DNA of 40,842 bases from an uncultured Bacilli bacterium (GTDB lineage: Bacteria > Bacillota_I > Bacilli_A > RF39 > UBA660). Location: NCBI GenBank assembly GCA_947627675.1, contig CANQWY010000007.1, positions 1 to 40,842 on the forward strand, given 5' to 3'. Below are positions 1-40,842 of the stretch, piece by piece. Numbering within the stretch: the first letter of the stretch is position 1; every line of letters starts with the position of its first letter. A model generated the notes under the pieces. It saw nothing but the letters and a program-made list of their open reading frames with translations, was not told the origin of the DNA and did not search any database. Made by a program: the position numbers and the translations under genes.

Positions 1-52
1 ATAACACAACGAGATTAAAGTCAAAAGTTAAGAAAAAGAGAAAAACTTACAC

Positions 53-81
53 AAAAAGAGAAAATTGACTTTTCTCTTTTT
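53..81. terminator. Perfect 12-bp hairpin, possible bidirectional terminator
   Basis: Positions 53-64 are the exact reverse complement of 70-81, with a 5-nt loop. The arms are A-rich then T-rich, so transcripts from either side would end in a U-rich tract. It lies beyond the tuf terminator and may end a gene left of the window, or act as a second terminator for tuf. Positions 1-52 show no gene. Confidence 0.4.
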
Positions 82-147
82 AATATACTCCTTTTTTATG
101 ATGTCTACTAATTAGGGTTCACATCAAAAATAAATCTCCTTTTTATA

Positions 148-180
148 ATAAAAGAAAGCATATAATTCGCTTTCTTTTTT
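148..180 (-). terminator. Intrinsic terminator of tuf / str operon
   Basis: A hairpin (arms 150-159 and 169-178, 9-nt loop) sits 4 bases past the tuf stop codon. Read on the minus strand it is followed by a T-rich stretch. This is the natural end of the str operon transcript. Confidence 0.75.
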
Positions 181-184
181 ATTA

Positions 185-1369
185 TTATTCAATAACTTCT
201 GAAACAACTCCAGCACCAACAGTACGTCCACCTTCACGAATAGAGAATTTAGTACCTTGTTCAAGAGCAATTGGGTGAATTAATTCAACATCAAAATTAA
301 TATTATCACCTGGCATAACCATTTCAACGCCTTCTGGTAATTCAATTACTCCAGTAACGTCTGTAGTTCTGAAATAGAATTGAGGACGATAGTTTGTAAA
401 GAATGGTGTATGACGTCCACCTTCTTCTTTAGTTAATACATAGACAGAAGCTTTGAATTTAGTATGTGGAGTAACAGATCCTGGTTTAGCAAGAACTTGA
501 CCACGTTCTACTTGTTCACGAGAAATACCACGTAATAATACACCAGCATTATCTCCTGCTTGAGCTTCATCTAATTGCTTTCTGAACATTTCAATTCCAG
601 TTGCAACAGTCTTTTGTGTATCTCTAATACCAACAATTTCAACTTCATCATTAAGTTTTAATTGTCCACGTTCAACACGACCAGTAACAACAGTACCACG
701 ACCAGTAATTGTGAAAACATCTTCAATACTCATTAAGAATGGTTTATCATTATCTCTTTCAGGAGTTGGGATCCATGTATCAACTGCTTCCATTAATTCA
801 TCAATCTTAGAAGTCCATTCAGGATCACCTTCAAGAGCTTTTAATGCTGAACCACGAATTATTGGAGTATTATCTCCATCATATTCATATTCACTTAATA
901 AGTCACGAATTTCCATTTCTACTAAGTCTAATAATTCTGGATCATCAACCATATCACATTTATTCATGAATACAACCATTTTAGGTACTCCAACTTGGCG
1001 AGCAAGTAGGATATGTTCACGAGTTTGAGCCATAGGTCCATCAGTTGCAGCAATAACTAAAATTGCTCCATCCATTTGAGCAGCACCTGTAATCATGTTT
1101 TTAACATAATCAGCATGTCCTGGACAGTCTACATGTGCATAATGTCTATTGTCTGTACTATATTCTACATGTGCAGTATTAATTGTAATACCACGTTCTC
1201 TTTCTTCTGGTGCTTTATCAATATTAGCGAAATCAACAGCTTCATTACCATTTTTTCCAGCTAAACATTTAGTAATAGCAGCAGTTAAAGTTGTTTTACC
1301 ATGATCTACGTGTCCAATTGTACCAATGTTAACATGTGGTTTTGAACGATCATATTTTCCTTTTGCCAT
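185..1369 (-). CDS. tuf: Translation elongation factor Tu
   Basis: EF-Tu is the GTPase that delivers aminoacyl-tRNA to the ribosomal A site. The 394-residue product has the usual length. It begins [20 protein letters not shown] and has the P-loop GHVDHGKT, the DCPGH motif and the NKCD guanine-specificity motif, followed by the two beta-barrel domains, ending in SEVIE. The start at 1369 was chosen because AAAGGAGG lies about 9 nt upstream. The frame stays open further upstream, but that stretch carries the promoter and has no homology. It is the last gene of the str operon and also has its own promoter in the fusA-tuf gap, as expected for a very abundant protein. Confidence 0.98.
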
Positions 1370-1412
1370 AATATAATTTCCTCCTTTATAATTATAAATT
1401 ATTACAAAATAT

Positions 1413-1441
1413 ATTTTATCTAATAATTGAATAATTTTCAA
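1413..1441 (-). promoter_or_regulatory. Internal tuf promoter
   Basis: On the minus strand, TTGAAA (1436-1441) and TAAAAT (1413-1418) are separated by exactly 17 nt in the 92-nt fusA-tuf gap. The predicted start leaves a leader of about 35 nt carrying the tuf ribosome binding site. It would allow tuf expression independent of the rest of the str operon. Confidence 0.7.
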
Positions 1442-1461
1442 CTATTTTGATGTTTTTTTAA

Positions 1462-3531
1462 TTAATTTCCACTTTTTTTAATAATTTCTTCTGAAATACT
1501 TTTTGGGACTTCTTCATAATGATCAAAGAACATTACAAAGTTTGCTCTTCCTTGGGTATTACTTCTAAGGCTAGTTGCGTAACCAAACATTTCTGATAGT
1601 GGCACCATTGCACTTAGTTTTACAGCTCCTAGTTGCGTATCTTGACCTAAAGGCTTACCTCTACGTCCTGTCAAATCACCCATTACATTACCAAAATATT
1701 CTTCTGGAGTACTTACTTCAACTTTCATAATTGGTTCTAATATAACAGGATTACATTTATTTTTCATTTCTTTAACAGCCAAACTAGCTGCTACTTTAAA
1801 GGCCATTTCATTTGAATCAACATCATGATAACTACCATCATGAAGAGTCGCTCTGACGTTAATCATAGGATAACCTGCAAGTACGCCATTTTGTAATGCT
1901 TCTTGTAATCCTTTATCAACAACAGGTATGTATTCACGAGGAACAACACCACCAACAACTTTATCTACAAATTCATAGGTATCACATTCTAATGGCTCGA
2001 ATTCTACCCATACATGACCGTATTGTCCACGACCACCAGATTGTTTTATATATTTTCCTTCGCAATCGCCTTTTTGTTTAATTGTTTCACGATAAGCAAC
2101 TTGAGGTCTACCAACATTAGCTTCAACATTAAACTCACGCTTCATTCTATCAACTATTACATCTAGATGTAATTCACCCATTCCAGCAATAACTGTCTGA
2201 CCTGTTTCATGATCTGTATGTACTTTAAATGTTGGATCTTCTTCAGCAAGCTTTTGTAAAGCTATTGCCATTTTATCTTGATCTGCTTTAGTTTTTGGTT
2301 CTACTGCAAGTTCAATAACTGGTTCTGGTACAACTAAACTTTCTAGAATAACAGCATTTTTCTCATCACATAATGTATCACCTGTAGTTGTATTTTTCAA
2401 ACCAACTGCTGCGGCAATATCACCTGTATATACATCACTAATTTCTTTACGAGTATTAGCATGCATAAGTAATATACGACCAATTCTTTCTTTTGCATCT
2501 TTTGTTGAATTAAGTACATAACTACCACTACTTAAATGACCTGAATATACTCTAAAGAACGTAAGCCTACCAACAAATGGATCAGTCATAACTTTAAAAG
2601 CTAATGCACTAAATGGTTCAGAATCACTAGGATGACGTTCTACCTTTTCACCGTTTAAATCAGTACCTACAATTGATGGGATATCAAGTGGACTTGGTAA
2701 ATAATCAATAATTGCATCAAGTAATAATTTAATACCTTTATTACCTAAAGCAGTACCGCACATAACTGGGAAGAATTCTGCTTTTAAAACTCCTGTTCTA
2801 ATAGCTCTTTTTAACATATCAACAGTTATGTCTCCGCCTTCTAGATATATTTCCATTAATTCATCATCAAATTCTGCAATTGCTTCTATTAATTCTGCAT
2901 GTTTTGTATCAGCAATAGACTTTAATTCTGTAGGTATTTCAATTTCTACTGCATTTTCTTCTGGCTTACCATCATATTGATAAGCTTTCATAGTAACAAG
3001 ATCTATTATACCATTAAATGTATCTTCAGCACCAATTGGCCATTCAATAGGAGCTGAATTTACTCCTAATTTTTGAGAAATTGATTTTAAACTAAATTCG
3101 AAATCAGCTCCCATTTTATCCATTTTGTTAGCAAATATTATTCTAGGAACCTTAAATTCAGAAGCTTGTCTCCATACTGTTTCAGTTTGAGGCTCAACTC
3201 CTGCTTGGGCATCAATTAATGCTACTGCCCCATCTAATACACGTAAACTTCTACTAACCTCAATAGTAAAATCAACATGTCCTGGAGTATCAATAATGTT
3301 ATAGCGATATCCTTTCCAATGAGCAGTAGTTGCTGCAGAAGTTATTGTAATTCCACGCTCTTGTTCTTGAACCATCCAGTCCATTTGTGATTCACCATCA
3401 TGAGTTTCACCAATTTTATGAATTTTACCTGTATGATACAAAATACGTTCTGTACAAGTAGTTTTTCCCGCATCAATGTGAGCCATAATACCAAAGTTTC
3501 TGGTATGCTCTAAAGATGTATCTCTTGCCAT
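1462..3531 (-). CDS. fusA: Translation elongation factor G
   Basis: EF-G is the GTPase that drives ribosomal translocation and, with RRF, ribosome recycling. At 689 residues it matches the bacterial family. It starts [20 protein letters not shown] and shows the P-loop AHIDAGKTT, the effector region [10 protein letters not shown], the DTPGH motif and NKMD. The later domains contain the conserved GRGQYGHV stretch of domain IV. The start is supported by GTAGGAGG just upstream. It lies 12 nt downstream of rpsG and is cotranscribed with it. No fusidic-acid resistance change was assessed residue by residue. Confidence 0.98.
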
Positions 3532-3543
3532 TAACTTTTCCTC

Positions 3544-4011
3544 CTACCATCTATAGTGTGCAAAAGCTTTATTAGCTTCAGCCATTCTATGAGTATCCTC
3601 ACGTTTCTTAACTGCTCCACCTGTTCCATTTGAAGCATCTATTATCTCGTTTGCTAAATTAATTGCCATTCCTCTGCCCCCACGTTCGCGAGCATATTTA
3701 GTTAACCAACGTAATCCTAATGCTTGGCTTCTCGCTGGGCTAACTTCTATTGGTACTTGATAATTAGATCCACCAACACGACGAGATTTAACTTCAAGTT
3801 CTGGTTTAATATTTTCCATAGCTTTATTAAAAACTTCTAGTGGATCACTACCAGTTTTTGTTTTAACTTGTTCAAATGCATCATAAACTATACTTTGAGC
3901 TATTCCTTTTTTACCATCAAGCATAATTGTATTAATCAACTTAGTGACTACTTTAGAATTATAGATTGGGTCTGCTAGAACATCTCTTTTAATTGCACGT
4001 CTTTTACGCAT
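3544..4011 (-). CDS. rpsG: 30S ribosomal protein S7
   Basis: S7 nucleates assembly of the 30S head and contacts the E-site tRNA. The 155-residue product starts [20 protein letters not shown] and ends in the family-typical AHYRW. The start at 4011 is preceded by GGGAGG about 7 nt upstream. A start 6 codons further upstream would lie in the ribosome binding site itself. It sits between rpsL and fusA, as in the classical str operon. Confidence 0.97.
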
Positions 4012-4040
4012 TATAATTCCTCCCTTCAATAATTTAATTA

Positions 4041-4460
4041 CTATTTACTATCTTTTGGTTTTTTAGCACCATACTTACTACGGCCTTGTTTGCGATCTTT
4101 AACGCCGGCAGTATCAAGAGTTCCACGAACAATATGATAACGAACACCGATTAAATCTTTAACACGACCACCACGGATTAATACAACACTATGCTCTTGT
4201 AAATTATGTCCTATTCCTGGAATATAAGTATCTACTTCTTTACCATTACTTAAACGAACACGAGCATACTTTCTTAAAGCTGAGTTTGGTTTCTTAGGTG
4301 TTTTTGTACCAACACGAGTACAAACTCCTCTTTTTTGAGGTGATGAAACATCAGTTGTTTTTTTCTTTATAGTATTAATACCAATTTGTAAAACTGGAGC
4401 CTTACTTTTTCTGACTTTATCTTTACGTTTTTTATGTACTAATTGATTGATTGTAGGCAT
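4041..4460 (-). CDS. rpsL: 30S ribosomal protein S12
   Basis: S12 lies at the decoding centre and sets accuracy; it is the streptomycin-related protein. The product has 139 residues, starts [15 protein letters not shown] and keeps the loop [11 protein letters not shown] with the key lysine. The second loop reads [14 protein letters not shown]. Most bacteria, including E. coli and B. subtilis, have Pro in place of that Ile (residue 104 here). It is the first gene of the str operon, with an AAGGAG site about 7 nt upstream and a leader of about 90 nt. Confidence 0.97.
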
Positions 4461-4520
4461 ATAATATATATCTCCTTTCTTGACACATACCCTGGTGTAT
4501 CATTTTGGCTTTTAATAAAA

Positions 4521-4539
4521 GTTTTGCGTATAGCAAAAC
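4521..4539 (-). other. Hairpin in the str operon leader
   Basis: A 7-bp perfect stem (GTTTTGC / GCAAAAC) with a 5-nt loop lies in the rpsL 5' leader, about 15 nt after the predicted transcription start. No U-tract follows it, so it is not a terminator. It may stabilise the mRNA or be an autoregulatory target, but the sequence does not show which. Confidence 0.4.
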
Positions 4540-4559
4540 AAAATAAACCAATCGGTATT

Positions 4560-4588
4560 AATATATCATTGTAATTTGTATTTGTCAA
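4560..4588 (-). promoter_or_regulatory. str operon promoter
   Basis: On the minus strand, a perfect -35 TTGACA (4583-4588) and -10 TATATT (4560-4565) are separated by 17 nt. Transcription would begin near 4553. Since rpoC has its own terminator and mobile DNA intervenes, this is probably the main promoter for rpsL-rpsG-fusA. Confidence 0.8.
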
Positions 4589-4848
4589 TCAAAATAATAT
4601 AAAAGTCTAAAAAAACTCGTATCATAATATACAATTTATTTTTTTTAATTTTTAGCTTCATTTTTTCTAAAATGATTTTTACTTTTCTTATAACTTCTAT
4701 TCTTTAGTAAATTCCTTTAAATGTCATATACATCACAAAAAAATATAAAGTCTTTTTTCTTTTAGTTTCATAATTAGAATTAATAGTAATCATCTAAAAA
4801 TGTTCTTAATTTTCTTTTTTATTTAACTATAATAAAAATCCACTAGTT
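4589..4848. other. AT-rich stretch without a gene, left of the IS3 element
   Basis: No open frame with a ribosome binding site was found here. The last bases (about 4836-4848) hold one arm of the hairpin split by the IS3 insertion. Confidence 0.5.
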
Positions 4849-4873
4849 TGATATGAACCCCATTTCTTGGACA
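4849..4873 (+). repeat. IS3 left terminal inverted repeat
   Basis: This 25-bp repeat pairs with 6252-6276 and is the transposase binding and cleavage end. It ends 18 bases before the orfA start codon. Confidence 0.85.
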
Positions 4874-4891
4874 AAGGAATGAGGTTTTTAT

Positions 4892-5398
4892 ATGAGTAAA
4901 TTAAGTTATGAAGATAAGATAAATTTATATAATGATAGGAAAAGTGGTGCAAGTGTAAGCTCTCTTGCATCAAAATATAAAATTAGATGTGATGGAATAA
5001 AATATTTAATAAGATTAATTGATAAACATGGTTTTAATATACTTAGACTAAACAAAAATAAGTATTATACTCCATATCAAAAAGAACAAATTATTAATAG
5101 AGTCATAATAAATGGTGAATCTGTTTGTTCAGTAGCTATAGATGAAGGATTACTAAGTAAAGGAATGTTACAGAATTGGATTAAAAAATATAAAGAAAAT
5201 GGTTATAATGTAGTTGAAAGAAAGCGAGGGCGACAGTCAACTATGAAAGTAACCAAGAAAAAGGAAAATGAAACAGATAAAGAAAAAATTAAAAGATTAG
5301 AAGAAGAAAATTTATATTTAAAAGCGGAGCTAGAATACTCAAAAAAATTGAGAGCCGTTGTTCAAGCAAGGAAGAATCGACAACAGAAGAAAAAGTAA
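4892..5398 (+). CDS. IS3-family transposase OrfA (helix-turn-helix protein)
   Basis: The 168-residue protein is basic and holds two helix-turn-helix segments. The first (MSKLSYEDKINLYNDRKSGA onward) has SVSSLASKYKI as the recognition-helix region; the second contains SVCSVAIDEGLLSKGMLQNW. A leucine-zipper-like helix follows (EEENLYLKAELEYSKKLRAV). OrfA binds the element ends and is also the N-terminal part of the OrfAB transposase. The 3' end reads G AAA AAG TAA, a slippery string where ribosomes can shift -1 into orfB. Confidence 0.9.
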   Translation: MSKLSYEDKINLYNDRKSGASVSSLASKYKIRCDGIKYLIRLIDKHGFNILRLNKNKYYTPYQKEQIINRVIINGESVCSVAIDEGLLSKGMLQNWIKKYKENGYNVVERKRGRQSTMKVTKKKENETDKEKIKRLEEENLYLKAELEYSKKLRAVVQARKNRQQKKK

Positions 5399-6249
5399 CT
5401 GTTGTAAGTGAACTTCGGCTTACATATCCTTTAAAGATTCTTCTAAAAGTATCAGGAATAGCTAAATCAGTATATTACTATACTTTATCTAAAATAGATA
5501 AAGATGAGAAAAATAATGAAATAATAGATAAAATAAAAGAAATATTTTTCTATCATAAAGAAAGATATGGATACCGAAGAATAACATTAGAACTTAGAAA
5601 TCAAGGTTATAATGTTAATCATAAGAAAGTATATAGATTAATGGTTAAATTAGGATTAAAGCCATTAAAAAGAAATAAAAGAAAATATTCATCATATAAA
5701 GGAACAGTTGGAAAAATAGCTGATAATTTAATTGAAAGAGACTTTAATGCTAAAAAGCCAAACGAAAAATGGTATACTGATGTAACAGAGTTTAATCTAC
5801 GAGGTGAAAAATGTTATTTATCACCAATATTAGACGGATTCAATGGTGAAGTAATATCTTACAATACTTCAAAATCACCTAATCTAGAACAAATAAATGA
5901 TATGCTTAATAAAGCATTTGATAAGAATAATAATCTTGAAGGATTAATATTCCATTCAGACCAAGGATGGCAATACCAACATCAGTCATATCAACAAAGA
6001 TTAAAAAATCAAGGAATAAAACAAAGTATGTCTAGAAAAGGAAATAGTATGGATAATGGAATGATGGAAAATTTCTTTGGTATTTTAAAAACAGAAATGT
6101 TTTATGATCAAGAAGATAAATATAAAACATTAGATGATTTAATAAAAGCAATAGATGACTATATTTATTATTACAACTATGATAGAATTAAAGTAAAATT
6201 AAAAGGACTGTCACCTATAAATTATAGGTTGCAATCCTTAAATAATTAA
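5395..6249 (+). CDS. IS3-family transposase OrfB (DDE integrase domain), made by -1 frameshift
   Basis: The frame is -1 relative to orfA and is entered near the AAAAAG run at 5390-5395; no good start codon lies at its beginning. It opens VTVVSELRLTYPLKILLKVS, continues with the HTH_21 region (YGYRRITLEL) and then the rve/DDE core. The catalytic acidic residues are seen in WYTDVTEF, HSDQGWQY and MENFFGILKTE. The full stretch is about 284 residues. Starting only at the internal ATG (5641) would remove the conserved N-terminal part. Confidence 0.88.
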   Translation, partial: VTVVSELRLTYPLKILLKVSGIAKSVYYYTLSKIDKDEKNNEIIDKIKEIFFYHKERYGYRRITLELRNQGYNVNHKKVYRLMVKLGLKPLKRNKRKYSSYKGTVGKIADNLIERDFNAKKPNEKWYTDVTEFNLRGEKCYLSPILDGFNGEVISYNTSKSPNLEQINDMLNKAFDKNNNLEGLIFHSDQGWQYQHQSYQQRLKNQGIKQSMSRKGNSMDNGMMENFFGILKTEMFYDQEDKYKTLDDLIKAIDDYIYYYNYDRIKVKLKGLSPINYRLQSLNN

Positions 6250-6251
6250 AC

Positions 6252-6276
6252 TGTCCAACTTTTGGGGTTCAGTTCA
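6252..6276 (+). repeat. IS3 right terminal inverted repeat
   Basis: This is the inverted copy of 4849-4873, starting 2 bases after the orfB stop codon. The GTT after it matches the GTT before the left end. Confidence 0.85.
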
Positions 6277-6369
6277 GTTTAACTAGTGGTTTTTGACTAA
6301 GCCCTATAAGGGCTGTTACTGGCAACTCCCACATGGGAGTTTTTTGATTTGCCAATCGCCTTTGTCACT

Positions 6370-6852
6370 CTAGCAACCCTTAAAAGGGTCCTCGTATTCT
6401 TTCACACTTCTTTTATCTTGTAGCATATCTTCAATTTCTTGCTCTCTTATATATTTTTTTATTGTTTGCTTGTTTAGTCAAACTGTACTAACATAATATC
6501 CTCTTGCCCAAAATGTTCTTTGTCCATATTTATATTTTAAATTGGCATGGTTCTCAAATATCATTAGTGCACTTTTTCCTTTTAGATATCCCATAAATTG
6601 TGATACACTTAATTTAGGTGGTATTTTTACAAGCATGTGTATATGATCTATACATGCATGGGCTTCTATTATTTCCACCTCTTTATATTCACATAATCTT
6701 CTTAGTATTATTCCAATGTCTCTTCTCAATTTCCCATATACTGCTTTTCTTCTATATTTTGGTATAAATACTATATGATATAGGCAGTTATATTTTGTAT
6801 GAGACAATTGGCTTTCATCAATGTCTTTAGACTTCGTTTTTGCTTTTAACAT
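6370..6852 (-). pseudogene. tnpA: IS200-type Y1 transposase TnpA, frameshifted
   Basis: The protein starts MLKAKTKSKDIDESQLSHTK and runs 124 residues to a TGA at 6478. It has the HUH metal-binding motif (IDHIHMLVKIPP) and the family stretch TFWARGYYVSTV. Intact relatives continue GxxxxxIxxYIxxQ, supplying the catalytic tyrosine. Here that part lies in another frame (KKYIREQEIEDML, then EYEDPFKGC) down to a TAG at 6370-6372. A premature stop and a 1-base shift therefore separate the HUH domain from the tyrosine helix, and the gene should be inactive in transposition. The SD and ATG lie inside a long inverted repeat. Confidence 0.85.
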
Positions 6853-6922
6853 ATAAATCTCCTTCTGTTTTTTATTTTGATTGGCAAATCATTTTTATTA
6901 TAACAGAAGGAGATTTATATGT
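6849..6922 (-). promoter_or_regulatory. 21-bp perfect inverted repeat hiding the tnpA ribosome binding site
   Basis: Positions 6849-6869 are the exact reverse complement of 6902-6922, with a 32-nt loop. The left arm contains the tnpA Shine-Dalgarno sequence and start codon. In the tnpA mRNA both would be paired, repressing translation. IS200 itself is known to use a leader hairpin that blocks the tnpA ribosome binding site. The loop contains GATTGGCAAATC (6879-6890), whose reverse complement occurs at 6346-6357. Confidence 0.75.
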
Positions 6923-6970
6923 TTCCTGGCGGGCGGAGCACTTTACTATTCTCACCAGCTTAGCTGGTGG

Positions 6971-7006
6971 TTTTATTATGCAAAACTGATGTTTTGCATA
7001 ATAAAA
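6971..7006. terminator. 16-bp perfect palindrome, element end hairpin or bidirectional terminator
   Basis: Arms 6971-6986 and 6991-7006 pair perfectly around a TGAT loop, with A/T-rich outer ends. It can serve as the IS200 left-end hairpin that shields tnpA from outside transcription, or as the terminator of the collagen-like gene to its right. Confidence 0.5.
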
Positions 7007-7079
7007 TAACCTTTTCAAACTTAATTAGGTTATTTTTTTATTTGCAATAAGAACTTATAGCTTGAAATTACAATTAATT

Positions 7080-7214
7080 CTATTTAGAAGATTTATACAA
7101 TCGACAGGTTGGGCCAGTTGCTCCTGTTGGACCTGGAACTCCGACAACATATCCACAACAAGATGTCGAAGTATACCCACATTTTTTACTACAATTGTCA
7201 TTTGTTTGACTCAT
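7080..7214 (-). CDS. Short collagen-like peptide, probably truncated
   Basis: A 44-residue peptide starts MSQTNDNCSKKCGYTSTSCC, then enters a collagen-like G-X-Y run (GVPGPTGATGPT) and stops after CRLYKSSK. A good ribosome binding site (GGAGGATAGATC) precedes the ATG at 7214. Firmicute collagen-like surface proteins (BclA type) share the GPTGATGPT repeat but have many copies plus a C-terminal domain. Here only three to four triplets remain, so the gene is probably cut off by recombination in the repeat or by arrival of the adjacent IS200 element. It could alternatively be a genuine small cysteine-rich peptide. Confidence 0.55.
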   Translation of the reverse strand: MSQTNDNCSKKCGYTSTSCCGYVVGVPGPTGATGPTCRLYKSSK

Positions 7215-7852
7215 GATCTATCCTCCTTTATCTTACTATATACTATGATTAAAGACATAATTTTACCAGTTTAAAAGACTAATATTAAATATCAAACTAA
7301 GCATATAAGAGATAATTGAATAGAAGTTAATAAGCAAAACATACAGCTAATTTAATTCGACTCTTCATAATATGTAGTTATTCAACTATTAGCTTATATG
7401 TTCACATTTAGCTTCAGCAAAAAATATAAGAATTTGCCCATAACATGAAACTATCATATATATAGTTTTTTTACTTCTTCTAACAACTTAAGTAAAAGTT
7501 TATTTACTGAAAATGTAAAATCTCTTCATTATTATCCTTTATCCTGTAATATTGTAATAGGGAAATATCTTCAAAATATTTTTATGAGAAAAAATATACT
7601 TTTAAAGAGATTAAAAAATGATAAAAAGGAAAACAAAAAAATAACAAAATAAATAAATTTATCTGTTATTTAACACTGAATAGTAACAAATATTAAATGT
7701 TCATACATTTTATTAATTAAAATATTATACATTGGATATAAAACTTTTAAACCAAACATTTCCTTATATAATATTTAGAAAATCATCTCTTTTTGGAAAT
7801 AAATTATTTATTTAAGATATTTTCTTTTAAAGACACTCTCTTTATTAATTTA
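7215..7852. other. 638-bp AT-rich intergenic stretch, no gene seen
   Basis: No frame combines a ribosome binding site, plausible length and recognisable protein features. The part next to 7214 should hold the promoter of the collagen-like gene, but no convincing -35/-10 pair was identified. The part next to 7853 shows no clear terminator. Confidence 0.5.
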
Positions 7853-8431
7853 TTATTGCTTTCTTCTAATTTTTTTATTTTTGTAATTACTTATTATAGA
7901 AATTCTATCTAAAACATCTGAAATAGAATCATAAATCTTTAAGTTATTAAATATATCACTAGAATTAAAATTATTGGAAATAAAGTATTCTATTAAATCT
8001 ATTACTTTATCATAATATCCTTCATAGTTATATATAATTACTTCTTTTTGGTTATCAACAGATCTGTTTTCTTCTAAAATACTAAATAACTCTGCTATTG
8101 TACCAGTTCCACCTGGAAGAAATAAAAATACATCAGCTTCATTATAAATGCAACTAGTTCTACCAAAAGTTGTTGGGCAAATAACTTGTTTGCAACTATT
8201 TAAATTTTTTAAATCTTCTTTATATTTACTAACAGTGTAAGAATATACTAATTTATTTAATTTAAAAAACTCTTCATAACATTTCCCCATCATACCAACA
8301 CTAGCCGCACCAAAAACAAAATCACAACCAGATTCTGCTAGTTTTTTTGAAATTTCAGATGCTAAAATTTCATATTTTGAATCAATTAAATCACTAGATG
8401 AACTACCTATAAATACTTTTATATTTTTCAT
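7853..8431 (-). CDS. LOG/SLOG-fold protein (lysine decarboxylase-like, putative nucleotide phosphoribohydrolase)
   Basis: The 192-residue protein starts MKNIKVFIGSSSSDLIDSKY and has the Rossmann-like fold of LOG-family enzymes. The signature is LPGGTGTIAELFSILEE, i.e. PGGxGTxxE with the catalytic Glu, and FGAASVGMMG lies in the nucleotide-binding half. LOG enzymes cleave the N-glycosidic bond of nucleoside 5'-monophosphates to release a base; other SLOG proteins sense nucleotide ligands. The substrate cannot be told. It begins 3 nt after the stop of the prepilin-like gene and is surely cotranscribed with it. It lies in the accessory stretch between rpoC and the str operon. Confidence 0.75.
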   Translation of the reverse strand: MKNIKVFIGSSSSDLIDSKYEILASEISKKLAESGCDFVFGAASVGMMGKCYEEFFKLNKLVYSYTVSKYKEDLKNLNSCKQVICPTTFGRTSCIYNEADVFLFLPGGTGTIAELFSILEENRSVDNQKEVIIYNYEGYYDKVIDLIEYFISNNFNSSDIFNNLKIYDSISDVLDRISIISNYKNKKIRRKQ

Positions 8432-8434
8432 AAA

Positions 8435-8596
8435 TTAGTCTCCAGAAACCAATTGATTATCAAATATTGGATTAGGAGAGTCTTTATCAATACCAGATTT
8501 ATATACTAAGACAGATACAAGCAAAACAGTAAATAGTAATATTACTATTAAAACAATCATTGTATTTAAACTCCACCCCTTATTATTAAGTTTCAT
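8435..8596 (-). CDS. Prepilin-like small membrane peptide
   Basis: A 53-residue peptide starts MKLNNKGWSLNTMIVLIVIL and carries one hydrophobic helix (about residues 13-32), then a polar tail ending NQLVSGD. The N terminus resembles a type IV prepilin signal: charged leader, then Gly-aromatic-Ser-Leu, then hydrophobic helix. The usual Glu at +5 is replaced by Thr. AGAGGTGATTGTTA precedes the ATG. It has its own promoter and sits directly upstream of the LOG gene. It may be a minimal membrane anchor or pilin-like peptide; no pilus machinery is nearby. Confidence 0.6.
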   Translation of the reverse strand: MKLNNKGWSLNTMIVLIVILLFTVLLVSVLVYKSGIDKDSPNPIFDNQLVSGD

Positions 8597-8637
8597 TAAC
8601 AATCACCTCTTCCTATAAAACCAAAATATACACATAT

Positions 8638-8666
8638 ATTCTAAATCAGATATTTTTTTTTGTAAA
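8638..8666 (-). promoter_or_regulatory. Promoter of the prepilin-like/LOG gene pair
   Basis: On the minus strand, TTTACA (8661-8666) and TAGAAT (8638-8643) have a 17-nt spacer with an A-tract. It lies just after the rpoC terminator. Confidence 0.55.
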
Positions 8667-8690
8667 GAAAAAGGAATAGTAACCTATTCC
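8662..8690 (-). terminator. Intrinsic terminator of rpoC, overlapping its stop codon
   Basis: GGAATAG / CTATTCC arms (8684-8690 and 8673-8679) with a 4-nt loop are followed on the minus strand by a T-rich run. The rpoC TAG stop (8684-8686) is part of the stem. Confidence 0.75.
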
Positions 8691-11600
8691 ATAAACTGAC
8701 TTTCTAACCTGTCAATGGGCTCTTCATCAACTAATTCTTTCTTTAATTCATAGCTAATATCACGGTAATTTTTAATACCAGTTCCTGCTGGAATTAATTT
8801 ACCAATTATTACATTCTCTTTTAATCCTTCTAAGTGATCTGATTTTCCTTTTATAGCAGCATCTGTAAGTATTCTTGTTGTCTCTTGGAAAGATGCAGCA
8901 GATAAGAAGGAATCAGTCTCTAATGATGCTTTAGTAATACCAAGAAGGACAGGTTTACCTAGAGCAGGTTTTCTTCCTTTAATAACAGCTTCTTTATTTC
9001 CTTCAGTAAATTCATGGAAGTTAACAAGACTGCCAGGTAAGAACATCGTATCTCCACTTTCAACAATTCTTATTCTAGAAATCATTCTACGTGCTATAAT
9101 CTCAATATGCTTATCTGAAATATCAACACCTTGAGAACGATATGTATTTTGAACTTCTTTTAAAATATATTCCTGAGTTGTAATAGGATCAGTTACAGAT
9201 AATAACTCTTTAGGAGAAATAGCTCCTTCAGTAAGTTTTTCACCACATTTAACTTCTTGACCTTCACTAACACTTAGTTTAGCACCATAATTAGTAATGT
9301 GTTCCTTAGTTTCAAGCTTATTAGTAATACTAATCTTATATTTTCCATGATCTTCCTTAATTTTAGAAACTTTTCCATCAATTTCAGCAATTGTTGCTTT
9401 TCCTTTTGGATTACGTGCTTCAAATAATTCTTGTACACGTGGAAGACCTTGAGTTATATCTTCTCCTCCTGCTACACCACCAGTGTGGAAAGTACGCATA
9501 GTAAGTTGAGTACCAGGTTCTCCAATAGACTGAGCTGCCATAACACCAACAGCTTCGCCCACTTCCACTAAATTACCAGTGGCAAGATTACGTCCATAAC
9601 ATTTTTGGCATACACCATTTTGAACACCGCAAGTTAATATACTACGTATTTCAACTTCCTTAATTCCAGCATCAATAATTTTTTCAGCCTCTGATTCTGT
9701 TATCATTTGAAGTTTATCAACTATAACTTCTTTAGTATTAGGATCTATAATTTTTTTATTAGCAAAACGTCCAATTATACGATCTTTTAAACCTTCGATA
9801 ATTGTTCCATTTTTCTCGTTTACAAAATCATATACAGTTACACCTTGATCTGTTCCACAATCATCGCATCTAACTATCATATCTTGACTTACATCAACAA
9901 GTCTACGAGTTAAGTATCCAGAATCTGCTGTTTTTAAAGCTGTATCTGCACTACCCTTACGAGCACTATGTGTAGACAAGAAGAATTCGGCTACAGAAAG
10001 TCCTTCTTTAAAGTTTGAAAGTACAGGTATTTCAATTGGATCTCCATTTGGTTTCTGCATTAATCCTCTCATTCCTGCTACTTGTGTAAAGTTTGATATA
10101 TTACCACGAGCCTTAGAGTGCATCATCATAAATATAGGATTCTCTATTTCAGCTGTAGATATTTGTTCAAGTTCAGCTTGAACTTTATCTTTTACTCCAT
10201 ACCAAACATCTAAAACTTTCGAATGACGTTCTTCATCTGTAATTAAACCTCTCTTATATTGTTTATTAATCTTGTCAACCATTGCTTGACCTTCTTGAAC
10301 ATATTCTTCTTTATGTTTACTTGTAACAACATCGCTCATACTAACAGTAATACCTGCATAAGTAGAATATTGAAATCCTAAATCTTTTAATTTATCAAGC
10401 ATCATAGAAGTTTCTGTTGTTTTATAACGCTTAAATACTTGAGCAATAATCTTTTCAAGAGCACCTTTGGCAAATGGTTTAACTAAAGGCATTTTACTAA
10501 TTTCTTCAGGAATATTCTTTCCACGCTCAATAAAATACTTATTTGGTATTATTTGTTGAATATTACTATCAGTAGGTTCATTAACATAAGGAAAAGAGTC
10601 AGGCAAGATTTCATTAAATTTAATTTTTCCAACAGTTGTAACTAAATATTTGTTCATATCATCCTCTGGGAATAATTTATATTTAAATGATTTTACAGGT
10701 AAAGCTATTCTAGTATGCAAAGTAATTTCTCGTCTTTCATAAGCCATTAACGCTTCATTACTATCTTTAAATAAACGTCCTTCACCTTTTTCACCAGCTT
10801 TTTCCATAGTAATATAATAATTACCAAGAACCATATCCTGTGAAGGTGTAACTATCGGATCACCACTTTTTGGATGTAAAATATTATTAGATCCAAGCAT
10901 TAAAAGTCTAGCTTCAGCTTGAGCTTCCTCACTAATAGGTACGTGAACAGCCATTTGATCTCCATCAAAGTCAGCATTAAATGCAGTACAAACTAATGGA
11001 TGTAATCTAATAGCTTTCCCTCCTACTAATATTGGTTCAAATGCTTGAATACCCAATCTATGAAGTGTAGGAGCACGATTTAAAAGTACTGGATGTTCTT
11101 TGATTACATCTTCAACAATGTCCCATACTTGAGGATCACGATTATCGATTAATCTTTTAGCAGCTTTAATATTATGGGCTATATCTCTATCTACTAATCC
11201 GTTAATAACATGTGGTTTGAATAATTCAAGAGCCATTTCTTTCGGAATACCACACTGATACATTTTTAATGATGGCCCAACAACAATAACAGAACGACCA
11301 GAATAGTCAACACGTTTACCAAGTAAATTTTGACGGAAACGTCCTTGTTTACCCTTTAACATACTAGAAAGTGATTTCAATGGTCTATTTCCAGCTCCTG
11401 TTACGCTTCTACCACGTCTTCCATTATCGAATAATGCATCTACGGCTTCTTGTAACATACGTTTTTCGTTTTGAATAATAATACCAGGTGCTCCTAAATC
11501 AATTAGCTTCTTTAATCGATTGTTACGGTTAATTACTCGGCGATATAAATCATTTAAATCGCTAGTTGCAAAACGCCCACCATCAAGTTGAATCATAGGT

Positions 11601-12316
11601 CTTAAATCTGGTGGAATAACAGGAATACAATCTAGAATCATCCATTCTGGTCTTTGGTTAGAAAGATAAAAGGCATTTAAAACATCTAACCTTTTTAAAA
11701 GACGTACTCTTTTTTGACCTTGAGCATTTTCTAGTTCTTTATTAATTTCATCAATATCATGCTTTAAATCTACTTTCTTTAATAATTCTTTAATAGCTTC
11801 AGCACCCATACCGACTTTAAAACCATTACCATATTTTTCATAATAACTTCTATATTCTTTTTCTGATAATGTTTGCTTATCTTCAAGAGGAGCATTACCT
11901 TTGTCAATTACTACGTAACTAACAAAGTATAATACTTCTTCTAGATCTCTTGGACTCATATCAAGTACTAAGCCCATTCGAGATGGAACACCTTTAAAGA
12001 ACCAAATATGCGATACCGGAGAAGCAAGTTCAATATGCCCCATACGTTCACGACGAACTTTGCTTCTTGTAACTTCAACACCACATCTATCACATACTAT
12101 ATTTTTATAACGTACTCTTTTATATTTTCCACAGGCACATTCAAAATCTTTAGTAGGCCCAAATATTTTTTCACAGAAAAGCCCGTCTCTTTCAGGTCTT
12201 AAAGTACGATAATTAATAGTCTCAGGTTTTTTTACCTCTCCCTTACTACAAGCTCTGATTTGTTCAGGAGAAGCAATACCTATTTTTAAGGCTTTTATTT
12301 TATTTACTTCTATCAT
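8684..12316 (-). CDS. rpoC: DNA-directed RNA polymerase subunit beta'
   Basis: This 1210-residue protein is the catalytic clamp subunit of RNA polymerase. It starts [20 protein letters not shown] and has the N-terminal zinc ribbon ([20 protein letters not shown]), the active-site Mg-binding [12 protein letters not shown], and the second cysteine set ([18 protein letters not shown]). The trigger-loop region lies around [16 protein letters not shown]. The start codon overlaps the last base of the rpoB stop codon, so the two are translationally coupled. The length matches Bacilli, without the large insertions of Gram-negative RpoC. Confidence 0.98.
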
Positions 12317-15300
12317 TAGAAATCTTCTCCTTCCTCAATATTATCAATAGAACCATCAAATTCTAAATTATCAAAATCATCCTGCTCATCAAAATCAGAA
12401 TCACTATATTCGATCTCATCATCATATACTAAATTTTCTTCTTTAGTATTTTGCTCAAATTCTTTATTAGCATTTTCTATTTCATCTATTGAAAGTCTTA
12501 ATTCTTCTTTATCTTCACTTTCTTCTATATCTTTTAAATCTAGGTATCTACCTTCGTCATCTTCAATTGAAACATCAAGTCCTAATGCTTGGAACTCTTT
12601 CATAAGAACTCTGAAAGATTCAGGTACACCGGCTTCGTTAATTTCTTGACCTTTAACAATAGATTCGTAAACCTTAACACGACCAACCACATCATCACTT
12701 TTTACAGTCATCATTTCTTGTAAAGTATGAGCAGCACCATATGCATATAATGCCCAAACTTCCATTTCTCCAAATCTTTGACCACCAAATTGTGCTTTAC
12801 CACCAAGTGGCTGTTGAGTAACCATTGAATAAGGTCCTGTAGAACGTGCATGAAGTTTATCATCAACCATATGATGAAGCTTAATCATATACATAACTCC
12901 TACAGCAATCCTATTATCAAAAGGCTCTCCTGTGCGTCCATCGTATAAAACTGTTTTGCCATCTTCATCCATAGAAGCTTCCTTCATCATTTCTTGAATA
13001 TCTTCTATATGAGCACCATCAAATACTGGTGTTGCAACATGAACTCCAAGTTTTTTAGCAGCCATTCCCATATGTAATTCTAGTACTTGACCTAAATTCA
13101 TACGAGATGGAACACCTTGTGGATTAAGCATAACATCAACTGGTCTACCATCTGGTAAATATGGCATATCTTCCTGTGGTAAAATAAGCGAAATAACACC
13201 TTTATTACCATGGCGACCACTCATTTTATCACCGACTTGTATTTTACGTTTTTGAATGATATAAACACGAATAACTTTGGATACCCCTGCTGGTAGCTCA
13301 TCATTATCTTTATGTGAATAAATTTTTATATCTTGTACTATTCCATCTCCTCCGTGTGGGACACGTAAAGATGTATCTCGAACTTCACGAGTTTTCTCAC
13401 CGAAAATAGCATGTAAAAGTTTTTCTTCACTAGTAAGTTCTGCCATTCCTTTAGGGGTTACTTTACCTACTAAAATATCTCCCTCTTTTACCTCAGTTCC
13501 TATAGTTACAATTCCATTCTCATCCAAATTACGGCGTGCTTCTTCACTAACATTTGGAATATCTCTAGTTATTTCCTCAGGTCCAAGTTTTGTTTCACGG
13601 CATTGCATTTCATAGTCCTCAAGATGTAGAGAAGTATATGCATCATCTTTAACTAAATTTTCATTTAAAATTACAGCATCTTCATAATTATAGCCATTAA
13701 ATGTCATGAAAGCGACAGTCATATTTTTACCAAGAGCTAATTCTCCCATATCGGTACTATTACCATCAGCTATAATAGTCTCATTTGCTATTACTTTATC
13801 CCCTACTTTAACAATAGGTTTTTGATGATTACAAATACCAGAGTTAGCAAGCTCATAATTTGCTAGATTATAAGTATCTTTTCCATCTTTTGTTTTAATG
13901 ATTATTTTTTTAGCATCAACATAATCAACGATTCCATCATTTTTTGCAATTACACAAACACCAGAGTCTTTTGCTGCAATATGCTCAACACCAGTACCTA
14001 TAAAAGGTGCTTCTGTTTTAAGTAATGGCATAGCTTGTCTTTGCATATTTGCACCCATTAATGCACGAGTAGCATCATCATGTTCCAAAAATGGAATACA
14101 GCTTGTAGTAACAGAAACAACTTGTTGTGGGCTAACGTCAATTAAATCAACCTGTTCAGGTTTTGCCAAAATATTTTCACCATGAAATCTAGCATTAACT
14201 AAATTATCAATAATTGTATTATCTTCGCTAGTACCAACAGTAGATTGACTAATTATATAATCTTCTTCTTCATCAGCAGTTAAATATACAACTTCATCTG
14301 TAATTTTAGAATCAACAACTTTACGATAAGGAGTTTTAATAAAACCATACTCATCGATTTTAGCATAGCTTGCTAATGATGTAATCAAACCGATATTTGG
14401 ACCTTCAGGAGATTCAATTGGACAAATTCTACCATAATGAGATGCATTTACATCTCTAACTTCAACTCCTGCACGATCTCTTGATAATCCACCAGGTCCT
14501 AAAGCAGATAAACGACGTTTGTTAGTAAGTTCAGCTATAGGATTTGTTTGATCCATAAATTGAGAAAGTTGACTACTTCCAAAAAATTCTTTCATAGCAG
14601 CAGTAACAGGTCGTATATTAATTAATGTTTTAGGAGTAATCTCTTCCATTTCTTGAGTAGTCATTCTCTCTCTAATAACTCTTTCCATACGAGAGACACC
14701 AATTCTAAATTGATTTTGTAACAACTCTCCTACTTGTCTAACACGTCTATTACCTAAATGATCAATTTCATCATAATTCCCAACTCCATGAAGTAAATTT
14801 AAGTAATAAGACACAGAAGCATATACATCAGAGATAGTTAAACGTTTAACTTCTATTGTTTGATCATTACCAATAACTGATAAAGTCTTTTTAGGATCAC
14901 TTGGATCAACAATTTTAATAATTTGAACTTTGTTATAAGTATCCAAATCTTCGTTAATTTTTGCTTCTACTACACCATAACCATTTGCAAGTATTTCTTT
15001 TAACTCTTCAATATTTACTTTTGTAATTTTATCTCCTTTAGAAAACTTTACTTCGCCATCAACCACTATATCTTCAGCTAGTACTTGTCCAAGTAATCTA
15101 TCGCATACATTTAATTTTCTATTGAATTTATAACGACCAACTCGAGCTAAATCATAACGAAATTCATCAAAAAACCTTGTAATAATATTATTTTTAGAAG
15201 AATCAAGTGTTGCAGGTTCTCCTGGTCTTAATTTTTCATAAATCTCTATTAATGCTTCGTCTGTATTTTTTGTTGAATCTTTGTTTAGTGTATTTTCTAT

Positions 15301-15948
15301 ATACTCATCTTTTCCAAATAAACTAAATATTTCTTCATTAGATGATAATCCAAAAGCTCTAAGTAATGTTGTTAATGTTACTTTTCTTGTACGGTCAATT
15401 CTAACATATAAAACATCTCTAGCATCTGCTTCAAATTCTAGCCAAGTACCTCTAGTAGGAATTATTTGTGATGTTATTAATTCACGACCATTTTTATCTA
15501 TTTCATGATTAAAATAGACACTAGGACTTCTAACTAATTGAGAAACAATAACACGCTCAGCACCATTAATTACAAAAGTGCCAGAATCAGTCATTATAGG
15601 CATATCTCCCATAAATATTTCCTGTTCTTTTACTTCTCCAGACTCGCGGTTAAATAAACGAACCTCAACTTTTAGAGGAGCAGAGTATGTACTTTCACGA
15701 TCTTTACTCTCTTTAATAGAATATCTAGCTTTATCAAAACGATAATTACCAACTTCTAGTGAAAAAACACCAGAAAAATCTTCTACTGGAAATAAATCAT
15801 TAAAAACTTCTTCTATTCCTTTTGTAATAAACCAATTATAAGACTTCTTTTGTATTTCAAGTAAGTCTTTTAATTCATAAGTATTTCTAATTTTAGAATA
15901 ATTTCTTCTTTCACGATGATCTCCACATTTTACAATTTTAAATGACAC
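12316..15948 (-). CDS. rpoB: DNA-directed RNA polymerase subunit beta
   Basis: The product has 1210 residues. A GTG start at 15948 was chosen because GGGGTGA lies 6 nt upstream and the protein then begins (M)[20 protein letters not shown], as in Bacilli; the ATG 21 nt upstream has no ribosome binding site. The rifampicin pocket reads [20 protein letters not shown], then [13 protein letters not shown], with Asn476 at the place of E. coli His526. The core ends with the conserved [11 protein letters not shown] region. A strongly acidic tail of about 70 residues follows (for example [19 protein letters not shown]), longer than in most relatives. Confidence 0.97.
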
Positions 15949-16048
15949 ATTATTCACCCCAATACACATAATAAAATAAAGAATATATTTATAAAAAAAT
16001 AATACATTGCCAATTTATATTATTAACATAAATATAGCAATAAGTCAA

Positions 16049-16633
16049 TTAAAAAGTACATTTAATTATAAAAAATCCTTTCTTACGTTCTAATACCTCT
16101 ACATTATATATTTTTTCTAAGTCGGATATTAGCGATTTAGCACCTTGCTCTTTTCTAATTACCAAAAACAAAGCACCATTTTTTTCCAAATAGTTTATAG
16201 CATTCATAACTATATTATAAACTATTTTTTTTCCTGCCCTAATAGGAGGATTTGTAACAATACAAGAATATTTAGAATCAATCTTTTCATAACAATTGCT
16301 TTCAAAAGCTCTAATATTATTACAGTTATTTTCCTTGATGTTACGATTGGCTAAGTGAATAGCACGTAAATTAACATCAATCATATCAACAGATGCATTA
16401 GTTAACTTATTAAGAACTATACCAATACATCCATATCCACACCCAACATCCAAAATATTGGCTCCAACTTCATCAAGCGGGATTACTTCAAGAAGAAGTC
16501 TACTGCCAAAATCTAGTCCATCTTTTGAAAATACACCGTTATCTGTTAAAAAAATAAAATTACTATTTAAAACAGTACACTCTTTTTTTTTAACATTACT
16601 GGGTAATTTCTCATTAGAAAAATAATGACTCAT
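16049..16633 (-). CDS. RsmC/YbxB-type class I SAM-dependent methyltransferase
   Basis: The 194-residue protein has the Rossmann methyltransferase motif I (NILDVGCGYGCIG) and the NPP catalytic motif (VTNPPIRAGKK), typical of RsmC-like guanine-N2 rRNA methyltransferases. It starts MSHYFSNEKLPSNVKKKECT. In Bacilli a homologue (YbxB) lies between rplL and rpoB, exactly as here, supporting orthology. The target is probably rRNA, but this is by family only. GGAGAAAAT precedes the ATG. It is the first gene of the transcript that continues into rpoB-rpoC. Confidence 0.88.
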   Translation of the reverse strand: MSHYFSNEKLPSNVKKKECTVLNSNFIFLTDNGVFSKDGLDFGSRLLLEVIPLDEVGANILDVGCGYGCIGIVLNKLTNASVDMIDVNLRAIHLANRNIKENNCNNIRAFESNCYEKIDSKYSCIVTNPPIRAGKKIVYNIVMNAINYLEKNGALFLVIRKEQGAKSLISDLEKIYNVEVLERKKGFFIIKCTF

Positions 16634-16650
16634 ATTTTCTCCTAATAAAA

Positions 16651-16694
16651 AGAAAGAAACAACTAAATAAAAATATTATAGTTGTCTCCTTTCT
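16651..16694 (-). promoter_or_regulatory. Attenuator-like hairpin at the 5' end of the rpoBC mRNA
   Basis: On the minus strand, 16679-16694 (AGAAAGGAGACAACTA) pairs with 16651-16665 (TAGTTGTTTCTTTCT) with one bulge, and a T-rich stretch follows. The hairpin begins at the predicted transcription start and looks like an intrinsic terminator before the first gene. The first arm contains AAAGGAG, while the true ribosome binding site of the methyltransferase gene lies after the hairpin. It might attenuate rpoBC transcription or stabilise the 5' end. Confidence 0.5.
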
Positions 16695-16702
16695 GTATAC
16701 AT

Positions 16703-16731
16703 ATAATACACTAATTGATTGTTAAAGTCAA
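16703..16731 (-). promoter_or_regulatory. Promoter of the methyltransferase-rpoB-rpoC operon
   Basis: On the minus strand, TTGACT (16726-16731) and TATTAT (16703-16708) are 17 nt apart, just downstream of the rplL terminator. Transcription would start near 16696. Confidence 0.8.
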
Positions 16732-16835
16732 CATTTTTTTCAAAATTATAATATTAAGTAATATAAAAAAGTCTTTATATTTCACTAAAATTATTATGTT
16801 AATTATAGTAAAATAAATGAGCTAACCACTTATAT

Positions 16836-16872
16836 AAAAACTCCGCTTCTTGAATATAGAAGCGGAGTTTTT
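16836..16872 (-). terminator. Intrinsic terminator of rplJ-rplL
   Basis: Arms 16836-16850 and 16858-16872 pair perfectly over 15 bp, GC-rich in the middle and A/T at the base, with a 7-nt loop. It lies about 35 bp after the rplL stop and separates the L10 operon from the rpoBC operon. Confidence 0.85.
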
Positions 16873-16905
16873 CTCAAAATGAGAATCCTTTTTATAATAT
16901 ATAAA

Positions 16906-17274
16906 CTATTTAACTTCTACTGTTGCTCCAGCTTCTTCAAGCTTAGCTTTAATTTCATTAGCTTCATCAACAGAAATATTTTCTTTTACAACACCATTGT
17001 TATCAACAATATCTTTTGATTCTTTTAAACCAAGTCCAGTAATTTCTTTAACTACTTTAATTACTCCAACTTTAGCGGCACCTGCATCTGTAATAGAAAC
17101 AGTTACTTGACTAGGTGCAGCTTCAGCAGCACCAGCAGCTGGAGCTGCAGCAACAGCAACTGCTGATGGATCTACTCCGAATTCCTCCTTCATAGCATCT
17201 ACTAATTCTTTAATTTCTAAAAGATTCATTTCTTTTAATGCACTAATAAAATCATCTTTATTTAATTTTGCCAT
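16906..17274 (-). CDS. rplL: 50S ribosomal protein L7/L12
   Basis: The 122-residue acidic stalk protein recruits translation GTPases to the ribosome. It starts MAKLNKDDFISALKEMNLLE, has the Ala-rich flexible hinge (AVAAAPAAGAAEAA) and the C-terminal domain with GLGLKESKDIVD. It follows rplJ by 25 nt and is cotranscribed with it. The start is backed by GGAGG in the gap. Confidence 0.97.
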   Translation of the reverse strand: MAKLNKDDFISALKEMNLLEIKELVDAMKEEFGVDPSAVAVAAAPAAGAAEAAPSQVTVSITDAGAAKVGVIKVVKEITGLGLKESKDIVDNNGVVKENISVDEANEIKAKLEEAGATVEVK

Positions 17275-17299
17275 TTTATTTCCTCCTATATTCTATATA

Positions 17300-17794
17300 T
17301 TAATTTTCTTCTTTTTGTTTAGAATATAAATCCAAACATATTGATAAGTCTTTTACAAGGCCAATCATGCCACCTGCAAGCATTGTTAACAAGCCATCTC
17401 TTGATGGAATAGTTGCATATTCGTTTAATTTAGTTTTATCAGCGATTTCTCCATCAACGATACCTACTTTTAATTCAATGGCAGAATGCTCTTTTTTGAA
17501 ATCAGTTAATGCTTTTATAGCAGCAATCTGATCATCACCATAAGCAAAAGCACTAGGGCCATTTAACTCATTACTTAAATCAATATTTAAATCATTAAAA
17601 GCTCGAGCCATTAGAGTATTTTTATATACTTTATAATCTGCTCCTACTTCTCTTAACTTATGACGTAATTCTTTTGATTCACCATCAGTTAAGCCACGAT
17701 AATCAAACAAAACAACTGAAACTGAATCATTAACATGGTCTTTAATTTCGTCAATTATTTGTTGCTTTTGCTTTAATATCTTTTCACTTGCCAA
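17300..17794 (-). CDS. rplJ: 50S ribosomal protein L10
   Basis: L10 anchors the L7/L12 stalk on 23S rRNA and represses its own operon through the leader. A TTG start at 17794 was chosen: GGAGGTG ends 6 nt before it, and the protein then reads (M)ASEKILKQKQQIIDEI, 164 residues. The TTG five codons upstream would put the Shine-Dalgarno inside the coding region. The conserved FDYRGL and the C-terminal L7/L12-binding helix are visible. Confidence 0.95.
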   Translation of the reverse strand: MASEKILKQKQQIIDEIKDHVNDSVSVVLFDYRGLTDGESKELRHKLREVGADYKVYKNTLMARAFNDLNIDLSNELNGPSAFAYGDDQIAAIKALTDFKKEHSAIELKVGIVDGEIADKTKLNEYATIPSRDGLLTMLAGGMIGLVKDLSICLDLYSKQKEEN

Positions 17795-17811
17795 AGTTCT
17801 CACCTCCAAAT

Positions 17812-17914
17812 TATTTATCGTACCATAATAAAAGTCCCTTCTACCAGGGACTTACCAAAAAGATAGTTCCTCGGTAGGATTTACAACAACCTACTGTCTA
17901 TGGCACCACAAATC
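17812..17914 (-). ncRNA. L10 leader (autoregulatory mRNA element)
   Basis: The segment between the rplJ promoter and rplJ matches the L10 leader of Firmicutes. On the minus strand it shows CAGTAGGT and, after a short loop, CCTACCGAGG, the kink-turn-bearing paired core. A stem AAGTCCC / GGGACTT (17832-17853) follows. L10, alone or with L7/L12, binds this fold to repress translation. Identification rests on motif and position. Confidence 0.75.
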
Positions 17915-17920
17915 TACTTT

Positions 17921-17949
17921 ATTATAAATTATTTTTATTTATTTGTCAA
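17921..17949 (-). promoter_or_regulatory. Consensus promoter of the L10 operon inside the end of rplA
   Basis: On the minus strand, TTGACA (17944-17949) and TATAAT (17921-17926) are both perfect, with a 17-nt A/T spacer. The -35 box overlaps the last codons of rplA, so rplJ-rplL can be driven separately from rplK-rplA. Confidence 0.85.
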
Positions 17950-18637
17950 AACTATTTATAGAAATTTTTACTCCTGGACCCATTGTAGATGAAATAGTAA
18001 TATTCTTTATATAATCACCTTTTACAGTTGAAGGTTTTATTTTGATAATTTGACCTACAAAACTAACAAGATTCTCAAGTAAATCTTCATTATTAAATGA
18101 AACTTTACCTATTGAAGCATGAATATTACCATAACTATCTGTTCTATATTCAACACGACCAGCTTTAGCATCAGTAACAGCCTTATATGTATCCATAGTA
18201 ACAGTACCAGTTTTAGGGTTTGGCATTAATCCTTTAGGTCCTAATACTCTACCTAATTTACCAAGAAGTGGCATCATATCTGGGGTTGCAATCATTGTAT
18301 CAAATTCGAACCAATTTTCTTTTTCTATTTTTTCTAGCATATCTACATCACCAACAAAGTCAGCACCAGCTTCTTTAGCACGAGATGCAGCTTCGCCTTT
18401 GGCAATAACTAAAACTCTAATTTGTTTACCAGTACCTTTAGGTAGTACAATAGCACCTCTTAATTGTTGATCAGCTTTTTTAGTATCAAGATTAAGTCTC
18501 ATCGCTATTTCGACACTAGCATCAAATTTACTAATTGATGTTTTTTTAACTAAACTAATTGCTTCTTCTTTTGTATATGCTTTTCCTTTTTCAATTTTAG
18601 ATAAAGCATCCATATACTTTTTACTTCTTTTCTTCAT
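17939..18637 (-). CDS. rplA: 50S ribosomal protein L1
   Basis: L1 forms the mobile stalk at the E site and, in many bacteria, represses the rplK-rplA mRNA. The 232-residue product starts [20 protein letters not shown] and has the conserved PNPKTGTVT segment after VLGPKGLM. It follows rplK by 89 nt. That gap holds two similar segments beginning GCGGA and ending AATTTAATT, of unknown meaning. AAGGAGG precedes the ATG. Confidence 0.97.
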
Positions 18638-18726
18638 TATGTTCCTCCTTATATTATAAAGTGCAAGCGGAATTTAATTGTTTTAAAAATTAAAAAGCGG
18701 ATAAAATTTAATTAATGAATCTCTAT

Positions 18727-19161
18727 TTATTCATCTATACCTTCAACTTTTATACCCATATTTTTAGCTGTACCAGCAACAATCTTAATAGCAGCATCAA
18801 TATCATAACAATTTAAATCAGGTAATTTAATTTCTGCAATTTCTTTAATTTGATCTTTTGTTATAGTAGCAACAATTTCTTTGCTACCTTTAACTGATCC
18901 TTTATTTATGTTAGCAAATTTCTTTAATAAGAATCCTGTAGGTGGAGTTTTAATAATAAAGTCAAAACTTCTATCATCATATATAGATATCTCTACTGGT
19001 AAAATGTCACCCATTTTATCACGAGTAGCATCATTATATTTAGTACAAAATTCTTGTAAATTAATTCCTGCTGGTCCAAGTACAGTTCCAACTGGTGGAG
19101 CCGGTGTTGCTTTTCCTGCAGGTATTTGTAATTTAATTTTTTTAACTACTTCTTTTGCCAC
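18727..19161 (-). CDS. rplK: 50S ribosomal protein L11
   Basis: L11 binds the GTPase-associated region of 23S rRNA and is needed for RelA activation. The GTG start at 19161 has GGAGGTG 6 nt upstream and gives (M)[18 protein letters not shown], 144 residues. The GTG three codons upstream is part of the Shine-Dalgarno. The thiostrepton-site N-terminal domain ([19 protein letters not shown]) and the C-terminal rRNA-binding domain ([12 protein letters not shown]) are both present. Confidence 0.96.
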
Positions 19162-19179
19162 GAAAAACACCTCCTATAT

Positions 19180-19280
19180 ATTTAGTTTTCGCGAGTGGTA
19201 CTATAAGCACGAAATCCGCTTCTTACATTCTTTATTTCAGTTGCCTCCCACTAAATCTATATCAAATAAATATAGCTCTT
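19180..19280 (-). promoter_or_regulatory. Structured rplK-rplA leader, candidate L1 or L11 binding site
   Basis: The leader contains AGTGGGAGG (about 19246-19254) and, after 45-50 nt, CCACT near 19195, able to close a large stem. Upstream of it AGCTATATTTATTTGATATAG forms another small hairpin. GTGGGAGG-type leaders occur before rplK in Bacilli and are thought to mimic the rRNA site of the autoregulator. The assignment is by resemblance and position only. Confidence 0.45.
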
Positions 19281-19282
19281 AA

Positions 19283-19311
19283 AGAATATCACATCTAAAA
19301 AAAATTTGCAA
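19283..19311 (-). promoter_or_regulatory. Probable rplK-rplA promoter
   Basis: On the minus strand, TTGCAA (19306-19311) and TATTCT (19283-19288) have a 17-nt spacer directly after nusG. Each box has two mismatches to consensus, so read-through from the secE promoter may also contribute. Confidence 0.5.
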
Positions 19312-19317
19312 TATATT

Positions 19318-19851
19318 TTATGCTTTTTCTATTTGATTTAATAAAACTTCAACGCTTGTTTCTTGTCCAAACAAATCAACAATAAGATCAATTTTATTAT
19401 TAGCAATGTCAACTGAAGAAACCTTTCCAAACATTCCTTTAAACGGACCATCAATTATACTAACTTTAGCTCCTGGAACTAAATCTTTGTCAAGTTCCAT
19501 TCTGCTTATTCCCATATTGCTCAATATTTTATCAACCTCATATGGTTGTAATGGAGTAGGTTTAGCCCCTTTACCACTAGAACCAATAAATCCTGTTACT
19601 CCCGGAGTGTTACGAACTATATACCATGCTTCATCAGTCATAATCATCTCAACCAAAATATAACCTGGAAACATTTTTTTCTCTTTTTCTTTGGAAACTC
19701 CATTTTTTACTTCAACTTCTTTTTGCATAGGAACGACTACTCTAAATATATAATCTTGCATTCCCATAGATTCAGCTCTCATTTCAAGCTTTTCTTTAAC
19801 TTTGTTTTCATGACCAGAATAAGTATTAACAACAAACCATTGTTTTTCCAT
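19318..19851 (-). CDS. nusG: Transcription termination/antitermination factor NusG
   Basis: NusG binds the RNA polymerase clamp and modulates pausing, Rho and coupling to ribosomes. The 177-residue protein starts MEKQWFVVNTYSGHENKVKE, has the NGN-domain signature FPGYILVEM and a C-terminal KOW domain (PGAKVSIIDGPFKGMFGKV). It lies 13 nt after secE, with GGAGG before its ATG. Confidence 0.97.
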   Translation of the reverse strand: MEKQWFVVNTYSGHENKVKEKLEMRAESMGMQDYIFRVVVPMQKEVEVKNGVSKEKEKKMFPGYILVEMIMTDEAWYIVRNTPGVTGFIGSSGKGAKPTPLQPYEVDKILSNMGISRMELDKDLVPGAKVSIIDGPFKGMFGKVSSVDIANNKIDLIVDLFGQETSVEVLLNQIEKA

Positions 19852-19864
19852 AAAACCCTCCTAA

Positions 19865-20089
19865 CTATCCTATAAGCGAATGTACAAAAGCAAATAAAAT
19901 ATCAATGAAATAAAAGAATAATGAAAAGAAAACAACGAAAACTAATGTAGAAATAGAATATTTAACTAAATCTTTTCTATCAGTCCAATGAATTCTTTTA
20001 CTCTCTGTTTTTACTCCATGGCAAAATTCCATGAATTTCTCAAATATACTAGTTTTTTCAGACTTAATTGTCTTTTTTTCTTTAGTCAA
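19865..20089 (-). CDS. secE: Preprotein translocase subunit SecE
   Basis: SecE is the small clamp of the SecYEG protein channel. The product has 74 residues and begins (M)TKEKKTIKSEKTSIFEK. A TTG start at 20089 was chosen because AAAGGTG ends 6 nt upstream. The short amphipathic region with WTDRKDLVKYS leads into a single transmembrane helix (STLVFVVFFSLFFYFIDIL). Location just before nusG is the universal bacterial arrangement. No rpmG gene is found beside it, although L33 often sits there in Bacilli. Confidence 0.93.
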   Translation of the reverse strand: MTKEKKTIKSEKTSIFEKFMEFCHGVKTESKRIHWTDRKDLVKYSISTLVFVVFFSLFFYFIDILFAFVHSLIG

Positions 20090-20149
20090 AAATATCACCT
20101 TTTCTTAATTTTTTATAAAATAAAAACACGCTTTCGTGCTGTTAATAGT

Positions 20150-20178
20150 AAAATAGCATAAACAAAAAAGAATGTCAA
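20150..20178 (-). promoter_or_regulatory. secE-nusG promoter
   Basis: On the minus strand, TTGACA (20173-20178) and TATTTT (20150-20155) are 17 nt apart. The leader includes a small CACG/CGTG hairpin followed by T-rich sequence before secE. Confidence 0.75.
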
Positions 20179-20190
20179 ATATTTTTTATA

Positions 20191-20847
20191 TTATCTGCTT
20201 AATATTATCATTAGTGGTATTAAGATTGCAAGTAAAATAATAATTACAGGAAATAAAAATACTTGAATAAAAGCTGCTTTATTATCATCAGTTAAAAGTC
20301 TACCTGCTAATGTACTTTTATTATATGACATATTTTTACCATTTGTACTAATATTACTATTATTACCAAAAGAGGTAGAATCTTTCATTTCTCTTTTGGA
20401 TTTAATATTCATATAATCACTTAAATATACACTAGAACCATTAACAAATATTCCTTTATAATACGCTAAAAAATCATTTGGTATGAAAACAGCAAAATCA
20501 TTGAAATTTTCTTTTAAATACTCTTTATTATCAGGATTAATATAATTCAAACATTCACTATAAATAGCAAGTTCAAAACAAGCTAAATAATATATATTTC
20601 TATTGATAAAATAACTTTTATCACTATCAAGTAAAGAAATAGCAGTATATTTTATATAATCTCCACTAACTAAAATATTATTAATATTAAAATCTTTGAT
20701 ATAATAATTATTCATGTGAAGTTTTTTCATTTCCTTATCCATATTATAAAATAATCTCTTGAATAATTCCAAATCTTTATTATTATTAACATTATGATAT
20801 GATATCCATGAAGCAACGCTTTCAATATTATTATTTTTTTCTTTCAT
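20191..20847 (-). CDS. Unknown tail-anchored membrane protein with a kinase-loop-like motif
   Basis: This 218-residue protein has no signal peptide but a strong C-terminal hydrophobic segment (FIQVFLFPVIIILLAILIPL), ending in SR, so it should be tail-anchored with the soluble part in the cytoplasm. Around residues 40-60, YYIKDFNINNILVSG resembles a kinase catalytic loop (Asp then Asn-Ile-Leu); a later LLDSDKSYFI could be the DFG-like region, but no P-loop-type ATP motif is seen. A Ser/Asn/Gly-rich linker precedes the membrane helix. It lies between the sigma-factor gene and secE. It could be a pseudokinase or an unrelated fold; I do not recognise the family. Confidence 0.6.
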   Translation of the reverse strand: MKEKNNNIESVASWISYHNVNNNKDLELFKRLFYNMDKEMKKLHMNNYYIKDFNINNILVSGDYIKYTAISLLDSDKSYFINRNIYYLACFELAIYSECLNYINPDNKEYLKENFNDFAVFIPNDFLAYYKGIFVNGSSVYLSDYMNIKSKREMKDSTSFGNNSNISTNGKNMSYNKSTLAGRLLTDDNKAAFIQVFLFPVIIILLAILIPLMIILSR

Positions 20848-20908
20848 TTATATCACCTTACTATATAATTATTTTATAATAGTATAAGGAAAAAAACAAA
20901 TAAATATT

Positions 20909-21511
20909 TTAACTTAAGTATTTACATTTTTTGTACTTACTTTTTATACAGACAATACAGCTATATACTTTTTTAATATCAATTGATAATAAAGTAGAGA
21001 TTTCTTTATTGCTAAAACCATTCATTCTAAGCTCAAATACTTGGGAAGCAGTATTATTAAGAGAATTTTTAAAATTAATTATATTTCTAATTTTGTCAGC
21101 AATTATAATATCATTATAAACATTAATATTTGCTGGAATTATCTCATATAAATATGTACCATCACAAACTTGAGTATATAAAGAAATAGTATTTTTGAAA
21201 ATAAGATTTTTATTAGTTAATGCCCTAGTTAAATAATCTGTAATTTTACTTTTTATGCATAAGTAACAATATGTATAAAATTTAATATTTTTACAGGTAT
21301 TAAAATTATTAATAGCATACTCAAGGCCTAATAATGCCTCTTGATATAAATCTTCTTTATCAATAATATCATTATTGCAAATATTAATATATTTATTACA
21401 TAACTTTTTTATTAGGTAATCATATTTATCATATATTATATTTTTATAATTATCGTTTTCATCTTCAATTAAATATAATAGTTCATAGTCATTAATATTT
21501 TTATAATTCAT
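20909..21511 (-). CDS. Sigma-70-family RNA polymerase sigma factor, SigH position
   Basis: The 200-residue protein starts MNYKNINDYELLYLIEDEND. Region 2 is clear (KEDLYQEALLGLEYAINNFN, then TYCYLCIKSKITDYL). The C-terminal region 4 helix-turn-helix reads ASQVFELRMNGFSNKEISTL with IDIKKVYSCI as recognition helix. In Bacilli the sigH gene lies after rlmB and before secE, exactly as here, so this is probably a diverged SigH. It starts 5 nt after the rlmB stop and is cotranscribed. The sequence is very rich in Ile, Asn and Lys, showing rapid evolution. Its promoters cannot be told from this window. Confidence 0.8.
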   Translation of the reverse strand: MNYKNINDYELLYLIEDENDNYKNIIYDKYDYLIKKLCNKYINICNNDIIDKEDLYQEALLGLEYAINNFNTCKNIKFYTYCYLCIKSKITDYLTRALTNKNLIFKNTISLYTQVCDGTYLYEIIPANINVYNDIIIADKIRNIINFKNSLNNTASQVFELRMNGFSNKEISTLLSIDIKKVYSCIVCIKSKYKKCKYLS

Positions 21512-21516
21512 ATAGC

Positions 21517-22212
21517 CTACTTTCTATTGCGAATAACTTCATATATTAAAATACCAGTAGCAACAGAAGCATTAAGACTATTTATCTGTCCATACATAGG
21601 TATACTTGCAATAAAATCGCAAGATTTTTTCACTAAACTTGACATTCCCTTTCCTTCATTACCAATAACTAAACATATTTTTCCATTATAATCAATTTTT
21701 CTAAAATCCGTGCCCTTCATATCTGTACCAACGATCCAAAAATTTTCTTTCTTTAATTTTTCTATCGTTTGAACTAAATTACCAACTTTAGCTATTTTCA
21801 TTCTTAGTAGTGAAGCTGCACTTGTTTTCATAACAGTAGAATTAATTAAAACCTCTCTATCTTTAGGGACAATTATTGCATCAACACCTGCTGCTTCACA
21901 TGTCCTAATGATTGCCCCAAAATTATGAGGATCTTCTATATGATCTAGTAATACTAATAGATTACTTCTATCTATTATATCAGAAAGAGAATAATATTGA
22001 TAATCCGCAACATCTAAAATTATACCTTGATGCAGACCATTTGCAAGTCTATCCATCTCTTCCTTATTTTTAAATTTTACTAAAATACCACTATTTTTAG
22101 CTGTAGAAATTATTTTTTCATCCTTCAGGTTATGTTGAATTATTATATTTTTAATATTTTTTTTATTAAATTTTAAAGTTTCATAAAATACGTTTTTGCC
22201 ATATACTAGCAT
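21517..22212 (-). CDS. rlmB: 23S rRNA (guanosine-2'-O-)-methyltransferase RlmB, SpoU family
   Basis: The 231-residue SpoU/TrmH-type knotted methyltransferase has the three family motifs: NFGAIIRTCEAAGVDAIIVP, LVIGNEGKGMS, and IPMYGQINSLNASVA. It starts MLVYGKNVFYETLKFNKKNI, with the small N-terminal substrate-binding domain. The target is probably the 2'-O of the P-loop guanosine of 23S rRNA. It overlaps the mrnC end by 7 nt, so the two are translationally coupled. Confidence 0.92.
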   Translation of the reverse strand: MLVYGKNVFYETLKFNKKNIKNIIIQHNLKDEKIISTAKNSGILVKFKNKEEMDRLANGLHQGIILDVADYQYYSLSDIIDRSNLLVLLDHIEDPHNFGAIIRTCEAAGVDAIIVPKDREVLINSTVMKTSAASLLRMKIAKVGNLVQTIEKLKKENFWIVGTDMKGTDFRKIDYNGKICLVIGNEGKGMSSLVKKSCDFIASIPMYGQINSLNASVATGILIYEVIRNRK

Positions 22213-22589
22213 ATTTTACCTCCTAAAATTGTATCCATAATACATTTTATTCTAGCATTATTTCCTTTTAAATCAAGATAGCCAATAACCGCTTCTAAAG
22301 ATGTTGCATGTTTATAAGTAATAATATCACAATTTTTAGGATGCCTAGACCCTTTATAATTTCTAGCTCTCTTGATTATAGAAAGCTCATCAGTGTTAAA
22401 AAAATTATTGTTAATTAAGGATTTTAAAAAACTTGCTTGTGCTTTGGCAGAAACATACTTTATAGATTCTTCTTGAAGATTATTAACATTTGAAAAACCT
22501 TTTGCCACTAAAAAATGTCTAACATAATTTTCATATATACCATCACCTAAATAGGCAAGAACTAAAACATTTACTTCTAAAATATTCAT
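22206..22589 (-). CDS. mrnC: Mini-ribonuclease 3
   Basis: The 127-residue protein is an RNase III catalytic domain without a dsRNA-binding domain. It keeps LAYLGDGIYENYVR with the catalytic acidic residues, the ARNYKGSRHPKN segment and the second catalytic Glu in ATSLEAVIGYL. Mini-III matures 23S rRNA termini in Bacilli. It follows cysS by 30 nt, the conserved cysS-mrnC-rlmB order. GAGGTG precedes the ATG. Confidence 0.93.
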   Translation of the reverse strand: MNILEVNVLVLAYLGDGIYENYVRHFLVAKGFSNVNNLQEESIKYVSAKAQASFLKSLINNNFFNTDELSIIKRARNYKGSRHPKNCDIITYKHATSLEAVIGYLDLKGNNARIKCIMDTILGGKIC

Positions 22590-22619
22590 TTAACACCTCA
22601 AAATATAAATATAAACTTA

Positions 22620-24023
22620 TTATATTATTTCATATGTAGTTCCTTCTTTTGTATCTATCAATCTAATATTTAAAGTTAAGAGATAATCTCTAATAGAATC
22701 TGCAGTTATAAAATCTTTATTTTTCTTTGCAATATTTCTTATTTCTATTTTTTTTAATATTTCTTGTTCTAATTCTTTAGAGATGTTATTATTACTATTT
22801 TTATTATTAGTGAGATCCAATGAAAAAACTTTATCCATATCGGTTACTATACAGTATTTTGTTGCATCGTTAATATTATTATCTTTTAAGACGTCATATA
22901 AGATTGTTAGCATTAAAGAAGTATTAATATCATTACAAAAAGCTTCTTTAAATTTACTATTATAGTATTGAACACTTTTTTTATCAATTTCTCCATCTTT
23001 ATTTAGTTTAGATATTTTATTTTTTAACTTATTTAAGGAGTTTTTAGCAATATCCATAGCTTCATAACTAAATACCAATTGACTTCTATAATGACTATTC
23101 AAACAAAAATATCTATAACAAAGTGGATCATATCCTTTTTCTTCTAATAAAGTTAAAGTTAAAAAGTCATTGTTTGATTTTGCCATTTTCCCATTTTTAT
23201 CATTAAGATGAGCTCCATGGAACCAAAAATTACACCATTTATGCCCCAAAAAAGCTTCACTTTGAGCAATTTCATTAGTATGATGCGGAAAAATATTATC
23301 TACACCACCACAATGAATATCTAAATAATCTCCTAACATTTCATATGCAATACCAGAACATTCAATATGCCAACCAGGATATCCTACTCCCCAAGGTGAA
23401 TCCCATTTCATTACCTGATTTTCAAATTTAGAAATTGTAAACCATAAAACAAAGTCTCCTGGATTTTTTTTGGCGCTATCATCAAAAACATCATCTCTAA
23501 CACCAACTAATAATTCAGCAGGGTTCTTTCCGGATAATTTGTAATAATCATCAATTTTACTAATATCAAAATAAACATTTCCATTTGATAAATATGCATA
23601 GCCGTCATTTATTAGTTTATCAATAATTTTAATATATGTATTTATATGGTCACTAGCTTTTTCAATAATGGATGGTTTCTTAATATTTAGTTTACTTAAA
23701 TCCTCAAAAAATACATTTGTATAAAATTCAGCTATTTCGTAAACTGTTTTACCTTCTCTTCTTGCACCTTTTACCATTTTATCTTCACCAGTATCTGAAT
23801 CACTAGTAAGATGACCAACATCAGTAATATTCATACAGCGCATAACTTTATAGCCTAAATATTCTAGGCCTTTTTGTAAAACATCTTCTGAAATATAAGT
23901 GCGTAAATTACCTATATGAGCAAAATGATAAACTGTAGGACCACAAGTGTACATTTTTACTTGTTCTGCATTTTTTGGTACAAACTCCTCTATCTTTTTA
24001 CTCAGTGTATTATATAATTTCAT
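22620..24023 (-). CDS. cysS: Cysteinyl-tRNA synthetase
   Basis: This 467-residue class I synthetase charges tRNA-Cys. It has the zinc and HIGH-region sequence MYTCGPTVYHFAHIGNLRTY, the zinc-site WHIECSG with HCGGVDNIFPHHTNE, and the KMAKSNNDF version of the KMSKS loop. The C-terminal helical and anticodon domains complete the normal length. GTAGGTGATTTT precedes the ATG at 24023. Confidence 0.96.
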   Translation of the reverse strand: MKLYNTLSKKIEEFVPKNAEQVKMYTCGPTVYHFAHIGNLRTYISEDVLQKGLEYLGYKVMRCMNITDVGHLTSDSDTGEDKMVKGARREGKTVYEIAEFYTNVFFEDLSKLNIKKPSIIEKASDHINTYIKIIDKLINDGYAYLSNGNVYFDISKIDDYYKLSGKNPAELLVGVRDDVFDDSAKKNPGDFVLWFTISKFENQVMKWDSPWGVGYPGWHIECSGIAYEMLGDYLDIHCGGVDNIFPHHTNEIAQSEAFLGHKWCNFWFHGAHLNDKNGKMAKSNNDFLTLTLLEEKGYDPLCYRYFCLNSHYRSQLVFSYEAMDIAKNSLNKLKNKISKLNKDGEIDKKSVQYYNSKFKEAFCNDINTSLMLTILYDVLKDNNINDATKYCIVTDMDKVFSLDLTNNKNSNNNISKELEQEILKKIEIRNIAKKNKDFITADSIRDYLLTLNIRLIDTKEGTTYEII

Positions 24024-24062
24024 AAAATCACCTACTTATAATATATAACAAATCACAATATA

Positions 24063-24071
24063 ATTATAACA
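24063..24071 (-). promoter_or_regulatory. Probable extended -10 promoter for cysS-mrnC-rlmB-sigma
   Basis: On the minus strand, TGTTATAAT has a perfect -10 (24063-24068) with a TGn extension, placed after the clpC terminator and about 40 nt before cysS. No good -35 is visible. Confidence 0.45.
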
Positions 24072-24080
24072 TATCTAATT

Positions 24081-24112
24081 AAAAATAAAAGAGCTATACT
24101 TCTAGCTCTTTT
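24081..24112 (-). terminator. Intrinsic terminator of clpC, overlapping its stop codon
   Basis: Arms 24087-24096 and 24103-24112 form a perfect 10-bp stem with a 6-nt loop and a T-rich tail on the minus strand. The clpC TAG stop (24094-24096) lies in the stem. Confidence 0.75.
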
Positions 24113-26394
24113 AAACTAATATTGTTATTACCACTAACAATCATATCTAGAATATATCTATTAATAACATCTTCTATAATTTTATCTACCTTACGTGCGC
24201 CAAATTCTGAATATTGGCTTTTTTCAATTATTTTATCCACAGTTTTTGGGGAAAAATTAATATTTATATCTTTATTTTTATATTCCTTTTTTATTGCATT
24301 TAATTTAGTATTAACAATTTTTTTCATATCAGTATATTCTAATGCCTTAAAATTAAAGATTTTATCAATTCTATTTAGAAATTCAACAGAAAAGAAATCT
24401 TTCATGTCTGTATTATCAATTACCTCATTAAAACCTATACTTTTTTTGGAACAGCCTATATTGGAAGTCATAAATATTATTGTATTTTTAAAATTTATTT
24501 CTCTACCCAATGAATCATGCATAATACCATCATCTAATACTTGTAAAAAAAGTTTTATAACAGATTTATGTGCTTTTTCTATTTCATCTAATAGAATTAC
24601 ACTATGCGGATTATTTCTCACTTTTTCAAGAACATGTTTAGAATCATCATAACCAATATATCCAGGTGGAGAACCAATTATCTTACTAATTGAATGTTCT
24701 TCTTTATATTCGCTCATATCAAGCCTAATAAAATTATCATCACCAAATAATGATTTAGCATATTCCTTTACAAGTAAAGTTTTCCCTGTACCCGTTGGAC
24801 CAATCAATAAGAAGGAATGAGCTCTATCATTAGAAAAGCCAGATTTCATTAATTTAGTAAAATTGCAAATATCTGTAATAACTGTATCTTGCCCCACAAC
24901 TTTTGATAATAAATTTCTTTTTAGCTTGTTTATTAATAAATTACTATTTTTATTTATTTCGTAGATAGGTATTTTTGTTTTTAATTCCACAATTTCAGAA
25001 ACCATTTTTTTTGTTATAACTATAGAATTAATTTTTTTACTAGATCTAAGCATTTTTCTATTTATTTCATCTTCTATAATACATTGTTCATTTTTATATT
25101 TAGCTGCATTTTTAAAATCTTGATTAATAACAGCATCATTCTTATTTTTTATAATAGATTTTAATTTTTTATTTAAATCTTTTACTTGTTTTTCACTTTT
25201 TGTAATATTAAGACTTGCTCTTGCACAAACCTCATCCATAATGTCAATTGATTTATCAGGGTTTTTTTGATTACATATATATTTATCGGTAAGTTCTATA
25301 ATATATTGTAATATTTCATCGCTTATTTTTACATGGTGATAATCTTCATACAATTCTCTTAATCTTAAAAGAATTTTAAGCGTATTATTGTTATTAGGTT
25401 CTTTAATCTCTATTTTTTGAAATCTTCTATCTAAAGCTTTATCTTTTTCTATACTTTGATGGTATTCACTTATTGTAGTAGCCCCGATTATTCTAATTTT
25501 ACCTCTAGCAAGACTAGGTTTTAAAATATTAGAAGCATCAATAGCGCCTTCTGCTCCCCCTGCACCAACTATTGTATGTATTTCATCTATAAATAATATT
25601 ATATTACCATCATTTTCTACTTCTTTTAATATTTTATTAATTCTTTCTTCAAATTCACCTCTATATTTTGTACCAGCTACTAGAGATGCAATTGACACTG
25701 ATAATATTTTTTTATTTTGAAAAAATTTAGGTACATCACCATTTACAATCCTTCTAGCCAACTCTTCAACTATTGCTGTTTTCCCTACACCAGCTTCACC
25801 AATTAATAGTGGATTATTTTTACAACGCCTAGAAAGTATTTCAATTAATCTGTTAACCTCCATATCTCTACATACAACTGGATCTAATTCACTTGCTAAA
25901 GCTTTTTTATTAAAATTAACTGAAAACTCATTAACTATTAATTTCTTCTCTTTTTTACCTTTTTTTATCATTAATTTAGTAGAAAAATCATTATATAAGC
26001 GATCAAGATCAATTCCCATACCTATTAATAATCTAATAGCAACCCCGTCGCCCTCTTCTAACATTGATAAAAAAAGCTGCTCAACTCCAACCTCTTTTAG
26101 GCCTTTTTCTTTAGTATCAAAAATAGCATTTTCTATTATTTTTTTTAAAAGCGGTGTATATAAAAACCAATTATTAGATTTACTCCCTATACCTACAACT
26201 CTAATAATCTCCTTTTTAAAATTGTCATAAGTAATACCAAATTTTTTTAATCTGTTTGTTATATATTGCTTCTTATTAGAAAGAATCGCTAAAAATAAAT
26301 GTTCACTACCAACATAAGGATGATTTAGTTTAGTCATCTCATTCTTTGCTAGTAATAATGTTTTTTGAGCCTCTTCACTAAATTTAGAAAACAT
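24094..26394 (-). CDS. clpC: ATP-dependent Clp protease ATPase subunit ClpC
   Basis: ClpC is the AAA+ unfoldase that feeds ClpP. The start at 26394 (MFSKFSEEAQKTLLLAKNEM) fits the Clp N-domain; an upstream extension of 15 codons lacks homology. Two AAA modules are visible, with Walker A motifs LLIGEAGVGKTAIVEE and LLIGPTGTGKTLLVKE and Walker B ILFIDEIHT and VILLDEIEK. A short coiled middle/UVR-like region (KNAAKYKNEQCIIEDEIN) lies between them, as in ClpC and unlike ClpB. Length is 766, slightly short in the C-terminal part. Neither ctsR nor mcsA/mcsB lies upstream, and no CtsR or CIRCE box was seen. Confidence 0.9.
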   Translation of the reverse strand: MFSKFSEEAQKTLLLAKNEMTKLNHPYVGSEHLFLAILSNKKQYITNRLKKFGITYDNFKKEIIRVVGIGSKSNNWFLYTPLLKKIIENAIFDTKEKGLKEVGVEQLFLSMLEEGDGVAIRLLIGMGIDLDRLYNDFSTKLMIKKGKKEKKLIVNEFSVNFNKKALASELDPVVCRDMEVNRLIEILSRRCKNNPLLIGEAGVGKTAIVEELARRIVNGDVPKFFQNKKILSVSIASLVAGTKYRGEFEERINKILKEVENDGNIILFIDEIHTIVGAGGAEGAIDASNILKPSLARGKIRIIGATTISEYHQSIEKDKALDRRFQKIEIKEPNNNNTLKILLRLRELYEDYHHVKISDEILQYIIELTDKYICNQKNPDKSIDIMDEVCARASLNITKSEKQVKDLNKKLKSIIKNKNDAVINQDFKNAAKYKNEQCIIEDEINRKMLRSSKKINSIVITKKMVSEIVELKTKIPIYEINKNSNLLINKLKRNLLSKVVGQDTVITDICNFTKLMKSGFSNDRAHSFLLIGPTGTGKTLLVKEYAKSLFGDDNFIRLDMSEYKEEHSISKIIGSPPGYIGYDDSKHVLEKVRNNPHSVILLDEIEKAHKSVIKLFLQVLDDGIMHDSLGREINFKNTIIFMTSNIGCSKKSIGFNEVIDNTDMKDFFSVEFLNRIDKIFNFKALEYTDMKKIVNTKLNAIKKEYKNKDININFSPKTVDKIIEKSQYSEFGARKVDKIIEDVINRYILDMIVSGNNNISLKELEV

Positions 26395-26472
26395 ATTTTC
26401 ACATTCCTTTCTATTACATTTTATGTATATTTTAACCAAAAAGGCAATAAATTATGTTCCAAAAAAAGTGAC

Positions 26473-26499
26473 AAAAAAAAGAAGTCACACGGACTTCTT
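26473..26499 (-). terminator. Intrinsic terminator of the permease gene
   Basis: Arms AAGAAGTC / GACTTCTT (26479-26486 and 26492-26499) with a 5-nt loop are followed on the minus strand by a run of eight T. It sits just after the permease stop codon. Confidence 0.8.
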
Positions 26500-26507
26500 A
26501 TACTCTA

Positions 26508-27920
26508 CTAAATTAAAACTAGTATTGTAAATATAATTAATAATACAACTAATATTTCAATAGCTAATTTCCAAATGCATTTTAACCATTCTTTGAATGT
26601 TACATTTAAATATGAAAGAGTAGCCATCAATATAACACTAGTTGGAACTATTAACATAGCAAAGCCATAAATTGCTTGGAAAATTATCCAAATAATCGGA
26701 TATACTGCTTCATCTTTTACAATACTAACTAAGTAAGGTACTGCACTATTGAAAGCATACATAGGATCTGCATTAAACAAACTTGAAAGTAATGCAACCA
26801 AACTTGCTGTAAATACATTAAATCCTTTTGTTATTTCTAAAATTGCCTTATAAATAACTAATTGGAATGGATGATATGTAACAAGCACTAATCCTGTATA
26901 AATCATTATCGTAACAACTGCTGGCTGTAGGGCTTCTTTACCACCTTTTATAAATCTTTGTAACAAATCACTAAATTTAACCTTATATATAAGAGATAAA
27001 ATAACGGTAGCAATTAGAATACATAAACTTAATTCTGTAAGTGTCCAATTTCCAAATGCATTAACTGTACCCAAAATTTTACCAAATATAGGGAATCCAA
27101 ATAGTTTGAAACCTGTTACTGCACTAGTAGCAGTTTCAAATATATCAAGATTAAACACACCAGTCCAAGATATAAATGATAATATCATTATAATTAATAA
27201 TAAGTCTAACACTAATACTAGTGGCCAAACTTTTACATTTTTGCTATCTTTAGCTTTAATTGCCTCTGGCACATAATAATCCATTAATTTATCATCTGTT
27301 TTAGATTTCTTAGGCATTTTCTTAATATACATCATTGTATTAACTATAAGAAGAATTAACCCAATAACTAATATAATAATTTTTGTTATTATTTGATTAT
27401 AGACATCTAATGATAAACTATTAGCTAGTATACTAATATTGTTATAAGCAAAAGTTGTTCCCATTAAACCAACACAAACACTACCTACTGTAGTTAAAAG
27501 GGCAACGATTTTATCATATCCCATTAAAATTACTAGTGAAATTACAAATGGGAAAAATAATATTAATCCATAATTTAAACCACAAATAGAAGTTATTACT
27601 GCAAATAATATCATTATTATCGAAATAGCAATTTTTGAGTGATCTTTAAATTTATTAGTAATTTTATCTAATAAAATTCTATATGCATTAATTTTATTAA
27701 GTACACCATAGAAACCTCCAACAATAAGAACATAAATAGCAATATATCCAAAATATTGAATGGCAGTTATTGGATATGATGAAATATCAAATAATCCCAT
27801 TTGGACTCTTCCTTGTGACACATAGCTAGATTGAAAATAAGCTGCCGGTAATATCCAAGTAAGAAGTAAAAATAATGCTAAAGTTAATAGAACGACTTTA
27901 ACTACATTATGTCTCTTCAT
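26508..27920 (-). CDS. YfcC/AbgT-type membrane permease
   Basis: The 470-residue protein has about 12 hydrophobic segments and no signal peptide. It starts MKRHNVVKVVLLTLALFLLL and the first helices are followed by the ILPAAYF stretch typical of YfcC-family carriers, which lie in the ion-transporter/AbgT superfamily and are often annotated as amino-acid or C4-dicarboxylate permeases. The mirror-related halves show SICGLNYGLILFFPFVIS and LLSSLFNADPMYAFNSAVPY. Substrate is unknown. It stands alone, with its own promoter and terminator. GGGAGGAGAT precedes the ATG. Confidence 0.8.
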   Translation of the reverse strand: MKRHNVVKVVLLTLALFLLLTWILPAAYFQSSYVSQGRVQMGLFDISSYPITAIQYFGYIAIYVLIVGGFYGVLNKINAYRILLDKITNKFKDHSKIAISIIMILFAVITSICGLNYGLILFFPFVISLVILMGYDKIVALLTTVGSVCVGLMGTTFAYNNISILANSLSLDVYNQIITKIIILVIGLILLIVNTMMYIKKMPKKSKTDDKLMDYYVPEAIKAKDSKNVKVWPLVLVLDLLLIIMILSFISWTGVFNLDIFETATSAVTGFKLFGFPIFGKILGTVNAFGNWTLTELSLCILIATVILSLIYKVKFSDLLQRFIKGGKEALQPAVVTIMIYTGLVLVTYHPFQLVIYKAILEITKGFNVFTASLVALLSSLFNADPMYAFNSAVPYLVSIVKDEAVYPIIWIIFQAIYGFAMLIVPTSVILMATLSYLNVTFKEWLKCIWKLAIEILVVLLIIFTILVLI

Positions 27921-27941
27921 AAAATATCTCCTCCCACTTTA

Positions 27942-27982
27942 ATTATACTATAATATCTTTATATTACAAGAGTTTTAACTCT
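27942..27982 (-). promoter_or_regulatory. Permease promoter with an adjacent small palindrome
   Basis: On the minus strand, TTGTAA (27964-27969) and TATAAT (27942-27947) have a 16-nt spacer. A palindrome AGAGTTTTAACTCT (27970-27983) abuts the upstream side of the -35 and could be an operator, though chance cannot be excluded. Confidence 0.5.
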
Positions 27983-28079
27983 ATTTTAATGAAATTTTGG
28001 TGAAAAATATACCTATTTTTTCCATTTTTATACATTATATAATCACTAAATAGTTTTTGATAAATCTAAATTTTTAAAT

Positions 28080-29432
28080 TTACAACTTAGATTTCTCTAC
28101 AATATATTGCCATTCCAATGGCCCTACATGCCCATTTTCTTCTAAACCTGCTTCTTTCTGAAGTTGCTTTACTGCATTCTCTGTTTTGGTATCGAAACAA
28201 CCTATTATATCTACTTTTACAACATTAGGATCCTTAATATTTATTTCTTTCAAAAATTGTTGAAGTGTCAAAATATCTGACCCCGTCATTCCAAGAGATA
28301 GTGACTTACCTGGATAAATTTCATCTTTATATTTAAAAACATCTTCAGGTAAATTTTTAATAATATTAAAATAAACTTCTTTTATTTTATTCCAAGTAAT
28401 TATATCTACTATACCATTTGCTTTTAAATTATATTCATTTTGAAATGCTATTACCATTTTTTTAGTATTTGCATCATAAAGAGAATTAATATCTAAAAGT
28501 GGAACTTTACTATCAAAATATGCAATAACTCCTAAAAAATAATGAAGAGCTCTTACATGGTCTCCTTCATCTTTTTCTTTTAGTTCTAAATCATATTTTG
28601 CTTCTATCTCTTCAACTGTTATTCCCTCGGCATATAAGTCTGATAACTTTTTTACTGCAGTATAAAGATATTTTATTTTATACCAAGTAGCTTTATCAAT
28701 AATACCGGTAATATTTAGGTCAAATATATCTTGAAATTTTTTGATTGCACTTTCTAAAACAATATCAAAATATTCATGAATAACATCAAAAGTAGGTATT
28801 GTTGGGTAATTCACTGCAATTCTATTTAACTGCCTTTTGATAATACGAATATGCTCTCCTACATCTCCCAATTTTAATGGTATTCCTATATAAGAAGAAA
28901 TAGGAGCTGCAACTTCTGCATCTCTTATAATCGAAATATCTTTTCCATAATAATGTCTTAATATATCAGTAGGTGTCATTCCTTTTTTAGCCAGTTCAAC
29001 TGTTCCCCATTGTGATAGCCCATCACAAATAGTATTTTTGCCATCACAATATTTAGCAAAGAAAGGTTCTATATGATTACCTTTTACAATATAATTATTA
29101 AATATTTCATCTACTATTTTACTAATATTTTCAAATAAATCTCGACCTTTTTTAAATGTTTGATCATACGCAGGAAGAGATGTTATATCAAATTGATAAT
29201 TATTACTTCTATACCACTCAGTATAAATTCGATTTAATGCAAATGAAATCTGAGCTAATATATTACTGCGAATTGCCTCTTCAGGCCATGATGGATATAT
29301 TTCATTGCAAGCAACATTTTTTATATAATCAATAAAAGAAATATGTATATCTTCTGCTGCTTCTTCTGGTTTTCCTAAATGAACAATTATAGTTGTTGGA
29401 ATTATAGGTTTACCTATTTGTCTATTTATCAT
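28080..29432 (-). CDS. SpoIID-like protein with peptidoglycan-binding domains
   Basis: The 450-residue protein lacks a signal peptide. The first 180 residues resemble the SpoIID-like domain of Firmicute cell-wall proteins: SFIDYIKNVACNEIYPSWPE, QISFALNRIYTEWY, and the SpoIID-type DGLSQWGTVELAKKG. Two or three peptidoglycan_binding_1 repeats follow, each ending in a TGIIDKATWYKIK-like or ANGIVDIITWNKI segment; the last is EENGHVGPLEWQYI. The start overlaps the end of the LysM gene by 11 nt, so they are translated as a pair. The likely role is envelope or cortex remodelling; whether this lineage sporulates is not shown. Confidence 0.7.
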   Translation of the reverse strand: MINRQIGKPIIPTTIIVHLGKPEEAAEDIHISFIDYIKNVACNEIYPSWPEEAIRSNILAQISFALNRIYTEWYRSNNYQFDITSLPAYDQTFKKGRDLFENISKIVDEIFNNYIVKGNHIEPFFAKYCDGKNTICDGLSQWGTVELAKKGMTPTDILRHYYGKDISIIRDAEVAAPISSYIGIPLKLGDVGEHIRIIKRQLNRIAVNYPTIPTFDVIHEYFDIVLESAIKKFQDIFDLNITGIIDKATWYKIKYLYTAVKKLSDLYAEGITVEEIEAKYDLELKEKDEGDHVRALHYFLGVIAYFDSKVPLLDINSLYDANTKKMVIAFQNEYNLKANGIVDIITWNKIKEVYFNIIKNLPEDVFKYKDEIYPGKSLSLGMTGSDILTLQQFLKEINIKDPNVVKVDIIGCFDTKTENAVKQLQKEAGLEENGHVGPLEWQYIVEKSKL

Positions 29433-29970
29433 TTCTTTTTCCTTTCAGATCAATATAATCTTTTGGCATCATTTCTATTTTTTGAATCGATTTTATACCA
29501 TCATATATTGATATTTGATCAATATGAATATCTTTAAAATCATTGTGTGTAGCATCTAATTGATATGTAGAAACACCATTTTGATAATTATCTTGCCTGA
29601 TAGGTGACGGTAACAAAATATTATCTATTTGACCGCTTTCTTCAGTATAACCTGTAAAAAAAATTATTTTTTCTTTATTAAAATATTTATAGATTTCTAT
29701 TTTCGTGCTAGAAATTGGAAAATTAGTATCTCCAATTAAAGTATGAACTTTTAATTTACCTTGGCCTTGATTGTTTCTTAAAAATTCTTGATAGCTTTCT
29801 TCTTTAAAAAAAGATTTTTTTTCTCTACCTACTATTAATATTTGTCCTACAAGCAATATAGTATTATGAAGATTATTTAATTCCATAATTTGTTTGACTG
29901 ATGTATTAAATTTTTTTGCAATTTTATATAAAGTATCATTAGGCTGTACTGTATATGTTATATCTTCCAT
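29422..29970 (-). CDS. LysM-domain protein with a carboxypeptidase-regulatory-like C-terminal domain
   Basis: The start at 29970 (MEDITYTVQPNDTLYKIAKK) was preferred because GGGTGA lies just upstream. An N-terminal LysM repeat binds peptidoglycan or chitin-like glycans (TLYKIAKKFN, NNLHNTILLVGQILIV). The C-terminal 120 residues (GKLKVHTLIGD...TEESGQIDNILLPSP...IYDGIKSIQKIEM) resemble the beta-sandwich found in Clostridial partners of SpoIID-like proteins. No signal peptide is seen. The 182-residue protein is the first gene of a two-gene unit. Confidence 0.7.
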   Translation of the reverse strand: MEDITYTVQPNDTLYKIAKKFNTSVKQIMELNNLHNTILLVGQILIVGREKKSFFKEESYQEFLRNNQGQGKLKVHTLIGDTNFPISSTKIEIYKYFNKEKIIFFTGYTEESGQIDNILLPSPIRQDNYQNGVSTYQLDATHNDFKDIHIDQISIYDGIKSIQKIEMMPKDYIDLKGKRNDK

Positions 29971-30039
29971 ATGTTCACCCATTAAAATTATATGTTTAAG
30001 GATTTTAAAAATACCTCTATAGAAATTTATTAATAAATT

Positions 30040-30071
30040 AAAATAAAAAAATATAAGTAATTAAAAATTAC
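30040..30071 (-). terminator. Weak terminator of the FAD dehydrogenase gene
   Basis: GTAATT / AATTAC arms (30057-30062 and 30066-30071) with a 3-nt loop are followed on the minus strand by a T-rich run. The stem is short and A/T-only. Confidence 0.4.
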
Positions 30072-30076
30072 CCATA

Positions 30077-31468
30077 TCATTTATTATTTAGAATATCACG
30101 TGCTGCTATTAAACCTGTTGCCGCCGCAACAACAATATTACCAGCTTTTCCAGCACCATCCCCTATAAAATAAATGGGATGATCCTTTAATTTCATGTTA
30201 TTATCAGTTTCAATTTCATTACTAAAAAATTTAATTTCGGGGCCATATAATAACGTTTCATCATTATTAACTCCAGGTATTATTTTATCTAATTTTTCTA
30301 ATCCTTCAAGTATATTTATTATAATTCTATGTGGCATAACTAGTGCTAAATCTCCAGCAACACAATCTTTTAAAGTAGGTTCAATGAAGCCTCTTTCAAT
30401 ACGATGCCAAGTTGATCTTCTACCCATCTTTAAATCTCTTAAACTTTGAATAATAGGTTTACCACCGCCTAGAGTATTAGCAATTTTAGCAATACTTTCA
30501 CCATATTCACGAGTATTTGTAACAGGCTCTGTCAAATTAACTTTTGAAATAAAGGCAAAATTTGAATTATCAGATTTTTTTTCTTTTAAAGCATGACCAT
30601 TTACACAAATATATCCGTAATAGTTTTCTTTGGCAACATATCCACCTGGGTTTGTACAAAAAGTTCTAATCTCATCATTATAAGTATCTGTTTTTATAAA
30701 GATAGTTGGATCATAAATTACATTAGTAATACTTTCTAATATTTCTTTTCTAACTTCAACTCTAACACCTATTTCAATACTTTGTGATGTATAAGAAATA
30801 TTATATTTCTCTGCTAATTCTTGAACCCATTTGGCTCCTGTTCTACCAGGTGCTACGATTACATTATTAGCGGAAATAGAATTATTTTTATTTTCTTTTT
30901 TATAAATAATATCATAGCTATTAGAATTATTTTTCTTAATATCGATAACATCTGCTTTATCATAAACAGCTATACCTTTTTCTTTTAAATATTGTGTTAA
31001 ATTATCTATATAAGTAGGTAACATATCACTACCTAAATGTTTTTGTTTTATTAATAGTAAACTAGCACCTACTTTAGTAATTTTTTGAGATATTTCCAAA
31101 GCTTTATCACGGTTAGTAGGATAAATATCAGAATCCATTCCAAATTGATTAAAAATATTTTCTGTATCATCAATAAGTTTTTCTGCTTCACTTTTACTCA
31201 TATATTTTAATAGATCAGATTTACCTAATCTAGGAATGAAATTTAATTTTCCATCTGAAAATGTACCAGCGCCACCATAACCAGATAAAATAGCACATGG
31301 GTTACAGTTAACACACTTCCCTTTTCCTTGATTCATTGGACAAAATCGATCTTTAGCAAATTTGCCTTTATCTAATAGAGCGACTTTTAATTTAGGATTA
31401 TGAGTAACTAGTTCATACGCTGCAAAAAGGCCAGCAGGACCAGCTCCAACTATTACAACATCATACAT
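30077..31468 (-). CDS. FAD-dependent dehydrogenase (NAD(P)/FAD oxidoreductase)
   Basis: The 463-residue flavoprotein starts with the dinucleotide-binding motif VIVGAGPAGLFAAYEL. A cysteine-rich segment (CPMNQGKGKCVNCNPC) leads into GYGGAGTFSDGKLNF, the signature of the uncharacterised COG2509 family. The C terminus has the second FAD motif, IYFIGDGAGKAGNIVVAAAT. The substrate is unknown. GAGAGGTGAT precedes the ATG. It stops with TGA, the only intact gene here to do so, and the next in-frame stop (TAA) follows three codons later. Confidence 0.85.
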   Translation of the reverse strand: MYDVVIVGAGPAGLFAAYELVTHNPKLKVALLDKGKFAKDRFCPMNQGKGKCVNCNPCAILSGYGGAGTFSDGKLNFIPRLGKSDLLKYMSKSEAEKLIDDTENIFNQFGMDSDIYPTNRDKALEISQKITKVGASLLLIKQKHLGSDMLPTYIDNLTQYLKEKGIAVYDKADVIDIKKNNSNSYDIIYKKENKNNSISANNVIVAPGRTGAKWVQELAEKYNISYTSQSIEIGVRVEVRKEILESITNVIYDPTIFIKTDTYNDEIRTFCTNPGGYVAKENYYGYICVNGHALKEKKSDNSNFAFISKVNLTEPVTNTREYGESIAKIANTLGGGKPIIQSLRDLKMGRRSTWHRIERGFIEPTLKDCVAGDLALVMPHRIIINILEGLEKLDKIIPGVNNDETLLYGPEIKFFSNEIETDNNMKLKDHPIYFIGDGAGKAGNIVVAAATGLIAARDILNNK

Positions 31469-31782
31469 TTTTTTATCACCTCTCTATATATTTATTATAA
31501 AATAAAAAAAATTAATTGCAAAGAAGTCATCTTTAAATTTCTATATTTTTTTTAATCATTTAATAATTATCATCACGCATTTTTAAAAATATTAATCCAA
31601 TATATTTATTATAGATCAGCTTTTGAGTAAGAAAGAAAAGCAATTCAGCATAAGCTTCATACCAAATATATCCAACTATACCATTTTTATCTTCATTCAT
31701 GAAAATTATATAATATTATATTTATATTATTAGTTAGTAAATAACTTTTTTTAATATCAATTGTAATATTTTAAATTTATGA
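31469..31782. other. Intergenic stretch with a gene remnant
   Basis: Apart from the fragment at 31560-31700 this 314-bp region shows nothing recognisable. Confidence 0.5.
31560..31700 (-). pseudogene. Internal fragment of a deoxyribosyltransferase-like gene
   Basis: The 46-codon frame reads MNEDKNGIVGYIWYEAYAEL, then LFFLTQKLIYNKYIGLIFLK, and stops soon after. It matches the middle of the protein encoded at 37570-37970 almost residue for residue (NEDKNDIVGYIGYEAYAELL there), and the DNA is about 90% alike. The N-terminal and C-terminal parts are missing and no ribosome binding site is seen, so it is a remnant of a duplicated copy. Confidence 0.8.
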
Positions 31783-32286
31783 TTATTTATTATCAAGTTT
31801 TATTTCATATTGATAAATTTTACAATTTTCGTTAACATTTGCAGAATTTCCATCTTTTGGTATTCCATTAAAATACCAATAAATTGCCCTAGATATTCCT
31901 CCGTGAGTAACTAATAGAATATTTTTACTTTGCTTTTGTATTTCATCTATAAAATCCTTAACCCGATCATAAACTTCTTTCATAGATTCTAAATCTGGAT
32001 ATTTTATATTAGAATTATAATTCCAAAAAGCATCCCAATCTAATTCTTTAAAATATGCTTTTTCATAAATTCCCATATTTCTTTCCTTTATTCTTTTTTC
32101 TATTATGATTGGAATTTCTTTATCTAAATTAAATAATTCTAATGTTTGCTTTGCTCGTTCTATGGGAGAACAATAAATTAAATCTATATTTAGTTTTCTT
32201 AGACTATCACCGATTTCTTTTGCTTGTTTTATTCCAATTTCATTTAATGTTTCATCTTCTGTTGCAATAATTCCATTTTTACCCAT
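31783..32286 (-). pseudogene. Histidine phosphatase family protein, N terminus missing
   Basis: The 167-residue frame covers the body of a phosphoglycerate-mutase-like phosphatase: DLIYCSPIERAKQTLE, IKERNMGIYE, and the second catalytic histidine in LLVTHGGISRAIYWYFNGIP. Every member of the family starts with an RHG motif carrying the phospho-accepting histidine. Here the frame opens directly at MGKNGIIATEDETLNEIGIK, and the upstream bases encode no RHG in any frame. It should therefore be inactive. No ribosome binding site precedes the ATG. Confidence 0.7.
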
Positions 32287-32402
32287 TTTAATTGTAAATA
32301 CTTTATTTAAACTTTTATATTTATTTTAACAATGGTAAAATTTTTTAAATAGAAAACAAATGAATTAACTGAGATAACAGATTTTATTTAATTATTCAAT
32401 AT

Positions 32403-34109
32403 TTAGTGAATTAAATCTTTATATATTTCACTATTTTTTATTAAATCTTTATGATTTCCCATACATTCAATTTTACCATTTTTTAAAACAATAAGATTAT
32501 CAGCAGCTTTCATTAATTCTTTATTATGAGTAATAATTATCAAAGTATGGTCTGTTTTTAAATCATCTAACAAATTTATTATCTTATTAGTTGTATTTGG
32601 ATCTAAAAAAGAAGTAACTTCATCTAATAATATGATCTCAGAAGTTGTAAGAAGTGCTCTAGCTAAAGACAATAATTGTTTTTGACCACCACTTATATTA
32701 TAAGCATCTTCTTTTAAAATTGTATTATATCCATTTGGAAGTGACATTATAAAATCATGGATTCCAACGCGTTTGCAAGCATCAATTTGTCTTTTCTTAT
32801 TAGAATCTATTAATGATAGATTAGCTCTAATACTCATATCAAAAATAAAAGTTTTTTGATTTACAATACTAATATTTGAATAATAAACATCTTTTGAATA
32901 TTCATAAATATTTAATTTATCAATCAATATTTTTCCATTATTAACTTTGTACAATCTTAAAAGAAGATTAAATATTGTAGTTTTTCCTGCGCCTGTTTGA
33001 CCAACAATTGCCGTTATTTGATTAGGTTTGGCTACAAATGAAATATTATTTAATGCTGGAATTCCATTATATTCAAAAGATACATTATTAAATTCAACAA
33101 GTCCATTAATATCATCATTATTTACTGTTCCATTAAGTTTTAAGGAATTATTTTTATAATTAATTATTTCATTAATTCTATATAACGAAACAGACTCTTC
33201 TCTAATAGATACATCAAATCCCATTATATCATTAATTGACTCTCTGGCTTTATCATAGTAAGAAATTAATAACAAAAATATTGAGATTTGCAATTTATTT
33301 TTCATGAGAAAAAAAATTAAAATAATATATAAAACTATTTTACCAAAATCAATAATTAAACTTAATATAGTTTTTCTAGTAAAGTAGTATTTTCTTTTTA
33401 AAAAATAACTTTCTTTCCACTTTTTTCTATATCCATCTAATTTATTATTTAATTTATCCCCAAGGCCAAAACTTTTAATGTCCTTAAGTCCTATTAAAAT
33501 CTGTTGCAATATCCCTGTTATTTTATCAGCATAATGTATTTGCTTTTTTAAATAATATGTATTTTTGTCATTACATTTTTTAGCAAAATTATAATATATT
33601 ATATCTATTATAACTACATATAAAACAACTAAAATACTTTGTTTAAAAAAAACAAAATATATAACAAACAATCTTATAAATTCAATAAATAATTCTATTA
33701 TAAAAGAAGGAATTTCAGCAATATTAATAATATCTGTATTTGAAGAATTTATAATTTTTCCCGCAGATATTTTTTTGGAATATTCTTCATCATAATTATA
33801 GATACTATTTACTAAAGTATTATGAACATCTACATAGGTTTCCTTAAAAAAGTTAGCATAACACCAATTTGTACAATATGATCCTACTTTATTAACTAAA
33901 TATGTTAAACCTAACATAATAACCAAAAAAAGAGACATATAATAAAGCTCATTAGTTAGTTTTTCTACTATCAATGATGCAAAAAATGGTACTAATAGAC
34001 TTACTAATACATTTATTAAATCAACAATTATAAACGTTATTAAGTACTTATTTTTAAATTTTACTAAAGAAAAATAATCTTTTGTAATTTTAATATTTCT
34101 CATAAACAT
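32403..34109 (-). CDS. ABC transporter, exporter type (fused membrane and ATPase domains)
   Basis: The start at 34109 follows GGTGA. The first 300 residues hold about six hydrophobic helices of a type-1 exporter; the ATPase domain has Walker A VGQTGAGKTTIFNLLL, the signature ISGGQKQLLSLARALL and Walker B IILLDEVTSFLD with the H-loop TLIIITHN. The 568-residue half-transporter should work as a homodimer exporting a lipid, peptide or drug. It lies 74 nt after an AraC-type regulator gene in the same orientation, which probably controls it. Confidence 0.88.
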   Translation of the reverse strand: MFMRNIKITKDYFSLVKFKNKYLITFIIVDLINVLVSLLVPFFASLIVEKLTNELYYMSLFLVIMLGLTYLVNKVGSYCTNWCYANFFKETYVDVHNTLVNSIYNYDEEYSKKISAGKIINSSNTDIINIAEIPSFIIELFIEFIRLFVIYFVFFKQSILVVLYVVIIDIIYYNFAKKCNDKNTYYLKKQIHYADKITGILQQILIGLKDIKSFGLGDKLNNKLDGYRKKWKESYFLKRKYYFTRKTILSLIIDFGKIVLYIILIFFLMKNKLQISIFLLLISYYDKARESINDIMGFDVSIREESVSLYRINEIINYKNNSLKLNGTVNNDDINGLVEFNNVSFEYNGIPALNNISFVAKPNQITAIVGQTGAGKTTIFNLLLRLYKVNNGKILIDKLNIYEYSKDVYYSNISIVNQKTFIFDMSIRANLSLIDSNKKRQIDACKRVGIHDFIMSLPNGYNTILKEDAYNISGGQKQLLSLARALLTTSEIILLDEVTSFLDPNTTNKIINLLDDLKTDHTLIIITHNKELMKAADNLIVLKNGKIECMGNHKDLIKNSEIYKDLIH

Positions 34110-34183
34110 ATACTTCACCAAATATTAGTATAAAATACTTAAAAGTATATTTCTTTGCATTTTAAATATTAAAATTGTTAAGA

Positions 34184-34975
34184 TTATTTTATAGGCAAAT
34201 ATATATAACAACAATTATTTTTGTATAATTCTATTTTATGATTGTTTTTTATATTATAATTAGTAGAAGGCAGCCATTGCTTATTTATTTTTTCTTCTAA
34301 ATCTACTATTTTTTCTTGATTTTTTGATATTAACTTAAATATTGCATATTCACTTTTATCTATTACGTATTTTTCTAAATTTTGATAATATTTTGTCGAA
34401 CCCAAGTAGTAATGATATAATCCATTGTCTTTAGAAGATATACCATACATTCCTACTTCATTAAATTTATTATAGTAGCCATTTGTTTTAACTTTTTTGT
34501 ATAATTCTCTTATTTTATATAATAAATCTGAATGATTTTTTGAAGTAACATGATAACAATATAAAGATATGGTATCTAATTGTTTTATTTCATAATCAAA
34601 ATTATAATCATTTCTAATATATTTAAAATTTACTATAGGTATTATCTTATATTTTCCCAACCCATTTCTACATTCGGTTGGTGTTATACTAAATAGTTGT
34701 TTAAATGCCCTATTAAAAGAGGAAGCAGAATTATATTGATATTTAAAAGCTATATCAATTATTTTTAAATCCGTATTTCTTATTTCTTCAAATGCTTTAC
34801 TTAATCTTCTTTTTTTTATATATTCAATGATTGTCATATCTGTTAAAAACATAAAAATCCTCTCAAGAATAAATATGTTAGTATTGGTTATTTTGCTTAA
34901 CTCATTATAATCAATTTCATTATCAAGATTTTTTTCGATATATTTAATCATTTTATTTAGCCTATCAAAATTCAT
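34184..34975 (-). CDS. AraC-family regulator with C-terminal effector-binding-like domain
   Basis: The 263-residue protein starts MNFDRLNKMIKYIEKNLDNE. Two helix-turn-helices of the AraC DNA-binding domain are N-terminal (DYNELSKITNTNIFILERIF; IIDIAFKYQYNSASSFNRAF then TPTECRNG). The C-terminal half looks like the GyrI-like ligand-binding domain found in Rob/BmrR-type multidrug regulators. Adjacent to an exporter, this suggests drug-responsive control. Possible gene loss around its start was not seen; AGGTTTTGC precedes the ATG. Confidence 0.82.
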   Translation of the reverse strand: MNFDRLNKMIKYIEKNLDNEIDYNELSKITNTNIFILERIFMFLTDMTIIEYIKKRRLSKAFEEIRNTDLKIIDIAFKYQYNSASSFNRAFKQLFSITPTECRNGLGKYKIIPIVNFKYIRNDYNFDYEIKQLDTISLYCYHVTSKNHSDLLYKIRELYKKVKTNGYYNKFNEVGMYGISSKDNGLYHYYLGSTKYYQNLEKYVIDKSEYAIFKLISKNQEKIVDLEEKINKQWLPSTNYNIKNNHKIELYKNNCCYIYLPIK

Positions 34976-35076
34976 TAAGCAAAACCTCCCCCACTATTTC
35001 TTAAATTTAACTATGTTTCCAAGAACTCATTATACATAGTATTACTGTTATTTATCGAAATTTCAAAGGTTTACGT

Positions 35077-35171
35077 CCTGGTAACAAATAGTATTTATAG
35101 TACTATGTTTAGTTAGAACAAATTGGGAACATCGTTATCATTCGTTTATACCTATATTTTAACATAAGCGA
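35077..35171. repeat. Dispersed repeat, copy 1
   Basis: It contains GAACAAATTGGGAACAT, TTAT, ATTCG and TTA spaced as in copy 2, and CCTGGTAACAAATAGTATTTAT that resembles TCTGGCAACAATAGTATTTA in copy 2 (40675-40772). It lies in the promoter gap of the AraC gene. What it encodes or binds is unknown. Confidence 0.6.
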
Positions 35172-35208
35172 ACAATTTATGACAACTTTCTCCATTTACA
35201 ATTAAAAA

Positions 35209-35964
35209 TTAATTATCGTTTTTATCAACCTGATTATCACATAAAGAAACAAACTTTCTTTTTAAATATAAACCTTTATTAAATTCATAATTATGATCGG
35301 TAGGTTCAATATTATCATATATTTCTTCTATTCGATGCGCATCACTTCCTATAGTAACTAAAGTTCCTCCAAGTTTTTTATACAATTCCAACTTATCACT
35401 GCTTGGAAATGAACCAATGCCTTTTCTTCTTAAAGCAGATGTATTAATTTCTAAAGCTATTTTATAATCTATTAAATACCTAAATATTTCTTGAAATATT
35501 TCGTCTGGTACAAAAGAATCACTATACCTTCTTTTAATATAATCAAGATGTGCTAAAGCATCTATTCCACCATTTTTAACAATTTCCAATATTCTTTTAT
35601 AATAAGTTAGGATTCCCTCCTTAGTATTTTCTCTTGGAAGAATATGATTACTTCCTAATATATAGTCCAAATCAAGAGTATTAATTATTTCAAATTCTTC
35701 TAAATGTCTTTCTGGATTTGAAATTTCTAATCCTTTAATTAATTTAATGTTAGGATATTTATCTTGAAGAATATCTATTTCTTCGCTATAACATGCAAAT
35801 CTATTAAGAAATTGTTTTAAAGAAATTTGGTCAAATTCAACATGTTCTGTAAAAGCTATATATTTTAATCCTAATTCTATTCCTCTTTTAATTCCTGTTT
35901 CAAGTCTCATTTGTCCATCATATGAATAGATTGAATGCACATGTGTATCAGCTAAATATGCCAT
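35209..35964 (-). CDS. PHP-domain phosphoesterase (histidinol-phosphatase-like)
   Basis: The 251-residue protein starts MAYLADTHVHSIYSYDGQMR with the HxH metal site, then FTEHVEFD, DYILGSNHIL, ALAHLDYI, and TIGSDAHRIEEI: the four metal-binding PHP motifs. It resembles HisK-type L-histidinol phosphatase, but no histidine genes are near, so the phosphate ester is uncertain. It is divergent from a LysR-type regulator gene with a 117-nt shared promoter region. Confidence 0.85.
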   Translation of the reverse strand: MAYLADTHVHSIYSYDGQMRLETGIKRGIELGLKYIAFTEHVEFDQISLKQFLNRFACYSEEIDILQDKYPNIKLIKGLEISNPERHLEEFEIINTLDLDYILGSNHILPRENTKEGILTYYKRILEIVKNGGIDALAHLDYIKRRYSDSFVPDEIFQEIFRYLIDYKIALEINTSALRRKGIGSFPSSDKLELYKKLGGTLVTIGSDAHRIEEIYDNIEPTDHNYEFNKGLYLKRKFVSLCDNQVDKNDN

Positions 35965-36055
35965 TTATCTCACCTCTTAGTTTAATTATAATGCTAAAAT
36001 TATAAATAAAAAAATATACATTTTTTATTATATCGATTACTTTTAGTTATGGATA

Positions 36056-36064
36056 TGATATAAT
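36056..36064 (+). promoter_or_regulatory. Extended -10 promoter of the LysR gene
   Basis: TGATATAAT (TATAAT at 36059-36064) has a TGn extension and lies 17 nt before the LysR start; no strong -35 is visible. The ribosome binding site GGTGAT follows. LysR proteins usually bind within such divergent gaps. Confidence 0.55.
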
Positions 36065-36081
36065 TTAATTGGTGATAATTT

Positions 36082-36966
36082 ATGTATACAAGTATAAACC
36101 TAAATAATTTAAAATATTATTATGAAATAGTAAATGCTGGTAATATAACAAAAGCCAGTAATAACTTATTTATTTCTCAGCCAGCTCTTACTAAAGCTAT
36201 AAAACAATTAGAAAAAGAATTAAATACCAAACTTTTAATAAGAAGTAAAAAAGGAATTATTACAACTTCAGAAGGTGATATGTTATATGAATATGCTAAA
36301 AATATATTTCATAATTTAAATCAAATTGTTAGGACGATTAATCAGCCAAAAGAAGAAGCACATATCTATATTGGAGCAACTACAACCAATTTTTTAGAAC
36401 CAATATTACCTATTTTAAAAGAATTCAAAAAAAAATATCCCCAAGCTAAAATTCATATTAACTTAGAAGAAATTAATATCTTAGAAAAATATCGAAAGTT
36501 AGATAAACTGGATATATTAATTAAGACTGATTACGAATGCATGGATAATATTAAAAAAATAAAATCATTTGAAATTAAAGATTATTTTGTTGCTTCAAAA
36601 AAATATTTTTCAGAATTAGCTAATAGAAAATTAAGTATAAAAGACCTAACTAAATATCCCCTTGTTTTGCTTTCTAACATAACGCATGGAAGAAAAAATT
36701 TTGATAATTATTTAAAATCTAAAAATTTAAAAATAACACCAGCTTATGAATTTAATAGTTATAGTCTATGTCGAGAATTAATTAGGAATGGTTTTGGAAT
36801 AGGTATTGGAAATCCATTACATTATAAAGAAAAAGAATTTATCATTTTAAAAACCGATTTTCAATTGCCAATTAGAAAGTTTGATATATGCTATAATACA
36901 AAATCTACTAATGAAATGCTTAATGATTTTATTGAAATGATAAATTATAATAAAAGTTCTATTTAG
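36082..36966 (+). CDS. LysR-family transcriptional regulator
   Basis: The 294-residue protein has the N-terminal winged helix-turn-helix (NLKYYYEIVNAGNITKASNN, FISQPALTKAIKQLEKELN) and a periplasmic-binding-type effector domain (HIYIGATTTNFLEPILPILK, NGFGIGIGNPLHY). It is the only intact plus-strand gene besides the IS3 transposase. Being divergent from the PHP gene, it probably regulates it, its own gene, or both. The co-inducer cannot be told. Confidence 0.87.
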   Translation: MYTSINLNNLKYYYEIVNAGNITKASNNLFISQPALTKAIKQLEKELNTKLLIRSKKGIITTSEGDMLYEYAKNIFHNLNQIVRTINQPKEEAHIYIGATTTNFLEPILPILKEFKKKYPQAKIHINLEEINILEKYRKLDKLDILIKTDYECMDNIKKIKSFEIKDYFVASKKYFSELANRKLSIKDLTKYPLVLLSNITHGRKNFDNYLKSKNLKITPAYEFNSYSLCRELIRNGFGIGIGNPLHYKEKEFIILKTDFQLPIRKFDICYNTKSTNEMLNDFIEMINYNKSSI

Positions 36967-37009
36967 TTTAAATCTAAAAAACATATTTAAAAACTTATTT
37001 ATTAAAAAA

Positions 37010-37570
37010 TTAATAATCTTTAGTATTTATTTTTTTAATTAATCTTTTATGAACTGGCCTTATAAAATCAACAATGCTATTGTCTATCGCCTCTTCGAAT
37101 GTAATCCATTTAACACCTTTACTTTCATCTTCTCTATAAGTTAATGGCTCTTTATCATCCGCTTCCAATAAGTATACAACATCTAAATGAGTATGTGCTG
37201 GAACATATTTTCCTCTTTTTACATGCCCAATAGTTGGAGATGCTGCAATGGCAAAAATTGAGTTATCCAATACTTTCGTTTTTAAACCAGTTTCTTCTTC
37301 TACTTCACGAATTGCAACAGATAAAAGATTTGCATCTCCATCTGCATGTCCGCCCGGAAAAATCCATGCATCATATATATTGTGATATACAACAAGCATT
37401 TTTGTTCGATCTTTATTAACCACAAATCCAGAAGCTGTGAAATGTCCGAATTCGTTTTCTCTAGTTAAAACATCTTTAAATGTATCCATCCATTTTAATA
37501 AATATTCTTTAATTTTTTCCTCTGCTTCATCAAAAGGAACATAGTTTTCTATTTGATCTTTCAAATTCAT
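37010..37570 (-). CDS. Nudix hydrolase (family with GGHADGD motif)
   Basis: The 186-residue protein contains IFPGGHADGDANLLSVAIRE followed by VEEETGL, the Nudix box GX5EX7REUXEEXGU. The first Glu of the box is Ala; the metal-binding REVEEE core is intact. The substrate is not evident. The start codon is within 4 nt of the stop of the preceding deoxyribosyltransferase-like gene, so the two are coupled (ATG overlapping TAA). It is the last gene of a three-gene nucleotide-related unit. Confidence 0.85.
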   Translation of the reverse strand: MNLKDQIENYVPFDEAEEKIKEYLLKWMDTFKDVLTRENEFGHFTASGFVVNKDRTKMLVVYHNIYDAWIFPGGHADGDANLLSVAIREVEEETGLKTKVLDNSIFAIAASPTIGHVKRGKYVPAHTHLDVVYLLEADDKEPLTYREDESKGVKWITFEEAIDNSIVDFIRPVHKRLIKKINTKDY

Positions 37571-37970
37571 TATTTTGCCTCCTCAAATAATTTTATCCAT
37601 CCAAGTTCTAGCCATAAATTAATTTCATTATAGCATTCTACATCTCTACTTGGCATTTTTAAAACTACTAATTCAATATCTTTATTATAAATCAATTTTT
37701 GAGTAAGTCCAAAGAGCAATTCAGCATAAGCTTCATATCCAATATATCCAACTATATCATTTTTATCTTCATTCATTATAAACAACACATCTGTTTTAAC
37801 AATATTTTGAAAAAATTCAATATGTATATTTGGATATAATTCCATAAATCTTTGTTCTTCAATCAATTTTGGATAATCTAAAATTTCGTAATTATTTCTT
37901 TGAAAGAAATCTAACCAACTACTCACTTTTTTTCAAGTTTAGCACTTCCTGCAATAACTATCTTTTTCAT
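37570..37970 (-). CDS. Nucleoside 2-deoxyribosyltransferase-like protein, split by a -1 frameshift
   Basis: An ATG at 37970 with a good AGAGAGGTAAT site opens MKKIVIAGSAKLEKK and meets TGA at 37923-37925. The rest of the protein (SSWLDFFQRNNYEILDYPKL...FIMNEDKN...NLWLELGWIKLFEEAK) continues in the -1 frame. At the junction lies A AAA AAG TGA, a canonical slippery heptamer in the zero frame. The joined product is about 133 residues. Read as a pseudogene, it has lost one A from a run; read as programmed, it makes a full protein by slippage. The GTG overlapping the TGA could also restart translation. A related fragment is at 31560-31700. Confidence 0.6.
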
Positions 37971-37981
37971 ATTACCTCTCT

Positions 37982-38305
37982 TTAATTACTATCAGTATTA
38001 TTTATAATATCAGTATAATAAATGATTTCCTTATTTAAGGATTTAGCAAATTCGATTTCACTTTTTGTACTATTTCCAATATAATTATTTACATTTATAA
38101 CCAAAATAGCATCTGCTAATTTTATTTTTTCTTTATGCATTTTATCAAGCATTTGTGATTCTTCTGCTGTAAAATCATCCTTACTAGCTTTATTAGGATT
38201 ATAGACAGGAACTAACATACAATTTCCTTGCAATTCCATTTTTTCTGCTATTTCCATCATTTCTTTCACGAATTTTAAACTACCACATACAGTTATAATT
38301 TTCAT
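37982..38305 (-). CDS. Small nucleoside 2-deoxyribosyltransferase-like/DUF4406 protein
   Basis: The 107-residue protein starts MKIITVCGSLKFVKEMMEIA; the CGS-Lys-Phe motif and the later LADAILVINVNNYIGNSTKS and EIEFAKSLNKEIIYY are typical of the deoxyribosyltransferase-like fold. These proteins bind nucleotides or nucleosides; activity cannot be assigned. It is the first gene of the unit that continues into the split gene and the Nudix gene. A TGTTATAAT extended -10 (38328-38333) and GGAGG precede it. Confidence 0.72.
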   Translation of the reverse strand: MKIITVCGSLKFVKEMMEIAEKMELQGNCMLVPVYNPNKASKDDFTAEESQMLDKMHKEKIKLADAILVINVNNYIGNSTKSEIEFAKSLNKEIIYYTDIINNTDSN

Positions 38306-38694
38306 TAAATACCTCCTTACATATAAAATTATAACAAAATTCGAGTTATTTTGATATATGTTTATATTACTATAATCAATACAAATACTTACTTACAATG
38401 TTATCCTAAAATGCATCATTAAACATCTCTTTATTTTATTAGAATTTATCAAAATTTTGGAGGCATTTTGAGTTTTTAGTATATTTTTTTGAATTATTTA
38501 AAATAAAATACTTGGCAAACCACTATAAAACCTATTACTTTCCACAACATCATTTATATTTCTTAACACCGTCACAAATTCAGTGTGATCTCATATTATC
38601 CTATTTATGGTATATATAGTATTATAAGATCCATATTACTTTTATTTCCTAAATTAAATGAAGAAATTTTCAATATCCGTTTACTACATTTATA
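38306..38694. other. Intergenic stretch with a SEC-C remnant
   Basis: Besides the promoter next to 38305 and the remnant at 38535-38576 no gene is seen. Confidence 0.5.
38535..38576 (-). pseudogene. Decayed SEC-C tail, copy 1
   Basis: On the minus strand the codons read C-D-G-V-K-K-Y-K-stop-C-C-G-K-stop, a damaged version of the SEC-C zinc motif CPCGSGKKYKxCCGK that ends SecA and many small proteins. Upstream codons are also broken by stops. Confidence 0.6.
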
Positions 38695-39093
38695 TTATTG
38701 CACTAATTGATATAAATATCTTTTATAATCATTAGTGTCAAATGATCCATTTTTTAAATATATTAAATCTTGATTTCCTATTTCCACTAGAGTAAACAAA
38801 ACTTTATCATTGTAATCATAGCAAACATAATATAAATGGGCAGTGCTTCCAGTATTTTGATTAACTTTTTTATATTTTAAATTCTTATAATGTTTTATAA
38901 AGTCATCAACTAAATAATCATCTTCTTGAATTAAAGCTCCACCAGTCTTTACATAAGATATATTGTTCATATTTATATTCAATATTTCCTCAATAGTATG
39001 ATAATTATTATCTCTTCGTGTGAGAACAAGGAAAATTGCTATTATTACAATTCCTATTAAAATTACGAAGATATAACTTTTTTTCAAATTCAA
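38695..39093 (-). CDS. Hypothetical membrane-anchored protein
   Basis: The 132-residue protein has an N-terminal hydrophobic helix (SYIFVILIGIVIIAIFLVLT) after MNLKK, without a clear signal-peptidase or lipobox site, then a soluble domain of about 105 residues outside the cell. The domain (HTIEEILNINMNNISYVKTG ... YYVCYDYNDKVLFTLVEIGN) has alternating beta-like stretches. No family is recognised. It lies alone among gene remnants. Confidence 0.6.
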   Translation of the reverse strand: MNLKKSYIFVILIGIVIIAIFLVLTRRDNNYHTIEEILNINMNNISYVKTGGALIQEDDYLVDDFIKHYKNLKYKKVNQNTGSTAHLYYVCYDYNDKVLFTLVEIGNQDLIYLKNGSFDTNDYKRYLYQLVQ

Positions 39094-39289
39094 TTATATC
39101 ACTCCTAACATTTCCAAATCAGATATTTTTATGTTTTTTCATCATTTTCAAAAACGAGGAAAAAATGAGGAAATTTTTAAATTTCTATATTATTTTTGGA
39201 CTTTTAATTACTCACAAAACTTTATAAGATCTACTAGTTACGACAGTTATTAGACACAAAAGTAGTAACAATTACAATATTATAAGTAT

Positions 39290-39472
39290 TTAATATGTGA
39301 TATAATAGTCCGCTTTAAAACAATGATGAGATCTGGTGGTAGCAGGTTTGTTTATCAATTTTTCCTTATAATCTTTATATATTACTTTAATTAGCTCTTT
39401 TAATATGGGATTTTTAATACTTTCACTATATTTAATACATTAATTATATATATCATTTAAATTAATTTCCAT
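39290..39472 (-). pseudogene. Fragment of an HD-domain (YhaM-like) phosphohydrolase
   Basis: From an ATG at 39472 the minus strand reads MEINLNDIYN, an in-frame TAA, then KYSESIKNPILKELIKVIYK, DYKEKLINKPATTRSHHCFK and a stop. PA-x(4)-HH-x preceded by YKEKL matches the start of the HD domain of YhaM-type 3'-5' exoribonucleases (usually PAAxxxHHAYxGGL). Everything after the HH motif is lost. The match is short, so the family call is moderate. Confidence 0.5.
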
Positions 39473-39714
39473 ATTCTCTTCACCCACACATCTAAAATAA
39501 ATAATTCCAATTTTTGTTATATTCCTTAATAAAACTTTTTAAAATCTAATAAAAAATGGCCTCATTGGTGAACACTTGATTTTAATAATTTTTTTGACAT
39601 TTTTGAGAGCATTTTAATTTTTTTGTGCACATTTTGAACATATTTTTTAATTTTTAGAGTATTTTTTATGATTTTTTTCAAAAGCCTATGCCTCAGAAAC
39701 CTTTATCAAATTTA

Positions 39715-39756
39715 CTACTCTCCACAAAAAATTTTATATTTTTTACCACTGCCACA
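39715..39756 (-). pseudogene. Decayed SEC-C tail, copy 2
   Basis: The minus strand reads A-C-G-S-G-K-K-Y-K-I-F-C-G-E-stop, preceded by an in-frame TGA. It is a better-preserved SEC-C motif, lacking the first Cys pair and one of the last two Cys. Confidence 0.65.
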
Positions 39757-39854
39757 AGCTGATCATATTCCAGTATTTATGTTATTTATTATATTATTGT
39801 TACTATAAATATTTTTTCATTTGTAAACATTGTTTGCATCCATTTACTAATTTT

Positions 39855-40460
39855 TTATCTTGTCTTTTTATTTACTTTATTAATATATATTTCTATTAAA
39901 TCTGGATCATTTTGATTTTCAGGTAAATTATCTAAATCAAAAAATTCCATATTCTTAGATTCATTATCCCATTTTAATTCCCCAGAATAATCTCTAACAC
40001 AATATAATGCTGTATTGTTTATTACTACATCCCCATTTGGATAATCATTTCTTCTAGTTGATCCTGATACTATATCTATTAATTCTAGATCTTCTTCCTT
40101 AACATCTAGATTCGTCTCTTCTTTTATTTCTCTAATAATAGTATCTTGAAATCTTTCGCCCAATTCTTGACATCCACCAGGAAGTCCCCATTTATCTCTA
40201 TCAGCTCTACTTTGTAATAGTATTTGTCCTTTATCATTAACAATGATTGCAGCGGCTCCATCTTGTAATAAAACAAATTTATGTTTAAGAACCCCCATAC
40301 ATAATCTTGTAAATACAGGATACCCTATAATATTACTTAACTCTATAATTTCATCAGCTGAAAGTGGCTCAATAATTTTTATTAGTTCTTCATATGATAA
40401 ATTTCTTTGGTCTTGTATTGATAATTTTCTTATTTTATCTATTACTTCTTTATTTGACAT
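39855..40460 (-). CDS. Nudix hydrolase with N-terminal extension
   Basis: The start at 40460 (MSNKEVIDKIRKLSIQDQRN) follows AAAGGAG; the upstream extension has no ribosome binding site. About 85 residues of helical N-terminal domain (SYEELIKIIEPLSADEIIEL) precede the Nudix domain. The box reads GLPGGCQELGERFQDTIIRE then IKEETNLD, with all catalytic Glu present and Asn in place of the last Gly. Substrate unknown. A SEC-C remnant lies upstream and another downstream. Confidence 0.82.
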   Translation of the reverse strand: MSNKEVIDKIRKLSIQDQRNLSYEELIKIIEPLSADEIIELSNIIGYPVFTRLCMGVLKHKFVLLQDGAAAIIVNDKGQILLQSRADRDKWGLPGGCQELGERFQDTIIREIKEETNLDVKEEDLELIDIVSGSTRRNDYPNGDVVINNTALYCVRDYSGELKWDNESKNMEFFDLDNLPENQNDPDLIEIYINKVNKKTR

Positions 40461-40566
40461 TTGTCCATCTACTCCTTTCAAATGAAAATCGTCATTTTTT
40501 AAATTTTTGACATTTTTTAAAGACAATTATTGTCATTAAAATACTTTATTTATGTGTTTTTTATTA

Positions 40567-40608
40567 TTATTTTCCATAACAATTTTTATATTTCTTTCCC
40601 GAACCACA
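40567..40608 (-). pseudogene. Decayed SEC-C tail, copy 3
   Basis: The minus strand reads C-G-S-G-K-K-Y-K-N-C-Y-G-K-stop, nearly the consensus SEC-C ending with one Cys changed to Tyr. A stop codon lies shortly upstream in frame. Confidence 0.65.
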
Positions 40609-40674
40609 AGTTTCTTATAGTTTAGTACATATATTATTTATAGTATTATCACTATTATTGGTATTTCAAGTAAT

Positions 40675-40772
40675 TTTGTGTCTGGCAACAATAGTATTTA
40701 TGGTATTTATAATAAATATTCACAAAACGGGAACAAATTGGGAACATTATTATAATTCGCTTACAAATTTAT
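40675..40772. repeat. Dispersed repeat, copy 2
   Basis: It shares with 35077-35171 the segment GGGAACAAATTGGGAACAT followed by a TTAT/ATTCG/TTA pattern, and the CTGGCAACAATAGTATTTA part. The two copies are about 5.6 kb apart and in the same orientation. Confidence 0.6.
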
Positions 40773-40842
40773 TGTACCAAATTTCTGACGAAAAGTCCCT
40801 AGTTATAAATAAAAATCTTGCAAAATAAAAAGTGTTAGACTA

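Follow-up and report, generated by a model that had tools for sequence, protein, structure and literature searches.

An IS150-type insertion sequence of Bacilli found at the apices of unrelated, mostly terminator-like hairpins

Known hairpin-targeting elements and the IS3-family element of the window

Insertion sequences (ISs) that target hairpins are, as such, already known. Targeting of REPs has been established for IS1397 and ISKpn1 of the IS3 family and for members of other families, and ISPsy8 duplicates 3 bp on the axis of symmetry of a predicted hairpin (PMC1525189). IS1272/TnSha1, of the IS1182 family, inserts into terminator hairpins (several of them confirmed by RNA-seq) with no preference for a primary sequence; it cuts in the stem, deletes the hairpin in part and produces no target-site duplication (TSD) (PMC4923244). 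IS1630, an IS30-family element, is reported to target inverted repeats and to leave long duplications (16–26 bp in PMC3317919). The element studied here shares with IS1397, ISKpn1 and ISPsy8 the insertion into palindromes with a short TSD, and with the first two also its family; however, whereas each of those elements uses one repeated family (REP/PU), its own targets have no sequence in common. Like IS1272/TnSha1, it hits hairpins without sequence preference, but with a transposase of a different family, and it is set apart from IS1630 by family and by a duplication of 3 bp rather than a long one. The combination of an IS3/IS150-type transposase, a 3–4-bp TSD, insertion at the apex and the lack of a common target sequence distinguishes it from each of these systems; in the literature searched we found no IS3/IS150 element described as targeting the centre of loops independently of their sequence.

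The window, by which we mean the whole analysed stretch of 40,842 nucleotides (GenBank assembly GCA_947627675.1, contig CANQWY010000007.1, from an uncultured Bacilli bacterium), contains a complete copy of this element inserted in an IS200-like element (Table 1). Profile searches identify its OrfB as an IS3 transposase (NF033516, E = 2e-98), 51% identical over 279 aa to InsK of Escherichia coli IS150, on which grounds we class the element as IS150-type; it also resembles IS150 in its end motif and in its 3-bp TSD. The ends are TG...CA imperfect inverted repeats, the TSDs of the element and its relatives measure 3–4 bp, and the flanks in the window read AATAAAAATCCACTAGTT on the left (up to 4848) and GTTTAACTAGTGGTTTTTG on the right (from 6277). 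Of the two overlapping frames, OrfB lies at −1 relative to OrfA across an A7 run, and the arrangement of the frames, together with what is known of the IS3 family, points to a −1 frameshift at this run as the probable route from OrfA into OrfB. A search of the element's own genome, a metagenome-assembled one that breaks at repeats, recovered only fragments and copies at contig ends.

Table 1. Features of the IS3-family element and of the IS200-like element that it splits (positions in the window)
Feature	Position	Strand	Remarks
IS200-like element split by IS3	4830..7004	-	approximate outer limits
Interrupted hairpin, left arm	4840..4848	.	CCACTAGTT; includes TSD
TSD, left copy	4846..4848	.	GTT
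IS3-family, IS150-type insertion sequence	4849..6276	+	1428 bp; ends TGATATGAACCCC...GGGGTTCAGTTCA
Inward hairpin and T run, IS left end	4855..4889	+	terminator-like by folds; over likely OrfA ribosome-binding site
OrfA	4892..5398	+	168 aa; HTH_Tnp_1
A7 slippery run (A AAA AAA)	5341..5347	+	candidate site of OrfA −1 shift into OrfB frame
OrfB frame	5341..6249	+	302 aa; rve/DDE
Inward antisense hairpin and T-rich stretch, IS right end	6201..6240	-	terminator-like; within OrfB 3′ end
TSD, right copy	6277..6279	.	GTT
Interrupted hairpin, right arm	6281..6289	.	AACTAGTGG
IS200-like TnpA, Y1 transposase	6478..6852	-	PF01797, NF033573
Left-end hairpin of IS200-like element	6953..6969	.	CACCAGC TTA GCTGGTG

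The split hairpin and its empty sites

Removal of the IS3 and one GTT yields AATAAAAATCCACTAGTTTAACTAGTGGTTTTT, and the palindrome that the earlier note had seen restored in this way is a hairpin with perfect 9-bp arms, CCACTAGTT-T-AACTAGTGG, around a single T. The element that was hit belongs to the IS200/IS605 family, with a Y1 TnpA and a subterminal hairpin at each end, the right one being the split palindrome; its portion to the right of the IS3 was matched in 49 of the 291 genomes of the bacterial family. At the matching end, five loci in relatives (L126, L127, L129, L130 and L133) carry AATAAAAATCCACTAGTTTAACTAGTGGTTTTT uninterrupted and identical over the hairpin, and at three others (L131, L134 and L138) the right-end hairpin differs by one or a few bases. 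These uninterrupted hairpins identify the split palindrome as the hairpin that marks the right end of this IS200-like element, conserved in relatives, so that the empty site is known beyond mere reconstruction. They bear out the proposal that the IS3 sits in the loop of an IS200-type end hairpin and supply the empty end that this proposal had called for. The likeness that had been drawn to the CACCAGC/GCTGGTG hairpin at the opposite end holds for the hairpin form, which both ends have, but not for the sequences, which differ. Judged against the empty sites, the window site keeps both its GTT duplication and the complete hairpin, unlike the insertions of IS1272/TnSha1.

A chance palindrome at the window site was considered as well and is ruled out by the empty sites in relatives.

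The TnpA of the IS200-like copy in the window ends early, at a TGA in codon 125 where the relatives have a Gly, and is without the downstream KKYIREQ helix, which we take to carry the catalytic Tyr. Given this early stop, the copy probably cannot move by itself. At another locus (L137), what appears to be one terminus of an IS3 relative (GGGGTGCAGTTCA) abuts the IS200 right-end hairpin at its loop shortly before the contig ends, which is suggestive of a related IS3 in the loop of the same hairpin. At L127, an IS200-like copy lies head to tail against a left-end hairpin (ATGCAAAACTGATGTTTTGCAT) resembling that of another copy, to the left of the IS200 right end.

Target sites of near relatives and how they might be chosen

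Scanning the genome collection, we retrieved 79 loci with relatives of the window IS3, nearly all with an OrfB 83–96% identical to it, of which 54 sites, the window included, had both ends and enough flank to be analysed. Most of the rejoined sites are built like a rho-independent terminator: a stem of two matching arms with the TSD in its loop, preceded by an A run and followed by a T run. Under a strict test that places the hairpin apex at most 3 nt from the insertion and asks for at least 8 pairs, 34 of the 54 insertion sites have an apex at the insertion, as against 119 of 1510 control positions (8%) lying 15–70 nt away from the insertion sites themselves (Fisher p = 8.5e-23, the control positions being mutually dependent). 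Likewise, 49-nt stretches at the rejoined sites fold with a mean energy of −9.6 kcal/mol, against −3.9 kcal/mol at random positions within those loci, and an ungapped palindrome score of at least 20, the background frequency of which is about 0.2% of positions, is reached by 33% of the sites at offset 0 and by almost none beyond 8 nt. We found no similarity between the flanks of any two of the 54 sites, and hence no single target family of the REP type. Complementarity between positions −k and +k is higher within sites than between them at several stem positions; about 9–16 positions from the centre the sites have an A/T-rich composition in common, so that complementarity there is partly one of composition.

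About a third of the near relatives fail the strict test, some of which have larger-loop hairpins by eye; four (L077, L079, L098 and L107) lack the look of a terminator and are inserted away from any clear hairpin apex. The preference for hairpins is thus strong but not absolute, with a minority of copies off the apex. The habit of inserting into palindromes that the earlier note had suspected is supported and is broader than proposed: rejoined flanks of most other copies form hairpins, and the copies at non-palindromic sites that would speak against it do exist but as a minority, among the near relatives just named and among distant ones (below). Its narrower suggestions stand in part. A palindrome of another transposon is the target in the window, but the usual target is the loop of terminator-like hairpins of unrelated sequence; insertion into palindromes is indeed shared with IS1397 and ISKpn1, but the usual targets are not REPs.

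As an observation in its own right, the L107 copy, an exception to the terminator habit, splits a sequence resembling a ParA-type P-loop (QKGGVGK), which lies to the left of the IS.

Judged by ORF calls on the rejoined sequences, the neighbouring genes are convergent at 20 insertions, tandem at 19 and divergent at none, and the remaining sites are incomplete or ambiguous; almost all copies are intergenic and 3′ of genes. At the tandem sites the two orientations of the IS occur 10:9, and the element is insensitive to the direction of the terminated gene. We consider it likely that what guides the transposase to a target is dyad symmetry or the form of the hairpin instead of a fixed sequence, and that the IS ends are joined at the apex or beside it with a 3–4-bp TSD. 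The position of most targets 3′ of genes and ahead of T runs, together with the lack of divergent intergenic insertions, would also suit recruitment by transcription termination, be it by a paused or terminating RNA polymerase or by a nascent RNA hairpin, in place of DNA symmetry. We regard such recruitment as unlikely, since it sits poorly with an unbiased orientation relative to the terminated gene, with target hairpins that have no T run (L050, L067, L094 and L124) and with insertion within 1–3 nt of the apex, RNA polymerase stalling downstream of the hairpin; the balanced orientation and the hairpins without T runs in particular favour recognition of a symmetric structure. That a short AT-rich duplex motif, common by chance in terminator loops, is what the element recognizes seems to us highly improbable: TSDs and loops are AT-rich overall, yet AT-rich triplets are ubiquitous in these genomes while the insertions lie at the centre of matched arms, the arms have no sequence in common between sites, and TSDs with G or C (GTT, ATC, CAC, AAC and CTT) occur. 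Least credible is near-random insertion followed by purifying selection that, in compact genomes, spares only copies downstream of genes at terminators, which fits the nearly exclusive intergenic, downstream placement, but selection cannot favour the apex over positions 8–70 nt away in one stretch, a broken stem being as damaging as a split loop, and the sharp peak at offset 0 excludes selection alone.

Recognition of hairpin form by the transposase is our reading of what was directly observed: where the copies lie, the empty site in relatives, the enrichment of apices, targets with no sequence in common, the gene context and the balanced orientation. Strong hairpins in these AT-rich genomes are most commonly rho-independent terminators, which would explain why most copies lie in terminator loops; in the window the IS3 struck the IS200-like element's right-end hairpin instead. 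What is recognized may be not a duplex dyad but an extruded cruciform or a single-stranded hairpin, and the selecting is presumably done by the transposase itself. Each insertion of the usual kind would split a terminator, as a rule with no gene disrupted. Folding of the left ends of relatives recovered, in nearly all copies, the inward hairpin and its T run immediately ahead of the OrfA start; the stem shows paired G-C/A-T changes (CATTTC/GAAATG versus CGTTTC/GAAACG), and in L112 and L113 the fold is retained with much of the stem altered. Going by their predicted structure, the hairpins at both IS ends could stop transcripts from outside, and in this way they may shield the transposase from such transcripts and may replace the lost stop signal, so that insertion into a terminator might leave termination intact.

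Distant relatives and E. coli IS150

A class-wide protein search extended the set to relatives with as little as about 35% identity in OrfB, many of which lie in complete genomes. We counted distant sites only if they had IS150-type ends or ends set by comparison of copies (for single copies the ends are less certain), and left out single distant loci where automatic end-calling gave spurious ends. Among distant IS150-type relatives so delimited (OrfB 35–61% identical), 25 of 33 sites pass the strict apex test, against 75 of 725 controls, and 28 of 33 do so with the apex allowed at 4 nt. Exceptions are two of the three copies in G636 (L187 and L189) and a copy in G389 (L224).

In E. coli, 15 of 20 sampled IS150 records, from chromosomes and plasmids (copies L225 and L227–L245), adjoin hok/mok-type genes, many of these copies having a single hokA site in common, which leaves about eight distinct insertion points. 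In the hok/sok loci IS150 lies in a hairpin that, on the opposite strand, reads as the Sok terminator. IS150 differs here from the window IS3 and its near relatives: its insertion point is often about 8–9 nt off the apex and the targets sampled for it cluster in one locus family, whereas theirs is the centre of unrelated hairpins. Two IS150 insertions in hokC, at 16,972 and 16,989, arose in an evolution experiment and were classed under inactivation of redundant functions (PMC5419217). These two lie on opposite sides of the apex of the Sok-terminator hairpin, and target bias offers an alternative reading of them. Other positions from that source were dropped, as the genes in most of the corresponding REL606 stretches did not agree with the published table, the coordinates differing or the rows having been misread.

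Targeting of hairpin or cruciform apices irrespective of sequence could tentatively be regarded as ancestral to the entire IS150 branch within the IS3 family, a generalization that we think rather less likely than not. If true, it would explain insertions into terminators across Bacilli and the recurrence of IS150 in E. coli hok/sok loci, evolution experiments included, and perhaps the REP insertions of IS1397 and ISKpn1. A common IS group would gain a testable structural targeting rule, and repeated IS150 insertions in type I toxin–antitoxin loci during E. coli evolution experiments would have an explanation in mutational bias. Insertion at the end of a gene, with a replacement terminator supplied, suggests a low-harm way for mobile DNA to spread, and a transposase that chooses hairpin apices regardless of sequence would be useful as a tool.

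Two further observations concern single distant relatives. The G636 copies (L185–L189, OrfB 61% identical) have GGAG(T/C)CC-like motifs in common in their flanks and lie only partly in terminator loops, and this relative possibly follows another target rule. In G389, an IS150-type relative (L223, OrfB 42% identical) is inserted just past an apparent tRNA 3′ end.
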